NCBI RefSeq assembly: GCF_026340655.1
Contig: NZ_JAPEOZ010000001.1
Span: 3,162,001-3,226,000, forward strand
Length of the DNA: 64,000 nucleotides
From: Streptomyces sp. NBC_01275
GTDB taxonomy: Bacteria > Actinomycetota > Actinomycetes > Streptomycetales > Streptomycetaceae
Direction: 5' to 3'
The notes below the pieces were generated by a model, which was not told where the DNA came from, did no database searches, and saw nothing but the letters and a program-made list of their open reading frames with translations. A program made the position numbers and the translations under genes. This document shows, in pieces, positions 1 through 64,000 of the stretch (positions are counted from its first letter, which is position 1; every line of letters starts with the position of its first letter).

Positions 1-42
1 TGGTCTCCCGGAAAGCGGTTCCGGCCCCGTTTCCGGCCCCGT

Positions 43-969
43 TCACAACTGCCCCCAGAACTTGTCGTCGGTCAGCCGCTCGGCGAGGTCTCCCATGGCC
101 TGCCAGGTCTCGTTGTTGGCGATCCGGCGGTCGTGCACGTCCTCGTCGGTGATGAGGCGTTCCTGCCATTGCAGAACGGGTTCCAGGGGAATGGACGCCA
201 GTGCCCTGGTCTTGCCGATGCCCCGGCCGGCCGCGAGTTCCTCGAGTTCTTTGTCGCACTGGCGCATCCACGCGTACTGCGCGGGAGACACCTGGGACCA
301 CAGGGGCGACTCAAGATCGGGAACGGCGGCCCGGACGAACCTGATCGAGCCGGTCAGCGCGTCCGGCACATGGCCCATCGCTATGCCGGCCTGCACAATG
401 CCCTGCTTTCCGTACACGAGTTCGGCGGCGGCCATCACATGCTGGCGGGTCCAGCGGTGATAGACGAGCCAGCGTGTTTTGAGGCGTCCCAGCCCGCCGC
501 GCGGCGAGGTCGCGGCGAGGGCGAGGTCCATGGCATAGCTGCGGCCGGCGCTCAAGTCGATGATGATGAGGTCGAATTCACGCTTGAGTCGCAGAACGAG
601 GTCCACGCAGCGGTGCAGGTTCTCCTCGTCGGTGACGAATTCACCGCCGGTGCGGTCGCCGGGCAGCAGGACCAGCCGTCCGGAGCCGCCGGGCCTGGTG
701 CGCAGCACGGGGTGCTCGGTGCGCGCCCAGACGTCGACCCGCAGCGGTTCCCCGGTCTTGCCCTTCAGATACGAGTGCAGACCGCGCCCCTCGGCCTCGG
801 AGAGGACGTCGGGCAGGTCGAACACGGCGGCGGCGGTGGGCGATCCGAAGTCGAAGTCCAGGTAGCAGACGTCGTCCCCGTCCAGGGCTCGGTGGTAGGC
901 GAGGTTGGCGCTGGTGACCGAGCGGCCGGTGCCTCCCTTGTCGGAGGCGGCGAAGACGAGCACGGTCAC
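43..969 (-). CDS. SCO2523-family variant P-loop (ParA/MinD-like) protein
   Basis: A 308-residue protein starting at GTG 969, which overlaps the stop of the upstream gene by 4 nt (GTGA), so the two are translationally coupled. The N-terminus (VLVFAASDKGGTGRS) is a ParA/MinD deviant Walker A loop. The usual KGGxGKS lysine is Arg here, while the first signature Lys is kept. LIIIDLSAG at about residue 130 resembles the Walker B strand with its Asp. Such proteins normally act as membrane- or DNA-associated ATPase switches; with the Lys-to-Arg change, ATP hydrolysis may be weak or absent. It belongs to a conserved actinobacterial block (SCO2521-SCO2525 families) whose function I do not know. Family naming comes from memory of the S. 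coelicolor order and protein architecture. Confidence 0.85.
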   Translation of the reverse strand: MTVLVFAASDKGGTGRSVTSANLAYHRALDGDDVCYLDFDFGSPTAAAVFDLPDVLSEAEGRGLHSYLKGKTGEPLRVDVWARTEHPVLRTRPGGSGRLVLLPGDRTGGEFVTDEENLHRCVDLVLRLKREFDLIIIDLSAGRSYAMDLALAATSPRGGLGRLKTRWLVYHRWTRQHVMAAAELVYGKQGIVQAGIAMGHVPDALTGSIRFVRAAVPDLESPLWSQVSPAQYAWMRQCDKELEELAAGRGIGKTRALASIPLEPVLQWQERLITDEDVHDRRIANNETWQAMGDLAERLTDDKFWGQL

Positions 970-2831
970 ACCCCCCGGGACCCGGTGCCCCGGGCTCGGG
1001 CGAGGGCGTAGAGCCGGGAGAGGACGCCGAGGGCCAGCGAGTGGGCGGTGCCGGGCTGTTTGTCGACCAGTTCCCGGGCGCGGCGCAGGTCGGCCTCGAT
1101 GCCCTTGATCTCTTCTCCCTGGGGGCTCTTGGGGGTGGGGGCGGGCTGCAGCATCTGTTCCTTGCCGAAGAGGTGGGCGGCCTCGCTGAGGGCCGCCTGG
1201 GCCAGCGTCGACATGTCGTTGCTGCGGATCGGGTCCTGGGAGTAGAGGGCGTGCGCGGCGACCATGCACTCGGTGACGCGCTCGGTGATGCTCCAGGACA
1301 ACGGCCCCTGCCGGACCGGTGATTCGGGGTAGACGGCGTGCACGTTGTCCCACAGGCCGACGCCCTCGCCGTCGTTGACGCGGCGCTGCCAGAGGTGGTC
1401 GAGGATGTCCTCGGAGAGCCTGAGCAAACGGTCCTGCGAGCCGATGCTCCTCGACAGCGCGCCCAGTTGGATGGTCCGCTTGAGCAGCTGCGCGGAGAAG
1501 TCGCCCATCGTCCACTTCATGGCGGGGCCGATGTCCTCGCTGCCCAGGAGCGGCAGGGTGACCCCGGGGTTGTGCAGTCCGATCGCCGGGTCCTCACGGG
1601 TGGTGCCGCTGGTGATGCGGCCGCGTTCGGCGAGGCGTTCCATGACGGCGACGGTGCGGGTGAGGTCGTCGTCGGTGGCGCGGCGGCGGACCAGGTCGTG
1701 GACGAGGATGGAGGCGACGGAGAGCGAGAAGTACTCCGACTCCAGCTGCTGGAGCGTGGTGCGCCAGGGGATCTCCTCCAGCGGCCAGGTCGCGGCGTCG
1801 AAGCGGGCGATGGCGGACCAGTACTGCTGGGTGATCTCCCAGCGCAGCCGGAGCGCGTCGGCCAGCTTCTGCTGTTCGGCGTTGAGCAGGCCGAGGACGA
1901 GGGTGCGCTCGGACGACAGGTCGGGGATGCCGTCGAGGGCGACGACGGTGAAGTACAGGTAGGGCACGGCGCGGGCGACGCCCTGCGGCTGCTTGCCGAT
2001 GGCCTGGGCGGTCTGGGGCTCCAGCTCGATCTCGGGTGCGCCCTTCACCAGGCTCCAGGCCCAGCCGCACTCGAAGAGGCGGTTCTCGTTGCGCAGTTGG
2101 TCGGTCACGTCGGTGTCGAGGCCGAGGGTGACGCTTTCGCTGATCAGGGCGCGCAGGGACTTGAAGCGGTCCTGGAAGCGCTGCAGGACCTGCCGGTCGG
2201 AGAGCCGGCCCCGGCCCAGCAGCCGGGCGAGCGACTGTCCCTGGTCGGAGGAGATGTCGACGACGTTGACCGTGAAGGACCGCAGCAGGCTGACCATGGC
2301 GGCGGTGAGCCGGGCGCTGGTCTCCTCCCTGAGCCGGTCGATGCGGGCGAGGGTGCTGGCCCGCTGGGTCTTGCCCCGGTACACCTTGAGGAAGCCGAGG
2401 GTGGCCAGGCATAAGGTGATCGACATGGAGTAGGCGTCGACCACGCCCACTTCCCGCTGTTCCTTGGTCAGTTCCTGCTTGGGGTCCTCCGGGGCGAAGT
2501 AGTAGCCGCCGGCGAAGGTGGGACTCTCCTCGCCGCGGTGCTTCTCCATGAAGTCGCCGAGGATCTCCACGAGGTTCGCGGGAATCTCGCTGGAGTCGCC
2601 CGCATTGCGCAGGGCCCTTTCCACGTCCAGTTGGGTCGTGTCGGGGTCGTCGAGACGGAACGGCTCGATTTCGGTGGCGGGGTAGAGCAGACAGAGCAGG
2701 CGCTCGGCGTCGGCGACGCTGCTGCGGCCGCCCCACTCACCCCAGTCCCATTCTCCGTTGTCGAACGAATGGCGGGCGATGGCCTGCCACACTTCGAGCA
2801 GATTCTGTCGCGGCTTGATCTGCATGCCCAT
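966..2831 (-). CDS. SCO2524-family protein of unknown function
   Basis: A 621-residue soluble-looking, mostly alpha-helical protein, rich in Leu, Arg and Glu, with no signal peptide or clear catalytic motif. It lies between the methyltransferase (63 nt upstream) and the variant P-loop protein (4-nt overlap downstream), so all three should be one transcript. ATG 2831 is used. ATG 2825 is the alternative and has the better spacing to the GAGGTG ribosome site. Trp-rich N-terminal residues (GEWDWGEWGG at about residues 26-35) and an SSDQGQSLARLLGRGR stretch are visible. I recognise it only as the SCO2524 family by position and partner genes. A scaffold or effector partner for the ATPase-like protein is inference. 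Confidence 0.8.
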   Translation of the reverse strand: MGMQIKPRQNLLEVWQAIARHSFDNGEWDWGEWGGRSSVADAERLLCLLYPATEIEPFRLDDPDTTQLDVERALRNAGDSSEIPANLVEILGDFMEKHRGEESPTFAGGYYFAPEDPKQELTKEQREVGVVDAYSMSITLCLATLGFLKVYRGKTQRASTLARIDRLREETSARLTAAMVSLLRSFTVNVVDISSDQGQSLARLLGRGRLSDRQVLQRFQDRFKSLRALISESVTLGLDTDVTDQLRNENRLFECGWAWSLVKGAPEIELEPQTAQAIGKQPQGVARAVPYLYFTVVALDGIPDLSSERTLVLGLLNAEQQKLADALRLRWEITQQYWSAIARFDAATWPLEEIPWRTTLQQLESEYFSLSVASILVHDLVRRRATDDDLTRTVAVMERLAERGRITSGTTREDPAIGLHNPGVTLPLLGSEDIGPAMKWTMGDFSAQLLKRTIQLGALSRSIGSQDRLLRLSEDILDHLWQRRVNDGEGVGLWDNVHAVYPESPVRQGPLSWSITERVTECMVAAHALYSQDPIRSNDMSTLAQAALSEAAHLFGKEQMLQPAPTPKSPQGEEIKGIEADLRRARELVDKQPGTAHSLALGVLSRLYALARARGTGSRGV

Positions 2832-2893
2832 TCACCTCGCACAGGCCCGTCACCTTGGGAAACCGGAAAACCTTGGAAAAGAACGCTCCGACG

Positions 2894-3667
2894 TCATTTC
2901 TTCCGTCGACCGCGCGCCAGGATCATTCCCGTGTATCCGTCACGCACGAGGTCGCTGGTTTCCAGCCGGGTAATTTGCACGTCGTCCTCGACGAGACCGT
3001 CGAGAGCCCGCTCGACTTCTTCTTTGTCGATATCGCGGGCGGGGAATTCGATGTCGCCGACGCGATATCCCTGGGAATGCTCCATGAATGCCGTGGCGAA
3101 AGGCGCGCCCGGCTTCAGTGCGTTCATGAAGCAGTGCACGCCCTGGCGGAATTCCTTGAGGGAGGTGGTGATGGACTCGGCGACGAAGAACATGGTGCCA
3201 ATGTCCCAGCGGGGCTTTCCGGCGCACAGCTCGAACAGGCTGCCCTCGACGGGCTCCTGGACGACCTGCTTGAACCGCTCCCGGGGGTTGTCCAGGTCCC
3301 GGTATCCCCGGCGCTCGGTCAGGACCTTCCAGAAGGGGTCCCAGTGCGGCTCGTACCAGTCGCGCTGCCGGAGAAGGTACTCCCGGTTGTTCGCCGAGCG
3401 CTCCAGTTGGGTGATGCTGTCGCACCAGGGGAGCATCGTGAAGGCCGGATAGAGATTGGGACCTGCGCCTACGTCGATTCCAGCCGGAACGCGATCACCT
3501 CTCCCCTCGAAATGATCACTGAAATGATCGCGTACGAGGGTGATGATCTCCTCGTCCACGGCCTGCATGACGAGGTAGTTGTGGCCGATGTACTCGCGGG
3601 TGTCGAAGTCGTCCCACGGTGCGTCTGCATTCAAGATGTGATCGGCCATTGGCGGTCCCGAGGTCAT
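2894..3667 (-). CDS. SCO2525-family SAM-dependent methyltransferase (NNMT/PNMT/TEMT-like)
   Basis: A 257-residue class I methyltransferase. The SAM-binding motif I is GIDVGAGPNLYPAF, followed by a Trp-containing stretch (RQRDWYEPHWDPFW). That arrangement resembles the nicotinamide/phenylethanolamine/thioether N-methyltransferase family, in which the glycine-rich loop is followed by a substrate-binding WSP-type segment. The LKPGAPFATAFMEHSQGYRVG strand late in the protein also fits. A small-molecule acceptor is therefore more likely than DNA, but this is inference. It is the first gene of the three-gene operon. ATG 3667 lacks a ribosome site but has TACCCT five bases upstream, which suggests a leaderless transcript; ATG 3649 is the alternative. 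It is divergent from the GNAT gene. Confidence 0.82.
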   Translation of the reverse strand: MTSGPPMADHILNADAPWDDFDTREYIGHNYLVMQAVDEEIITLVRDHFSDHFEGRGDRVPAGIDVGAGPNLYPAFTMLPWCDSITQLERSANNREYLLRQRDWYEPHWDPFWKVLTERRGYRDLDNPRERFKQVVQEPVEGSLFELCAGKPRWDIGTMFFVAESITTSLKEFRQGVHCFMNALKPGAPFATAFMEHSQGYRVGDIEFPARDIDKEEVERALDGLVEDDVQITRLETSDLVRDGYTGMILARGRRKK

Positions 3668-3678
3668 GGTTAAGGGTA
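3665..3678 (-). promoter_or_regulatory. Putative leaderless -10 element for the SCO2525-type operon
   Basis: Reading the minus strand, TACCCT (3678-3673) lies five bases before ATG 3667. This matches a TAnnnT -10 hexamer placed so that transcription begins at or near the A of the start codon. No purine-rich ribosome site precedes the ATG. No convincing -35 hexamer is visible. Confidence 0.4.
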
Positions 3679-3789
3679 GCAGTATGCGGGGGTCTTGAAG
3701 GTACAGGATGCACCGGGCAATGATGGAGATCAGGTACGCAAATCGCACAAGCTCCAATTCGATTTGTCGACAATTCACAAGGGGACGGT

Positions 3790-4368
3790 ATGACTCCTCT
3801 TCCCGGAGATCGTTTTCCGTCGGCCGCCGGTTCACCTGCCGGTTCGCCCGTCGGTTCGTCTGCCGGTTCAGCGATCGGATCGGCGGTCGGATCGATGCTG
3901 AGCCAGGCTTCCGGAGAAAGGCCCTTACGGATCAGAGCGGTCACCGAGGCTGATCTGCCCCATATCGTCCGCCTCGACGCGGAGGCCTTCCCGGCGGACC
4001 CCTACCCGTTCTTCGTGCTCCGCCAACTCCTCACCGCGTTCCCGGACTTCCTCTTCGTCGTGGACGACGGCAAGGACCTCCGCGGCTATGTGCTCTCGAC
4101 GCCGCCGCACGACGCGCAGAGCTGGATCCTCAGCCTCGGCATCACCCCGGACCTGCGCCGCAAGGGGCTCGGCCGGCAGCTGCTGGCGAAGATGCTGGCC
4201 CATCTGCGGGCGCAGGGCACCCACTCCGTGTGGCTCTCCGTGGAGCCCGGCAACGACTCGGCCGTCGCGCTCTACCGGTCCCTGGGCTTCGTCCCGGACC
4301 CCGGCGGCCCCCGCTCGGACTACTTCGGGCCCGGCGAACACCGTCTGCTCATGACGCTGGCCCTGTGA
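3790..4368 (+). CDS. GNAT family N-acetyltransferase
   Basis: A 192-residue protein whose C-terminal 145 residues form a GNAT fold: RIRAVTEADL start, beta-strand LFVVDD, the acetyl-CoA pyrophosphate loop as LRRKGLGRQLL (R/Q-x-x-G-x-G/A type), then NDSAVALYRSLGF, the usual last helix. The likely reaction is transfer of acetyl from acetyl-CoA to an unknown amine, possibly a protein N-terminus. ATG 3790 has a good ribosome site (AAGGGGACGG). The first 35 residues are a degenerate repeat (AGSPVGSSAGSAIGS), from a 12-15 bp DNA repeat, and precede ATG 3895, which could be an ancestral start. The 3' end overlaps the convergent phosphatase gene by 20 nt. Confidence 0.85.
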   Translation: MTPLPGDRFPSAAGSPAGSPVGSSAGSAIGSAVGSMLSQASGERPLRIRAVTEADLPHIVRLDAEAFPADPYPFFVLRQLLTAFPDFLFVVDDGKDLRGYVLSTPPHDAQSWILSLGITPDLRRKGLGRQLLAKMLAHLRAQGTHSVWLSVEPGNDSAVALYRSLGFVPDPGGPRSDYFGPGEHRLLMTLAL

Positions 4369-4855
4369 GCCCGAACCGCCGTACGTAGCGGCGCTGCCAG
4401 GGCGTCTCCACGGCGTGCCGGTCGTAGTGCCGGCGCACGAACTCCACCGCCTCCCCGGCCGGTACGCCGTCCAGCACCGCCAGACACGCCAGCGCCGTGC
4501 CGGTCCGCCCGCGCCCGCCGCCGCAAGCGATCTCGACTCTCTCGTCGGCGGCCCGCTCCCACGCCTCGACGAGCGCCGCGCGGGCGTCCGCACGGTCGGC
4601 GGGGAGCCGGAAGTCGGGCCAGCGGATCCAGCGCGCCGCCCAGGGGACGTCCGGGGGCTGTGCGCCCAGCAGATACACCCCGTACGCCGGCACGGGCTCC
4701 CCCGCGTCCAGCGGGCGGCGCAGGCCACGGCCGCGCACCAGCCGCCCGGACGGCAGCGTCAGCACCCCGGGCCGCCCCGTCCGCCAGGCCCACGCGTCGC
4801 TCCCCACAGCCCCGTCCGCCTCGTCGGCCTCGTTCGGCCCCGCCCCGTTCGTCAT
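4349..4855 (-). CDS. Protein-tyrosine phosphatase family protein
   Basis: A 168-residue cytoplasmic protein carrying the cysteine phosphatase signature CGGGRGRTG (C-x5-R-T) at about residue 111, with an aspartate-bearing segment (RWPDFRLP) about 30 residues before it that could supply the general acid. The usual His before the catalytic Cys is Ala here (EIACGGGRGR). Length matches small dual-specificity-like enzymes of actinobacteria. The substrate is unknown. The gene stands alone, convergent with the GNAT gene and overlapping its 3' end by 20 nt, and is divergent from the sigma-factor operon starting at 4936. Family call is firm; specificity is not. Confidence 0.83.
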   Translation of the reverse strand: MTNGAGPNEADEADGAVGSDAWAWRTGRPGVLTLPSGRLVRGRGLRRPLDAGEPVPAYGVYLLGAQPPDVPWAARWIRWPDFRLPADRADARAALVEAWERAADERVEIACGGGRGRTGTALACLAVLDGVPAGEAVEFVRRHYDRHAVETPWQRRYVRRFGLTGPAS

Positions 4856-4935
4856 CGCCCCATTCGATCCCGGCCGGGCCCGCCGGGCAACCGAATCGGC
4901 GCGAGTGGTGGTCTGGGGGGCGAGGAGGGTGCTTG

Positions 4936-5466
4936 ATGCAGGCCGAACAAGAGGACCGCTTCCAGGAGTTCGTCAGAGCACGGTGGTCGCGGCTCGTACG
5001 AACCGCGTATCTGCTCACGGGCGACGTCCATCACGCGGAGGACCTGACGCAGACCGCGCTGGCCAAGGCGTACCGGTCGTGGCGACGGATCTCGCGCAGC
5101 GACAACCCGGAGGCGTACGTCCGGCGGATGCTGGTCAGTTGCAACAGCGACCGGTTCCGCAAGCGGCGGGTCAGCGAGGCGCTGACCGCGGCGCCGCCGG
5201 ACCGGGCGGGGCGGGACGAGGCCACGGGGCGGGTGGACGAGCGGGGCTCCCTGCTCGCCGGGCTGGCCCAACTGCCCGCCAGACAGCGGGCGGTGGTGGT
5301 GCTGCGGTACTGGGAGGACCTGTCCGAGGCGGAGGTGGCCGAGGTGCTCGGCTGCTCGCAGGGCACGGTCAAGAGCCAGGCCTCGAAGGGGCTGGCGAAG
5401 TTGCGTACGTATCCGGGACTGGCCGCCAGTCGCACGGTGTCCGGCGGACAGGGAGGCAGCAGGTGA
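4936..5466 (+). CDS. SigE-family ECF RNA polymerase sigma factor
   Basis: A 176-residue extracytoplasmic-function sigma factor. Region 2 begins FQEFVRARWSRLVRTAYLLT, with the HAEDLTQTALAKAYRSW region 2.2-2.4 characteristic of the actinobacterial SigE-family subgroup. Region 4 has LPARQRAVVVLRYWEDLSE and the helix-turn-helix EVAEVLGCSQGTVKSQASK. ATG 4936 is preceded by GAGGAGGG at the correct distance. It directs core polymerase to a specific promoter set, unknown here. Its stop overlaps GTG 5463 of the next gene by 4 nt, so the downstream membrane protein is its likely partner or regulator. Confidence 0.93.
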   Translation: MQAEQEDRFQEFVRARWSRLVRTAYLLTGDVHHAEDLTQTALAKAYRSWRRISRSDNPEAYVRRMLVSCNSDRFRKRRVSEALTAAPPDRAGRDEATGRVDERGSLLAGLAQLPARQRAVVVLRYWEDLSEAEVAEVLGCSQGTVKSQASKGLAKLRTYPGLAASRTVSGGQGGSR

Positions 5467-6470
5467 ACGTGTCAGGGAACGAGCCGGGGAACGGGGCAGG
5501 GCATGAGCGGGAGTTCGGCTCCGACGGCTCCTACGACTCCGGCGGCCACCACGACTCCGGCGGCTTCGGCGGCTCCGATTTCGAGGAGCGGATGCGGGAA
5601 CTGCTCGCGCAGGACGCGTACGCCGTGCGGCCGTCGGCGGCGCCCTACCCGGCGATCCGGCGGCGTGGACTGGCCGAGCGGCGGCGGCGTGCGGCGGCGG
5701 TCGGGGCGACGCTGCTGACGCTGGCCGCGGTGCCGGTGGGGGCGTACGCCGTGGCCGGGGGGCACGGGGGGCGGGGCGCCGACACGGCGGCGGTGAAGCC
5801 GTCGGTCAGCGCCTCGCGCAGCCCGGCCGCGAGCCCCGCCGCGAGTGCGTCGACCGGGCCCGCGCGGCCCGCGAGCGACGGGCAGCTGCTCGACGGCATC
5901 ACCTTCGCCCAGGCCGCCGAGGGGCTGAAGAAGTGCCTGGCCGCCGAGAACGCCCCCTCGCTCGGCGTGGCCCTGGGCAAGGCCCAGGACTACCGGATCA
6001 TCCTCGCGGCGAAGAGCACCGGCGACTCCAACGCCCCCGGGGACGGCTTCCACGTCGTCGGCGTGAAGGAGAAGCCGGCCGGCTTCCGGGTGATCTGCGA
6101 CATCAAGGACGGCAAGGCCTCCGGCATCAGCGTCAGCGCGCGCGACGCCGCCGGGCCGGACACGGGCCCGGTCGTGCCCGACCCCAACGGCGGCGACCTG
6201 TACCAGCAGTCGATCATCGACAAGGGCCACTGGACCCTGCCGTTCCGCTGGGCGTCCATCGGCTACGTCGACTCAGCGGTCGCCAAGGTCACCGTCGCCT
6301 ACGGCGACAGCGCCGCCGACCCGGCCGTCCTCGACCACGGCTGGTTCGTCGCCGTCGGCATGCTCGACGAGCAGGTCACCCTCGCCCCGCACATCAAGGG
6401 CTACGACACCACCGGCAAGCTGCTCTACGACTCCGACGACGACAAGGCGTACGACCGGACGCTGCCCTAG
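5463..6470 (+). CDS. Single-pass membrane protein co-transcribed with the sigma factor
   Basis: A 335-residue protein starting at GTG 5463 inside the sigma factor stop (GTGA). The N-terminal cytoplasmic part is Gly/Ser/Asp-rich, then FEERMRELLAQDAYAVRPS leads to an arginine cluster ([14 protein letters not shown]) and one membrane segment (about residues 78-98, TLLTLAAVPVGAYAVAGG). A Pro/Ala/Ser linker and an extracytoplasmic domain of about 210 residues follow. The arrangement resembles the membrane partner genes that follow SigE-family sigma factors and could act as an anti-sigma sensor. No zinc anti-sigma HxxxCxxC motif is present, so this role is inferred from gene order only. Confidence 0.75.
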   Translation: MNVSGNEPGNGAGHEREFGSDGSYDSGGHHDSGGFGGSDFEERMRELLAQDAYAVRPSAAPYPAIRRRGLAERRRRAAAVGATLLTLAAVPVGAYAVAGGHGGRGADTAAVKPSVSASRSPAASPAASASTGPARPASDGQLLDGITFAQAAEGLKKCLAAENAPSLGVALGKAQDYRIILAAKSTGDSNAPGDGFHVVGVKEKPAGFRVICDIKDGKASGISVSARDAAGPDTGPVVPDPNGGDLYQQSIIDKGHWTLPFRWASIGYVDSAVAKVTVAYGDSAADPAVLDHGWFVAVGMLDEQVTLAPHIKGYDTTGKLLYDSDDDKAYDRTLP

Positions 6471-6510
6471 GTCCTGGCAGGCGGCAGGCGGCAGGCGGCC
6501 TCAAGTCGCC

Positions 6511-7692
6511 TCAAGCGCCCCCGAGTTCCCCGACGGCCAGCCGCCGGAACTCGATCGTCTCGTACGGCCCCGCCGTCCCCGTCTCGTACAGCAGCCCGAC
6601 CGTGTCCGCGTCCACCTGGACCAGGTCGGAGTACGCGGCCGGGCTCGGCGACGGCGTCACCGCCGGGGTGAAGTCCGCCCCGCCGTCCGTGCTGCGCCAG
6701 ACGGTCATCGCACGGCGGGCGGCCGGGTCGGACGGGCCGGAGAAGAGCAACGGGCCTCCGGAGCCGTGGAGTTGGAGGACGCTGCCCTGGACGACAGGGA
6801 CCCGGGCGAGCGTCGGCTGCGGGGCGTAGGGGCGGGACAGGGTCGTGCCGCCGTCCTCCGAGAGGGCGTCGAGGCGGTTGCCGGGGGCGCTGCCGCCCTG
6901 GTCGCGGGCGGAGAAGTACAGCCGTCCGTCGGGGAGTTGGGCGACGGAGCTCTCGTTGACGTTGGCCGTGCCGTCGTGGTCGGCGTCGACGAAGCCCAGC
7001 CGCCAGCTGCGCCCGCCGTCGTCGCTGCAGAGGGCGTGACCGCCGTAGTACCGGTACTCGCGGCCGGTGTCGGGGGAGCCGACGGGCGGGGCGGCGGAGT
7101 GGTTCGCCGCGACCACGAGCCGGCCCGCGTACGGGCCCCGGGTGAGAGCGAGGGCGTGGCCGGGGCCGGTGGCGTACCAGCGCCACGACGGCAGCGCGAC
7201 GTCCGCCGTGATCTCCCTCGGCGAGGTGAAGCAGCGCCCGTCGTCCCGGCTGTGCTGGACGTACACCCGCCGGGCGGGGGCCTCCCCGCGCATGATCCGC
7301 GCCTCGGTCGCGTCGCCGTCGTTGGCGCAGCTCACCAGCACGACCGCGCCGGTGCGCGGGTCGATCACGGGCGCCGGGTTGCCCCGGGTGCCCCCGTCCC
7401 CGGCGGCCACGACGATCAGCGGACCCCAGGTGCAGCCGCCGTCGACGGAGCGGCGCACCACGATGTCGATGTCCCCGGTGTCGCCGGGCCCGTCCCGCCG
7501 CCCCTCGGCGAAGGCCAGCAGCGTTCCCTGCCGGGTGCCGACGACGGCCGGGATCCGGTAGGAGGCGTAGCCGCCTTCCCCCGACACGTACGGCGTCGAG
7601 GAGACGCAGGGGGTCGCGGCGGCGGCCGCCGGGAACGAGGCGAACGGGGTGAGGAACGCGGTGGCGAGGAGCGTACGGCGCAGGTGGGTCAT
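6511..7692 (-). CDS. Secreted exo-alpha-sialidase (BNR-repeat neuraminidase)
   Basis: A 393-residue precursor. The N-terminus (MTHLRRTLLATAFL, ending near Ala 26) is a signal peptide; ATG 7692 has a GGGAGAG ribosome site. The mature part has the sialidase YRIP motif (FRIP equivalent, about residue 45) contributing the first active-site Arg, followed by Asp boxes SVDGGCTW, SRDDGRCF, SDDGGRSW, SEDGGTTL and STDGGADF, the hallmark of the six-bladed sialidase propeller (GH33). It would release terminal sialic acids from external glycoconjugates. No nan catabolic genes are near, so the organism may scavenge sialic acid elsewhere or use the enzyme to expose underlying glycans. Monocistronic. Confidence 0.9.
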   Translation of the reverse strand: MTHLRRTLLATAFLTPFASFPAAAAATPCVSSTPYVSGEGGYASYRIPAVVGTRQGTLLAFAEGRRDGPGDTGDIDIVVRRSVDGGCTWGPLIVVAAGDGGTRGNPAPVIDPRTGAVVLVSCANDGDATEARIMRGEAPARRVYVQHSRDDGRCFTSPREITADVALPSWRWYATGPGHALALTRGPYAGRLVVAANHSAAPPVGSPDTGREYRYYGGHALCSDDGGRSWRLGFVDADHDGTANVNESSVAQLPDGRLYFSARDQGGSAPGNRLDALSEDGGTTLSRPYAPQPTLARVPVVQGSVLQLHGSGGPLLFSGPSDPAARRAMTVWRSTDGGADFTPAVTPSPSPAAYSDLVQVDADTVGLLYETGTAGPYETIEFRRLAVGELGGA

Positions 7693-7748
7693 CGCTCTCC
7701 CAGACGGGGACGGCCGGTGTCGGTCACATCGTTCCCCGGGGAACCGCC

Positions 7749-7798
7749 GGAAACGTGCGGAAGCGCCCGGAAGCGCCGGGAAGCGCCGGGAAGCGTCC
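7749..7798. repeat. 10-bp tandem repeat 3' of the TerB-like gene
   Basis: Four clean copies of a 10-mer (GGAAGCGCCC/G) at 7759-7798 preceded by a degenerate copy (GGAAACGTGC) from 7749. It lies in the 134-nt gap between the sialidase start and the TerB-like stop, about 28 nt beyond that stop codon. Confidence 0.8.
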
Positions 7799-7826
7799 AA
7801 AACGGCCTAGAGGCAGCCGGAAGCGG

Positions 7827-8528
7827 TCAGGACGGTGTTCCCGCGGCCGCCAGCAGGCGTGTCACCTCGTCCGCCGGGAGGGTCAGGGCCGCGCCCACCG
7901 TGGCCAGGACCTCTCGTTCGGCCGGGGTGTACGGGCCGTCCGCCAGGGCGATGCGGGCGCCCTGGAGCAGGATCGATTCGCGGCCGGTCGGGGCGAGGTG
8001 CGGGGCGAGCGGGTCGAGGGCCTCGTGGAGCTCTATGGCGAGGCCGGGGCCGCCGCCGCAGGGTGCGCCGTAGGCGCGGCCGGTGTCGGCGGCGAGGGCC
8101 TCGACGAGGGCGGCGAGCTGTTCCTCGGTGCAGTCGGCGAAGCCGGCCGCGCGCACCGCGCCGGCGGCCGCCTCCAGGGCCGTACGGGCGCAGCCGCCGC
8201 CCGCGGAGAGGACGGCGAGGGCGACGGTGTGGACGGCGTCGCGGAGCATCGCGGAGAAGCGGGTGGTGGTGGGGTGGTCGAGGACGTCGGTGCCGAACTG
8301 CTGTTGACAGGCCGCGCACTCGACGACCGGGCCGATCTCGCCGCGCGACAGGACGGGCAGCCCGAGGAGGGTGAGGCGGCGCCGGCCGGTGAGCCGCTGG
8401 TAGTTGCGGTCGCCGCCGCAGGCGGGGCAGAAGAACTCGCCGTCCCCGACGGGCGTCCACGCGGTGCGGTGGCCCAGGATGCGGGCAAGCCTGGTGACCT
8501 GGCCGTCTCGTCCCCGTCCTGGCAGCAC
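7827..8528 (-). CDS. TerB-like (tellurite-resistance family) protein with a zinc ribbon
   Basis: A 233-residue protein from GTG 8528, chosen because GGAGG lies six bases upstream. The N-terminal 75 residues carry two Cys pairs, CPACGG at about residue 34 and CAACQQ about 40 residues later, which should bind one zinc. The rest is alpha-helical and acidic, ending in a TerB-type bundle (ILLQGARIALADGPYTPAEREVLATV) where acidic residues bind divalent metal in the family. Such proteins are common in Streptomyces with no tested role; tellurite resistance should not be assumed since no other ter gene is present. Monocistronic. Confidence 0.78.
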   Translation of the reverse strand: MLPGRGRDGQVTRLARILGHRTAWTPVGDGEFFCPACGGDRNYQRLTGRRRLTLLGLPVLSRGEIGPVVECAACQQQFGTDVLDHPTTTRFSAMLRDAVHTVALAVLSAGGGCARTALEAAAGAVRAAGFADCTEEQLAALVEALAADTGRAYGAPCGGGPGLAIELHEALDPLAPHLAPTGRESILLQGARIALADGPYTPAEREVLATVGAALTLPADEVTRLLAAAGTPS

Positions 8529-8655
8529 GTCGCACCTCCGTAACCCCGCGGCAACATCGCCGCGTCTGCGTGATGTTAGCCACATGGGCGAGGTGTAGTC
8601 AGCACCTAGGACGAGACCTTTCCGTGACCTCCACGGGACAGTGGCCGATAAACGA

Positions 8656-8693
8656 CGGGGCCTTGATCGCCGTATACGGCGATCAAGGCCCCG
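8656..8693 (-). terminator. Perfect 38-bp palindromic terminator of leuA
   Basis: The arms 8656-8674 and 8675-8693 are exact reverse complements centred on GTATAC, giving a very stable GC-rich hairpin. It begins about 20 nt past the leuA stop. On the minus strand it is followed by TCGTTTAT, a weak T-rich tail. Confidence 0.8.
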
Positions 8694-8712
8694 AAACTGC
8701 CGGTCAGGATGA

Positions 8713-10777
<2,065 letters not shown>

Positions 10778-11848
10778 ATGACGACTCACGGGGGCTTCGA
10801 GCCCGTCTTCTGCACGGTCGTACCGCCACACGTCCTCGACAAGCTGGCGCGCAACGACGACCCGGCTGTGTCCGGACCCGCCCAGCGCACCCTGGTGCGC
10901 GACAGCCAGCTGCGCGGCCTGCGCCGGGTGACCACCGAGTTCGGCCTCGCGGCCGTCCCTCCGGCGAAGGCTCCGTCGGACCAGCCGCTGCGCACCCTCT
11001 ACGACTGCGCCCACGGCACCGACCTGCCCGGCGCCAAGGTCCGCGCCGAGGGCCAGGACCCCGGCCAGGACGCCACCGTCAACCGCGCCTACACCGGCCT
11101 CGGAGCCACCTTCGACCTCTACCTCAAGGCCTACCAGCGCCACTCCATCGACGGCGACGGCCTGCCCCTGGACGCCAGCGTCCACTACGACGAGGGGTAC
11201 AACAACGCCTTCTGGAACGGCGAGCAGATGGTGTTCGGCGACGGCGACGGCGAGATCTTCGTCGACTTCACCAACTCCGTCGACGTCATCGGCCACGAGC
11301 TCACCCACGGCGTCACCCAGTACACGGCCAACCTGACGTACTACCGCCAGCCGGGCGCCCTCAACGAGTCGATGTCCGACGTCTTCGGCTCGCTCATCAA
11401 GCAGTACACCCTCGGCCAGACCGCCGCCGAGGCCGACTGGCTGATCGGCGCGGGCATCCTCGCCCCGGGCGTCACCGGCACGGCCCTGCGCTCCATGAAG
11501 GCCCCGGGGACCGCCTACGACGACGACGTCCTCGGCAAGGACCCGCAGCCCGCGACCATGGACGACTTCGTCACCACCGGCCGCGACAACGGCGGCGTCC
11601 ACATCAACTCCGGCATCCCCAACCACGCCTTCTACCTGGTCGCCACCGCCCTCGGCGGCTACGCCTGGGAGAAGGCGGGACAGATCTGGTACGACGCGCT
11701 CACCGGCGGCAGGCTCCCCTCGGACGCGTCCTTCGCCAAGTTCGCCAAGCTGACCGTCAAGGTCGCGCGCGAGCGCTTCGGCGACGGCGGCGAGGAGTTC
11801 CAGGCCGTGCAGAAGGCGTGGGAGCAGGTAGGGGTACGGACTCTCTGA
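10778..11848 (+). CDS. Protealysin-like M4 (thermolysin family) metallopeptidase
   Basis: A 356-residue zinc endopeptidase without a classical signal peptide. The short N-terminal propeptide has CTVVPPHVLDKLA, the protealysin-type propeptide motif, instead of the long FTP/PepSY propeptide of secreted thermolysins. The catalytic site is HELTH at about residue 173 (two His ligands and catalytic Glu). Then come NESMSD with the third ligand Glu about 20 residues later, and GGVHINSGIPNHAF with the transition-state His. ATG 10778 is preferred over GTG 10769 because AAGGG lies eight bases upstream. The next gene encodes an emfourin-type inhibitor. Full length suggests an intracellular or non-classically exported enzyme. 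Confidence 0.92.
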   Translation: MTTHGGFEPVFCTVVPPHVLDKLARNDDPAVSGPAQRTLVRDSQLRGLRRVTTEFGLAAVPPAKAPSDQPLRTLYDCAHGTDLPGAKVRAEGQDPGQDATVNRAYTGLGATFDLYLKAYQRHSIDGDGLPLDASVHYDEGYNNAFWNGEQMVFGDGDGEIFVDFTNSVDVIGHELTHGVTQYTANLTYYRQPGALNESMSDVFGSLIKQYTLGQTAAEADWLIGAGILAPGVTGTALRSMKAPGTAYDDDVLGKDPQPATMDDFVTTGRDNGGVHINSGIPNHAFYLVATALGGYAWEKAGQIWYDALTGGRLPSDASFAKFAKLTVKVARERFGDGGEEFQAVQKAWEQVGVRTL

Positions 11849-11890
11849 CGGGGTACGCACTCTCTCTGATTCCGTACTAGACAGGAACCC

Positions 11891-12157
11891 ATGCGTATTC
11901 GAGTGAGTCGCACGGGCGGGTTCGCGGGCATCGAGCGGCAGGCCGAGGTGGACACCTCGGGGCGGCCCGATGCCGGCGAATGGCACGCCCTGGCCGAGCG
12001 GGCGGTCGCCGCCGGCCGGGGCGCGCCGCCGACCGGCGTGCCGGACGGCTTCAGCTACGAGATCACCGTGGACGGGAAGACGGTGTACGCGGCCGATCCC
12101 CGGCTCTCGGACGAACAGCGGAAACTGATCTCCAGAGTGCTGAAGGAAGGGGCGTGA
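11891..12157 (+). CDS. Protealysin inhibitor, emfourin family
   Basis: An 88-residue cytoplasmic protein 42 nt after the M4 peptidase stop, on the same strand. MRIRVSRTGGFAGIERQAEV at the N-terminus and YEITVDGKTV near residue 58 are typical of emfourin (M4in), a small high-affinity inhibitor of protealysin-like peptidases encoded beside them. It should bind the mature peptidase and hold it inactive in the producing cell. The pairing supports the call on both genes. Residues after 75 (SDEQRKLISRVLKEG) form the final helix. Confidence 0.85.
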   Translation: MRIRVSRTGGFAGIERQAEVDTSGRPDAGEWHALAERAVAAGRGAPPTGVPDGFSYEITVDGKTVYAADPRLSDEQRKLISRVLKEGA

Positions 12158-12232
12158 GACGGGCGCGGGAAGGGGCGCGGGACGGGGTGCGAGACCGGCG
12201 CAGGACGGGGTGCGGGACGGGGCGTAACCGGT
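12158..12232. repeat. Degenerate GC tandem repeat after the emfourin stop
   Basis: Immediately 3' of the emfourin stop lie variants of a 10-13 nt unit, GGGACGGGGTGC/GGGAAGGGGCGC, about six times. All copies share a G-rich core on the plus strand. It ends just before the beta-glucosidase promoter. Confidence 0.65.
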
Positions 12233-12248
12233 AGTTCACGTCCGGCCG

Positions 12249-12274
12249 TTGACTTCCTTACCCAGCGGTAAGGA
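12249..12274 (+). promoter_or_regulatory. -35 element and operator-like inverted repeat before the beta-glucosidase gene
   Basis: TTGACT (12249-12254) looks like a -35 hexamer. It abuts a perfect inverted repeat, TCCTTACC-cagc-GGTAAGGA (12255-12274), two 8-bp arms with a 4-nt spacer. The position, between -35 and start codon, is where a repressor would block transcription. The repressor is unknown and no regulator gene adjoins. Confidence 0.6.
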
Positions 12275-12285
12275 TGATCCCGCCC

Positions 12286-13623
12286 ATGGCGAACGATCCG
12301 CGCGACGCGGCGCACCCGATACCCCAGTTCCCGGCCGGCTTCCTCTGGGGCGTCTCGACCTCGGCCCACCAGATCGAGGGGGCGGTGAACGAGCGCGAGC
12401 CGTCCGTGTGGGACGTGTTCACCGCCGAGCCGGGACGGGTGAAGGACGGCTCCACGGCGGAGGTGGCCTGCGACCACTACCACCGCTACCCCGAGGACGT
12501 GGCGCTCCTGTCCGGCCTGGGCGTGGACGCGTACCGCTTCTCGATCTCCTGGCCGCGGGTGAACTCCCCCGGCGGTCTCGACTTCTACGACCGTCTCGTC
12601 GACGAGCTGTGCGCGGCCGGCGTCCGCCCGGTCCCGACCCTCTTCCACTGGGACCTCCCCGCCCGCCTCGACTGGCTGGAGCGGGACACCGCCTCCCGGT
12701 TCGCCGAGTACGTGTCGACGGTCGCCGAACGCCTCGGCGACCGGGTGAAGAAGTGGATCACCCTCAACGAGCCCGCGGAGCACACCCTGTTGGGGCACGC
12801 GCTCGGCACCCACGCCCCCGGCAAGCAGCTGCTCTTCGACGCGCTCCCGGTCGCCCACCACCAACTGCTGGCCCACGGCCTGGCGGTCCGGGCCCTGCGC
12901 GCGGCCGGCGCGAACGACATCGGCATCGCCAACTCCCACGGCCCGACCTGGCCCGCCTCCCGGGAACCCGCGGACGTGGAGGCGGCCGACTTCTACGACG
13001 TCCTGCTGAACCGGCTGTTCGCCGATCCGCTGCTCCTCGGTGAATACCCCGCGGGAATCGGCGAGTTGATGCCCGGAGACGTCGAGTCCGACCTGAAGGT
13101 CATCACGGAGCCGATCGACTGGTACGGCGTCAACTACTACGCCCCGACGAAGGTCGGCGCCCCGCAGGGCGCGGAGATCGAGTTCGGCGGCATCACGATG
13201 CCCGCAGAACTCCCCTTCTCCGTCCAGCAGATCGACGGCGTCCCGGTGACGGACTTCGGCTGGCCGGTGGTCCCCGAGGGCCTCACGGAACTCCTGACCA
13301 CCTTCCACGGCCGCTACGGCGACCGGCTCCCCCCGGTCGTCATCACCGAGAACGGCTGCTCCTACGAGGGCCTCGACGACCAGCAGCGCATCGCCTACCT
13401 GGACGGCCATCTCCGCGCCCTGCACCGAGCGGTGGAAGCGGGCGTGGACGTGCGCGGCTACTTCGCGTGGTCGCTGCTGGACAACTTCGAGTGGGCGGAG
13501 GGGTACGAGCGCCGCTTCGGCCTCGTCCACGTCGACTACGCGACGCAGGAACGCACCCCGAAGGCGTCGTACGCCTGGCTGCGGGACGTGCTGGCGGCCC
13601 AGAGATCGCAGGCGCGGGGATGA
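12286..13623 (+). CDS. GH1 beta-glucosidase
   Basis: A 445-residue cytoplasmic family 1 glycoside hydrolase. FLWGVSTSAHQIEGA is the GH1 N-terminal signature; ITLNEPAEHTLLGHA carries the acid/base Glu (NEP motif) at about residue 164, and VVITENGCSYE the nucleophile Glu (TENG) near residue 350. GYFAWSLLDNFEWAEGYERRFGL supplies the C-terminal aglycone and sugar-binding residues. It hydrolyses cellobiose or related beta-glucosides. ATG 12286 sits 11 nt after AAGGA; ATG 12274 in the same frame would lie inside the operator and has no ribosome site. The stop overlaps the transporter start (ATGA), indicating a sugar uptake and hydrolysis operon. Confidence 0.95.
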   Translation: MANDPRDAAHPIPQFPAGFLWGVSTSAHQIEGAVNEREPSVWDVFTAEPGRVKDGSTAEVACDHYHRYPEDVALLSGLGVDAYRFSISWPRVNSPGGLDFYDRLVDELCAAGVRPVPTLFHWDLPARLDWLERDTASRFAEYVSTVAERLGDRVKKWITLNEPAEHTLLGHALGTHAPGKQLLFDALPVAHHQLLAHGLAVRALRAAGANDIGIANSHGPTWPASREPADVEAADFYDVLLNRLFADPLLLGEYPAGIGELMPGDVESDLKVITEPIDWYGVNYYAPTKVGAPQGAEIEFGGITMPAELPFSVQQIDGVPVTDFGWPVVPEGLTELLTTFHGRYGDRLPPVVITENGCSYEGLDDQQRIAYLDGHLRALHRAVEAGVDVRGYFAWSLLDNFEWAEGYERRFGLVHVDYATQERTPKASYAWLRDVLAAQRSQARG

Positions 13624-14903
13624 CCACGGCGGACCGGGACCAGGCCCAGGATCGGGGCCGGGTCCCGGCGAGCGCGCTGGCCGAGCCCGTCGAACGGGTC
13701 GGCCGGGGCTGGACGGCGTCGCTGTCCCTCGCCAACGGGGCGATCTGGGTGGGCTGGTACGGCCCCCTGCAGATCCTGCTGGCCTCCCAGGCCGAGGACT
13801 TCGCGCCCGGCTCCGGCATGTCCAAGGAGACGATGCTGGCCTGGGTGACGGGCGTCGGCGCGGTGGTGTCGCTGGCGGCGAACCCGCTCTTCGGCGCGCT
13901 GTCGGACCGTACGACGTCCCGGTGGGGCCGGCGCACCCCGTGGATCGTGGCCGGAACGGCGGGCGGCGCGCTGTCGCTGCTGCTGCTCGCGGGCGCGGGC
14001 GGGGTCTGGACGATGGCGCTGGGCTGGTGTCTGGTCCAGCTGACCCTGAACGCGGCCTTCGCCGCCGTCACGGCGGCCGTCCCCGACCGGGTGCCGCGCC
14101 TCCAACGCGGCTCGGTGGGCGGCTGGTTGGGGGCCGCGCAGATCCTGGGCGTGGTCGGCGGGACGGGACTGGCGACGGCCGTCGGAGGCGTCGGCGCCGG
14201 ATATGCGGCGTGCGCGGTGTTCACGGCGGTGGGCGTGCTGCCGTACGTCCTGCGCTACGAGGATCTGCGGCTGGCGGAGGCGGACCGGCCGGCCTGGTCG
14301 TGGCGGGGCTTCCTCACGGGCTTCTGGCTGAGCCCGCGCCGCCACCCCGACCTCGGCTGGGCCTGGCTGACCCGCTTCCTGATGAACCTGAGCAACGCGC
14401 TGGTGCTGCTGTACCTCCTGTACTACCTGCGCGACCGGCTGCACTACGGCGACCCCGAGCAGGGCGTGCTGATCCTGACGGCGGTGAACGGGGTGACGCT
14501 GCTGGCCACGGTCGTCGTCGGAGGCGTCTGGTCGGACCGCACCGGGCGGCGCAAGCCGTTCGTGATCTGGTCCGGCGTGCTGATGGCGGTGGCGACGGCG
14601 GCGCTGGCGGGCTGGCAGACCTGGACGGGGGCGATCGTCGCGTCGGCGGTGCTGGGCGTCGGCTTCGGCGTGTTCACCTCGGTCGACTTCGCCCTCATGA
14701 CGGACGTCCTGCCGAAGGCCCTGGACCGCGGCAAGGACCTCGGCGTCATCAACGTGGCCAACGCCCTCCCCCAGGTCGCCGCGCCCGCCCTCGCCGCCCC
14801 GATCGTGACGTACCTGGGCGGCTACCGGGTGCTGTACCTGGTGGCGGCGGTGATCGGGCTGGCGGGGGCGGTACTGGTGGGGAGGATCAAGGGGGTGGAC
14901 TGA
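13620..14903 (+). CDS. MFS / GPH-type sugar transporter
   Basis: A 427-residue membrane protein with about 12 transmembrane segments, starting at ATG 13620 within the beta-glucosidase stop. The loop between helices 2 and 3 reads LSDRTTSRWGRRTPWIV, the DRxxxRxGRRxP signature shared by the major facilitator and glycoside-pentoside-hexuronide symporters, repeated in the second half as VWSDRTGRRKPFV. Sequence style is close to sucrose/glycoside symporters. Translational coupling to a beta-glucosidase points to proton- or cation-driven import of beta-glucosides, though the substrate cannot be read from sequence. Confidence 0.85.
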   Translation: MTTADRDQAQDRGRVPASALAEPVERVGRGWTASLSLANGAIWVGWYGPLQILLASQAEDFAPGSGMSKETMLAWVTGVGAVVSLAANPLFGALSDRTTSRWGRRTPWIVAGTAGGALSLLLLAGAGGVWTMALGWCLVQLTLNAAFAAVTAAVPDRVPRLQRGSVGGWLGAAQILGVVGGTGLATAVGGVGAGYAACAVFTAVGVLPYVLRYEDLRLAEADRPAWSWRGFLTGFWLSPRRHPDLGWAWLTRFLMNLSNALVLLYLLYYLRDRLHYGDPEQGVLILTAVNGVTLLATVVVGGVWSDRTGRRKPFVIWSGVLMAVATAALAGWQTWTGAIVASAVLGVGFGVFTSVDFALMTDVLPKALDRGKDLGVINVANALPQVAAPALAAPIVTYLGGYRVLYLVAAVIGLAGAVLVGRIKGVD

Positions 14904-14924
14904 CGGAGGAGAGTGGACTGACGG

Positions 14925-15779
14925 TCAGAGGGCGCCTGCGTCGCGGGCGGCCCAGACGGTCGGGAAATGGGGGCGGAAGCCGAGGTCCCGGCGGATCCGC
15001 TGCGTGGACATGATCCCGAACCACGGGTCGGGGTCGGTCCGGGCGTACAGGTCGGCGGGCGCCTCGACACCGTTGAGCTGGTGCAGCTCGACCGCCGTGA
15101 CGGGGGCGTCGTCGGCGATGTTGTAGAGGGGTCCGCTCACCGCCGGCGCGTACAGCAGGCGCAGCAGCCCCTGGGCGACGTCGGCGTGGTGGGCCATCTG
15201 CAGCCGCTGGGCCGCCGCCCAGTGCGCGGCCCACCTCAGGGACTGGGCGAGATGCGGGTCGCCGTCGCCGTACACGAAGGGCAGTCGGCCGATCCGCACC
15301 TCGACGCCCTCCAGCGCGAGCAGCTCCCGCTCGGCCGCCGCCTTGGACTCGGGATAGGCGCCCCACATCTCTCCGCCCGGCCGGATCTCGTCGTCCTCGG
15401 TCAGCGGGCGACCGCGTCCGACGCCGTACACCAGCCCCGTGCTGACCTGCACGAACCGCTGCACGCCGGCGGCCAGCGCGGCGCGGCCGAGGTCCACCGC
15501 CGCGTCCCGGTTGATCGCCCACGCCTCCTCGTCGGGCACCCCGCGGAAGGACGCCGCGACGTTCACGACCGCGTCCACCCCGGCCACCGCCTTGCCGAGC
15601 GCCTCCGCGTCCCGCAGATCCCCGACCACGACCTCGGCGCCCAGCTCCGCGAACCGCTCCGCACGCGCCGCGTCCCGCACCAGGACCCGCACCCTCTCCC
15701 CCGGCCCGGCCTGCGCCAGCAGCCTCGGCACGAAACGCCGGCCTACCTGTCCCGTCGTACCCGTCACCAATGTCAACAT
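14925..15779 (-). CDS. NAD(P)-dependent epimerase/dehydratase-type SDR
   Basis: A 284-residue extended short-chain dehydrogenase. LVTGTTGQVGRRF is the TGxxGxxG dinucleotide motif, VVGDLRDAEAL the second strand with the adenine-contacting Asp, and YPESK the catalytic YxxxK. The C-terminal half binds substrate and resembles NAD-dependent sugar epimerases. ATG 15779 has a GAGGAG ribosome site. It is divergent from the HTH regulator at 15916, which probably controls it. The substrate is unknown. Confidence 0.88.
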   Translation of the reverse strand: MLTLVTGTTGQVGRRFVPRLLAQAGPGERVRVLVRDAARAERFAELGAEVVVGDLRDAEALGKAVAGVDAVVNVAASFRGVPDEEAWAINRDAAVDLGRAALAAGVQRFVQVSTGLVYGVGRGRPLTEDDEIRPGGEMWGAYPESKAAAERELLALEGVEVRIGRLPFVYGDGDPHLAQSLRWAAHWAAAQRLQMAHHADVAQGLLRLLYAPAVSGPLYNIADDAPVTAVELHQLNGVEAPADLYARTDPDPWFGIMSTQRIRRDLGFRPHFPTVWAARDAGAL

Positions 15780-15915
15780 CGTCGTCCGCTCCTCTGGTCT
15801 GGTGCCACCACCCTCGGACGGAGCCGGGGGAACCGGGAGAGACCTGTCGATCGGGGGATCGGCAGTCCCTGGATGGGCACTGGATACGGCGGGCGGGTTG
15901 CCGCAGCCTGGAGGG
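15780..15915. promoter_or_regulatory. Divergent promoter region with palindromic motifs
   Basis: Between the SDR and HTH genes lie TGGTG-C-CACCA (15800-15810) and CGATC-GGGG-GATCG (15848-15861). The first resembles the palindrome upstream of the second HTH regulator of this window (24196-24209). They are candidate operators for the divergently encoded regulator. Confidence 0.45.
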
Positions 15916-16770
15916 GTGAACCGAGCCGAACTAGCCGACTTCCTGCGCCGTGGCCGGGCCCGTCTGACCCCGTCGGACGTGGGCCTGACGCCGGGGGCCC
16001 GCCGCCGCACGCCCGGCCTGCGCCGCGAGGAGGTGGCGCAGCTGGTGGGCATGTCGGTCGACTACTACACGCGCCTCGAGCAGTGCCGGGGCCCGCGTCC
16101 GTCACGCCAGATGCTGACGGCGCTGGCCCGCGCCCTGCGCCTCACCGACGACGAACGCGACCATCTGTTCCACCTGACGGGCGAGGAGCCCCCGCGCCGG
16201 GAGACCGCGTCGGCGCATGTCCCGCCCGGCCTGATGCTGATCCTGGACCGGCTGCACGACACCCCGGCGCAGGTGGTGACCGACTGCGGCGAGGTCCTGG
16301 CGCAGAACGCGATGGCCAGGGCGCTGACCTACGACGTGATGTCCCGCCCCCGCCGCGAACGCAACCTGGTCCGCCGCTACTTCCTGGACCCGACCGCGCG
16401 CACCCTGTTCCCGGAGGAGGACCGGCCGGACCACGCCCGCGCCCATGTGGCCAGTCTGCGCGCGGTGGCCGCCGCCCGCCCCGACGACCCGGAACCGGCC
16501 GCGCTGGTCGCCGAACTCCGTGCGGGGAGCGAGGAGTTCGCGCGCCTGTGGGACGACCACGAGGTGTCCCAGCGCCACCGCGCGACGAAACGCTTCCGGC
16601 ACCCCCTGGTGGGCCTCCTGGACCTGGACTGCGAGGTCATGCTCAGCCACGAGCACCACCAGCTCCTGGTCGTCCACACGGCCCGCCCGGGCACGGAGGC
16701 GTACGAACGCCTGCAACTGCTGCGGGTGATCGGCCTCCAGGACCTGTCCCCACAGGAAGCGACCCCTTAG
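15916..16770 (+). CDS. XRE-family regulator with MmyB-like ligand-binding domain
   Basis: A 284-residue transcription factor. Residues 1-75 are a helix-turn-helix domain with the family signature RRRTPGLRREEVAQLVGMSVDYYTRLEQ. The remainder is the MmyB-like receptor domain (LTYDVMSRPRRERNLVRRYF, then the HPLVGLLDLDCEVML strand), thought to bind a small hydrophobic ligand. GTG 15916 is chosen because family members begin with this RAELADFL stretch; the GGAGG is unusually close, so translation may be weak or leaderless. Such regulators usually repress a divergent oxidoreductase, which fits the neighbouring SDR. Confidence 0.9.
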   Translation: MNRAELADFLRRGRARLTPSDVGLTPGARRRTPGLRREEVAQLVGMSVDYYTRLEQCRGPRPSRQMLTALARALRLTDDERDHLFHLTGEEPPRRETASAHVPPGLMLILDRLHDTPAQVVTDCGEVLAQNAMARALTYDVMSRPRRERNLVRRYFLDPTARTLFPEEDRPDHARAHVASLRAVAAARPDDPEPAALVAELRAGSEEFARLWDDHEVSQRHRATKRFRHPLVGLLDLDCEVMLSHEHHQLLVVHTARPGTEAYERLQLLRVIGLQDLSPQEATP

Positions 16771-16781
16771 AGCCCCAGGTT

Positions 16782-20588
<3,807 letters not shown>

Positions 20589-20680
20589 GGGTGCGGACCC
20601 CCCACGGTGGACGGGCGGTGCGGACCCGCTGCGACGGGTGCCCGGCCACCGGTTGACGTGGTTGCGGTAGTGGTCGTGGA

Positions 20681-22006
20681 TCAGCTGAGGGTCAGGGTCA
20701 GGACGCCCACGTAGGTGCCCGGAGGCGTGAACGTCGGTACGTCGAGGGAGAGTCGGGCGTTCGCGGTGAACTCACCGCCGGTGACCGTGCCGTCGGGCGT
20801 GGACGCCAGGGTCGCCCCCGACGTGCCGACCGTGCCCGCCGAGCCGGCCTGACAGGTGCTCGGGCTGCCCGCCTTGGTGGTGCACGCGGGCGTCCAGCTC
20901 AGCTTGCCGGCGTCGATCTTCGCGCCGGCACCGGTGAAGTCGGTGACCTTGCCGGTCAGGGACCAGCCCGCGGGTCCGCCGCGGAAGTCCTTGACGGTCA
21001 CCGTCTGCAGGTCGCCGGTCGACGCCCCGCCCTGCCCGAAGTCGACGTCCGACAACTGGACGGCGTCCGCGGGCTGGGACATCGACAGACTGCCGGCCTT
21101 CACGGTCGTCGTCAGCCTCTGACTGCCCGGCGGTACGGGCTGGTCGTCGATGACGACGTACGCGGCCGGTCCGGCGCCCTTGTCCGAGCTCCACGCGCCG
21201 CCCTCGTACGCCACCACGCCGGTCGTGGTGAGGTCGTTGACGGCGAGCGAGCCGCTGATGCCGCCCTGTGTGTCCGCGGTCACGGTCGCCGTGTCCGCGG
21301 TCTGGGTGTCCCCGGACCGTCCGGCCAGGGTGACCGAGGCGCCCGGCGTGAAGCCGGTGCCGCTGACCGCGACGCTCGCGCCCGGACTGCCGGAGGCCGA
21401 ACCCAGGCTGATGGCGCGGGTGTTGGCCGGCGGGTTGTCGGCGGCGGTGACCGTCTCCGACACCGGGGCGGGCGGGTTGGTCACCGTGCAGGGGGTGTCC
21501 AGCTCGAGGATGTAGCTGGTGTGGATGTTGTAGTCGCCGGGCGAGAGGGTGATCGCGCCGGGCGAGGTGACCGTGAAGGTGCCGGTCATGGAGAACGACG
21601 GGAAGACGCCCTTGCCGGGCACCGGGTCGTTCTTCTTCGGGCCCGCGACGGTGACGCTGCCGGTCTGCGCGCCGCCGAGCGTGACCTTGCCCGTCGGCGT
21701 CATGATGTCGGCCGGCAGGGCCAGGTCGGTGGGGTTGTTGGCGGCGGGCGTGACCACCGTGTACGTCACGGTGACGGTGTCGCCGACCTTGGGACTGGTG
21801 TTGTCCGCCGTGATCTTGGCGGTGGTGGTGCCGTCGATCGGCGGGAGGCCCGCGATCGCCGGCGGGATGCAGTGCGTGGGGAAGTCCACGTTGGTCGCGG
21901 CGCCGGCCGGACACGCCAGCGCTCCGCCCGCGGTGACCGCGAGCGCGGTCGCCCCGAGCAACGACGCCCAGCGCCGCCTTCGGGATCTTCGGGGTGTCGA
22001 ACCCAT
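20681..22006 (-). CDS. Secreted WxL-like surface protein
   Basis: A 441-residue precursor with signal peptide (RRWASLLGATALAVTAGGAL, cleavage near the CPAGAAT stretch) and no membrane anchor. ATG 22006 follows AGGAGG. The mature protein is Thr/Gly/Ser-rich beta structure: an N-terminal domain with ITADNTSPKVGDTVTVTYTV, an Ig-like middle domain (GSPGASVAVSGTGFTPGASV), and a C-terminal region with GWSLTGKVTDF, where W-S-L fits a WxL motif, ending in YVGVLTLTLS. In Firmicutes WxL domains bind cell wall peptidoglycan and partner with DUF916 proteins. The next gene is such a DUF916 protein, which supports the call. Confidence 0.75.
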   Translation of the reverse strand: MGSTPRRSRRRRWASLLGATALAVTAGGALACPAGAATNVDFPTHCIPPAIAGLPPIDGTTTAKITADNTSPKVGDTVTVTYTVVTPAANNPTDLALPADIMTPTGKVTLGGAQTGSVTVAGPKKNDPVPGKGVFPSFSMTGTFTVTSPGAITLSPGDYNIHTSYILELDTPCTVTNPPAPVSETVTAADNPPANTRAISLGSASGSPGASVAVSGTGFTPGASVTLAGRSGDTQTADTATVTADTQGGISGSLAVNDLTTTGVVAYEGGAWSSDKGAGPAAYVVIDDQPVPPGSQRLTTTVKAGSLSMSQPADAVQLSDVDFGQGGASTGDLQTVTVKDFRGGPAGWSLTGKVTDFTGAGAKIDAGKLSWTPACTTKAGSPSTCQAGSAGTVGTSGATLASTPDGTVTGGEFTANARLSLDVPTFTPPGTYVGVLTLTLS

Positions 22007-22119
22007 GATTGCCCCCTCCTGAGGGAGATGCGGGCGCAGCGGCTCTTCTGCGCCGACAGGGGGCATTGACGTGCGGATCGCACGAGAAGTCAATGGACGC
22101 GAGGCGATGAACTGATGGA

Positions 22120-22153
22120 CCGTCAGCTTCCTGTCCCGTACGAAAGCTGACGG
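22120..22153 (-). terminator. Hairpin terminator after the 22180-22656 gene
   Basis: CCGTCAGCTT (22120-22129) and AAGCTGACGG (22144-22153) form a perfect 10-bp stem with a 14-nt loop, between the stop of the small secreted protein and the start of the WxL-like gene. No T-run follows, as is usual in Streptomyces. Confidence 0.6.
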
Positions 22154-22179
22154 CCCGTTGGCACTGTTCCCGACAGCTA

Positions 22180-22656
22180 TCAGCTGAACACGAACGGTCC
22201 GGGCGCCTGTGCCGCGGACGACGTACAGGTGACGGTGACCCCGAAGACGACCATCTTCAGGGAGCCCTTGTAGAAGTCCAGGCTGTCACCGGAGGCCACG
22301 GTCCCGGTGAGCAGACCGACGTCGATCGGGGCGCCGGTGGCCATGGCGGGATTCGCGGAGCCGGTGAAGACGCGGGCGGCGCCGGTCGAATTCGCCATCG
22401 TGAGCGTGGAGCTGATGGCATTCGCGCTGATCGGGATCGGCGCGACGATCGCACTGGAGGTGAGTTGGATGGTGGCCGAAGTGCCGGTCTGGGTGGCCGT
22501 GAGGGTGGCCGCACCGCCGCCGAACAGACCGCAGCTGGCGGTGACGGTCGCCGTCGTCGGGGTGACGGCGAGGGCTGAGGGCGCGAACGCCAGTCCGGTG
22601 ACCGCGAGGGCCCCGGCCAGCAATGCCGCACCTGATCCGATTCGCTTGCCTCTCAT
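22180..22656 (-). CDS. Small secreted beta-rich protein
   Basis: A 158-residue precursor with a signal peptide (residues 1-30, GAALLAGALAVTGLAFAPSALA). The mature part of about 128 residues is Thr/Ala/Ser-rich with two Cys that could form a disulfide (CGLFGGG near residue 42 and VTCTSS near the end). It resembles other small exported Streptomyces proteins that I cannot assign to a named family. It lies upstream of the WxL-like and DUF916 genes on the same strand but is separated by a hairpin, so it may be expressed alone or as the first gene of a surface module. ATG 22656 has GGGAG upstream. Confidence 0.7.
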   Translation of the reverse strand: MRGKRIGSGAALLAGALAVTGLAFAPSALAVTPTTATVTASCGLFGGGAATLTATQTGTSATIQLTSSAIVAPIPISANAISSTLTMANSTGAARVFTGSANPAMATGAPIDVGLLTGTVASGDSLDFYKGSLKMVVFGVTVTCTSSAAQAPGPFVFS

Positions 22657-22906
22657 GAGGGTTCCGCTCCCTTCCCGAGTACGGGAATCCATGTGGGGGG
22701 TGGATGAGGGGGAGGTGCCGACGGACGGCCGCCCGGGCAGGTGGGTGCGGGCACCGGGCCCGGGCCGAATCTGACGGTCCGTCGGAACTTACGGTTCCAT
22801 TGATGCGTCAGGGATGAGAGAACGGCAAGGCTGAAATCCGGCCTACCTCGGAACTGCTTCTCGGACCCGGCTCCGACCCGGCTCCGACCTGGCTCCGATC
22901 CGGGCG

Positions 22907-23260
22907 TCAGCCCGCCGAGACCGTCAGCCGTACCGTGCCGTCCGGCGACGCCACCAGCACCGGGGTCCCCGCCCCGCCCAGATCGGCGACCGCGGCCCGG
23001 TCCACCTCCGCCGCGGCCTCGGCGACCGTCACCACGGCCGCCGCCTCCAGCGACGTCGCCCCCGACGCCACCGCCATCGCCACCGCCGTCTGCAACGCGC
23101 TCAGCTTCAGCGACGGCAGATCGACCGTCCCGGCGACATACGTACGTCCCATCTCGTCCCGTACGGCAGCCCCCTCGGGCACGCCGTTGCGAGCCCGCGC
23201 CGAGCGGGCCAGGGTGACGATCTTGCGGTCCTCGGGGTCAAGCGCGTTGCTGTCGGTCAT
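22907..23260 (-). CDS. Cytidine deaminase-like protein lacking the catalytic zinc site
   Basis: A 117-residue protein beginning MTDSNALDPEDRKIVTLARS. Size, helix-strand pattern and position beside era/HlyC-CorC genes match the cytidine deaminase-like gene of this cluster in actinobacteria. The zinc and catalytic motifs are absent: where CAE or HAE is expected the sequence reads LSALQTAVAMAV, and no PCxxC segment exists. It is therefore probably not an active deaminase, and may be a structural or regulatory relative. ATG 23260. It is separated from era by the amtB and WxL modules. Confidence 0.7.
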   Translation of the reverse strand: MTDSNALDPEDRKIVTLARSARARNGVPEGAAVRDEMGRTYVAGTVDLPSLKLSALQTAVAMAVASGATSLEAAAVVTVAEAAAEVDRAAVADLGGAGTPVLVASPDGTVRLTVSAG

Positions 23261-23303
23261 GCCCTGAGCATACGAAACACCGGCAGACGAAGAACGCGGC
23301 CGC

Positions 23304-24173
23304 TCACCCCGCGACGGGGTACATCGCGCCCCGCCGGCCCTCCGGCGACGCCAGCCACTCCAGCTTCGCCGCCGTGTTCGCCTCGTCCAACGGCGTGTGC
23401 AGCACGACCGTCAGATCGGGCCGGGCCGGCACCCTCATCGCCGTGGACTCCACGCACAGCAGCCCGACCAGCGGATGATCCAGCTCCTTGCGGATCTGCC
23501 CGGCGTCCTGGATGTCCCGCTCGGCCCACAGGGCCGCGAACTCATGGCTGGTATCCGTCAGTTCGGCCAGCAACGCCTGGAACCCCTCGTCGTCGGGCCG
23601 GGCCGAGGACGCGGCCCGGAACTGGGCGACGACCGTCCGCGCATTGCGCTCCCAACTGGTGGACCGGGACCGGTACAGCGGGTCGGTGAAGAAGTCGACG
23701 ACGCAGTTCTGCGTGATGTCCGGCCGCATGCCGAGCACCCAGCCCGCCGCGTCGTTGTACATCACGCAGTTGTAGTACATGTCCATGATGTGGGCCGGAA
23801 ACGGCAGCCACGCGTCGATCAGCCGCCGCAACCCCTCGCAGCCGTGGTCCGGCGTCGGCTCGGGCGCGGGCGGGTTCAGCCCGGCGAGGACGTAGAGATG
23901 GCGCCGCTCGGCGTTGCTCAGCCGCAGCACCCGGGCGACGGAGTCGAGGACCTGCGGAGAGACGGAGATGTCCCGCCCCTGCTCCAGCCACTGGTACCAG
24001 GACGCGCCCACCCCGGCCAGCACCGCGACCTCCTCGCGACGAAGCCCCGGCGTCCGCCGCCGCGCCCCGCCGTCCGGCAGACCCGCCTCGGCCGGGGAGA
24101 CCCGGGCCCGCCGGCTCATCAGGAACTCCCGCAGCTCGCGCAGCCGACGACTCTTCAGTGCATCCTCGGACAC
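23304..24173 (-). CDS. XRE-family regulator with MmyB-like domain
   Basis: A 289-residue transcription factor from GTG 24173, chosen for GAGGGGGAG seven bases upstream. The helix-turn-helix domain has RRRTPGLRREEVAVLAGVGASWYQWLEQG and the receptor domain MYYNCVMYNDAAGWVLGMRP and ELDHPLVGLLCVES, the same architecture as the regulator at 15916-16770. It is divergent from a drug-efflux transporter, the usual target arrangement for a repressor released by the transporter's substrate. A palindrome lies between them. Confidence 0.9.
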   Translation of the reverse strand: MSEDALKSRRLRELREFLMSRRARVSPAEAGLPDGGARRRTPGLRREEVAVLAGVGASWYQWLEQGRDISVSPQVLDSVARVLRLSNAERRHLYVLAGLNPPAPEPTPDHGCEGLRRLIDAWLPFPAHIMDMYYNCVMYNDAAGWVLGMRPDITQNCVVDFFTDPLYRSRSTSWERNARTVVAQFRAASSARPDDEGFQALLAELTDTSHEFAALWAERDIQDAGQIRKELDHPLVGLLCVESTAMRVPARPDLTVVLHTPLDEANTAAKLEWLASPEGRRGAMYPVAG

Positions 24174-24195
24174 GAAACGCTCCCCCTCGCGTGTC

Positions 24196-24209
24196 TGGTG
24201 GCGCCACCA
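24196..24209. promoter_or_regulatory. Palindromic operator candidate between regulator and efflux gene
   Basis: TGGTGGCGCCACCA is a perfect 14-bp palindrome in the 89-nt divergent region. A longer spaced repeat ATAAG/CTTAT (around 24214-24239) lies next to it. Either could bind the MmyB-type regulator. Confidence 0.5.
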
Positions 24210-24262
24210 CCACCATAAGTTCCGACTCCCCACGCTTATTCCGACCGCCGCAAGCTCCTCCC

Positions 24263-25795
24263 ATGGCGATCGACACCACCTCCTCCACCTCCACGCCCCC
24301 TCCCCCCGTACGAGCAACGCCCGACACCTCCCGGCTGTCGACCCGCGACAAACTCGTCCTCTTCGTCCTGTGCGCCGCCCAGTTCATGGTCGCGCTCGAC
24401 TTCTCCGTCCTGAACGTGGCGCTCCCCGTCCTCGGCGCCGACCTCGGCATGAGCCAGTCGGCGCTGCAGTGGGCGGTCACCGCCTTCGCGCTGCCCTCCG
24501 GCGGGTTCCTGCTGCTCTTCGGCCGCGTCGGCGACCTCTACGGCCGCCGCCGGCTGTTCCTGACCGGCCTCGCCCTGTTCGGCGCGGCCTCGCTGCTCGC
24601 CACCCTCGCCTGGGACCCGGCGTCCTTCCTCGCCGGCCGCGCCCTGCAGGGCCTCGGCGCGGCGGCGATCGTCCCGACGGGGATGTCCCTGCTGACCACG
24701 ACCTTCCCGGAGGGCCCGGCCCGCGACCGCGCGCTCGGCATCTCGGGCACCCTGCTCTCCCTCGGCTTCACGGTCGGCATGGTGGCCGGCGGCGTCCTGA
24801 CCGACGTCCTCGGCTGGCGCTCCACGATGGCCCTGCTCGCCGTGTTCGCCCTGACCGTGCTGCCCCTCGCCCCGCGACTCCTCCCCGCATCCCTCCCCCA
24901 TAGCCTCAAGGACACGGGAGGCGCCCCCGTCCCGCACCGCCCCCGCCTGGACGTCCCCGGCGCGGTAACCGTCACCGGCGGTCTGCTGTCCCTGATCTAC
25001 GCCCTGTCGACGGCCGCCGACCACGGCTTCGCCCACGCCGACGTCATCGCGACCCTGGTCGCCGGCGTCCTGCTGCTCACGGCCTTCGCGGTCGTCGAGT
25101 CCCGCGCCGCCGCGCCCCTCGTCTCCCTGCCCATGCTGCGCCGCCGCACGGTGGCCTGGGGGAACGTGGGCGGACTGGTCACCTTCTCGATGATGTCGAC
25201 GGTCGTCTTCGCCCTGACCCTGTACCTCCAGGAGGTCCTGGACCTGTCGGCCTTCCAGACGGGCCTGGTCTTCGGCGTCCAGGGCGTCATGTCAGCGGTC
25301 GCGGGCGGCTATGCCCCGAAGGTCATCGGCCGCTTCGGCGCCCGCCGCACCCTGGTCGGCTCCCTCGTCGGACAGGGCGCGCTGATCGCCGCCCTGCTGG
25401 GCCTGAACGCCCACACCTGGTCCGTATGGCTCGCGACCGCCGCCGTGTCCCTGGCGAGCATGTGCCACCTGGGCGCGATCATCTCCTACGGCCTGACGGT
25501 CACCTCCGGTGTCCCGGACGGGGACCAGGGGCTGGCCACCGGCCTGGTCACCTCGACCCAGCAGGTCGGCCTCACCGTCGGCATCCCGCTGCTCGGCGTG
25601 CTCGCGACGACCTCGGACGACCTGCTGGCCGGCGTCCACACGGTCCTCGCCCTGGACTCGGCGATCGTGCTGGCGGCGGCGGTGCTGGTCGGCCTGGGGC
25701 TGCGGACCGGCCGTACCGCGTCAGGGTCGATCGAGGCTTCAGGGGCCTTCGAGGCTTCAGGGTCGGTCGAGACGGAGGCGCTCGGCGCGCGGTAG
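24263..25795 (+). CDS. DHA2-type MFS multidrug efflux transporter
   Basis: A 510-residue membrane protein with 14 predicted helices. LDFSVLNVALPVLGADLGMS is the antiporter motif D1 in helix 1, FGRVGDLYGRRRLFLTG motif A, and LQGLGAAAIVPTGMSLL the motif B/C region typical of proton-driven drug efflux pumps of the EmrB/QacA family. It exports unknown hydrophobic compounds. ATG 24263 lacks a ribosome site and may be leaderless. The C-terminus (SIEASGAFEASGSVE) comes from a short DNA repeat and looks like recent slippage; the last 39 nt overlap the convergent MmcQ/YjbR gene. Confidence 0.9.
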   Translation: MAIDTTSSTSTPPPPVRATPDTSRLSTRDKLVLFVLCAAQFMVALDFSVLNVALPVLGADLGMSQSALQWAVTAFALPSGGFLLLFGRVGDLYGRRRLFLTGLALFGAASLLATLAWDPASFLAGRALQGLGAAAIVPTGMSLLTTTFPEGPARDRALGISGTLLSLGFTVGMVAGGVLTDVLGWRSTMALLAVFALTVLPLAPRLLPASLPHSLKDTGGAPVPHRPRLDVPGAVTVTGGLLSLIYALSTAADHGFAHADVIATLVAGVLLLTAFAVVESRAAAPLVSLPMLRRRTVAWGNVGGLVTFSMMSTVVFALTLYLQEVLDLSAFQTGLVFGVQGVMSAVAGGYAPKVIGRFGARRTLVGSLVGQGALIAALLGLNAHTWSVWLATAAVSLASMCHLGAIISYGLTVTSGVPDGDQGLATGLVTSTQQVGLTVGIPLLGVLATTSDDLLAGVHTVLALDSAIVLAAAVLVGLGLRTGRTASGSIEASGAFEASGSVETEALGAR

Positions 25796-26116
25796 GCCGG
25801 CGACCACCAGGTCGTACGAGTCCTCCACCAGCTCCCGGACCAGCCGGTCCGGGAGCTCGCCGTCGACCGTCACCGTGTTCCAGTGCCGCTTGTTCATGTG
25901 ATAGCCGGGGGCGATCAGCCCGGAGTGCTCGCCGCGCAGCCGCACCGCGTCGTCCGGGTCGCACTTGAGATTGACCTTCAGGGGCAGCTCGTCCGTCCAG
26001 CTCAGCGCGAACATCTTGCCCAGCACCTTGAAGACCGAGATCTCCGGCCGGAAGGGGAAGTCCTCCACGGCCGCGTTGAAGGACAGACACAGGGCGCGCA
26101 GCTCCTGAGGGGTCAC
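25757..26116 (-). CDS. MmcQ/YjbR family DNA-binding-like protein
   Basis: A 119-residue protein of the CyaY-like fold family. Family features visible: FPFRPEISVFKVLGKMFAL near the start, LKVNLKCDPDDAVRLRGEH in the middle, and GYHMNKRHWNTVTVDG, the conserved Lys-x-His-Trp segment. The biochemical role of the family is untested. It starts at GTG 26116 inside the stop of the HlyC/CorC gene (GTGA) with AGGAGGA upstream, so it is the last gene of the phoH-ybeY-CorC operon. Its 3' end overlaps the transporter gene by 39 nt. Confidence 0.88.
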   Translation of the reverse strand: MTPQELRALCLSFNAAVEDFPFRPEISVFKVLGKMFALSWTDELPLKVNLKCDPDDAVRLRGEHSGLIAPGYHMNKRHWNTVTVDGELPDRLVRELVEDSYDLVVAGLPRAERLRLDRP

Positions 26117-27417
26117 TCCGGTTTCTCCTCCTGAAGCGGGTCCGCCGGGCCCACCGGCTCCACCAGCACCGTCACGATCTTGTTCCGGCGGCCGGCCGCG
26201 GCCTCCGCCGTCAGCCGCAGCGTCCGCCCGTCCGGCAGCTCGACCTGCGACGACGCGCCCGCGATGGGCACCCGTCCCAGAGCCTTCGCCAACAGCCCGC
26301 CGACGGTCTCCACGTCCTCGTCGTCGTACTCCTCCAGGCCGTACAGCTCACCCAGGTCGGTGATGTCGAGGCGGGCGGTCACCCGGTGGCGGTCGTCGCC
26401 GAGGTCCTCCACGGGCGGGAGCTCCCGGTCGTACTCGTCGGTGATCTCGCCGACGATCTCCTCGAGGATGTCCTCGATGGTGACGATGCCGGCCGTGCCG
26501 CCGTACTCGTCGATGACGACGGCTACGTGGTTGCGCTCCTGCTGCATCTCGCGCAGCAGGTCGCCGGCGTTCTTGGTGTCGGGGACGAAGGCGGCGGGCC
26601 GCATCGCCGTCGACACCAGCTCGCCCTCGGCGTCCCGGCTGATGTGCGTCTTGCGGACCAGGTCCTTCAGATACACGATCCCCACGATGTCGTCCTCGTT
26701 CTCCCCGGTCACGGGTATGCGCGAGAACCCCGACCGCAGGGCGAGGGTGAGGGCCTGACGGATCGTCTTGTACCGCTCGATGACGACGAGGTCGGTCCGC
26801 GGGACCATGACCTCCCGAACGAGGGTGTCGCCCAGCTCGAAGACGGAGTGCACCATACGGCGCTCGTCGTCCTCGATCAGCGACTCCTTCTCGGCGAGGT
26901 CGACCAGCGCCCGCAGCTCCGCCTCCGAGGCGAAGGGGCCGCGGCGGAAGCCCTTGCCGGGCGTGAGCGCGTTGCCGATGAGGATCAGCAGGGACGGGAT
27001 CGGACCCATGATCCTGGCCAACGGCAGCAGCACGTACGCGGCCGCCGTCGCCGTGTTCAGCGGGTGCTGACGGCCGATGGTGCGCGGGGAGACCCCGACG
27101 GCGACGTACGACACCAGGACCATCACGCCGATCGCGGCGAGCAGCGCGGGGGCCGTGCCGTGGATCTCCTGCAGACAGGCGTAGGTGACCAGCGCGGCGG
27201 CCGCCATCTCGCAGGCGACGCGCACCAGCAGCGCCACGTTGAGGTAGCGGGTGGGGTCGGCGGCGATCTGCGCGAGCTTGGCGCTGCCACGCCGACCGGA
27301 CCGTACGGCCTCCTCGGCGCGGAAGCTGGAGACGCGCGCGAGGCCCGCCTCCGCGCAGGCGGCGAGCCAGGCGACGACGACCAGGGCGACCGCGCCGGCG
27401 ACGAGGCCGGCGCTCAT
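26113..27417 (-). CDS. HlyC/CorC family CBS-domain membrane protein
   Basis: A 434-residue protein. The N-terminal 140 residues form a DUF21/CNNM domain with about four membrane helices ([21 protein letters not shown] start). A CBS pair follows ([63 protein letters not shown]), then the C-terminal CorC_HlyC domain. The family is linked to magnesium or cobalt efflux; CBS domains bind adenine nucleotides. It starts in the ybeY stop (ATGA) and is coupled to MmcQ downstream. Confidence 0.93.
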
Positions 27418-27911
27418 GAGACGGTCGGCGCGGGGGACGGGCCGGTCATGCCCTTCTCCTCCCGCCAGCCGTCCACGATGGCCTGCTGAAGGCCGAACAT
27501 CTCGGCCTTCTCGTCGGGCTCCTCGTGGTCGTACCCCAGCAGGTGCAGCACTCCATGGACGGTGAGGAGCTGGAGCTCCTCGTCCATGGAGTGCTGCGTC
27601 TCCGCTTCCTTGCCCTGCCGCTCGGCCACCTCGGGACACAGCACGATGTCGCCGAGGAGGCCCTGCGGGGGCTCGTCGTCGTCCTTCGACGGCGGGCGCA
27701 GCTCGTCCATGGGGAAGGACATGACATCGGTCGGGCCGGGCAGGTCCATCCACTGGATGTGCAGCTGCTCCATGGCGTCGGCGTCCACGACGATCACCGA
27801 GAGCTCGGAGAGCGGGTGGATGCGCATCCGCGCGAGCGCATAGCGGGCGATGTCGAGGATCGCCTGCTCGTCGACCTCGGTTCCGGACTCGTTGTTGACG
27901 TCGATCGACAT
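27414..27911 (-). CDS. ybeY: Endoribonuclease YbeY (rRNA maturation factor)
   Basis: A 165-residue zinc ribonuclease that helps process 16S rRNA and performs late ribosome quality control. The zinc-binding motif [16 protein letters not shown] (H-x3-H-x5-H) is present near residue 120, and the MSFPMDE segment of the fold precedes it. It starts 12 nt after the phoH stop and overlaps the HlyC/CorC start, so it belongs to a phoH-ybeY-CorC-MmcQ operon. ATG 27911. Confidence 0.95.
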
Positions 27912-27923
27912 GGTGCTGCTGGT

Positions 27924-28982
<1,059 letters not shown>

Positions 28983-29151
28983 AGGCCGGCCCGAAGGCCT
29001 CTACGTCCTCCCGGATGCGTCTCGCTGCCACGAGGGCGGCCTGGCGAGTTCAAGCCTACGCCAGGGGACTGACAACGCCGTAGGGCTTTTCTCTCCTGCC
29101 CCAAGGGTGGTCTCCGGGGGGCGGCAGGGTGGTCTCAAGGGGGACGGCGCC

Positions 29152-29229
29152 GTCCCTGGTGCCGGTCCCTGGTGCCGGTCCCTGGTGTCCGTTCCCGCTG
29201 TCCGTCCCCGCTGTCCGTCCCTGCCGCCG
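29152..29229. repeat. 13-bp tandem repeat, six copies, after the PfkB stop
   Basis: Six direct copies of a 13-mer starting GTCCC at 29152, 29165, 29178, 29191, 29204 and 29217 (consensus GTCCCTGGTGCCG; the middle copies are GTCCCCGCTGTCC). It ends 7 nt short of the kinase stop codon at 29237-29239. A 13-bp period is not a multiple of three, so it is not a coding repeat. Confidence 0.9.
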
Positions 29230-29236
29230 GTGCCTG

Positions 29237-30367
29237 CTACGCCGAGCGGCCGAAGCCGATCGTCGGTACCGCCCGGCGCAGCGGCCACGGGGTGGCTTCC
29301 GCCTCGGTCGGGAGCAGGCCCTCCAGGAACGCGTACCGGCGCAGGGCCTCGGGGTCCTGGCCCTCGACCGACTGCACCCGGCGCCACCAGGCGGCGATCT
29401 CGGACCAGCCGGGGGCGGAGAGCGAGCCGCCGAACTCCTGGACCGAGAGGGCGGCCGTGAGTCCCGCGAAGGCGAGGCGGTCGGCGAGCGGCCAGCCGGC
29501 CAGGGTGCCGGTGACGAAGCCGGCCACGAAGACGTCCCCGGCGCCGGTGGGGTCGAGGGCCTCGACGGCGATGGCGGGGACCTCGGCGGTCTCGCCCGTT
29601 CTGCGGTCCACCGCGTACGCGCCCTCCGCGCCGAGGGTGACCACGGCGAGCGGAACGTACTCGGTGAGGGCGTGGGCGGCGGCCCGGGGGCAGGTGGCGC
29701 GGGTGTAGCGCATGGCCTCCTCCGCGTTCGGCAGGAAGGCCTCGCAGTGCTTCAGGTCGGGGAGGGCGGCCAGGTCCCACGCGCCGGTGTCGTCCCAGCC
29801 GACGTCGGCGAAGATGCGGGTGCCCCGGCTCGCGGCCTGCTCGATCCACGGGTCGCGTTTGCCGGGAGTGAGGGAGGCGACGGCCGCGCGCGCGGGGGGC
29901 GGGCAGTCGGGTGCGCCCTCGTGGACCGGCGCGGCCTCGGGGGGCGGTTCGTGGCCGTGGGAGACCATCGTGCGCTCGCCCTCGTAGGCCATGGACACGG
30001 TGACCGAGGAGTGCCAGCCGGGGACCGTGCGGGAGGGGCCGAGGTCGATGCCCTCGCCCTGTTGGAGGGCGTCCCAGCAGTACTCGCCGTAGTGGTCGTC
30101 GCCGAAGGCGGCGGCGAGGGAGGTGCGCAGGCCGAGGCGGGCGAGGGCGGTGGCCATGTTGGCGACGCCGCCGGGGCTCGACCCCATCCCGCGCGCCCAG
30201 GACTCCGTCCCGCGCACCGGGGCGGAGTCGAGCCCGGTGAAGATGATGTCGAGGAAGACGGGTCCCGTGAGGTACACGTCCCAGGGCGGGTCCTGCGGTG
30301 TGCGCAGGGCGGCCAGGGGGTCGACCTGGGGACGGTCGCGGGGGTCCTCTCGTGTGGACGGCGTCAC
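29237..30367 (-). CDS. PfkB family carbohydrate kinase
   Basis: A 376-residue sugar or nucleoside kinase of the ribokinase superfamily. SPGGVANMATALARLG is the N-terminal substrate loop and ALDPTGAGDVFVAGFV the C-terminal ATP/anion-hole motif with the catalytic Asp. The substrate is unknown. GTG 30367 has AGGGAG six bases upstream. It lies 157 nt downstream of gudD on the same strand and could be read from the same transcript, but the glucarate pathway needs no kinase. A 13-bp repeat array follows its stop. Confidence 0.9.
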   Translation of the reverse strand: MTPSTREDPRDRPQVDPLAALRTPQDPPWDVYLTGPVFLDIIFTGLDSAPVRGTESWARGMGSSPGGVANMATALARLGLRTSLAAAFGDDHYGEYCWDALQQGEGIDLGPSRTVPGWHSSVTVSMAYEGERTMVSHGHEPPPEAAPVHEGAPDCPPPARAAVASLTPGKRDPWIEQAASRGTRIFADVGWDDTGAWDLAALPDLKHCEAFLPNAEEAMRYTRATCPRAAAHALTEYVPLAVVTLGAEGAYAVDRRTGETAEVPAIAVEALDPTGAGDVFVAGFVTGTLAGWPLADRLAFAGLTAALSVQEFGGSLSAPGWSEIAAWWRRVQSVEGQDPEALRRYAFLEGLLPTEAEATPWPLRRAVPTIGFGRSA

Positions 30368-30524
30368 GTGCGCTCCCTGACGTGGTGCGGATCACCCAAG
30401 TCTGCACCACGCCACCGACAACGCACCGCTCGTCACGCCGGGTACACCACGACCTCGGGAAGTCCTCCTCGTACGCGGTACGCGGCGGCGGCCGCAAACG
30501 ACCCCCTCCACGCCCGCGCGGCGA

Positions 30525-31814
30525 CTACCAGCGGGGTACGGCCGGGGTGACCCACTCGGGGTCGGCGACGCGCATCGCGGCCTCGTCGTCGCGGTCCTTC
30601 AGCGAACCGTCGTCGTCGAGCCACCGCTGGTGCAGGAACGCAAGCTTCTCCCGGTCGAGTGCGACGCCCAGACCGGGCTCGTCGGACACGGTGAGCCTGC
30701 CGTCGTCGAAGGTCAGGCGGTGGGTGAGGACGTCCTCCGACTGCCAGGGGTAGTGGGAGTCGCAGGCGTGGTGGAGGTCGGGGACGGTCGAGGCGACGTG
30801 CGTCATCGCGGCCAGCGAGATCCCCAGGTGGGTGTTGGAGTGCATGGACACCCCGACGCCGAACGTGCGGCAGACGGCGGCGAGTTGCTGCGTGTTGCGC
30901 AGGCCGCCCCAGTAGTGGTGGTCGGAGAGGACGACCTGGACGGCGTCCTTGGTGAACGCCTCCTCGATCTCGGCGAAGGTCGTCACGCACATGTTGGTGG
31001 CGAGGGGCACGGACGTGCCCGCCGACACCTCGGCCATCGCCGGGGTGCCGAGCGCCGGGTCCTCCAGGTACTCCAGGACGTCGCCGAGTTCCTTCGCCAC
31101 GTTCAGCGAGGTCTCCACGGACCAGGCGCCGTTGGGGTCCAGGCGCAGGGGGTGGCCGGGGAAGGCCTCGGCGAGGGCGCGTACGGCGGCGATCTCCTCC
31201 TCCGGCGGGAAGACGCCTCCCTTGAGCTTGAAGGAGGTGAAGCCGTACCGCTCCTTGAACTTCCGTGCCTGCTCGACGACTCCGGCCGGATCGACGGCGG
31301 CGCCCCAGTCGTCCTTCTCGGCCGGGACGCCCTCGGGGTGGTCGGCCCACTTGTAGAACAGGTACGCGCTGTACTCCACCGCGTCCCGCACCTTGCCGCC
31401 GAGCAGCGTGTGCACGGGCAGGCCGAGCGCCTTGCCGAGGGCGTCGAGACAGGCGACCTCGAAGCCGGAGACGACGGACAGACGGAGCTTGTCGGCGGTC
31501 TGGACGCCGCGCAGTCCGCCGACGTCGACCTGCCCGGAGACCCGGGAGGAGTCCACGGCGACCTGGTCCGCGATGGTGAACAGGCCGTTCAGGTCGCTGA
31601 CCTGACGGCCGATCAGCCGGTCGGCGAACGGCCGGGCGAGTTCCAGGTACTTGGTGTCGCCGTACGTCTCGCCGACTCCCGTGATCCCGTCGGCGGTGAC
31701 CACCTCGACGATCAGCCGGGGGGTGTAGGGCTGGTGCACCCCCTGGGTGTTGAGCAGGGGCGGGTCGGCGACCAGGATCGGCGTCAGGCGTACGTCCGTG
31801 ACGGTGAGGTTCAC
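30525..31814 (-). CDS. gudD: Glucarate dehydratase
   Basis: A 429-residue member of the enolase superfamily. It dehydrates D-glucarate to 5-dehydro-4-deoxy-D-glucarate. FTSFKLKGGVF holds the KxK base motif, RLDPNGAWS a metal-binding Asp, and VSMHSNTHLGISLA the catalytic His of glucarate dehydratases. GTG 31814 overlaps the kdgD stop (GTGA) and has TAGGAG upstream, so the two consecutive pathway steps are translationally coupled. Control is probably by the divergent IclR protein. Confidence 0.92.
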   Translation of the reverse strand: MNLTVTDVRLTPILVADPPLLNTQGVHQPYTPRLIVEVVTADGITGVGETYGDTKYLELARPFADRLIGRQVSDLNGLFTIADQVAVDSSRVSGQVDVGGLRGVQTADKLRLSVVSGFEVACLDALGKALGLPVHTLLGGKVRDAVEYSAYLFYKWADHPEGVPAEKDDWGAAVDPAGVVEQARKFKERYGFTSFKLKGGVFPPEEEIAAVRALAEAFPGHPLRLDPNGAWSVETSLNVAKELGDVLEYLEDPALGTPAMAEVSAGTSVPLATNMCVTTFAEIEEAFTKDAVQVVLSDHHYWGGLRNTQQLAAVCRTFGVGVSMHSNTHLGISLAAMTHVASTVPDLHHACDSHYPWQSEDVLTHRLTFDDGRLTVSDEPGLGVALDREKLAFLHQRWLDDDGSLKDRDDEAAMRVADPEWVTPAVPRW

Positions 31815-32767
31815 AGGGCGGCTCCTACGAGGTCGAGTCCGGCGGTGAGGACGGTCTTGAGGTCGGCCAGGTCGGCGGGCGTGGGGTCGGTGAGCGGGGC
31901 GCGGACGGGGCCCACGGGGCGGCCGCGCAGCCGGGCGGCGGCCTTGACCAGGGACACGGCGTATCCGGGGGCCCGGTCGCGCAGTTCGACGAGTGGGACG
32001 TAGAAGTCGCGCAGCAGCCGGTCCACCGCCTTGTCGTCGCCGTCTTCGCCGCCTTGCAGGGCCGCGAAGAAGGCGTTCGCGATCTCCGGGGCGAAGGCGT
32101 GGACGGCGGAGGAGTAGGCGGGGACGCCGACGGTGGCGTAGGCGCGGGCCTGGATCTCGGCGGTGGCGGCGCCGTTGAAGAGGAGGAAGCCGTCGGGGGC
32201 GGCGAGGGTGAGGCGCTGCAGGCGGTCGAGGTCGCTGTGGCCGTCCTTGAGGCCGATGACGGTGGGGATGGCCGCGATGCGCCTCAACGAGGCTGTGGTG
32301 AAGGCGACCTGGCCGCGCTGGTAGGCGATGAGGGGGAGCCGGGTGCGGGCGGCGATCTGCTCCAGCTGGGCGACGAGACCGTCCTGCGGGGCGGCGACGA
32401 GGTAGTGCGGGAGGACGAGGAGGGCGTCGGCGCCGGCCTCTTCGGCGATCGCCGCGAAGCGGACGGCCTGTGCCCAGCCGTAGCCGATGCCGGCGACGAC
32501 GGGCAGGCGTCCGGCGGCCTCCTCGACGGCGATGGTCACGACCTGCCGGTACTCGTCCTCGTCGAGCGAGAAGAACTCGCCGGTGCCGCAGGCGGGGAAG
32601 AGGGCGCCGGGGCCGGCGGCGATCCGGTCCGCGACATGGGCGCGGAAGCCGTCGGGGTCGAGGGAGCCGTCGTCGTGGAAGGAGGTGAGCGGGAAGGACA
32701 GCACGCCGCCCGCCATCCCGTCCCGCAGCCTGCGCACCACGGTCTCCGTGTCGGTACCGGCACTCAC
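31811..32767 (-). CDS. kdgD: 5-dehydro-4-deoxyglucarate dehydratase
   Basis: A 318-residue DHDPS-family TIM-barrel aldolase-fold enzyme that converts the product of GudD to 2,5-dioxopentanoate (2-oxoglutarate semialdehyde) with loss of water and CO2. VLSFPLTSFHDDGSLD and FPACGTGEFFSLDEDEY are N-terminal family signatures, and GLKDGHSDLDR carries the Schiff-base Lys. GTG 32767 is used, with GGGAG about 11 nt upstream. First gene of the glucarate operon. The next pathway enzyme, a semialdehyde dehydrogenase, is not in the window. Confidence 0.92.
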   Translation of the reverse strand: MSAGTDTETVVRRLRDGMAGGVLSFPLTSFHDDGSLDPDGFRAHVADRIAAGPGALFPACGTGEFFSLDEDEYRQVVTIAVEEAAGRLPVVAGIGYGWAQAVRFAAIAEEAGADALLVLPHYLVAAPQDGLVAQLEQIAARTRLPLIAYQRGQVAFTTASLRRIAAIPTVIGLKDGHSDLDRLQRLTLAAPDGFLLFNGAATAEIQARAYATVGVPAYSSAVHAFAPEIANAFFAALQGGEDGDDKAVDRLLRDFYVPLVELRDRAPGYAVSLVKAAARLRGRPVGPVRAPLTDPTPADLADLKTVLTAGLDLVGAAL

Positions 32768-32782
32768 CTTGGACCATCTCCC

Positions 32783-32803
32783 TATGTAGACATCATCTAC
32801 GTA
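32783..32803. promoter_or_regulatory. IclR-type operator candidate between kdgD and iclR-like gene
   Basis: TATGTAGA-catca-TCTACGTA is an imperfect inverted repeat (arms GTAGA/TCTAC plus flanking TA) in the 104-nt divergent region, 16-36 nt from the kdgD start. The location suits repression of kdgD-gudD. Confidence 0.55.
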
Positions 32804-32871
32804 TGAAGACAGAGATTAGATACGCGAACGTCGACCGTCAATGGGCGGGCCGCCCTGGCTACGATCGGTGC

Positions 32872-33654
32872 ATGTCAGAGACTGGTGGCGTCCGCGAGGT
32901 GAAGTCCGCCGCCCGCACGGTCGAGCTGCTCGATCTGCTCGCCGCGCGCGGCGACCGTCCGGCACGCCTCCAGGAACTCGCCGACGAGCTGGGCGTGCCG
33001 CGCAGCTCGATGTACGCCCTGCTCCAGACCCTGATCGGCCGGGGCTGGGTGCGCACCGACGTCACCGGCTCCCTCTACGGCATCGGCATCCACGCCCTGC
33101 TCACCGGCACGAGCTATCTGGACTCCGACCCGCGCGTACGAGTCGTACGGCCGTATCTCGACGAGGCGTCCGAGGCGCTCGGCGAGACGATCCACCTGGC
33201 GCGGCTGGACGGGCGGGACGTGGCGTATCTGGCGACGCGGGAGTCGCACGAGTATCTGCGGACCATCAGCCGGGTCGGGCGGCGGCTGCCCGCGCATCTG
33301 GGCGCGCTCGGCAAGGCGCTGCTGGCCGAGCGGCCGGACGCCGAGCTGCCCGAGGGGCCGTACGGGGCGGCGACGCCCCACACGCACACGAGCCGCTGCG
33401 CGCTGGCCGCCGACCTCGCGGAGATCCGCGCCCGCGGCTACTCGATCGACCGCGAGGAAGGCGTCCTCGGCATCGTCGGCTTCGGCTTCGCGCTGCGCTA
33501 CGACACCCCCGCCCAGGACGCGGTCAGCTGCTCGGTGCCGGTGGCCCGGCTGACGCCGGAGCACGAGGAGCGGATCGTCGCGGTGATGCGGGAGATCAGG
33601 GCGAAGATCGAGGCGGCGGCGCCGGGTTCCGGCGGCGCCGCCGACTGGCGTTAG
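32872..33654 (+). CDS. IclR family transcriptional regulator
   Basis: A 260-residue regulator. Residues 1-70 form the winged helix (KSAARTVELLDLLAARG, then LADELGVPRSSMYALLQTL) and residues 80-255 the GAF-like effector domain (RVGRRLPAHLGALGKALLA; YSIDREEGVLGIVGFGFAL). ATG 32872 fits IclR N-termini and has TACGAT ending six bases upstream, so the mRNA is probably leaderless. Divergence from kdgD-gudD suggests glucarate or a derivative as inducer. Confidence 0.9.
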   Translation: MSETGGVREVKSAARTVELLDLLAARGDRPARLQELADELGVPRSSMYALLQTLIGRGWVRTDVTGSLYGIGIHALLTGTSYLDSDPRVRVVRPYLDEASEALGETIHLARLDGRDVAYLATRESHEYLRTISRVGRRLPAHLGALGKALLAERPDAELPEGPYGAATPHTHTSRCALAADLAEIRARGYSIDREEGVLGIVGFGFALRYDTPAQDAVSCSVPVARLTPEHEERIVAVMREIRAKIEAAAPGSGGAADWR

Positions 33655-33827
33655 CGACCGCTGTTACCCGGTCTCCCCCACCCCAAACCCCACATGGCCC
33701 ACATCACACCCCCCGCCCTTCTTCCCGCATCCCGTGCTTGATACAAATTGCCCGCGCGTTCCTGTCCGTCGACGGTCGGCGCCCCACCCCTTCTTGAGCC
33801 GCCCCTTTCGCCTGCCCTGGAACGCCC

Positions 33828-35093
33828 GTGTTCGCCCCTCGCACCACCATGCCCTGGCCCGTCGTCGCCCTTTTCACCGCCGGGTATCTCGCCCCCTATC
33901 TGCTGCCGACGGTCGTCGGCCGGCTGGACTCGGGGCTTCCGCTGTCCGCCACCGAGGCGGGCGCCGTCGGCAGTGCGCTGCTGCTGAGTTCGGCGTCGGC
34001 CGGGTTTCTGCTGGCCTCGCGTGTGCAGCGGATCGGCGCGCGGACCCTGGCCCGCGTCGGCCTCGTGCTCGCCGTGCTCGGATACGGCGGCGCCGCCCTC
34101 GCCGGTGACGTGCCGGCGGTCGTCGCGGGCGCGGTCCTCGGCGGCTTCGGATCCGGTACGGCCACCACGGTCGCCGCGACCCGGATCGCCGCCCAGCCCG
34201 ACCCGCACCGCGCCTCCGCCCTGGGTCTGCTCGGGGTCTCCGCGCTCGCCGGCGCCGTCTATCTGACGGTGCCGCACCTGGGTGCGGGCCACGGGCAGCC
34301 GCTGGCCGCTATAGCGCTCACCTCCCTCGCCGTATGGCCGCTGACGGGGCGGTTGCCCGGTCGTACGCGTACGGCGTCCGTGGCCGGCCGGCGGGAGGAG
34401 CGGGAGCGGCTTCCTCATCTGCGCTCCGGGCTCGTGCTGGCCGCCGCCATGCCCTGCTGGTCCCTCGTGCAGAACTCCCTCTGGGGGGTCAGCGGGCGCA
34501 TCGGCCTGACGCAGGCCCACCTGACCGAGTCCGCCGTCGGCGTGGTCTTCGCGGTGGCGCTCGGGGCCGGGCTGACCGGCGTGCTGGGCGCGGGCGCGCT
34601 GGGGACGCGGCTGGGGCGGGCCGTGCCGATCGGCGGCGGGACCGTGCTGATCGCCGGGTGCATCGTGGTCAGCGCCTCCGCCACCGGGCTCGGGTCGTTC
34701 GCAGCCGGTGAGATCGCCTGGAACGTGCTCTACCCGGTCGTCCTGTCGTATCTGCTCGGGCTGGCCGCCTCGCTCGACCCGCGCGGGCGCTGGGCGGTGC
34801 TCGTCGGGTCGGCGTCCTCGCTGGGGACGGCGGCCGGACCGCTGACCGGGAGCGTGCTGTCGGCGCAGGCCGGTTTCCCGGCGATGGGGCTGATCCTGGC
34901 CGCCGGGCTGCTCGTCGTCGCCGTGCCGATGACCGCCGTGGCCCGGCGCACGAGCGGACGTCCGCCGCTCGCGGGCGGACGTCCGGTGGAAGTCGTCGCG
35001 TTCGAGGTCGACGCCCCCGCCGTGGCCGCCCGGGACGCCTACGACACGGCCGGACCCCGGCGGGCGGGCGCCTCACCGGGGTCCGGCCGCTAG
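33828..35093 (+). CDS. MFS transporter
   Basis: A 421-residue membrane protein with 12 predicted helices (VVALFTAGYLAPYLLPTVVG first). GARTLARVGLVLAVLG and similar short basic loops follow the MFS plan, but no substrate-diagnostic motif is visible. GTG 33828 has CTGGAA upstream; ATG 33849 is possible. It lies 173 nt after the IclR gene on the same strand, so a role in sugar-acid transport is conceivable but unproven. The C-terminal 40 residues are hydrophilic. Confidence 0.85.
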   Translation: MFAPRTTMPWPVVALFTAGYLAPYLLPTVVGRLDSGLPLSATEAGAVGSALLLSSASAGFLLASRVQRIGARTLARVGLVLAVLGYGGAALAGDVPAVVAGAVLGGFGSGTATTVAATRIAAQPDPHRASALGLLGVSALAGAVYLTVPHLGAGHGQPLAAIALTSLAVWPLTGRLPGRTRTASVAGRREERERLPHLRSGLVLAAAMPCWSLVQNSLWGVSGRIGLTQAHLTESAVGVVFAVALGAGLTGVLGAGALGTRLGRAVPIGGGTVLIAGCIVVSASATGLGSFAAGEIAWNVLYPVVLSYLLGLAASLDPRGRWAVLVGSASSLGTAAGPLTGSVLSAQAGFPAMGLILAAGLLVVAVPMTAVARRTSGRPPLAGGRPVEVVAFEVDAPAVAARDAYDTAGPRRAGASPGSGR

Positions 35094-35109
35094 GGGTCGG
35101 CCCGGCTCG

Positions 35110-35811
35110 CTAGCTCTGGCCCGCCGCCCGTGCGCGTCGGCGGACGCACCGGCCCGCCGCCGTGAGCAGCGCCGCCAGGCCGGCCACGGCGCCGACCGTG
35201 GCGCCGGTGGAGGCGAGGCTGCCGCCGGAGACGGTCGCGGCGGCCGTCGTGCCCGTCGTGCCTGTCGTGCCCGTCGTACCGGTGGTGCCCGAGGCCGAGG
35301 TCGAGCCGCCGTCGGTCGAACCGCCGTCCGTGCCGCCGGTGTCGGAGTCGGTGTCGGAGTCGTCGTCGGTGTCGACCGGGTCCTGGCCGACGAAGCCGAC
35401 CGGGACCTTCACGTCCTGGGAGCGGTCGCCGGAGAGGGTGTGGTCGGCGCGGGCGGCCAGGACGCACGTCGCCTTGAAGCAGTCCGTGTACTCGTCCTGG
35501 GCGTCGACGGTCAACTCGACCGAGAACGTGTCGCCGTCGCCGTACGGGGTCGCCAACTCCTCGCCGTAGTCCGGGGGTTGGAGGAGATCCACGCCGAACT
35601 GTGCGACGCTCCGGTCATGTCGACGCCGCCGACGCACGGAGTGGGCAGTTCGCCGTCGCCGTTGTCGACGCACAGGGCGACGTAGACGCCCTTGTCGAAG
35701 GATGTCGGCGGCGAGTTCCGCCGTGGCGGTGACGTCGGAGGTGGCGGTGTCGACCCGCCGCAGCACCGCCTCGCCCTCGGCCGTGCCGAGCGACCAGGCG
35801 GCCCCGTGCGC
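35110..35811 (-). pseudogene. 5'-truncated, frameshifted remnant of a secreted sortase-anchored protein (HtaA/heme-uptake-associated type)
   Basis: Three frames join to make one protein. From 5' to 3': AAWSLGTAEGEAVLRRVDTA (35811 to about 35699); then FDKGVYVALCVDNGDGELP to AWISSNP (to about 35581); then DYGEELATPYGDGDTFSVEL onward to the stop at 35110. One shift lies in a run of five C, where a sixth C would restore frame; the other is near 35699. The C-terminus has LASTG, a membrane segment and CVRRRARAAGQS, a class E-type sortase signal. CVLAARADHTLSGDRSQDV resembles extracellular proteins next to heme transporters. The N-terminal half is missing. Confidence 0.7.
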
Positions 35812-36036
35812 GGCGAGGCCCTCGCCCAGGCGCAGCCGGACGTCATCCTGATGATGACCAAGAGGCTGGAGTCGGTCGGCGGCCTCGACGGCCTCCTCCA
35901 GATCCCCGGCATCGCCCAGACCCCCGCGGGCATGAACCGCAGGGTCGTCGACCTGGAGGACGGCGTGCGGCTGAGCTTCGGCCCGCGCACGCCCCTCGTC
36001 ATCGACATCCTGGTGGACCGCATCCACCAGAAGTGA
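35812..36036 (+). pseudogene. 3' remnant of hmuT (heme ABC transporter substrate-binding protein)
   Basis: An open frame of 74 codons without its own start: GEALAQAQPDVILMMTKRLE then IPGIAQTPAGMNRRVVDLED, GVRLSFGPRTPLVIDILVDR and a stop. This is the C-terminal lobe of HmuT-type hemin-binding lipoproteins, which are normally about 350 residues. Signal peptide, lipobox and N-lobe are missing. Its 5' edge meets the 5' edge of the opposite-strand remnant, and no hmuU or hmuV follows. Confidence 0.72.
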
Positions 36037-36056
36037 CCACGTTCCCAGCAGCCCGG

Positions 36057-36180
36057 AACACACGGCGGCCTGGAACACATGGCGGCCCAGAACACGTGAC
36101 GGCCTAGAACACGTGACGGCCCAGAACACGTGACGGCCCAGAACACGTGACGGCCCAGAACACGTGACGGCCTAGAACAC
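36057..36180. repeat. 17-bp tandem repeat overlapping the adenine deaminase stop
   Basis: Seven full copies of a 17-mer (AACACGTGACGGCCYAG) start at 36057, 36074, 36091, 36108, 36125, 36142 and 36159, with a partial eighth from 36176. The first two copies are diverged, the last five nearly identical. Each copy contains CACGTG. On the minus strand the unit contains GTGTTCTAG, the last sense codons and stop of the deaminase gene. Confidence 0.95.
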
Positions 36181-37161
36181 GTACGCGTCCACCTCGGCGA
36201 GATACCGCGCCCGCCGCTCCTCGTCGTCCTCCAGGAAGGAGGCGACGAACGAGTTGCGGGCGAGTTCGCGCAGCCGCTCCGGACCGAGCCCCAACGCCTC
36301 CCGCACCGCGTCGAAGTTGTCGCCCGCGTACCCGCCGAAGTAGGCGGGGTCGTCGGAGTTGACCGTGCACAGCAGCCCGGCGTCGAGCATCGCGGGCAGC
36401 GGGTGCTCGGCGAGGACGTCGACGGTCCGCAGCCGTACGTTGGACAGCGGGCACAGGGTCAGCGCGATCCGCTCCCGCACCAGCCGCTCCACCAGCGCCG
36501 GGTCCTCCATGCAGCGCAGCCCGTGGTCGACGCGCTCGACGCCCAGGACGTCGAGGGCCTCGGCGATGTACTCCGGCGGCCCCTCCTCGCCGGCGTGCGC
36601 CACACGGCGCAGCCCGAGGGCGGCGGCGGTCTCGTACACCTCGCGGAACTTCGCCGGCGGATGCCCGACCTCGGCCGAGTCGAGCCCGACGCCGGTGATC
36701 CGGTCCAGGTAGGGCCGCGCCGCCTGAAGGGTCTCCTGCGCCGACTCGGCGGACTCGTCGCGCAGGAAGCACAGGATCAGCCGCGTCGAGACGCCGTGCC
36801 GGGCCTCGCTGCTCCCCAGCGCTCGCCACAGGCCTTCGACGACCGTGCCCATGTCCACGCCCCGGGCGAGGTGGGCCTGCGGGTCGAAGAAGATCTCCGC
36901 GTGCCGCACGCCCTGCGCGGCGGCGCGGGCGAGATAGGCGTCGGCGAGGTCCTCGAAGTCACGCTCGGTCCGGAGCACGGCCATCAGCTCGTAGTACAGG
37001 TTCAGGAAGGACTGGAGGTCAGCGAACTCGTACGCCTTGCGGAGCTCTTCGGTGTCGGCGTAGGGCAGTTCGACCCCGTTGCGGGCGGCCAGCTCGAAGG
37101 CCAGCTCGGGCTCCAGGGTGCCTTCGATGTGCAGGTGCAGTTCAGCTTTGGGGAGGGGCAT
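36172..37161 (-). CDS. Adenine deaminase / adenosine deaminase-family protein
   Basis: A 329-residue metal-dependent hydrolase. PKAELHLHIEGTLEPE gives the HxH metal ligands; VGHPPAKFREV, VAHAGEEGPPEYIAEALDVL, ERVDHG, CPLSN and TVNSDDPAYFGGY follow. The HPPxKF and EGPPEYIxEALD forms are those of bacterial adenine deaminases rather than classical adenosine deaminases, so adenine to hypoxanthine is the favoured reaction. ATG 37161 has no ribosome site but TACCAT ends six bases upstream, suggesting a leaderless mRNA. Its last codons lie in a 17-bp repeat unit. Confidence 0.88.
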   Translation of the reverse strand: MPLPKAELHLHIEGTLEPELAFELAARNGVELPYADTEELRKAYEFADLQSFLNLYYELMAVLRTERDFEDLADAYLARAAAQGVRHAEIFFDPQAHLARGVDMGTVVEGLWRALGSSEARHGVSTRLILCFLRDESAESAQETLQAARPYLDRITGVGLDSAEVGHPPAKFREVYETAAALGLRRVAHAGEEGPPEYIAEALDVLGVERVDHGLRCMEDPALVERLVRERIALTLCPLSNVRLRTVDVLAEHPLPAMLDAGLLCTVNSDDPAYFGGYAGDNFDAVREALGLGPERLRELARNSFVASFLEDDEERRARYLAEVDAYVF

Positions 37162-37181
37162 CAAAGCATGGTACGGGGCTT

Positions 37182-38087
37182 TTACCGCCGTTTCGGAACC
37201 GGCACCCGCTGGAGGTCGTGCGCGACCGTCAGCTCCCCCTCGAACCCGGCGGCCCGCGCCTGCCGTTCGAACTCCTCCGGCTCGGAGTAGCGCTGACTGA
37301 AGTGGGTGAGGACGAGATGCCGTACGCCGGCGTCCCGGGCCGCCCGTGCGGCCTGACCGGCCGTCAGATGCCCGTGGTCCACGGCGAGTCGCTCGTCCTC
37401 GTCGAGGAAGGTCGACTCGATGACGAGCAGGTCGGCGCCGTCCGCGAGCGCGTGCACGCCGTCGCACAGCCGGGTGTCCATGACGAACGCGAACCGCTGC
37501 CCGCGCCGCACCTCGCTGACGTCGTCGAGCGTGACCTCGCCGATCGCGCCCTCCCGCTGGATGCGGCCGACGTCCGGCCCCTTGACGCCGTGCGCGGCGA
37601 GCCGCTCGGGCAGCATGCGGCGGCCGTCGGGCTCGACGACCCGGTAGCCGTAGGACTCGACGGGATGCGAGAGCTTGCGCGCTTCCAGGGTGTACGCGGC
37701 GGCGACCGCGAGGGGGCCGTCCGCGTCGACCGGGTCCTCGGTGACGCCGACGGTCTCGCGGTAGGCCGTCGAGTACCGCAGCCGGTCGAAGAAGCGCTGG
37801 CCGGAGCGCGGGAAGTGGGCGGTGACCGGGTGCGGGACCTGGTCGAGGTTGATGCGCTGGATGACCCCGGCCAGACCGAGCGAATGGTCCCCGTGGAAGT
37901 GCGTGACGCAGATCCGGTTCAGGTCGTGCGCGGCGACCCCGGCGCGCAGCATCTGGCGCTGGGTGCCCTCGCCGGGGTCGAAGAGGATGCCCTCGCCGTC
38001 CCAGCGCAGCAGGTAGCCGTTGTGGTTGCGATGCCGGGTCGGGACCTGGCTGGCGGTGCCGAGGACCACCAGTTCACGGACGGACAC
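37182..38087 (-). CDS. rnz: Ribonuclease Z
   Basis: A 301-residue metallo-beta-lactamase-fold nuclease that trims the 3' ends of tRNA precursors. [19 protein letters not shown] is the RNase Z N-terminus, [13 protein letters not shown] the HxHxDH zinc motif, and [12 protein letters not shown] and LTHFSQRY the later zinc ligands. The central segment lacks an extended exosite. It begins at GTG 38087, six nt after the HIT gene stop, so the two are co-transcribed. Confidence 0.93.
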
Positions 38088-38093
38088 GGCGGG

Positions 38094-38447
38094 TTACCCG
38101 GGAGGCCAGTGCAGACCACGGCCGCCGACGACATGCGCGTGCGCGTGGAAGACGGTCTGGCCGGCGCCCGCGCCCGTGTTGAAGACGACGCGGTAGCTGT
38201 CCAGCTTGTCCTCGTCGGCGACCGCCCGCGTCTCGCGCAGGACGTCGGCGGCGAGCTCCGGCGCACCGGCGGCGAGGGTGGCGGCGTCCGGGTAGTGCGC
38301 CTTCGGGATCACCAGGACGTGGGTGGGCGCCTGGGGGTTGATGTCCCGGAAGGCGAGGGTCGTCTCCGTCTCCCGCACGATCGTCGCCGGGATCTGCCCC
38401 CCGACGATCTTGCAGAACAGACAGTCGTCCTGCGGCTCCCCTGCCAT
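38094..38447 (-). CDS. HIT family protein (HinT-like)
   Basis: A 117-residue nucleotide hydrolase/transferase. DDCLFCKIVGGQIPA is the HinT N-terminus, FRDINPQAPTHVLVIPK the middle strand, and QTVFHAHAHVVGG the HxHxH triad. It should hydrolyse nucleoside phosphoramidates such as aminoacyl-AMP. ATG 38447 has AAGGAG eight bases upstream. First gene of a HIT-rnz pair. Confidence 0.93.
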   Translation of the reverse strand: MAGEPQDDCLFCKIVGGQIPATIVRETETTLAFRDINPQAPTHVLVIPKAHYPDAATLAAGAPELAADVLRETRAVADEDKLDSYRVVFNTGAGAGQTVFHAHAHVVGGRGLHWPPG

Positions 38448-38524
38448 GGGGTCACTCCTTCGGGATGGTGTGATCGAGTACGGGGGCATGGTAGCCGGGG
38501 CGGGCGTCTTCACCCCGTCCGGCG

Positions 38525-41500
38525 TCATCCGGTCGGCAACGCGGGCGGCGTCCTGGCCGGCGTGGCCTCCAGCGAGGCCAGCGCCAGCGAGATCGCCTCG
38601 TCGAGCTGGACATCCCGCCCGGCCGCATGGTCCTGCGGCCGGGCGATCACCTCCACGTCCGGATCGACGCCGTGGTTCTCCACCCCCCAGCCGTAACCCT
38701 CCAGCCAGGTCGCGTACTTGGGCTGGGTGACCAGCGTGCCGTCGACGAGCCGGTACCGGCTGTCGATGCCCACCGTCCCGCCCCACGTCCGCGTGCCGAC
38801 CACCGGCCCGATCCCCAGCGCCTTGATCGCCGCGTTGACGATGTCCCCGTCGGACCCGGAGAACTCGTTGGCGACGGCGACGACGGGACCGCGGGGCGCG
38901 TCCTCCGGATAGCTGGACGGCCGCATGCCGCGCGGCACGTCCCAGCCGACGACCCGCCGCGCCAGCTTCTCCACGACCAGCTGGGAGGTGTGCCCGCCCC
39001 GGTTCTCCCGGACGTCGACGATCAGCCCCTCGCGGGCCACCTCGACCCGCAGGTCACGGTGGATCTGCGCCCAGCCGGGCGCCTGCATGTCGGGCACGTG
39101 CAGATAGCCGAGCCGGCCCCCGGAGGCCTGGTGGACGTAGGCCCGCCGGTCCGCGACCCACGCGTGGTAGCGCAGCGCCTCCTCGTCGGCGATCGGCACG
39201 ACGACCGCGTGCCGCGGCTCGCCCCCGCCGGACGGCGAGATCGTCAGCTCGACCGCCTTGCCCGCCGTACCCACGAGCAGCGGTCCGGGACCGGTCACCG
39301 GGTCCACCGGGTGGCCGCCGACGGCGACGATCGCGTCGCCGGCGCGCACCGCGACGCCGGGGGCGGCGAGCGGGGAGCGGGCGTCGGGGTCGGAGGTCTC
39401 CGAGGGCAGGACGCGGTCGATGCGCCAACTGCCGTCCTCGTGCCGGGAGACGTCCGCGCCGAGCCGGCCCTGGCGGGGCCCGCGGCCATAGCCGCCGCGC
39501 GGTATGACGTAGGCGTGCGAGGTGCCGAGTTCGCCGTGCACCTCCCACAGCAGGTCGACCAGGTCGTCGTGGGTGGCGGCCCGGTCAACCAGCGGCCGGT
39601 AGCGGTCGAGGACGCCGTCCCAGTCGACCCCGCCCAGGTCGGGCCGCCAGAAGTTGTCCCGCATGATGCGGCCGGTCTCGTCGAACATCTGCCGCCACTC
39701 GGCGGCCGGGTCGACGCTCTGCCGGATCCGGCCGAGGTCGACGGTGATGTTGGAGTCGCTGTCCTCGTCGCCGGAGGCGCGCCGGTCGCTGGGCACGACC
39801 TTGAGCTTGCCGTCGGTCCACAGCAGCAGCCGCTTGCCGTCGCCGCTGACCTCGAAGCCGTCGGCGTCGGCGGCGAGGTGCTCGATGCGCTGCTGGGCGA
39901 GGTCGTAGCGCTCCAGCTCGGTGTTCGGATCGGGGTCGTCGGGGGTGGCTCGGGAGGCGCCGAGGACCCCGCGCACCGGGTGGCGCAGCCACAGCACGCC
40001 GTCCTTGGCGGCGGCCAGCCCGGAGTAGCGGCCGGCCTCGACCGGGAACGGCACGATCCGGTCGGCGAGCCCTTCGAGGTCGATCCGGGTGGCCGGGGTG
40101 CCCTCGCTGTCGGGCGTCTCGTCCTTGTCGGGGGCCTCGAAGGGACGGCCGTGGCGCTGCGGTCCGAAGGGCGACGGGGTGGTCGCGGCCAGCGTGATGA
40201 GGTGCGGGCGGGCCCCGGCGACGAAGGAGAGGTCGAAGACGTGCTCGTCGTAGACCGGGTCGAAGGCGCGGGTGGACAGGAACGCGAGGTGCTTGCCGTC
40301 GAGGGTGAACGCGGGCGCGTAGTCGCGGAAGCGCAGCGGGGTCGCCTCGGTGACCGACAGGTCGGTGACGTTGGCGAGCTTGAGCTGGCTGAGCGGGCGC
40401 GGGCCGGGGTGCGACCAGGCGAGCCAGCCGGAGTCGGGCGAGAAGACCAGGTCGGACACCTCGCCGTCGGGGCTGCGGTCGAGCTCGCGGACCTCGCCCG
40501 TCTCCCGCTCGAGAAGCAGCAGCCGTCCGTCGTGCGCGGCGACCGCGGCCCGGCTGCCGTCGGGGGCCATGGCCAGTTCCAGGACCCGGCCCAGCTGTCC
40601 GGCGGCCAGCCTGCGCGGGGTGGCGCCGGGGGCGGGTCCGGTGGCCGGGGCGAACTCCAGGGCGTCCTCGCCCTCGGCGTCCGTCACCCACACCGCCCAC
40701 TCCTCGCCCTCCGCGCGGAAGGTGCGCGGCAGCCGGGCCCGGACGCCGGGCGTCGCGGCGAGGGCGCGGGCGGGTCCCGCGCGGTGGGTGACCCAGTGCA
40801 CGGCGCCCCGCACCTCCACGGCGCTGCCGCGCGCGGTGTGGTCGGGCGCGGCCCCGCCGAGCCAGGCGGCGGCGGTCACCGGGCGGGGCCGGCGGTCGAT
40901 GCGCTGCCCGCCGAGCCGGACGTCGAGCCGGCGCGGTTCGGCGCCCTCCAGGTCGTCCAGCAGCCACAGTTCGCCTGCGCACATGTACACGACCCGGGTG
41001 CCGTCGCCGGCGGCCTGGCGGGCGTAGAAGCCCTCGAGGGGCGTGTGCCGGCGCAGATCGGAGCCGTCGGCGAGGGACGAGTACAGCGCGCCCGTGCCCT
41101 CGTGGTCGGAGAGGAACGCGAGGCGCTCCCCCGCCCACACCGGCCACTCGATGTTCCCGTCGAGGTCCTCGTGCAGCCGGACGAAGTCGCCTGCGCCTTC
41201 CCCGTCGGGGCCGCCGCGGTCGATCCACAGCTTGCCCGCCGTACCGCCCCGGTAGCGCTTCCAGTGGGCGGCGTCGCGGCCCATCGGCGCGGACAGCAGC
41301 ACGGTGTGCGGCCCGTACGCGACGGCGCCGACCGGCCCGTACGGCAGGGTGGTCGCCGGTCCGCCGTCGACCGGGACGGCGCGGGCCCAACTGCGGCGCA
41401 GGGTCGCCTGGTCGTGGGTGCTGACGGCGAGGACCCGCCCGTCGGGGGTCCAGCCGCGCACCCGGGTCTGCATGCTCCCCCAGTACGTCAGCCGGGTCGC

Positions 41501-41746
41501 GGGGCCGCCGTCGACCGGCGCGATGTGCACCTCGGGGGCGCCGTCGCGGGTGGAGGTCCAGGCGACGGTCGTGCCGTCGGGGGAGATGCGCGGCACGGAG
41601 ACCGGCATGTTGTCGGCGCTGACCCGCCAGGCGCGCCCGCCGTCGAGGGGCGCCAGCCACACGTCGTCCTCGGCGACGAAGGCCGCCAACTCGCCGTGCA
41701 GGTGCGGGAATCTGAGGTATGCGGCAGAGGTCGCGGGCTGGGTCAC
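38525..41746 (-). CDS. Tricorn protease homologue
   Basis: A 1073-residue serine peptidase that degrades proteasome-type oligopeptides. The N-terminal 650 residues are WD40-like propeller repeats (VSVPRISPDGTTVAWTSTRD; DLVFSPDSGWLAWSHPGPRP). A PDZ domain (GVAVRAGDAIVAVGGHP) and the C-terminal S41-like core follow. GELGTSHAYVI contains the catalytic His and ANEFSGSDGDIVN the catalytic Ser. No signal peptide, so it is cytoplasmic. The GTG start has only a weak GAG ribosome site. Streptomyces and Thermoplasma share this enzyme, usually with partner aminopeptidases encoded elsewhere. Confidence 0.93.
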   Translation of the reverse strand: MTQPATSAAYLRFPHLHGELAAFVAEDDVWLAPLDGGRAWRVSADNMPVSVPRISPDGTTVAWTSTRDGAPEVHIAPVDGGPATRLTYWGSMQTRVRGWTPDGRVLAVSTHDQATLRRSWARAVPVDGGPATTLPYGPVGAVAYGPHTVLLSAPMGRDAAHWKRYRGGTAGKLWIDRGGPDGEGAGDFVRLHEDLDGNIEWPVWAGERLAFLSDHEGTGALYSSLADGSDLRRHTPLEGFYARQAAGDGTRVVYMCAGELWLLDDLEGAEPRRLDVRLGGQRIDRRPRPVTAAAWLGGAAPDHTARGSAVEVRGAVHWVTHRAGPARALAATPGVRARLPRTFRAEGEEWAVWVTDAEGEDALEFAPATGPAPGATPRRLAAGQLGRVLELAMAPDGSRAAVAAHDGRLLLLERETGEVRELDRSPDGEVSDLVFSPDSGWLAWSHPGPRPLSQLKLANVTDLSVTEATPLRFRDYAPAFTLDGKHLAFLSTRAFDPVYDEHVFDLSFVAGARPHLITLAATTPSPFGPQRHGRPFEAPDKDETPDSEGTPATRIDLEGLADRIVPFPVEAGRYSGLAAAKDGVLWLRHPVRGVLGASRATPDDPDPNTELERYDLAQQRIEHLAADADGFEVSGDGKRLLLWTDGKLKVVPSDRRASGDEDSDSNITVDLGRIRQSVDPAAEWRQMFDETGRIMRDNFWRPDLGGVDWDGVLDRYRPLVDRAATHDDLVDLLWEVHGELGTSHAYVIPRGGYGRGPRQGRLGADVSRHEDGSWRIDRVLPSETSDPDARSPLAAPGVAVRAGDAIVAVGGHPVDPVTGPGPLLVGTAGKAVELTISPSGGGEPRHAVVVPIADEEALRYHAWVADRRAYVHQASGGRLGYLHVPDMQAPGWAQIHRDLRVEVAREGLIVDVRENRGGHTSQLVVEKLARRVVGWDVPRGMRPSSYPEDAPRGPVVAVANEFSGSDGDIVNAAIKALGIGPVVGTRTWGGTVGIDSRYRLVDGTLVTQPKYATWLEGYGWGVENHGVDPDVEVIARPQDHAAGRDVQLDEAISLALASLEATPARTPPALPTG

Positions 41747-41828
41747 CCGATCACTCTATGCAGGCACGGCTTCCCAGGTCAGGGGTTTCGATCACTTGGT
41801 TTTCACCGCTGTGGGACGTGCTGCGCCG

Positions 41829-42386
41829 TCACTTGCCCTCGACGGGCCCGCAGCCCGGCCGCCCGTCCTTGCACCACACCGTCTCGGTGACGGTCACGGT
41901 GACCGTGGGCCTGACGCCGCCGGGCTGCGCGGAGCTCGCCGGGGCGACCGGCGAGGGCGTCGCGGACTTGCAGTCGCCCAGCCCGCTCACCCGGAACAGC
42001 TGCTTCTCGCCCACGTCCGCCGTGAGATCCCCGCGCACGCAGGCGCCGTCGACCGCGCGCGTGACCTTGCCGGTGACGGTGACGTCCCGTCCGTCGGCGG
42101 TCTCCCCGCGGCAGTCGACGGAGGCCACGGTCTGAGCTGTGGTGTCCGCATCTCCGTCGTAGTCGGCCGTGCAGGTCAGCCAGCGCAGGTCCACGTCCCG
42201 GCGGCCGATCTCGGCCGTCGCGGCCTGGTCGGTCGTGTACGCCACGGACATGGTGCTCAGTCCGCCCGGATCGCACGCGGCCACCCCGCCCACGGCCAGC
42301 ACCGCGAGCCCCGCCACGGCGACCGCGCGCGGGACGTGCTTCCCGTGTGGGCGGCCCTGAATCCGTCTCCGTCTCCCTGCCCCCAT
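41829..42386 (-). CDS. DUF4333-type lipoprotein
   Basis: A 185-residue precursor: basic N-terminus, hydrophobic stretch AVAVAGLAVLAVGGVAAC with a lipobox (VAAC), so residue Cys 38 would be lipidated and the protein held on the outer face of the membrane. The exported domain has LTCTADYDGDADTTAQTVAS and VDCRGETADGRDVTVTG, the Cys-containing pattern of DUF4333 domains, and a Thr-rich, Cys-containing tail (CKDGRPGCG). Function unknown. ATG 42386 lacks a clear ribosome site. Confidence 0.78.
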   Translation of the reverse strand: MGAGRRRRIQGRPHGKHVPRAVAVAGLAVLAVGGVAACDPGGLSTMSVAYTTDQAATAEIGRRDVDLRWLTCTADYDGDADTTAQTVASVDCRGETADGRDVTVTGKVTRAVDGACVRGDLTADVGEKQLFRVSGLGDCKSATPSPVAPASSAQPGGVRPTVTVTVTETVWCKDGRPGCGPVEGK

Positions 42387-42466
42387 GGAGGGCAGCGTGC
42401 CACTCGGGCAGGGGATGCGGTAGACCTCATGCGGCCACTCCGGCCCCCGGGTTCTACCCTTCCCCC

Positions 42467-42868
42467 ATGCGCGACCGCCGCCGTCCGAGACGGCTCACCG
42501 TGGACGAGACCACCGCCTACCTGTGGACGGTCCGCCACGCACACGGGGACGGCGAGCCCTGCCGCGAGATCCTCACCCTGCTCCGGGACGGCGTCCGCAC
42601 CCGGATCGTCTTCCGCGAAGGCCGGGGCCGCTATGTCGGCAGCGGCTACCCCTCCCACTCCGGCGGCGTCGGCGACGCCCGACACCACCTCAACCTCCAC
42701 GAGCCCGGCGTCGTCCGCGCCCTCCTCGACGAGGCCCGCCGACGCGGACTGCTGTCGTCCTCACGGGAGTTGGACGGCTGGGAGCTGCTCCCGGCCGCCG
42801 CCGCGGCCGTCAGCCGCCGAGCAGCAGCCACTCCTGAAGCTCCACCAGATTGCCCTCCGGATCCCTGA
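42467..42868 (+). CDS. Hypothetical protein
   Basis: A 133-residue basic protein (TVDETTAYLWTVRHAHG near the start, ILTLLRDGVRTRIVFREGRG, then HLNLHEPGVVRALLDEARRR). No signal peptide or membrane segment. I recognise no domain. ATG 42467 has TACCCT ending six bases upstream, which fits a leaderless mRNA. The final 59 nt overlap the convergent VOC gene, so the Pro-rich tail may be dispensable. Confidence 0.7.
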   Translation: MRDRRRPRRLTVDETTAYLWTVRHAHGDGEPCREILTLLRDGVRTRIVFREGRGRYVGSGYPSHSGGVGDARHHLNLHEPGVVRALLDEARRRGLLSSSRELDGWELLPAAAAAVSRRAAATPEAPPDCPPDP

Positions 42869-43202
42869 GATGCGCGACGCGCATCCGGTCGGTCATCGGG
42901 ACCGGGCCGTGGACGAGGACGCCGCCGCGCGAGACGACACCGGCGCAGTAGGCGTCGAGGTCGTCGACCCGCAGAACGACCAGGGAGCGGTGCCCCGTCG
43001 CCGCATCGCCCAGCTCACCGAGGACCCGGGCCATCATGGCGCGGTCCTGGAGCGCGATCCCCGCGGAGCCGGTGGCGGGACTGAACTTCTCGTACGGTCC
43101 TTCGGTCGCCCCCGACTGGGGCTTGAGGCCGAGGACTTCGGCGTAGAAGTGGTAGCAGGCCGGGAAGTCGGTGACGAGCAGCCGTACCTGGGCGAGTTCC
43201 AA
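42810..43202 (-). CDS. VOC (glyoxalase/bleomycin-resistance) superfamily protein
   Basis: A 130-residue protein with the paired beta-alpha-beta-beta-beta units of the vicinal oxygen chelate fold: ELAQVRLLVTDFPACYHFYA at the start and HLRDPEGNLVELQEW at the end, the latter with the common metal-ligand Glu. ACYHFYAEVLGL is the usual first-helix text. The reaction is unknown. TTG 43202 is the likely start, preceded by GGGGGATGCG; no in-frame ATG fits. Confidence 0.85.
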   Translation of the reverse strand: MELAQVRLLVTDFPACYHFYAEVLGLKPQSGATEGPYEKFSPATGSAGIALQDRAMMARVLGELGDAATGHRSLVVLRVDDLDAYCAGVVSRGGVLVHGPVPMTDRMRVAHLRDPEGNLVELQEWLLLGG

Positions 43203-43224
43203 CGCATCCCCCGTGAGAGTTCGT

Positions 43225-43977
43225 TCAGGACCAGCGGCCGGTGCGCCCCAGCAGCAGCGCGGTCGCCGCGGTCCCTGCGGTCGACGTGCGCAGCACGCTA
43301 CGCCCCAGCCGGTACGCCTTCGCGCCGACCCCCTCGAAAAGCGCCAACTCCTCGGGGGAGACACCCCCTTCGGGCCCCACGACCAGCACGATCCGTCCGG
43401 AGGAGGGCAGTTCGGCGGTTGCGAGCGGCTCGCTGCCGTACTCCCGGTCCTCGTGCAGCACCGCCGCGAAGTCGGCCTCGGACAGCAGTGCGGCGACCTG
43501 TCTGGTCGTCGCCTGGTCCGCGACCTCCGGAAAGCGCACCCGGCGGGACTGCTTGCCGGCCTCACGGGCGGTGGCCCGCCACTTGGCGAGCGCCTTCAGG
43601 CCCCGCTCGCCCTTCCACTGCGTGATGCAGCGGGCGGCGGCCCACGGCACGATCGCGTCGACGCCGGTCTCGGTCATCGTCTCGACGGCCAGCTCACCCC
43701 GGTCGCCCTTGGGGAGGGCCTGTACGACGGTGATGCGAGGCGACTCGGCGGGCTCCTCCACGACGTCCTTCAGGCTCAGGACCAGCCGGTCCTTGCCCTC
43801 GGCGGCGACGACCTCGCCCTCGGCCCAGCGGCCGGCGCCGTCGGTGAGGACGACCGCCTCGCCGGCCCGCAGCCGCTTCACCGACACGGCGTGACGCCCT
43901 TCGGGGCCGTCCAGCACGAACGCGGAGCGGGCGCCGGGGCCCGGCAGCTCCTCGACGACGAACACAGGCGCGGTCAT
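43225..43977 (-). CDS. rsmE: 16S rRNA (uracil-1498-N3)-methyltransferase
   Basis: A 250-residue SPOUT-class methyltransferase that methylates U1498 of 16S rRNA. The N-terminal PUA-like part has GRHAVSVKRLRAGEAVVLTDG, and the knot region is IVLVVGPEGGVSPEELALF, the SAM-binding motif. LGRSVLRTSTAGTAATALLL is the C-terminal knot helix. ATG 43977 overlaps the stop of the nitronate monooxygenase gene by one base (TGATG), so the genes are co-transcribed, in an operon trailing hrcA-dnaJ2. Confidence 0.94.
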   Translation of the reverse strand: MTAPVFVVEELPGPGARSAFVLDGPEGRHAVSVKRLRAGEAVVLTDGAGRWAEGEVVAAEGKDRLVLSLKDVVEEPAESPRITVVQALPKGDRGELAVETMTETGVDAIVPWAAARCITQWKGERGLKALAKWRATAREAGKQSRRVRFPEVADQATTRQVAALLSEADFAAVLHEDREYGSEPLATAELPSSGRIVLVVGPEGGVSPEELALFEGVGAKAYRLGRSVLRTSTAGTAATALLLGRTGRWS

Positions 43978-45083
43978 CAGGCGTCGCCGCCCTCGCCGCC
44001 GGAGCCCCCGAGGCCCCCGGGAACCTCGGCCAACGCTGTCCGGGCCGCCTCGATCTCGTCCGCCAGCACCTCCACCAGCCGCCCGGCCGGAAGCTCACGG
44101 GCCAACCGATGGCCCTGCCCCGCCCACAGCGCCATGCCCTGCGCGTCGCCCGCCTTGGCGGCCGCCTTGCGCAGCGGCGAGGTGAGGTGGTGGACCTCCG
44201 GGTAGGCGGCGGGCGCGTACGGGCCGTGCTCGCGCAGGAAGCGGTTGACCAGGCCACGGGCCGGGCGGCCGGAGAAGGCGCGGGTCAGCTCGGTGCGCAC
44301 GAAGAGCGCGTTGGTCAGCGCCTGCTTGTGCACGGCGTGGGCGCCCGACTCGGGGGTGGCCAGGAACGCGGTGCCCAGCTGGGCCGCGCTCGCGCCGGCC
44401 GCGAGGGCCGCGGCGATCTGGCTGCCGCGCATCAGACCGCCGGCGGCGACGATCGGCAGGCTCACGCACTCGCGGACCTGGGCGATCAGGGAGAGCAGCC
44501 CGATGCCGGAGCCGTCGTTCTCGGGGATGTCCTTGTGGGTGCCCTGATGGCCGCCGGCCTCCACGCCCTGCACGATCACCGCGTCCGCGCCGGCCCGCTG
44601 CACGGCGAGAGCCTCGTCGGCGGTGGTCGCGGTGACCAGGGTGAACGTTCCCGCGCGGCGCAGGGAGTCCAGCGCGTCGCCGCTGGGCACGCCGAAGTGG
44701 AAGGAGACCACCGGCACCGGGTTGTCCAGCAGGACGGCGAGTTTGGCGTCGTAGCCGTCGTCACGGCCGCTGTCCGGGTCGCCCAGCTCTGTCTCGTACC
44801 AGGCGGCCTCGCCGGCCAGCTGATGGGCGTAGACCTCGACCGCACCGGTCTCCGCATGCTCCGGCTGCGGCATGAAGAGGTTCACGCCGAAGGGGCGGCC
44901 GGTGAGACTCCGCAGCTGCTTGATCTCCTGGTACATGCCGTCGGCCGTCTTGTACCCGGCGGCGAGGAACCCGAGCCCACCGGCCTCGGACACGGCCGCG
45001 GCGAGCTGCGGAACGGAGACACCGCCCGCCATGGGGGCCTGCACGATCGGGTGAGGGAAGAGATCGGTCAGTGCGGAGGACAT
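43977..45083 (-). CDS. Nitronate monooxygenase family flavoprotein
   Basis: A 368-residue TIM-barrel FMN enzyme that oxidises alkyl nitronates such as propionate 3-nitronate. HPIVQAPMAGGVSVP is the FMN-binding start, QGVEAGGHQGTH the motif with the catalytic base His, and VAAGGLMRGSQIAAALAAGA the phosphate-binding loop. ATG 45083; GGAGG lies about 18 nt upstream. It is coupled to rsmE by a one-base overlap and lies about 250 nt downstream of dnaJ across a repetitive element. Confidence 0.9.
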   Translation of the reverse strand: MSSALTDLFPHPIVQAPMAGGVSVPQLAAAVSEAGGLGFLAAGYKTADGMYQEIKQLRSLTGRPFGVNLFMPQPEHAETGAVEVYAHQLAGEAAWYETELGDPDSGRDDGYDAKLAVLLDNPVPVVSFHFGVPSGDALDSLRRAGTFTLVTATTADEALAVQRAGADAVIVQGVEAGGHQGTHKDIPENDGSGIGLLSLIAQVRECVSLPIVAAGGLMRGSQIAAALAAGASAAQLGTAFLATPESGAHAVHKQALTNALFVRTELTRAFSGRPARGLVNRFLREHGPYAPAAYPEVHHLTSPLRKAAAKAGDAQGMALWAGQGHRLARELPAGRLVEVLADEIEAARTALAEVPGGLGGSGGEGGDA

Positions 45084-45179
45084 GACGGCATGTTGTCACG
45101 TCCTCCGAACAAGTCCGAATCGGCCCTGCTCATTGGCACATGCCAGCTGTTTCACGGGCACGAGCCTCTGTCTTCACGG

Positions 45180-45325
45180 GCACAAGCGGGCTTTTCAGGC
45201 CCGGGCCGGCATCTCCAGCCCGCCTGGCGGTACCCCCCTCTGGGGGAGTTTGAGGACGAGACCCGTTCAGGGCCGAAAGGGGGGTCTGGGGCACAGCCCC
45301 CAGGCACGGTCACCCAGACCCCGGG
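45180..45325. repeat. Streptomyces-type dispersed extragenic repeat between nmo and dnaJ
   Basis: The 252-nt gap holds CCCCTCTGGGGG, GAGTTTGAGGACGAG, TTCAGGGCCGAAAGG and GGGGTCTGGGGCACAGCCCC, in that order. I recognise these phrases as a motif set found between genes many times per Streptomyces genome. Internal inverted pieces could fold into hairpins. Confidence 0.6.
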
Positions 45326-45335
45326 CACCTCCACC

Positions 45336-46472
45336 TCACCGCCCGTTGAACGCATCCTTCAGCCGCGAGAAAAGACCTTGCTGACCCGGCTGGAACTGCC
45401 CCAGAGGCCGTTCCTCGCCGCGCAGCTTGGCCAGCTCGCGCAGCAGGCGTTCCTGTTCGGGGTCGAGCTTGGTCGGGGTCATGACCTCGACGTGGACGAT
45501 CAGGTCGCCGCGCCCGCCGCCGCGCAGATGCGTGACGCCCCGGCCGTGCAGGGGGATCGACTGGCCGGACTGGGTGCCGGGCCGGATGTCGACCTCCTCC
45601 AGGCCGTCCAGCGTCTCCAGCGGCACCTTCGTGCCGAGGGACGCCGCCGTCATCGGCAGGGTGACCGTGCAGTGCAGGTCGTCCCCGCGCCGCTGGAACA
45701 TCGCGTGCGGCAGCTCGTGGATCTCGACGTACAGGTCGCCGGCGGGGCCGCCGCCGGGGCCGACCTCGCCCTCGCCCGCGAGCTGGATACGGGTGCCGTT
45801 GTCGACGCCGGCCGGGATCTTCACCGTCAGCGTGCGACGGGAGCGGACCCGGCCGTCGCCCGCGCACTCCGGGCACGGGGTCGGCACGACGGTGCCGAAG
45901 CCCTGGCACTGCGGGCAGGGCCGGGACGTCATGACCTGGCCCAGGAAGGACCGGGTCACCTGCGACACCTCGCCGCGACCGCGGCACATGTCACACGTCT
46001 GGGCGGTCGTGCCCGGCGCCGCGCCCTCACCGCTGCAGGTGGCGCAGACGATCGCCGTGTCGACCTGGATGTCCTTGGTCGTGCCGAAGGCGGCCTCCTC
46101 GAGGTCGACCTCCAGCCGGATCATCGCGTCCTGGCCGCGCCGGGTGCGCGAGCGCGGCCCGCGCTGCGACGCCGTACCGAAGAACGCGTCCATGATGTCC
46201 GAGAAGTTCCCGAAGCCGCCCGCGCCGAAGCCGCCCGCGCCGGCGCCGCCGGACTGGGAGAGCGGGTCGCCGCCGAGGTCGTAGACCTGCTTCTTCTGCG
46301 GGTCCGACAACACCTCGTAGGCGGCGTTGATCTCCTTGAACCGCTCCTGGGTCTTCGGATCGGGGTTGACGTCCGGGTGCAGCTCGCGTGCGAGCCGCCG
46401 GAAGGCCTTCTTGATCTCTTCCTGCGACGCGTCGCGGCGCACGCCGAGAACGGCGTAGTAGTCCGTGGCCAC
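45336..46472 (-). CDS. dnaJ: Chaperone DnaJ (DnaJ2)
   Basis: A 378-residue type I Hsp40. The J domain begins [20 protein letters not shown] with the HPD tripeptide (ELHPDVNPD). A Gly/Phe-rich linker follows, then four zinc repeats: [24 protein letters not shown] and CPECAGDG. The C-terminal substrate domain follows ([20 protein letters not shown]). It stimulates DnaK ATPase and binds unfolded protein. GTG 46472 directly follows the hrcA stop; this hrcA-linked gene is the second DnaJ of streptomycetes, the first being in the dnaK operon. Confidence 0.96.
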
Positions 46473-47489
46473 TTACGACTCCGCCAGGATCTGTCCGACG
46501 TACCGTGCCACTGCGCGTACCGCTCCCATCGTTCCCGGGTAATCCATGCGGGTCGGTCCGACCACGCCGAGCTTGGCGACTGCCTCGCCGCCCGAACCGT
46601 AGCCGACCGACACCACGGAAGTGGAGTTGAGTCCCTCGTAGGCGTTCTCGTGACCGATGCGTACGGTCATGCCCGAATCCCCCGCCTCGCCAAGGAGTTT
46701 GAGGAGGACGACCTGCTCCTCCAGGGCCTCCAGGACGGGTCGGATCACGAGAGGAAAGTCATGTCCGAAGCGGGTGAGATTGGCGGTGCCGCCGATCATC
46801 AGCCGCTCCTCGTTCTCTTCGACGAGCGTCTCCAGGAGGGTGGAGAGCACCGTCGTGACCGTGCCGCGCTCGTCGAGCTCGAAGGCGTCCGGCAGGTCCT
46901 CCAGCAGCCGCGGCACGTCCGAGAAGCGGCGGCCCGCGACCCTGCTGTTCAGCCGGGCCCGCAGATCCGCCACCGAGGTCTCGCCGAACGGCGCCGGGCA
47001 GTCCACCATCCGCTGCTCGACCCGCCCGGTGTCCGTGATCAGCACGAGCATCAGGCGCGCGGGCGCGAGCGAGAGCAGCTCCACGTGCCGCACGGTCGAG
47101 CGGGTCAGCGACGGGTACTGCACGACGGCGACCTGCCGGGTGAGCTGCGCGAGCAGCCGTACCGTACGGGCCACCACGTCGTCGAGGTCGACGGCGCCGT
47201 CGAGGAAGTTCTGGATGGCGCGCCGCTCGGGGCCCGTCATCGGCTTGACGCCGGCCAGCTTGTCGACGAAGAGCCGGTAGCCCTTGTCGGTGGGGATCCG
47301 CCCGGCGCTGGTGTGCGGCTGCGCGATGTACCCCTCGTCCTCCAGGGCCGCCATGTCGTTGCGGACCGTCGCCGGGGACACGCCGAGGCTGTGCCGTTCG
47401 GTGAGCGCCTTGGAGCCGACGGGCTCCTCGGTGCCGACGTAGTCCTGGACGATGGCGCGCAGCACCTGGAGCCTGCGTTCACTCAGCAT
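46473..47489 (-). CDS. hrcA: Heat-inducible transcription repressor HrcA
   Basis: A 338-residue repressor of chaperonin genes. The winged helix has [20 protein letters not shown] and [40 protein letters not shown] is the HrcA signature. The C-terminal GAF-like and dimerisation parts follow. GroEL activates it; on heat shock it leaves CIRCE operators. ATG 47489 has GGAGG upstream. A CIRCE-like repeat 48 nt before the start implies autoregulation of hrcA-dnaJ. Confidence 0.96.
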
Positions 47490-47536
47490 CCGCGCACACC
47501 TCCAGAAGTCGTCCCGCAGTTCCCTGGGCGCCTCGC

Positions 47537-47563
47537 CTGGCACTCTTCCCGTCCGAGTGCCAG
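47537..47563 (-). promoter_or_regulatory. CIRCE operator upstream of hrcA
   Basis: CTGGCACTC, a 9-nt spacer, then GAGTGCCAG: a perfect inverted repeat with exactly the N9 spacing of the CIRCE consensus (TTAGCACTC-N9-GAGTGCTAA). The outer bases have shifted to G/C. It lies 48-74 nt before hrcA. Confidence 0.85.
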
Positions 47564-47648
47564 CGTTCCCCGGCCCAGTGTACGGCTGCGGGGTACACCT
47601 GGGGCAAGGTCGGCCGAGGGCGGGGCTTCGTAGGGCTAGCGTCGCCGT

Positions 47649-48383
47649 ATGACGGTGACTTGGGAAGGGCTGGGGTGGGAACGGGTCGCGGCCGGGGTGG
47701 GACGGGTCCGGCTGCCGGGCTGGGACTGCACGGCGGGACTGGTGGTGGGGGCGGACGCGGTGCTGATGATCGACGCGGGGTCGAGCCTGGCGGAGGGGGA
47801 GCTGCTGCGGGGGCAGGCGTGGGAGCTGACCGGCCGACATGTGACTCATCTCGCGCTGACCCATCCCCATTTCGACCATGTGTTCGGCGCGGCGGCGTTC
47901 GCGGACACGGAGGTGTTCGGGGCGGCGGGCGTCGCCGCCGTCCTGTCCTTCGGGACCGTCGAGGCACAGGAGCTGCGGGCGGACGCGGTGCGCAACGGGC
48001 TGGAGGAGAGCGCGGCCACGGCGGCCACGGCCGCGCTCGTACGCCCCCGCCACCTCGTCTCCGGCGAGCGGACCCTCGACCTGGGCGGCGGCCGCCAGGT
48101 CCTGCTGGCGAACGTGGGACCCGGGCACACCGCCCATGACCTGGCCGTCCTGGTGCCGGGCTCGCCCCCGACGGTCTTCTGCGGCGACCTGGTCGAGGAG
48201 TCCGGGGAACCCCAGGCCGGCCCCGACGCCGTACCCGCCCACTGGCCGGCCGCCCTGGACCGCCTCCTCGCCCTCGGCGGCGAGGACGCGCGGTACGTGC
48301 CCGGTCACGGGGCGGTGGTGGACGCGGCGTTCCTCAGGGCGCAGCGGGACGCCTTGAGCGGCCGTTTCGGCGTGTCGCCCTGA
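47649..48383 (+). CDS. MBL-fold metallo-hydrolase
   Basis: A 244-residue metallo-beta-lactamase-fold enzyme. [17 protein letters not shown] carries the HxHxDH metal motif, [14 protein letters not shown] the third His and VFCGDLVEE the bridging Asp; [11 protein letters not shown] adds the last His. The substrate is unknown; length and motifs match small hydrolase-type members rather than lactamases with resistance roles. ATG 47649 has TAGCGT ending six bases upstream, suggesting a leaderless mRNA. It is divergent from hrcA. Confidence 0.9.
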
Positions 48384-48414
48384 TCGGCCCAGAGCTTCTC
48401 CTATCGTCATCCGA

Positions 48415-49221
48415 ATGCGCCAGTACCCCGCCGACCTGACCCCTCCGTGGAAGAAGCCCCGGCCCGTCCCCGAGGTCGCGGCGGAGCCCGGCCTGGTGGT
48501 GGAGGAGCCCGGGACCGGGTTCTGCGGCGCGGTGATCCGCTGCGAGGCGGGCACGGTGACCCTGGAGGACCGCTTCGGCAAGCACCGCGTGTTCCCGCTG
48601 GAGCCGCGCGGCTTCCTCCTGGAGGGGCGGGTCGTGACCCTCGTACGGCCTTCGTCGGGGCCGGCACGTCCCACCCGTACCGCCTCCGGTTCGGTCGCCG
48701 TCCCCGGCGCGCGGGCACGGGTCGCCCGCGCCGGGCGCATCTACGTCGAGGGCCGGCACGACGCCGAGCTGGTCGAGAAGGTGTGGGGCGACGACCTGCG
48801 CGTCGAGGGCGTGGTCGTGGAGTACCTGGAGGGCGTGGACGACCTCCCTTCGATCGTCGCCGAGTTCGCCCCGGGCCCGGACGCCCGGCTGGGCGTCCTG
48901 GTGGACCACCTGATCCCGGGCACCAAGGAATGGCGCATCGCGGAGGCCGTGACCAGCGAGCACGCGCTGGTCGTCGGCCATCCGTACATCGACGTCTGGG
49001 AGGCCGTGAAGCCGTCCGCCGTGGGCATCCAGTCCTGGCCCCGCGTTCCGCACGGCCAGGACTGGAAGACGGGCGTGTGCCGGGCGCTGGGCTGGCCGGA
49101 GAACACCGGGGCGGTGTGGCAGGCGATCCTGGCGCGCGTGGGGTCGTACAAGGACCTGGAGCCGGAGTTGCTGGGACGGGTCGAGGAACTGATCGACTTC
49201 GTCACGGCCCCGGAAGAGTGA
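48415..49221 (+). CDS. DUF3097 protein with Toprim-like domain
   Basis: A 268-residue cytoplasmic protein conserved in actinobacteria. The N-terminal 90 residues form a beta-rich domain. [20 protein letters not shown] near residue 117 gives the Glu of a Toprim motif, and [13 protein letters not shown] about 60 residues on is placed like the second acidic motif, although DxD is reduced to D-H. Toprim folds cut or bind nucleic acids in topoisomerases, primases and OLD/RNase M5 nucleases. ATG 48415 has TATCGT ending seven bases upstream (leaderless). It lies 31 nt after the MBL gene. Confidence 0.85.
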
Positions 49222-49282
49222 CTCCGGAAGACCGGCTCCTGCAGACCGGCTCCTCGAAGCCGACGGGGGTGAGTGGGCGCGG

Positions 49283-50515
49283 TCAGTCCACCAGGTCCCG
49301 TACCACCGCGTCCGCCAGCAGCCGCCCGCGCAGGGTGAGGACGGCGCGGCCCTCGTCGTACGGCTGCTGCTGGAGCAGGCCGTCCGCACGGGAGCGTTCC
49401 GCGGCGGCCAGTCCGGCCTCCTTCAGGAGGCTCAGCGGGACGCCCTCGCGCAGGCGCAGCTCCAGCAGGATGCGCTCGACCCGGCGGTCCTCCTCGGACA
49501 GGAGTTCCCGTCCGGCCCCCGGTGAGCGGCCGCCGGCGAGCGCCGCCGCGTACGCGCCGGGGTGCTTGACGTTCCACCAGCGCACCCCGCCGACATGGCT
49601 GTGCGCGCCCGGTCCCGCGCCCCACCAGTCGGCGCCGCGCCAGTACAGCTCGTTGTGCAGACAGCGGCCCGCCTGCGAGGTGGCCCAGTTGGACACCTCG
49701 TACCAGTCGTAGCCCGCCGCGGACAGGGTCTCCTCCGCGATCAGATACCGGTCGGCGTGGACGTCGTCGTCGGTCATCGGGACCTCGCCGCGCCTGATGC
49801 GGCGGGCCAGCTGGGTGCCCTCCTCGACGATCAGGGCGTAGGCCGAGACATGGTCGGGGCCGGCGCCCAGGGCCGCGTCCAGCGACGCCCGCCAGTCGTC
49901 GTCGGACTCGCCGGGCGTGCCGTAGATCAGGTCGAGGTTGACGTGCGCGAACCCCGCCGCACGGGCCTCCGCCACACAGGCCTCCGGACGGCCCGGCGTG
50001 TGCGTGCGGTCGAGGATCTTCAGCACGTGCTGTCTGGCGCTCTGCATGCCGAAGGAGATCCGGTTGAAGCCGCCCTGGCGCAGGGCGGCCAGATAGGCGG
50101 GACCGACCGACTCCGGGTTCGCCTCCGTGGTGATCTCCGCGTCCGCGGCCAGCCCGAACTCGTCGCGGATCGCGCCCAGCATCCGGACGAGGTCGGCCGC
50201 GGCCAGCAGGGTCGGCGTGCCGCCGCCGACGAAGACCGTGCGGACCTCGCGCGGGTCGTCGCCGAGGACCTTGCGGGCCAGCCGGACCTCGTCGATCAGG
50301 GTGTCGGCGTAGTTGTCGCGGGAGGCGAGGACGCCGCCGGTGCCGCGCAGCTCGGTGGCGGTGTAGGTGTTGAAGTCGCAGTAGCCGCAGCGGGTCGCGC
50401 AGTACGGGACGTGCAGGTAGAAACCGAGGGGGCGGTCGGCGGCGCCGGTGAGCGCGTGCACCGGGAGTGCGCCGTCGTCCGGGACCGGCTCGCCGTCGGG
50501 GAGTGCGGAAGGCAT
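49283..50515 (-). CDS. hemW: Radical SAM heme chaperone HemW
   Basis: A 410-residue radical SAM protein, formerly mis-named coproporphyrinogen III oxidase. LGFYLHVPYCATRCGYCDFN carries the CxxxCxxC iron-sulfur site, VFVGGGTPTLL the SAM-binding GGGTP, and NLDLIYGTPGESDDDW the middle strand. The HNELYWRG motif and HemN_C domain follow. It inserts heme into respiratory enzymes. ATG 50515 is chosen; ATG 50524 is the alternative. It lies 61 nt from the convergent DUF3097 gene. Confidence 0.93.
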   Translation of the reverse strand: MPSALPDGEPVPDDGALPVHALTGAADRPLGFYLHVPYCATRCGYCDFNTYTATELRGTGGVLASRDNYADTLIDEVRLARKVLGDDPREVRTVFVGGGTPTLLAAADLVRMLGAIRDEFGLAADAEITTEANPESVGPAYLAALRQGGFNRISFGMQSARQHVLKILDRTHTPGRPEACVAEARAAGFAHVNLDLIYGTPGESDDDWRASLDAALGAGPDHVSAYALIVEEGTQLARRIRRGEVPMTDDDVHADRYLIAEETLSAAGYDWYEVSNWATSQAGRCLHNELYWRGADWWGAGPGAHSHVGGVRWWNVKHPGAYAAALAGGRSPGAGRELLSEEDRRVERILLELRLREGVPLSLLKEAGLAAAERSRADGLLQQQPYDEGRAVLTLRGRLLADAVVRDLVD

Positions 50516-50747
50516 GTGGCCCATTGTCCCGTACGTCCGCACCCATCCATGCGTCCCGCGCGTCCTCGGGCCGGCAGCTCCGCGCCCGGCGGTCGCCCCG
50601 GACGCGCGCCCGCCAGGACGTACGCCACCGCCGAGCCCCTCGTCTCGGTGCAGCCGCTCGGCTCGTCCCGCGCGGCCGTCCGGCGCTGCACCCGCACGAA
50701 CAGCGCCGCGTCGCGCAGGAGGGCTACGAACAGCAGACCGCGGCCGA

Positions 50748-52913
50748 CTACTCCGCTTGCAGTACCAGCAGCGCCAGATCGTCCTCCGGCGGCTGTCCGC
50801 CGAAGTCGTGCACCAGGCTGCGGATGCGCTCGGCGATCAGCCGCGCGTCGAGCCCGGCGCAGCCGGCCAGCGCGGTGGCGAGGCCGTCGCCGTCGTCGAA
50901 CTGGCGGGGGCCCGAACGCCGTTCCGTCACCCCGTCGGTGACGCACAGCAGACTGTCGCCGGGCCGCAGCTCCAGGCTGTCACAGGTGTACGTGGCGTCC
51001 TCGACGACCCCGAGGAGGGTCTGCGGATGCGCGGCCGTGGCGACGGAGCCGTCGGGCCCGAGGAGCAGCGGCAGCGGATGTCCGGCGGAGGCGAGGGTGC
51101 AGCGGACGCCCCCCTCGAAGGGCGCGAGCTCGCCGTAGAGGAGGGAGAGGAAGCGGGTCTGCGGGCCGTCGCCGGGTACGGCGGGGCCGACGAAGGCGCG
51201 GGCGGCGGCGTCGGCCGCCTCGGTCGCGTCGTCGAGGAGAAGCTGGTTGAGGCGGTCCAGGACGTCGGCGACGCCGTACCCCTCGCGGGCCAGCAGCCGC
51301 AGCCAGGGCCGCGCCAGGCCGATGACGACGGCCGCCTCCGGCCCCTTGCCCTGCACGTCGCCCACCGCGAAGCACCAGCGGCCGTCGCCCGCCGGGAACA
51401 GGTCGTAGAAGTCGCCGCTCGGTCCGCCCTGCTCGCGCGGCTCGTAGACGAGGGCGCTGCGCACCCCGGGGATCTCGGCGACCGCGCCGGGAAGCAGCCC
51501 GCGCTGCAGGACGGCGCTGATGGTGGCCTGGCGGGCGTACTGACGGGCCGCGCCGATCGCGAGCGCCACCCGGCGGCCGAGGTCCTCGACCAGCCCGGTG
51601 ACCTCGTCGGGAAAGGCCGACAGCCCGGCCCGCCCGATGACCAGCGTGCCCAGCGGCCGACCGCCGACGATCAGCCGGTAGGCGAGAGCCGCACCCTGCG
51701 GTCCGGTCGCGATACCGGTCGCGATGCCGGCCGCGGTACCGGGCGCGGTACCGGGCGCGGTACCGGGCGTGAGGCCTGACATGGTGCCGGCCGCGGTGCC
51801 GGGCGAGCCCGCCGCCGCACCGGACGCGAGGCCGGACACGGCGCCAGGCGCGATGCCGTGCGGGCTGCCCGCCGTACCGTGCGGGCCGCCGCCCGCCGCG
51901 CCGGGCCACGGGAAGTCGGCGGGACCGGACCGCAGCCCGTCCGGCGGGCGCGGCGGGTCCTTCTCCAGGGCTCGGCGCAGCTCCTCGACGCGGTGCTCGC
52001 TGCCGTGCCAGACGCCGACCAGCCGTGGCCCGGGACCGCCCGGCCACGCCCCGCGACCGCTCACCTCGTCCTCCAGCCACACCGCGCACCAGTCGGCGAT
52101 CCGGGGCACGATCAGCTGCCCGGTCAGGGCGGCGACCAGGTCCTCGTCGAGCTGCCCGGCGAGCAGGTCGGAGGCCTCGGCGAGGAAGGAGAGGGCGCCG
52201 CGGCCGAGCCAGTCCGCCCCCGGCCCGGCCGACTGCGGCTCGGGCGCGAGCGCCTGCGCGACGCTCCAGGCCGAGGCCGACGCGGGGCCGCCCGCCGCGT
52301 CCTGGCCCCCGCCCGCGTCCCGATTCACGCCCGCGTCCCGATTACCGCCCGACAGCCGTGCCCACACCGTCTTCGAGCCCCTGCGATACGTCACTCCCCA
52401 GGCGTCCGCCAGTGCCGCGACCAACCGCAGTCCCCGGCCGTACTCCGGCATCTCGTACGCCGGTTCGGCGCCCTCTTCACGGGGGGCGCCGTCACGTGGG
52501 GCGCGGGAGGGGTGGTGGTCGGAGACCTCGACGACGACGGCCCAGCCACCGGGGCGCTCCGGCTGCTCGGGGTCCTGCGTCGGCTCCCGCTCCTGTTCCA
52601 GCCGGCACAGCAGTTCGACGTCGGTGCCGGCGTGGACGACGGCGTTGGTGACGAGTTCGCTGACGACGAGCATCGCGTCCTCGGCGAGGCGTTCGGCGAG
52701 GCCCTCCGTGCCGGGCAGGCCGAGACCGGCCCACTCGGCCAGCGCGGCGCGCAGCAGGGCGCGGCCGGCGCCGGGCGCGAGGGAGCTGCCGGCGAGGCTC
52801 ACGCGGGCGGGCGGGACCGGAGGCGCACTCGTGAGCGCCGGCGCGCCCGGGTCGTACGCGGGCGCGCCGTCGGCACGGGAGACAGTCTCCCGCTGGGTCG
52901 GAATGGCCACCAT
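50748..52913 (-). CDS. SpoIIE-family PP2C phosphatase with anti-sigma-type kinase domain
   Basis: A 721-residue cytoplasmic signalling protein. Residues 45-190 form an HATPase_c domain of the RsbW type, with LVVSELVTNAVVHAGTDVEL as the ATP-binding N box and YGRGLRLVAALADAWG as the G box. A GAF-like region follows (about 235-455). The C-terminal 230 residues are a SpoIIE/RsbU PP2C with metal motifs SGDFYDLFPAGDGRWCFAVG, SLLCVTDGVTE and EDDLALLVLQ. Such proteins control anti-anti-sigma phosphorylation; a kinase and phosphatase in one chain is common in Streptomyces. The GAF is interrupted by a low-complexity stretch (GTAPGTAPGTAAGIATGI) from 12-bp DNA repeats. ATG 52913 lacks a ribosome site. 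Confidence 0.92.
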   Translation of the reverse strand: MVAIPTQRETVSRADGAPAYDPGAPALTSAPPVPPARVSLAGSSLAPGAGRALLRAALAEWAGLGLPGTEGLAERLAEDAMLVVSELVTNAVVHAGTDVELLCRLEQEREPTQDPEQPERPGGWAVVVEVSDHHPSRAPRDGAPREEGAEPAYEMPEYGRGLRLVAALADAWGVTYRRGSKTVWARLSGGNRDAGVNRDAGGGQDAAGGPASASAWSVAQALAPEPQSAGPGADWLGRGALSFLAEASDLLAGQLDEDLVAALTGQLIVPRIADWCAVWLEDEVSGRGAWPGGPGPRLVGVWHGSEHRVEELRRALEKDPPRPPDGLRSGPADFPWPGAAGGGPHGTAGSPHGIAPGAVSGLASGAAAGSPGTAAGTMSGLTPGTAPGTAPGTAAGIATGIATGPQGAALAYRLIVGGRPLGTLVIGRAGLSAFPDEVTGLVEDLGRRVALAIGAARQYARQATISAVLQRGLLPGAVAEIPGVRSALVYEPREQGGPSGDFYDLFPAGDGRWCFAVGDVQGKGPEAAVVIGLARPWLRLLAREGYGVADVLDRLNQLLLDDATEAADAAARAFVGPAVPGDGPQTRFLSLLYGELAPFEGGVRCTLASAGHPLPLLLGPDGSVATAAHPQTLLGVVEDATYTCDSLELRPGDSLLCVTDGVTERRSGPRQFDDGDGLATALAGCAGLDARLIAERIRSLVHDFGGQPPEDDLALLVLQAE
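51709..51860. repeat. 12-bp coding repeat array within the SpoIIE phosphatase gene
   Basis: About twelve copies of a 12-mer related to GCGGTACCGGGC. The copies at 51733, 51745 and 51757 are identical or nearly so; copies toward both ends are diverged. The unit is a multiple of three, so it encodes an in-frame Pro-Gly-Thr-Ala type linker. Confidence 0.85.
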
Positions 52914-53138
52914 GGCCGACAGGGTGACAGACCGACCGCACCCATAAGCGCTCAGTTACGGAAGCTGACCGTCATGGGGAAGAACCGTGCTATGCCGGTG
53001 CTCGAAGACGAACGAATGGCGAAGGAATGATGCATGAATCGGGGGCGGAATTCGATCATCCACCCCCGGTCGTCAGTTCACCTGCTCGTCAGTTCACCTG
53101 CTCTTCAGTTCGCCCACGAGTCGACTCACGCCTCACGC

Positions 53139-55013
53139 TCACGCCTCACGCGCTCCGGCGTACATCTCGTCGATGAGGTGCTTGTACTCCCGCTCGACCA
53201 CCGGTCGCTTCAGCTTCAGGCTCGGGGTGATCTCGCCGTGCTCCACGTCGAGGTCCCGGGGCAGCAGCCGGAACTTCTTGATGGTCTGCCAGCGCTGGAG
53301 CCCCTCGTTGAGCTGCTTGACGTACCCCTCGACGAGGGCGACGGTCGCGGGCGCGGCGACGACCTCGGCGTACAGCTTCCCGCCGAGCCCGTTCTCCTTC
53401 GCCCAGTCGAGGATCGCGGGCTCGTCCAGGGCGATCAGGGCGGTGCAGAAGTTCCGGTCCGCGCCGTGCACCAGGATGTTGGACACGTACGGGCACACCG
53501 CCTTGAACTGTCCCTCGACCTCCGCGGGCGCGATGTACTTGCCGCCGGACGTCTTGATGAGGTCCTTCTTGCGGTCGGTGATCCGCAGATAGCCGTCGGG
53601 CGAGAGCTCGCCGATGTCGCCGGTGTGGAACCAGCCGTCCGCCTCCAGCACCTCGGCGGTCTTCTCGGGCAGCCCGTGGTAGCCCTCCATGATGCCGGGC
53701 CCGCGCAGCAGGATCTCGCCGTCGTCCGCGATGCGCACCTCGGTGCCGGGCAGCGGCTTGCCGACGGTGCCGGTGCGGTAGGCCTCGCCGGGGTTCACGA
53801 AGGAGGCCGCGGAGGACTCGGTGAGTCCGTAGCCCTCCAGGATGTGGATGCCGGCGCCGGCGAAGAAGTACCCGATCTCCGGCGCGAGCGCCGCGCTGCC
53901 GGAGACGCACGCCCGCAGCCTTCCGCCGAACGCCTCGCGGATCTTCGCGTAGACGAGCGCGTCGGCGACCTTGTGCTTGGCGGAGAGGCCGAAGGACGCG
54001 GACGCCGTGCCGGTGCGCCGGAAGTTGTCCTGCGCCTCCTTGGCGTAGGCGCGGGCGACCTCGGAGGCCCACTGGAAGATCTTGTACTTGGCCCCGCCGC
54101 CCGCCCGGGCCTTGGCGGCGACCCCGTTGTAGACCTTCTCGAAGATGCGCGGGACGGCCGCCATGTACGTCGGCTGCACGACCGGCAGATTCTCGATGAT
54201 CTTGTCGACGCGGCCGTCGACGGCGGTGACGTGGCCGACCTCGATCTGGCCGGAGGTGAGGACCTTGCCGAAGACGTGCGCGAGCGGCAGCCACAGGTAC
54301 TGCACGTCCTCGGCGCTGATCAGCCCGGTCGCGGCGATCGCCTTCGCCATGTACGACCAGTTGTCGTGCGGCAGGCGCACGCCCTTGGGGCGGCCGGTGG
54401 TGCCCGAGGTGTAGATGAGGGTGGCGAGCTGGTCCTTGGCGATCGCGCCGACCCGCTCCTTGATCAGCTCCGGGTCCTTCTCCAGCCGGGCCGCGCCGCG
54501 CTTCTCCAGCTCGTCGAGGGTGAGGATCCAGTCGGCGGTCTCGACGCCGGCCGGGTCGATCACGACCACATGGGTGAGGTCGGGCAGCTCGGCGCGCTTC
54601 TCCACCGCCTTGGCGAGCTGGGCCGCGTCCTCCGCGATCAGGATCCGGCTCTCGGAGTCGGAGAGGATGAACGCCGACTCGTCGGCGTTGGTCTGCGGGT
54701 AGACGGTGGTCGTGGCGGCCCCGGCGCACATGATACCGAGGTCGCCGAGGATCCACTCGACCCGGGTGGAGGCGGCGAGCGCGACGCGCTGCTCGGGCTG
54801 CACGCCCAGCTCGATGAGCCCGGCCGCGATCGCGTAGACCCGCTCGGCGGCCTGCGCCCAGCTGAGCGACTTCCAGCCGTCGGGGCCCTCGCCGGACGCG
54901 GCCGGCACCGGGTAGCGGTACGCCTCCGCGTCGGGCGTGGCCGCCACGCGCTCCAGGAAGAGGCCCGCGACGGACGGCGGACGGTTCTCGATCAGTGTCT
55001 GTGTGTCGCTCAC
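53139..55013 (-). CDS. AMP-dependent long-chain fatty acid--CoA ligase
   Basis: A 624-residue adenylate-forming enzyme of the FadD15 type. TLIYTSGTTGRPKGVRLPHD is the P-loop, LEGYGLTESSAASF the A5 motif, GWFHTGDIGELSPDGYLRIT contains the A7 Asp, and DRKKDLIKTSGGKYIAP the A8/A10 hinge. It activates fatty acids with ATP and CoA for lipid synthesis or degradation. GTG 55013 has GGAGG upstream. The 5' leader holds four 16-bp repeats and a near-palindrome, TAACTCACGAGTAA (55112-55125), which might be an operator. Confidence 0.93.
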   Translation of the reverse strand: MSDTQTLIENRPPSVAGLFLERVAATPDAEAYRYPVPAASGEGPDGWKSLSWAQAAERVYAIAAGLIELGVQPEQRVALAASTRVEWILGDLGIMCAGAATTTVYPQTNADESAFILSDSESRILIAEDAAQLAKAVEKRAELPDLTHVVVIDPAGVETADWILTLDELEKRGAARLEKDPELIKERVGAIAKDQLATLIYTSGTTGRPKGVRLPHDNWSYMAKAIAATGLISAEDVQYLWLPLAHVFGKVLTSGQIEVGHVTAVDGRVDKIIENLPVVQPTYMAAVPRIFEKVYNGVAAKARAGGGAKYKIFQWASEVARAYAKEAQDNFRRTGTASASFGLSAKHKVADALVYAKIREAFGGRLRACVSGSAALAPEIGYFFAGAGIHILEGYGLTESSAASFVNPGEAYRTGTVGKPLPGTEVRIADDGEILLRGPGIMEGYHGLPEKTAEVLEADGWFHTGDIGELSPDGYLRITDRKKDLIKTSGGKYIAPAEVEGQFKAVCPYVSNILVHGADRNFCTALIALDEPAILDWAKENGLGGKLYAEVVAAPATVALVEGYVKQLNEGLQRWQTIKKFRLLPRDLDVEHGEITPSLKLKRPVVEREYKHLIDEMYAGAREA

Positions 55014-55051
55014 GACATCCTCCGGGCCCGCGACGGTGCGGCTGGCTCATT

Positions 55052-55115
55052 GCGGCTGTTGTTGGACGCGGCTGTTGTGTGACGCAGCTGCTGCTTGACG
55101 GAGCTGTTGTTTAAC
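55052..55115. repeat. Four 16-bp tandem repeats upstream of the acyl-CoA ligase
   Basis: Copies begin at 55052, 55068, 55084 and 55100. On the plus strand they read GCGGCTGTTGTTGGAC and three variants ending TGAC, TGAC and TAAC. They lie 39-102 nt before the ligase start codon, in its likely 5' untranslated region or promoter. Confidence 0.85.
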
Positions 55116-55218
55116 TCACGAGTAACTACTGAGCAGGGACAGAGTAGAGGGCGACTGGCCTGCGCGTAAGGGGCTCTGGACGGTCACTTTCTCCCGAGCG
55201 TTCTCCCGGGGACAGGCA

Positions 55219-55252
55219 CAGGGCCCGCCGCGCTCTCGCGTGACGGGCCCTG
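55219..55252 (-). terminator. lepA terminator hairpin
   Basis: CAGGGCCCG (55219-55227) and CGGGCCCTG (55244-55252) form a perfect 9-bp stem with a 16-nt loop, 21 nt beyond the lepA stop codon. Confidence 0.75.
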
Positions 55253-55272
55253 AGAACCGGGGTCCACCGTGG

Positions 55273-57141
55273 CTACTTCTTGCCCTTGCCGGAGCCCGCG
55301 TTGTCGTCGCTGCTGAGGACGGCGATGAAGGCCTCTTGCGGAACCTCCACAGAGCCCACCATCTTCATCCGCTTCTTGCCTTCCTTCTGCTTCTCCAGCA
55401 GCTTCCGCTTCCGGGAGATGTCACCGCCGTAGCACTTGGCGAGGACGTCCTTGCGGATGGCGCGGATGGTCTCGCGGGCGATGACCCGGGAGCCGATGGC
55501 CGCCTGGATGGGCACCTCGAAGGCCTGCCGCGGGATGAGCTCGCGCAGCTTGGCGACGAGCCGCACGCCGTACGCGTACGCCGCGTCCTTGTGCGTGACC
55601 GCCGAGAAGGCGTCCACCTTGTCGCCGTGCAGCAGGATGTCGACCTTGACCAGGCTGGAGGCCTGCTCGCCGGTGGGCTCGTAGTCGAGCGAGGCGTAGC
55701 CGCGCGTCTTGGACTTCAGCTGGTCGAAGAAGTCGAAGACGATCTCCGCGAGCGGGAGCGTGTAACGGATCTCGACCCGGTCCTCGGAGAGGTAGTCCAT
55801 GCCGAGCAGGGTGCCGCGCCGGGTCTGGCACAGCTCCATGATCGAGCCGATGAACTCGGAGGGCGCGAGGATCGTGGCGCGTACGACAGGCTCGTACACG
55901 TCGTCGATCTTGCCCTCGGGGAACTCGCTCGGGTTGGTGACCGTGTGCTCGGTGCGGTCCTCCATGACGACGCGGTAGACCACGTTGGGCGCGGTGGCGA
56001 TGAGGTCGAGCCCGAACTCGCGCTCCAGCCGCTCGCGGATCACGTCGAGGTGGAGCAGGCCGAGGAAGCCGACGCGGAAACCGAAGCCGAGGGCGGCGGA
56101 GGTCTCCGGCTCGTAGACCAGCGCCGCGTCGTTGAGCTGGAGCTTGTCCAGGGCGTCGCGCAGCTCGGGATAGTCGGAGCCGTCCAGCGGATACAGACCC
56201 GAGAAGACCATCGGCTTGGGGTCCTTGTAGCCGCCGAGCGCCTCGGTCGCGCCCTTGTGCAGGGTGGTGATGGTGTCACCGACCTTGGACTGGCGGACGT
56301 CCTTCACACCGGTGATCAGATAGCCGACCTCGCCCACGCCGAGGCCGTCGGCCGCCTTCATCTCGGGGGACGAGACGCCGATCTCCAGCAGCTCGTGCGT
56401 CGCGCCGGTGGACATCATCCGGATCCGCTCGCGCTTGTTGAGCTGACCGTCGATGACACGGACGTACGTCACGACACCGCGGTAGGAGTCGTAGACGGAA
56501 TCGAAGATCATGGCGCGCGCGGGAGCGTCCACGACGCCGACCGGAGCGGGGACCTCGGCGACGACCTTGTCCAGCAGCGCCTCGACGCCCAGCCCCGTCT
56601 TCGCGGAGACCTTGAGGACGTCCGCGGGATCGCAGCCGATGAGGTTGGCGAGCTCCTCGGAGAACTTCTCCGGCTGCGCGGCCGGCAGGTCGATCTTGTT
56701 CAGTACGGGGATGATCTTGAGGTCGTTCTCCATCGCCAGGTAGAGGTTGGCGAGGGTCTGCGCCTCGATGCCCTGAGCCGCGTCGACGAGGAGGACGGTC
56801 CCCTCACAGGCCGCGAGCGACCGCGAGACCTCGTACGTGAAGTCGACGTGCCCGGGGGTGTCGATCATGTTGAGGATGTGCGTGGTGCCCGGATCCTGGG
56901 TCGGGGCCCAGGGCAGACGCACGGCCTGGGACTTGATCGTGATGCCGCGCTCGCGCTCGATGTCCATCCGGTCGAGGTACTGAGCACGCATCTGCCGCTG
57001 GTCGACCACGCCGGTCAGCTGGAGCATCCGGTCGGCGAGGGTGGACTTGCCGTGGTCGATGTGCGCGATGATGCAGAAATTGCGGATCAGAGCCGGGTCG
57101 GTACGGCTCGGCTCGGGCACATTCTTAGGGGTCGCGGGCAC
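55273..57141 (-). CDS. lepA: Elongation factor 4 (LepA)
   Basis: A 622-residue ribosomal GTPase that acts on stalled or mistranslocated ribosomes and in initiation. [20 protein letters not shown] is G1, [12 protein letters not shown]2, [11 protein letters not shown]3 and [11 protein letters not shown]4. The C-terminal domain unique to LepA ([18 protein letters not shown]) is complete. It starts at GTG 57141 with AGGA upstream and ends at a strong hairpin. It is divergent from rpsT, the usual neighbour in actinobacteria. Confidence 0.97.
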
Positions 57142-57238
57142 GCAGGGTCCTGATTCTTGAGATATCCGCAGGGTCAGCGGCTCGGGTCGGATCGATACGT
57201 AGGCTCCATGGTCCCACGGGCGGCGACCGGGGACCGGT

Positions 57239-57268
57239 TTGGGCCACTCGCCGGGCCACTGGTAGCCT
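57239..57268 (+). promoter_or_regulatory. rpsT promoter
   Basis: TTGGGC (57239-57244), an 18-nt spacer, then TAGCCT (57263-57268) resemble the vegetative promoter consensus. The resulting leader of about 60 nt contains a GGTACGGG/CCCGTGCC hairpin and an AAAGG ribosome site before GTG 57337. Confidence 0.55.
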
Positions 57269-57336
57269 GGGCAGCTGTGTCATTCATCGGTACGGGACCC
57301 GTGCGGCCCCGTGCCAGAACCTGAAAAGGCTCTTTC

Positions 57337-57603
57337 GTGGCGAACATCAAGTCCCAGATCAAGCGGATCAAGACCAACGAGAAGGCTCGGCTGCGCAACA
57401 AGGCCGTCAAGTCCTCCCTGAAGACCGCGATCCGCAAGGCCCGCGAGGCCGCTGCCGCGGGTGACGTCGAGAAGGCCACCGAGTACCAGCGCGCTGCCGC
57501 GCGTCAGCTCGACAAGGCCGTCTCCAAGGGCGTCATCCACAAGAACCAGGCCGCCAACAAGAAGTCGGCCCTGGCCACCAAGGTCGCGACCCTCAAGGGC
57601 TGA
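57337..57603 (+). CDS. rpsT: 30S ribosomal protein S20
   Basis: An 88-residue basic helical protein ([20 protein letters not shown] at the start, [20 protein letters not shown] near the end) that binds 16S rRNA in the 30S body. Length and sequence are standard for the family. GTG 57337 has AAAGG at about ten bases. Divergent from lepA. The 3' side is followed by a short repeat tract. Confidence 0.98.
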
Positions 57604-57611
57604 ACCCCTTT

Positions 57612-57712
57612 TCTGATCTGACTCTGATTGTCTGATCCGACTCCGAGTCGGTTCGATCTGATTCGTCGTTCGATCCGATTCGATCCGATTCGTCGTCCGA
57701 TCTCATTCGGAT
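57612..57712. repeat. Degenerate repeat tract after the rpsT stop
   Basis: Variants of TCTGATC and GATCCGATTC follow one another about nine times beginning 9 nt after the rpsT stop codon. GATCCGATTC occurs twice in tandem near 57675, and TTCGTCGTCC/TTCGTCGTTC flank it. The tract is markedly less GC-rich than its surroundings. Confidence 0.7.
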
Positions 57713-57824
57713 CGCCGGAAGGACCCGGGCGGGCCCTCTCTCATCCGCCCCCGACCGGCACCCACGGATCGCGCACGGCCTGCGTTCGCCACGCGGGCGC
57801 GATCCAACAAGCATCACGCGTGAA

Positions 57825-57876
57825 CCGAAGGCCCCGGAGCCTCGCCCTTCCCCAGGGCGGGAACCGGGGCCTTCGG
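57825..57876. terminator. Large hairpin between rpsT and the SnoaL-like gene
   Basis: CCGAAGGCCCCGG (57825-57837) and CCGGGGCCTTCGG (57864-57876) make a perfect 13-bp stem; an inner CGCCC/GGGCG stem lies in the loop. It would serve as terminator for rpsT and, being symmetric, for the convergent gene. Between the repeats and this hairpin (57713-57824) I see nothing else. Confidence 0.75.
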
Positions 57877-57917
57877 CATGACGGCCCTGCGGGCAGGGCG
57901 AAGGCCCGGAGGCAGAG

Positions 57918-57998
57918 GCGCGGGGCCGGAGCCGGAGGCCGGAGCCGGAGGCCGGAGCCGGAGCCGGAGGCCGGAGCCGGGGCCGGAGCCGGGGCCGG
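57918..57998. repeat. GGAGCC/GGAGGCC tandem tract after the SnoaL stop
   Basis: On the plus strand the units GGAGCC, GGAGGCC and GGGGCC alternate about twelve times, ending just before the minus-strand stop codon of the SnoaL-like gene at 58006. Rest of the gap holds nothing recognisable. Confidence 0.8.
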
Positions 57999-58005
57999 CC
58001 TGGGG

Positions 58006-58401
58006 TCACGACCAGAAGGCGTTGCTCATGTCCATGTCCTCGACGCACTCGTCGAGGTCGGTCATCATGTCTCCGACGATCCGGAAGACGATGCCTCCCG
58101 TCTCGTCGATGTGCTTGTCACCCCGGTCGGCGACGAAGCGGTGCATGGACATGGCGTGGCCGCGGCCGTCGACCAGTACGGTGCGCAGCTCGACGCGCAA
58201 CGACCCACCCGTCTCCGAGTGGAGCCGCCCGTACATCTCCATGATGGAGTCCAGGCCCTTGTAGTCTCCCGAGAGCATGTGGGAGCCGGGCACGTGGTGT
58301 GTACAGTCCCCCGCCATCATGCCGCGCAGGGTGTCCATGTCTCCGCGATTGAAGGCCTCGTAGCCCTTGCGGACGAGCATCGCGTGCGGGTGCTCAGCCA
58401 T
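58006..58401 (-). CDS. SnoaL-like (NTF2-fold) protein
   Basis: A 131-residue protein of the cystatin/NTF2-like fold: HAMLVRKGYEAFNRGDMDTL at the start, MMAGDCTHHVPGSHMLSGDY for the first strand region, and FVADRGDKHIDETGGIVFRI later. These proteins bind small hydrophobic ligands or act as cyclases and isomerases; no catalytic residue can be assigned. ATG 58401 has AAAGGTGG eight bases upstream; GTG 58413 is less likely. Monocistronic. Confidence 0.85.
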   Translation of the reverse strand: MAEHPHAMLVRKGYEAFNRGDMDTLRGMMAGDCTHHVPGSHMLSGDYKGLDSIMEMYGRLHSETGGSLRVELRTVLVDGRGHAMSMHRFVADRGDKHIDETGGIVFRIVGDMMTDLDECVEDMDMSNAFWS

Positions 58402-58533
58402 GGTGATCGCCACCTTTCCCGATTCGGCGATGTACGGCTGGTACGTCCGATTCTCCTCCCCGGGGAGGGAAGGGCCACTGGATCACCTGGGGGAAGGCCC
58501 GGAACGCCCGGGAGGCCTGGGCGCGGGGTGAGG

Positions 58534-59520
58534 TCAGCGTCCTCTGGAGCGGGCCGCCCGCGCGATGGCCACCACAGCCTTCTCCAGGGCGTACTCGGGG
58601 TCGTCCCCGCCGCCCTTCACTCCCGCGTCCGCCTCGGCCACGGCCCGCAGCGCGACGGACACCCCGTCCGGGGTCCAGCCGCGCATCTGCTGCCGCACCC
58701 GGTCGATCTTCCACGGCGGCATGCCCAGCTCCCGCGCGAGGTCGGCCGGACGGCCCCCGCGCGCGGAGGACAGCTTGCCGATGGCCCGCACGCCCTGCGC
58801 GAGCGCGCTCGTGATCAGCACGGGGGCGACGCCGGTGGCCAGCGACCACCGCAACGCCTCCAGCGCCTCCGCGGTCCGCCCCTCCACCGCCCGGTCGGCG
58901 ACGGTGAAGCTCGAGGCCTCGGCCCGCCCGGTGTAGTACCGCGCGACGACGACCTCGTCGATGGTCCCCTCGATGTCGGCGACCAGCTGGGACACGGCGG
59001 ACGCCAGCTCCCGCAGATCGCTGCCGAGAGCGTCGACGAGCGCCTGGCAGGCCTCCGGCGTCGCGGACCGCCCGGTCGCCCGGAACTCGGCCCGCACGAA
59101 GGCCAGCCGGTCCGCCGGCTTGGTCATCTTCGGACAGGCCACCTCCCGCGCCCCCGCCTTGCGCGCGGCGTCGAGAAGCGCCTTGCCCTTGGCCGCGCCC
59201 GCGTGCAGCAGCACGAGCGTGATCTCCTCGGCGGGAGCCCCGAGATACGCCTTCACGTCCTTGACCGTGTCGGCGGACAGGTCCTGCGCATTGCGTACGA
59301 CCACGACCTTGCGCTCCGCGAAGAGCGAGGGGCTGGTCAACTCGGCGAGCGTGCCGGGCTGCAACTGGTCCGACGTCAGGTCGCGTACGTCCGTGTCGGC
59401 GTCGGAGGCCCGGGCGGCGGCCACCACCTCCTGCACGGCACGGTCGAGCAGGAGGTCCTCCTGGCCCACGGCAACGGTCACCGGGGCGAGAGGATCGTCA
59501 TTCGCAGTCTTCCTGGCCAT
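58534..59520 (-). CDS. holA: DNA polymerase III subunit delta
   Basis: A 328-residue clamp-loader subunit. It opens the beta sliding clamp. Sequence features: PVTVAVGQEDLLLDRAVQEV at the start, LTSPSLFAERKVVVVRNAQD with the clamp-binding region, VACPKMTKPADRLAFVRAEF, and the C-terminal helical collar (YALEKAVVAIARAARSRGR). No functional ATPase site, as usual for delta. ATG 59520 is used; an in-frame ATG at 59532 is the alternative and neither has a clear ribosome site. Confidence 0.92.
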   Translation of the reverse strand: MARKTANDDPLAPVTVAVGQEDLLLDRAVQEVVAAARASDADTDVRDLTSDQLQPGTLAELTSPSLFAERKVVVVRNAQDLSADTVKDVKAYLGAPAEEITLVLLHAGAAKGKALLDAARKAGAREVACPKMTKPADRLAFVRAEFRATGRSATPEACQALVDALGSDLRELASAVSQLVADIEGTIDEVVVARYYTGRAEASSFTVADRAVEGRTAEALEALRWSLATGVAPVLITSALAQGVRAIGKLSSARGGRPADLARELGMPPWKIDRVRQQMRGWTPDGVSVALRAVAEADAGVKGGGDDPEYALEKAVVAIARAARSRGR

Positions 59521-59639
59521 CGGGACAAGCATGTCACGCGCCACTGACACCGAACCCCGCGAGCGCCTCCCTGACCCCTGCCTCTGCCCCCCTCCCCTTC
59601 CCTCCCCCGCCTCCCCTGCCCCCTTGTCCTCCTGTCCCT

Positions 59640-59885
59640 CTACGGCTCCTCCCGCCACCCCTCCCACTCGCCCGCGAACGCGTCCAGCTCCCCCTCGTCG
59701 AGCCGCCCGTCCTCGTCCCGCAGCACGACCAGCCACTGCGCGTCCTCCGCGTCGTCCTCCCCGGCCAGCGCGTCCCGGACGACCTGCGGCTCCTCCCGCA
59801 CTCCGAACCGCTCCCGGAGCGCCTCCACCACCTCCTCCGCGGCATCACGATCGGGCAGCACCAGCACATGTCTCACATCGCTCAC
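59640..59885 (-). CDS. Small acidic hypothetical protein
   Basis: An 81-residue acidic protein (VRHVLVLPDRDAAEEVVEAL, then EDAQWLVVLRDEDGRLDEGE, ending FAGEWEGWREEP). It looks like a single alpha/beta domain with a strongly negative C-terminus. I recognise no family. GTG 59885 lies four nt after the stop of the acetyltransferase gene, so it is the last gene of the comEA-comEC-NAT operon; GTG 59903 or 59909 in the same frame are alternatives. Confidence 0.7.
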   Translation of the reverse strand: MSDVRHVLVLPDRDAAEEVVEALRERFGVREEPQVVRDALAGEDDAEDAQWLVVLRDEDGRLDEGELDAFAGEWEGWREEP

Positions 59886-59889
59886 CCCG

Positions 59890-60828
59890 TCATTTTCCGT
59901 CACGCCCACGGACCGTCGGCACCCGCTCCAGCTCGATCCCGAACCGCTCCCGGTACTCCTCCAACACCTCCTCGTCCCCCACCAGTTCGCGCTCCTCGCT
60001 CGTGCCGTCCGCGGCCGTCGCCTTCAGCTTGTGTCCACTGAGGGTGATCCTTCCGCCGTCCTCCGTGACCCGCGAACAGATCAGCGACTGGGTGAAGTGC
60101 GACCCCGGCGAGCTGCTGTGCCACCAGGCCCCGGCCGCGAAGTCGCCCAGCACCCTCGGTCGCACCTCCACCCGGTACACCCGCCCGCCGTCGTGCACGA
60201 CGTCCAGGTCGGCCGCCCCCGCCGACCGCGCCGATCCGTCCGCCCCGCCCTTCACCCCGGCCGCGTCCGGGCCGGCCTCGACGATCCGGAACGTCCCGCC
60301 GGGATCCTCCTGTTCGCCTCGGTGCTCCCACCGGAGCGGGTAGTGGCTGTGCGCCCCGAACCCGACGTCGGCCAGCCACTCCCCCGCGTCCACCGTCCGC
60401 ACCAGCAGCGCCAGATGGTCGTAGGGAATCCCGAGCCGCTCCTCCTCCCCGTACACCCGCGCCGCGAACAGCGTCACGTCGAATCCGAGCACCCTCAGCA
60501 GCGCCCCGAACGCCCCGTTCAGCTCGTAACAGAACCCTCCCCTCCGCCCATCGACGACCTTCTCGACCAGCCGGTTCTCCTCCAGCACGATCTCCTCGCC
60601 CAGATGGACCGACAGGTTCTCGAAGGGCACGGTCTGCAGATGCCTCAGGTGCAGCTCGCGTAGCACGTCGACGGTGGGCCACGCCGGATGCGGCACCCCT
60701 AGGCGGCGCAGATAGGCATCGACCAAGCGAGGATCAACCTTACGAGCGTCGACCTGGCGGGCGTCGACCTGGCCGGCGTCGACCTGGCCGGCGTCGGTCT
60801 TGCGGGCGTCAACCGGTGCGGGATTCAT
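59890..60828 (-). CDS. Arylamine N-acetyltransferase
   Basis: A 312-residue cysteine acetyltransferase. The Cys-His-Asp triad is visible: GRRGGFCYELNGAFG (Cys), GIPYDHLALLV (His) and WLADVGFGAHSHYPL (Asp). It acetylates aromatic amines or hydrazines from acetyl-CoA and could act on an endogenous aromatic metabolite. ATG 60828 has GAGGGC upstream. Residues 7-31 are a repeat (DAGQVDAGQVDARQVDAR) encoded by five 15-bp units. It starts four nt after the comEC stop. Confidence 0.93.
   Translation of the reverse strand: MNPAPVDARKTDAGQVDAGQVDARQVDARKVDPRLVDAYLRRLGVPHPAWPTVDVLRELHLRHLQTVPFENLSVHLGEEIVLEENRLVEKVVDGRRGGFCYELNGAFGALLRVLGFDVTLFAARVYGEEERLGIPYDHLALLVRTVDAGEWLADVGFGAHSHYPLRWEHRGEQEDPGGTFRIVEAGPDAAGVKGGADGSARSAGAADLDVVHDGGRVYRVEVRPRVLGDFAAGAWWHSSSPGSHFTQSLICSRVTEDGGRITLSGHKLKATAADGTSEERELVGDEEVLEEYRERFGIELERVPTVRGRDGK
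60736..60810. repeat. 15-bp coding repeat at the NAT N-terminus
   Basis: Five tandem 15-mers start at 60736, 60751, 60766, 60781 and 60796; the two central copies are identical (GACCTGGCCGGCGTC on the plus strand). In frame, they give the DAGQV-type pentapeptide repeat of the acetyltransferase N-terminus. Confidence 0.85.
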
Positions 60829-60832
60829 GCCC

Positions 60833-63745
60833 TCAGTCTCGCGCCACTCGCAGCGCCCCGCCCGCACCCGAGACAGCCAGCGCCCCGTCCCGGTCCGTCC
60901 GCAGCACCACCGCACCGCCCGCACGCAGCGCCGCGACCGTGCTGGGCGCGGGATGCCCGTACGGGTTGTCCGCGCCGCACGAGATCAACGCCAGCCGCGG
61001 CGCGACCGCCCGTATGAGGTCCGGATCCTGGTAGGCCGAGCCGTGGTGGGCCACCTTGAGCACATCCACCCCGCTCAACCGCGCGGCCGCCGGTGAGCGC
61101 GACAGCGCCCGCTGGGCCGGGGGTTCGAGGTCCCCGAGCAGCAGCATCCGCAGCCCGGCCGACCGCACGAGCAGTGTCACGCTGGCGTCGTTCGGCCCGT
61201 CCGGTTCCAGCGTCGGCCGCGGGGGCGGCCACAGCACCTCCCAGTCCAGGTCGTCCCCGATCCGGCGCCGCTCCCCGGCCACGGCCCGTACGACGGGCAC
61301 CTTCCGAGCCTCCGCCTCCCTCCGCACGAACTCCACCTGGTCCACGGGCTCCTCGAACCCCGTCGTCTCGATCGCCCCCACCGCCCGCCCCCGCAGCACT
61401 CCCGGCAGCCCTGCGACATGGTCGGCGTGGAAGTGCGTCAGCACGACGAGCGGCACCCTGGTGATGCCGAGCGTGCGCAGGCACCGGTCGACCAGCGCCG
61501 GATCAGGTCCGGCGTCCACCACCACGCCCGCGCCGTCCCCCGCCGCGAGCACCGTCGCGTCGCCCTGCCCCACATCGCACATCGCCAGCCGCCAGCCCGG
61601 CGGCGGCCAGCCCGTGATCACCCGGGTCAGCGGCGGCGGCTGCACCACCACGAGCAGGAGCAGCACCCCGCCCAGCCCGCACAGCCACGGATGCCTCAGC
61701 AGCCGCTTCCCGAGCAACACCAGCCCCGCCGTGCCGAGGGCCAGCAACAGCGCCCCGCCCCAGCCGCCCGGCCAGTCCACGCCCCCGCCGGGCAGCGCCG
61801 CCCCCGACCGCGCCACACCCGCGATCCACTCGGCCGGCCAACTCGCGCACCACGCAAGCCCCTTGGCCACCGGCATCAACACGGGCGCCGTCGCCAGCGC
61901 CGCGAAGCCCAGCACCGTGGCCGGTGCGACCGCGAACTCCACGAGGAGGTTGCACGGCACCGCAACCAGACTCACCCGCGCCGACAGCACCGCCACGACC
62001 GGCGCGCACAGGGCCTGCGCGGCCCCCGCGGCCGCCAGCGCCTCCGCGAGCCGCGGGGGAACCCGGTGCCGTCGCAGCGCGGCGCTCCAGCGCGGCGCCA
62101 GCGTCAGCAGGGCCCCGGTGGCCAGAACGGACAGCAGGAACCCATAGCTCCGGGCCAGCCACGGGTCGTACAGCACCAGCAGCAGGACCGCCGTCGCCAG
62201 CGCGGGGATGAGCGACCTGCGGCGGCCGGTGGCGAGGGCGAGCAGTACGACGGCTCCGCAGGCCGCGGCCCGCAGCACACTCGGGTCGGGCCGGCACACG
62301 ATCACGAACCCGAGCGTGAGCGCTCCGCCGAGCAGCGCGGTCGCCCGCAAGGAGATGCCGAGTCGCGGGGCCAGACCACGGCGCTCGATGTGCTGGGCCA
62401 GCCCGGGCGGCCCCAGGAGCAGGGCGAGGATGATCGTGAGGTTGCTCCCGGACACCGCGAGCGTGTGAGCGAGGTCCGTCTCCTTGAAGGCCTCGTCCAG
62501 CTCGGGCGGAATCCGTGCGGTGTCTCCCACGACCAGCCCCGGCAGCAGCGCCCGGGCGTCCGCCGGCAGCCCGTCGGTGGCCTCCCGCAGCCCCGCCCGC
62601 AGCCGGCCCGCCGTCCGCTGCGCCGCCGAGGGCTCCTCCACGACCGACGGCGCCGCTCGGTCCCGCACCCGCAGCACGGCCGCGATCCGGTCCCCTTGCG
62701 TCATCGCGGGCGCCAACCTCCCGGTCACCCGCACCCGGGTGGACGGCAGCAGCCCCAGCCACGGCGACCCGCCCGGCCCGCCCTTGGCTGCCTGTACGCC
62801 GCCCATCTGCCCGTCGGCTGATTCCGCACCCGCCCCGACGTTCCCGTTCCCGTTCCCGTTCCCGTCCACGATCATCAGCACCGGTGTCCGCGTCGCCACC
62901 GTCTGTCCGGCCGCTTCCTGGACGCTGCGCACCTCCCCTTCGATCAGGACGGAGTCCGGAGTCACGTGGTCCCCTCTGACCCTGGGCCGGGTGAGCCGGG
63001 GATCGGCGGTGATCTCGACCTCGGCGGTCACGGTGGCGTACTCCCGCGCCAGCACCGGCACCGGCCCTCGCCGCAGATCGGCCCCGTGCAGCCCGGCGGA
63101 GGCGGCAGCCGCGGCCACACAGAGCAGCACGCCAGCCACAGCCGGCTTCGGCCAGACACCGGGTCCGCCGGGGGCCTGCCCGCTGGAGCCACCTGAGCGC
63201 CTGCTCTCCGGCGCACCCGAGCTCCTGCCTTTGGGTCCACCCGAGCTCCCGTCCTCCGGCCCACCGGTACCTCCGCCTTCCGGCGCACCGCAGCTCCGAC
63301 CACCACCCTGCGCGCCCGACCTCCGACTGCCCTGCCCGCCCAGGTCCCGGACGTCTCGACCGCCCAGGTCCCCGACGCCTCGGCCGGCCGCAGGCCGACC
63401 ACCCCGCAGCCTGGAGTGTCGCTCGACTCCCGTGCCGCGCCGGCCCGCCCTCAGCAGCACGCCCGCCGCGAGCAGGCAGCCGAGCGCGAGGGCGCCCACC
63501 CACCCCGGCGACGCGTCCAACGTCAGCGCCGCCGTCGCCCAGGCCGCGAGCGCGGGCGGTACGAGCCGCAGATCCACCGGCCCTTCCTGCCGCGGGTGAG
63601 CATCGCCCAGCCGATTCCCGGAAGCCTCGTGCACAGCTCGGCGAGCACGGGAGCCGAGGCCGGTCCGAGGCCCTCCGGCCTCCACGGTCCGCCCGTTCCC
63701 CGTGCCGGAAGGCGCCTGTGCGGCGGCCATGTCGTCGCGCCTCAT
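60833..63745 (-). CDS. comEC: ComEC/Rec2 DNA-uptake membrane channel
   Basis: A 970-residue polytopic protein. N-terminal helices (VPPALAAWATAALTLDASPG), then a low-complexity Gly/Ser/Arg stretch (about residues 105-185), the central competence domain with ALLPGLVVGDTARIPPELDE and HTLAVSGSNLTIILALLLG, and a C-terminal metallo-beta-lactamase domain with LTHFHADHVAGLPG and KVAHHGSAYQDPDL. It translocates single-stranded DNA in competent bacteria; Streptomyces are not known to be naturally transformable. ATG 63745 overlaps the comEA stop (ATGA). Confidence 0.95.
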   Translation of the reverse strand: MRRDDMAAAQAPSGTGNGRTVEAGGPRTGLGSRARRAVHEASGNRLGDAHPRQEGPVDLRLVPPALAAWATAALTLDASPGWVGALALGCLLAAGVLLRAGRRGTGVERHSRLRGGRPAAGRGVGDLGGRDVRDLGGQGSRRSGAQGGGRSCGAPEGGGTGGPEDGSSGGPKGRSSGAPESRRSGGSSGQAPGGPGVWPKPAVAGVLLCVAAAAASAGLHGADLRRGPVPVLAREYATVTAEVEITADPRLTRPRVRGDHVTPDSVLIEGEVRSVQEAAGQTVATRTPVLMIVDGNGNGNGNVGAGAESADGQMGGVQAAKGGPGGSPWLGLLPSTRVRVTGRLAPAMTQGDRIAAVLRVRDRAAPSVVEEPSAAQRTAGRLRAGLREATDGLPADARALLPGLVVGDTARIPPELDEAFKETDLAHTLAVSGSNLTIILALLLGPPGLAQHIERRGLAPRLGISLRATALLGGALTLGFVIVCRPDPSVLRAAACGAVVLLALATGRRRSLIPALATAVLLLVLYDPWLARSYGFLLSVLATGALLTLAPRWSAALRRHRVPPRLAEALAAAGAAQALCAPVVAVLSARVSLVAVPCNLLVEFAVAPATVLGFAALATAPVLMPVAKGLAWCASWPAEWIAGVARSGAALPGGGVDWPGGWGGALLLALGTAGLVLLGKRLLRHPWLCGLGGVLLLLVVVQPPPLTRVITGWPPPGWRLAMCDVGQGDATVLAAGDGAGVVVDAGPDPALVDRCLRTLGITRVPLVVLTHFHADHVAGLPGVLRGRAVGAIETTGFEEPVDQVEFVRREAEARKVPVVRAVAGERRRIGDDLDWEVLWPPPRPTLEPDGPNDASVTLLVRSAGLRMLLLGDLEPPAQRALSRSPAAARLSGVDVLKVAHHGSAYQDPDLIRAVAPRLALISCGADNPYGHPAPSTVAALRAGGAVVLRTDRDGALAVSGAGGALRVARD

Positions 63746-64000
63746 GGCCGTACGAGATTCCGCAGGTCGGCGAAGCGACGCTCGCCGATGCCGTTCACCT
63801 CGCGCAGCTCGTTCACCGACCGGAAACCGCCGTGCCGGGTGCGGTAGTCGACGATGTGCTGCGCCAACACGGGCCCGACGCCCGGCAGGGTGTCGAGCTG
63901 GTCCACGGTGGCCGTGTTGAGGGAGACGGGAGCCGCGGGCCCGGCTCCCATGCCGGCCCCGGCGGAGCCCGCTGCTCCCGCACCCGCCCCCGTACCCGCT
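63742..64000 (-). CDS. comEA: ComEA, helix-hairpin-helix DNA-binding protein (5' end beyond window)
   Basis: The 3' part of a gene that runs off the right edge. The visible 85 residues begin in an Ala/Gly linker, then VSLNTATVDQLDTLPGVGPV and FRSVNELREVNGIGERRFAD: two HhH motifs of the ComEA C-terminal domain, which binds double-stranded DNA at the cell surface. An upstream membrane anchor and SLBB domain are expected outside the window. Its stop overlaps the comEC start, so comEA-comEC-NAT is one operon. Confidence 0.93.
   Translation of the reverse strand, partial: AGTGAGAGAAGSAGAGMGAGPAAPVSLNTATVDQLDTLPGVGPVLAQHIVDYRTRHGGFRSVNELREVNGIGERRFADLRNLVRP

Follow-up and report, generated by a model that had tools for sequence, protein, structure and literature searches.

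The genes SCO2524, SCO2523, SCO2522 and SCO2521 form a natural unit, a four-gene core to which a methyltransferase gene (SCO2525) and a gene for a DUF6879 protein are accessory, and the four core proteins share one common history that differs from that of the adjacent recO. We suggest, with a probability of roughly 0.4, that SCO2521-2524 constitute a dedicated, co-inherited four-protein cassette of differentiating filamentous actinobacteria, acting as a complex or as a strictly coupled pathway, and that this cassette would bring together (i) a nucleotide switch, (ii) small-molecule processing and (iii) gating by bldA.

The window, the whole stretch of 64,000 nucleotides that was analysed, contains the right-hand part of this locus (Table 1). 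The original prediction had described three tightly spaced genes with a GTGA overlap, and this arrangement was confirmed: SCO2525, SCO2524 and SCO2523 are open minus-strand genes with high GC3 (0.80 for SCO2525) and without internal stops, and their products score far above the cut-offs of NCBIfam equivalog families. The gap that had been given as 63 nt is one nucleotide shorter. SCO2522 and SCO2521 had been expected to lie left of the window and were found just there, followed by a gene whose product is probably a membrane protein and contains a DUF6879 domain; SCO2521 scores 389 bits against a cut-off of 150. The families for SCO2521 to SCO2525 are, in order, NF040565, NF040566, NF040564, NF040567 and NF040568.

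Table 1. Features of the locus, in coordinates of the window.
Feature	Position	Strand	Remarks
SCO2525-family SAM-dependent methyltransferase, 257 aa, accessory	2894..3667	-	NF040568, 318 bits (cut-off 240)
Intergenic gap SCO2525/SCO2524, 62 nt	2832..2893	-	
SCO2524-family protein, 621 aa; toroid model residues 1-534 plus C-terminal helices	966..2831	-	879 bits (cut-off 300)
TTA leucine codon, residue 140 of SCO2524	2412..2414	-	Sole TTA of the gene; read from sequence
GTGA stop/start overlap SCO2524/SCO2523, 4 nt	966..969	-	
SCO2523-family variant P-loop protein, 308 aa, MinD/ParA/Mrp-like SIMIBI family	43..969	-	NF040564, 468 bits (cut-off 200)
P-loop KGGTGRS: signature Lys11, Arg16 replacing the canonical Walker A Lys, Ser17	919..939	-	
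K11 and R16 codons of SCO2523	937-939 (K11), 922-924 (R16)	-	Read from sequence
SCO2522-family gene, 5' end in window	1..46	-	NF040566, 442 bits (cut-off 200); continues left to G000:C1:3161048 (L002 11048-12046)
GTGA overlap SCO2522/SCO2523	43-46	-	

The order SCO2521-2524 is conserved in 80 of 80 near loci and so is not due to chance; two of these matches are partial, L073 at a gap in the assembly and L109 at the end of its contig. Of the 26 loci outside the genus, 25 have the core genes linked, and the remaining one lies on a contig of 3.2 kb. The genes are thus linked rather than scattered, as had been anticipated. The idea that SCO2523, SCO2524 and SCO2525 form a trio held for the linked set but not for the methyltransferase as a fixed partner: SCO2525 is present in 79 of 80 near Streptomyces loci and absent from 11 of the 24 decidable loci outside the genus. 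Given that the distances of SCO2525 correlate with those of SCO2524 in the near set (r 0.87) about as highly as distances do within the core, it is the loci outside the genus that set a core apart. SCO2525 also matches PF01234 (NNMT_PNMT_TEMT) with 50.5 bits against a cut-off of 25. Outside the genus, the DUF6879 gene is missing from 5 of 25 loci. Its product scores close to the gathering cut-off of PF21806, which is 23.9 (24.7 here, 28.0 in L159 and 21.3, below the cut-off, in L143). A substitute for it was sought among five flanking proteins in L144, L146, L155 and L168, four of the five loci without it; three of these proteins have no Pfam match, and L144 contributes the other two, a CoA-transferase and a luciferase-like monooxygenase. 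Of 150 genomes of the genus 29 carry the cassette, as do 37 of 394 of the class, so that it occurs in a minority of Streptomyces and in related soil bacteria and spans four bacterial families.

The common history of the core is evident from pairwise distances. Correlations among the core proteins are 0.94-0.96 over all loci and 0.82-0.92 in the near set, compared with 0.14-0.28 between core proteins and the adjacent RecO in the near set. At the nucleotide level, again in the near set, core pairs reach 0.87-0.94 and recO-uppS 0.67, and correlations with the core are 0.32-0.39 for recO and 0.40-0.50 for uppS. The cassette also diverges faster: its mean nucleotide distance is 0.22-0.27, and that of recO and uppS is 0.11-0.12. 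Blocks have been exchanged at a fixed site, as between L050 and L066, where the distance is 0.042 for recO and 0.25 for SCO2523.

The replacement of lysine by arginine in the P-loop, first noticed in this one protein, proved to be fixed in the SCO2523 family: Arg16 and the signature Lys11 are both present in all 113 records (111 distinct sequences), Arg16 is found in 31 of 31 sequences of alignment A1, and these contain no homologue with an intact KGGxGK. SCO2523 has a deviant Walker A motif of the MinD/ParA type in which the KGG lysine is present and the canonical GK[ST] lysine is absent; in the same genome, nine of the ten other AAA_31 match rows have the Walker A lysine and the tenth gave no motif. 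K11, R16, S17, D38, D40 and D138 are invariant in 18 of 18 sequences; by MinD numbering we take S17 to be the Mg site, D38 and D40 the switch and D138 the Walker B position. Because the presumed Mg-binding serine and the switch and Walker B aspartates stay invariant, nucleotide binding with slow turnover is as possible as binding with none. SCO2523 is a probable ATP-binding protein. Matches to MinD and Mrp models are weaker than that to NF040564, and profile searches of the PDB place SCO2523 nearest to iron-sulfur cluster carriers of the Mrp/Cfd1 type (E 4e-5). NCBIfam already holds arginine P-loop variants under the names 'SCO2523 family variant P-loop protein' and 'KGGVGR-motif variant AAA ATPase'; against the latter (NF047398) SCO2523 scores 38.4 bits, below the cut-off of 90 bits.

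For the other core proteins the evidence comes largely from predicted structures. The only Pfam match of SCO2524 was to HisKA at chance level (E 0.58), and the precomputed annotation of its relatives includes a newer entry, PF28103. Its model is an alpha/alpha toroid over residues 1-534 followed by C-terminal helices and falls within the toroid superfamily by fold, in a comparison that hardly covers residues 535-621. SCO2522 may have a HUP fold like that of class I aminoacyl-tRNA synthetases, as suggested by a model of moderate confidence (pLDDT 76; five models 60.6-76.3; residues 143-209 mostly below 50). It carries an invariant SxExGHxY motif after strand 1 and numerous other invariant polar residues. 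Neither model had a significant Foldseek match (lowest E 0.02 for SCO2524 and 0.16 for SCO2522). Comparison of SCO2522 with cyclodipeptide synthases (CDPS) and ArgRS by hhalign gave nothing, as did the positive control, CDPS against ArgRS. PDB profile searches with SCO2522, SCO2521, SCO2524 and the DUF6879 protein returned nothing usable. A YacP match of SCO2524 in the PDB (E 0.02) extends over 66 positions only.

Expression of the cassette appears to be tuned to late development, as suggested by its codons. TTA occurs in 71 of 80 Streptomyces operons against 32.2 +/- 2.8 in controls (maximum 41 in 2000 draws), a comparison in which the controls are neighbouring genes of these loci, predicted with a simple script, and in which the 80 loci are not independent, because related loci share TTA positions. 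CTA behaves in the opposite way, with 28 operons against 44.6 in controls, and the TTA positions occupy 48 distinct alignment columns across six genes. The enrichment was counted by codon and applies to the Streptomyces loci only. In published work, sco2521-2526 lie within a cluster that changes only in mutants lacking hupS, which makes the operon a HupS target, and normal growth is said to require SCO2525 (PMC11472566); a morphogenetic role is ascribed to SCO2525 (PMC6344877). The papers searched gave no account of what the SCO2521-2525 system does.

Combining these data, we suggest that SCO2523 binds ATP via an otherwise intact SIMIBI site with slow or no hydrolysis and would act as a scaffold or switch set by the nucleotide. 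SCO2524 and SCO2522, with their toroid and HUP models, would be the working part and perhaps bind or process a small molecule, e.g. an aminoacyl derivative, of which the substrate or product may be methylated by SCO2525, with an output at the membrane via the DUF6879 protein. The TTA codons would delay production until the bldA tRNA is available, i.e. until late growth and aerial development. A more specific version is highly doubtful: SCO2522, as a HUP enzyme akin to class I aminoacyl-tRNA synthetases and cyclodipeptide synthases, and the toroid enzyme SCO2524 would sit on an ATP-locked SIMIBI scaffold (SCO2523) and produce a developmental signal derived from an aminoacyl compound. SCO2525 could methylate this signal and the DUF6879 membrane protein could sense or relay it, all under bldA-gated translation.

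Alternatively, the cassette could be a conflict or immunity system that senses invasion or contact with non-kin, with the locked P-loop protein setting a threshold and the DUF6879 membrane protein acting as effector. The patchy presence, the fast divergence with block exchange at a fixed site, and a recO-leuA interval of variable length (~1 to 20 kb) in all 12 cassette-free genomes examined are consistent with such a role, as are the MinD/ParA-like domains predicted to be inactive that Kaur et al. 2020 (PMC7159879) describe in conflict systems of the VMAP ternary and peptide-processing types. However, PADLOC-DB 2.0.0 yielded a single match for the six proteins, over 39 residues of P-loop to PDC-M28B. 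Neither this search nor the family searches recognised a known effector domain, and a search of plasmids and phages gave no match to SCO2524. The position of the cassette is conserved in the near set, the supposed effector gene is missing from some of the loci outside the genus, and a developmental phenotype has been published. We consider this explanation rather unlikely.

A small secondary metabolite pathway, in which SCO2522 would resemble a cyclodipeptide synthase or an amino-acid ligase while SCO2524 acts as cyclase or epimerase and SCO2525 as tailoring methyltransferase, is unlikely: the conserved unit lacks a transporter, oxidase or condensation gene, its core also includes a MinD-like protein and SCO2521, and CDPS or synthetase catalytic motifs are not established in SCO2522. 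SCO2523 might instead regulate growth or septation in the manner of MinD, spatially or through its nucleotide state, with the other proteins as structural adaptors in a purely regulatory or positioning complex. MinD and Mrp are indeed the nearest other families of SCO2523, and SCO2525 is said, in work by Gehring from 2004, to influence colony growth and development. Yet SCO2525 belongs to an enzyme family and SCO2522 is rich in invariant polar residues, and a cassette carried by only 29 of the 150 Streptomyces genomes does not belong to the basic machinery of division. We regard a positioning complex as very unlikely.

Under the co-inherited cassette that we favour, four little-studied proteins that travel together, with an obligatory P-loop arginine and a load of TTA codons, turn unnamed families into a testable system, which would tie development under bldA control to what may be an enzyme complex. 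Should SCO2523 bind ATP without hydrolysing it, it would represent a natural Lys-to-Arg P-loop switch fixed across four bacterial families.

The conflict systems of PMC7159879 are likewise multi-gene, contain a MinD/ParA-like protein predicted to be inactive and are in some cases actinobacterial; unlike them, the cassette proteins showed no recognisable MoxR, vWA or STAND partner in family searches. With MinD, ParA and Mrp SIMIBI ATPases SCO2523 has Lys11, Ser17, Asp38, Asp40 and Asp138 in common, but it always has arginine for the canonical Walker A lysine and carries a family-specific HRWTRQH motif after the Walker B strand. The alpha/alpha toroid enzymes (AGE epimerases, GH76, GH105 and terpene cyclases) have 5-11% identity to the SCO2524 model in the rows compared. 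Set against class I aminoacyl-tRNA synthetases and cyclodipeptide synthases (PMC2922099), SCO2522 has no HIGH or KMSKS motif that could be identified. All five proteins here are clear members of the NCBIfam SCO2521-SCO2525 families, which are names only; to these names we add a four-gene core, its accessory genes, a fixed arginine, fold models and TTA enrichment.

The Arg originally noted in place of the canonical Walker A Lys of the variant P-loop protein SCO2523 (KGGTGRS) recurs in every homologue collected: all 113 SCO2523 records, 111 of them distinct in sequence, contain Arg in the motif KGG[TA]GR[ST]. These records come from this genome, from 80 cassette loci of Streptomyces relatives (the best 80 of 444 loci found; near loci) and from 32 loci fetched through SCO2524, i.e. 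all 26 matches outside the genus and six within it; one genome is represented twice (L105, near, and L171, fetched). Because the near loci were gathered with the patterns DFDFGS and DLSAGRSYA and the remaining loci with SCO2524, the collection was not biased towards Arg. Of 10 AAA_31 match rows in this genome, nine show Lys (two of the nine being the same gene pair), and the tenth yielded no motif. An additional pattern match, in L177, is out of context. In 18 aligned SCO2523 members Lys11, Arg16, Ser17, Asp38, Asp40 and Asp138 are invariant and, therefore, the canonical Lys is the only exchange among the residues compared. Replacement of the P-loop Lys by Arg usually hinders hydrolysis more than binding. 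A nearly invariant, family-specific stretch, RWLV[FY]HRWTRQH (residues 166-178), follows the Walker B strand.

In the 10.4-Mb host genome, the tight spacing described for the trio SCO2525-SCO2524-SCO2523 stands, including the GTGA overlap of the latter two genes, with the correction that the SCO2525-SCO2524 gap is 62 nt and not 63 nt. The SCO2521- and SCO2522-type genes expected left of the window are both present in the flanking DNA (L002), which is identical to the window wherever the two were compared; SCO2521 begins one base past SCO2522. The next gene encodes a protein with a DUF6879 domain, barely over the cut-off (24.7 versus 23.9 bits), for which a simple hydropathy scan (threshold 1.6) gave one clear membrane helix (2.42) and one marginal helix (1.65); for SCO2524 the same scan gave a single marginal window (1.62). 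In 24 of the best 80 near loci, a homologue of the neighbouring beta-lactamase is encoded in the fetched flanks, to one side or the other of the cassette.

Features at the cassette locus and its surroundings (window coordinates unless stated; window, G000:C1:3162001-3226000; L002, left flank)
Feature	Position	Strand or orientation	Basis or remark
SCO2525	2894-3667	minus	above NCBIfam equivalog cut-off
SCO2524	966-2831	minus	above NCBIfam equivalog cut-off
SCO2523	43-969	minus	above NCBIfam equivalog cut-off
SCO2522 start	43-46		second GTGA overlap, with SCO2523; flank L002
Class A beta-lactamase gene	L002:8097-8942 = G000:C1:3158097-3158942	opposite strand, convergent with DUF6879 gene	NF033103, 318.6 bits
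Sialidase-like gene	6511-7800; also in L196, L201, L202, L203		sequence resemblance

The four genes SCO2524-2523-2522-2521 form the linked core: all four were matched in 80/80 near loci (best 80 of 444), and the order is complete in 25 of the 26 loci outside the genus, the remaining one being a 3.2-kb contig. The methyltransferase, by comparison, does not hold up as a fixed partner. SCO2525 and the DUF6879 gene are each found in 79 of the best 80 near loci, the exceptions being L073 (a 100-base assembly gap at this place) and L109 (a contig end). Outside the genus, SCO2525 is present at 13 and absent from 11 of the 24 loci with a decidable flank, and the DUF6879 gene is present at 20 and absent from five of 25 loci, the 26th having a fragment of the gene at its contig end. 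The DUF6879 gene lies between SCO2523 and SCO2522 in L145, L159 and L160, and upstream on the opposite strand in L167.

SCO2524 scored above the cut-off in 37 of 394 genomes of the class (this genome counted), distributed over seven of 137 genera from four families, and in 29 of 150 genomes within the genus; the SCO2523 model had matches in 4/198 genomes of a phylum sample. The two loci of family f3 resemble Nocardia proteins, SCO2522 of L168 matching Nocardia acidivorans at 95% and SCO2524 of L144 matching Nocardia aurea at 80%; the 120 listed relatives of the latter include one from Frankia and one from Solihabitans. A search for SCO2524 in plasmid and phage collections gave no match. Two SCO2524 homologues in draft genomes (G520:C182 and G473:C361) have one in-frame stop each, from decay or assembly error.

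Pairwise amino-acid distances of core proteins correlate at 0.94-0.96 over all loci, and those of SCO2525 and the DUF6879 protein with the core at 0.76-0.83, values that are helped by the spread over families. In the near set (best 80 of 444) the corresponding values are 0.82-0.92 for core pairs, 0.77-0.87 for SCO2525 and 0.72-0.81 for DUF6879 versus only 0.14-0.28 for RecO. Because RecO has little range, the near-set test was redone on DNA, giving 0.87-0.94 for core pairs, 0.67 for recO-uppS, 0.32-0.39 for recO versus core and 0.40-0.50 for uppS versus core. The pair L050/L066 shows 4% divergence in recO but 25-28% in SCO2523 and SCO2524, as would be expected from block exchange; vertical descent is common too, since the closest recO pairs otherwise mostly carry close cassettes. 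Twelve of 12 genomes of the genus that lack the cassette carry recO and leuA on the same contig at a distance of ~1 to 20 kb; 11 of these intervals were fetched, two of them ending ~1.4 kb short of leuA, and none contains a gene for a cassette protein. In the near set, therefore, the cassette occupies a single chromosomal site, where loss, gain or replacement affects it as a whole. Genes for HTH-DUF5753 regulators occur in the recO-leuA interval of the cassette-free loci L199, L200 and L201 (identified by Pfam in L199 and L201 and by resemblance in L200), in L199 beside a DUF397 gene, so that the interval has the appearance of a variable site. Another recurrent gene of this interval, found whether or not the cassette is present, encodes a secreted sialidase-like protein, recognized by sequence resemblance.

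Among the Leu codons of the six genes (SCO2521-2525 and the DUF6879 gene) in the best 80 near loci, with genes called by a simple script, TTA makes up 6.35 per mille versus 1.83 in the other genes of these loci, and CTA 2.62 versus 3.86. At least one TTA is found in 71/80 operons (66/80 for the five SCO genes) versus 32.2 +/- 2.8, maximum 41, in 2000 control draws of neighbouring genes of equal Leu content, not of the genome at large; for CTA, 28 operons were observed versus 44.6 in control draws. TTA occupies 48 distinct alignment columns over the six genes, some possibly split by alignment error, and positions are common to related loci; it is rare in SCO2523 (3/78), and in the present genome SCO2524 and SCO2522 contain one TTA each. 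We infer that the enrichment may reflect selection for late, bldA-dependent production.

Mutagenesis work on SCO2525 reportedly originates from Gehring et al. 2004. Among the papers searched, three name any of the genes SCO2521-2525: PMC11472566 places sco2521-sco2526 in a gene cluster in which changes are confined to hupS or hupA/hupS mutants, and describes SCO2525 as necessary for normal growth; PMC6344877 names SCO2525 as a target of HrdB and ascribes to it a role in morphogenesis; and PMC3017869 cites a mutagenesis study of SCO2525.

Two other accounts stay close rivals: a conflict system, with which fast block-wise evolution and patchiness agree, and a metabolite pathway, with which the predicted folds agree. 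As the most economical account, we favor a developmental-phase complex whose nucleotide switch would be slow or locked and in which two cassette proteins possibly handle a small molecule; methylation and membrane output would be optional additions to the complex.
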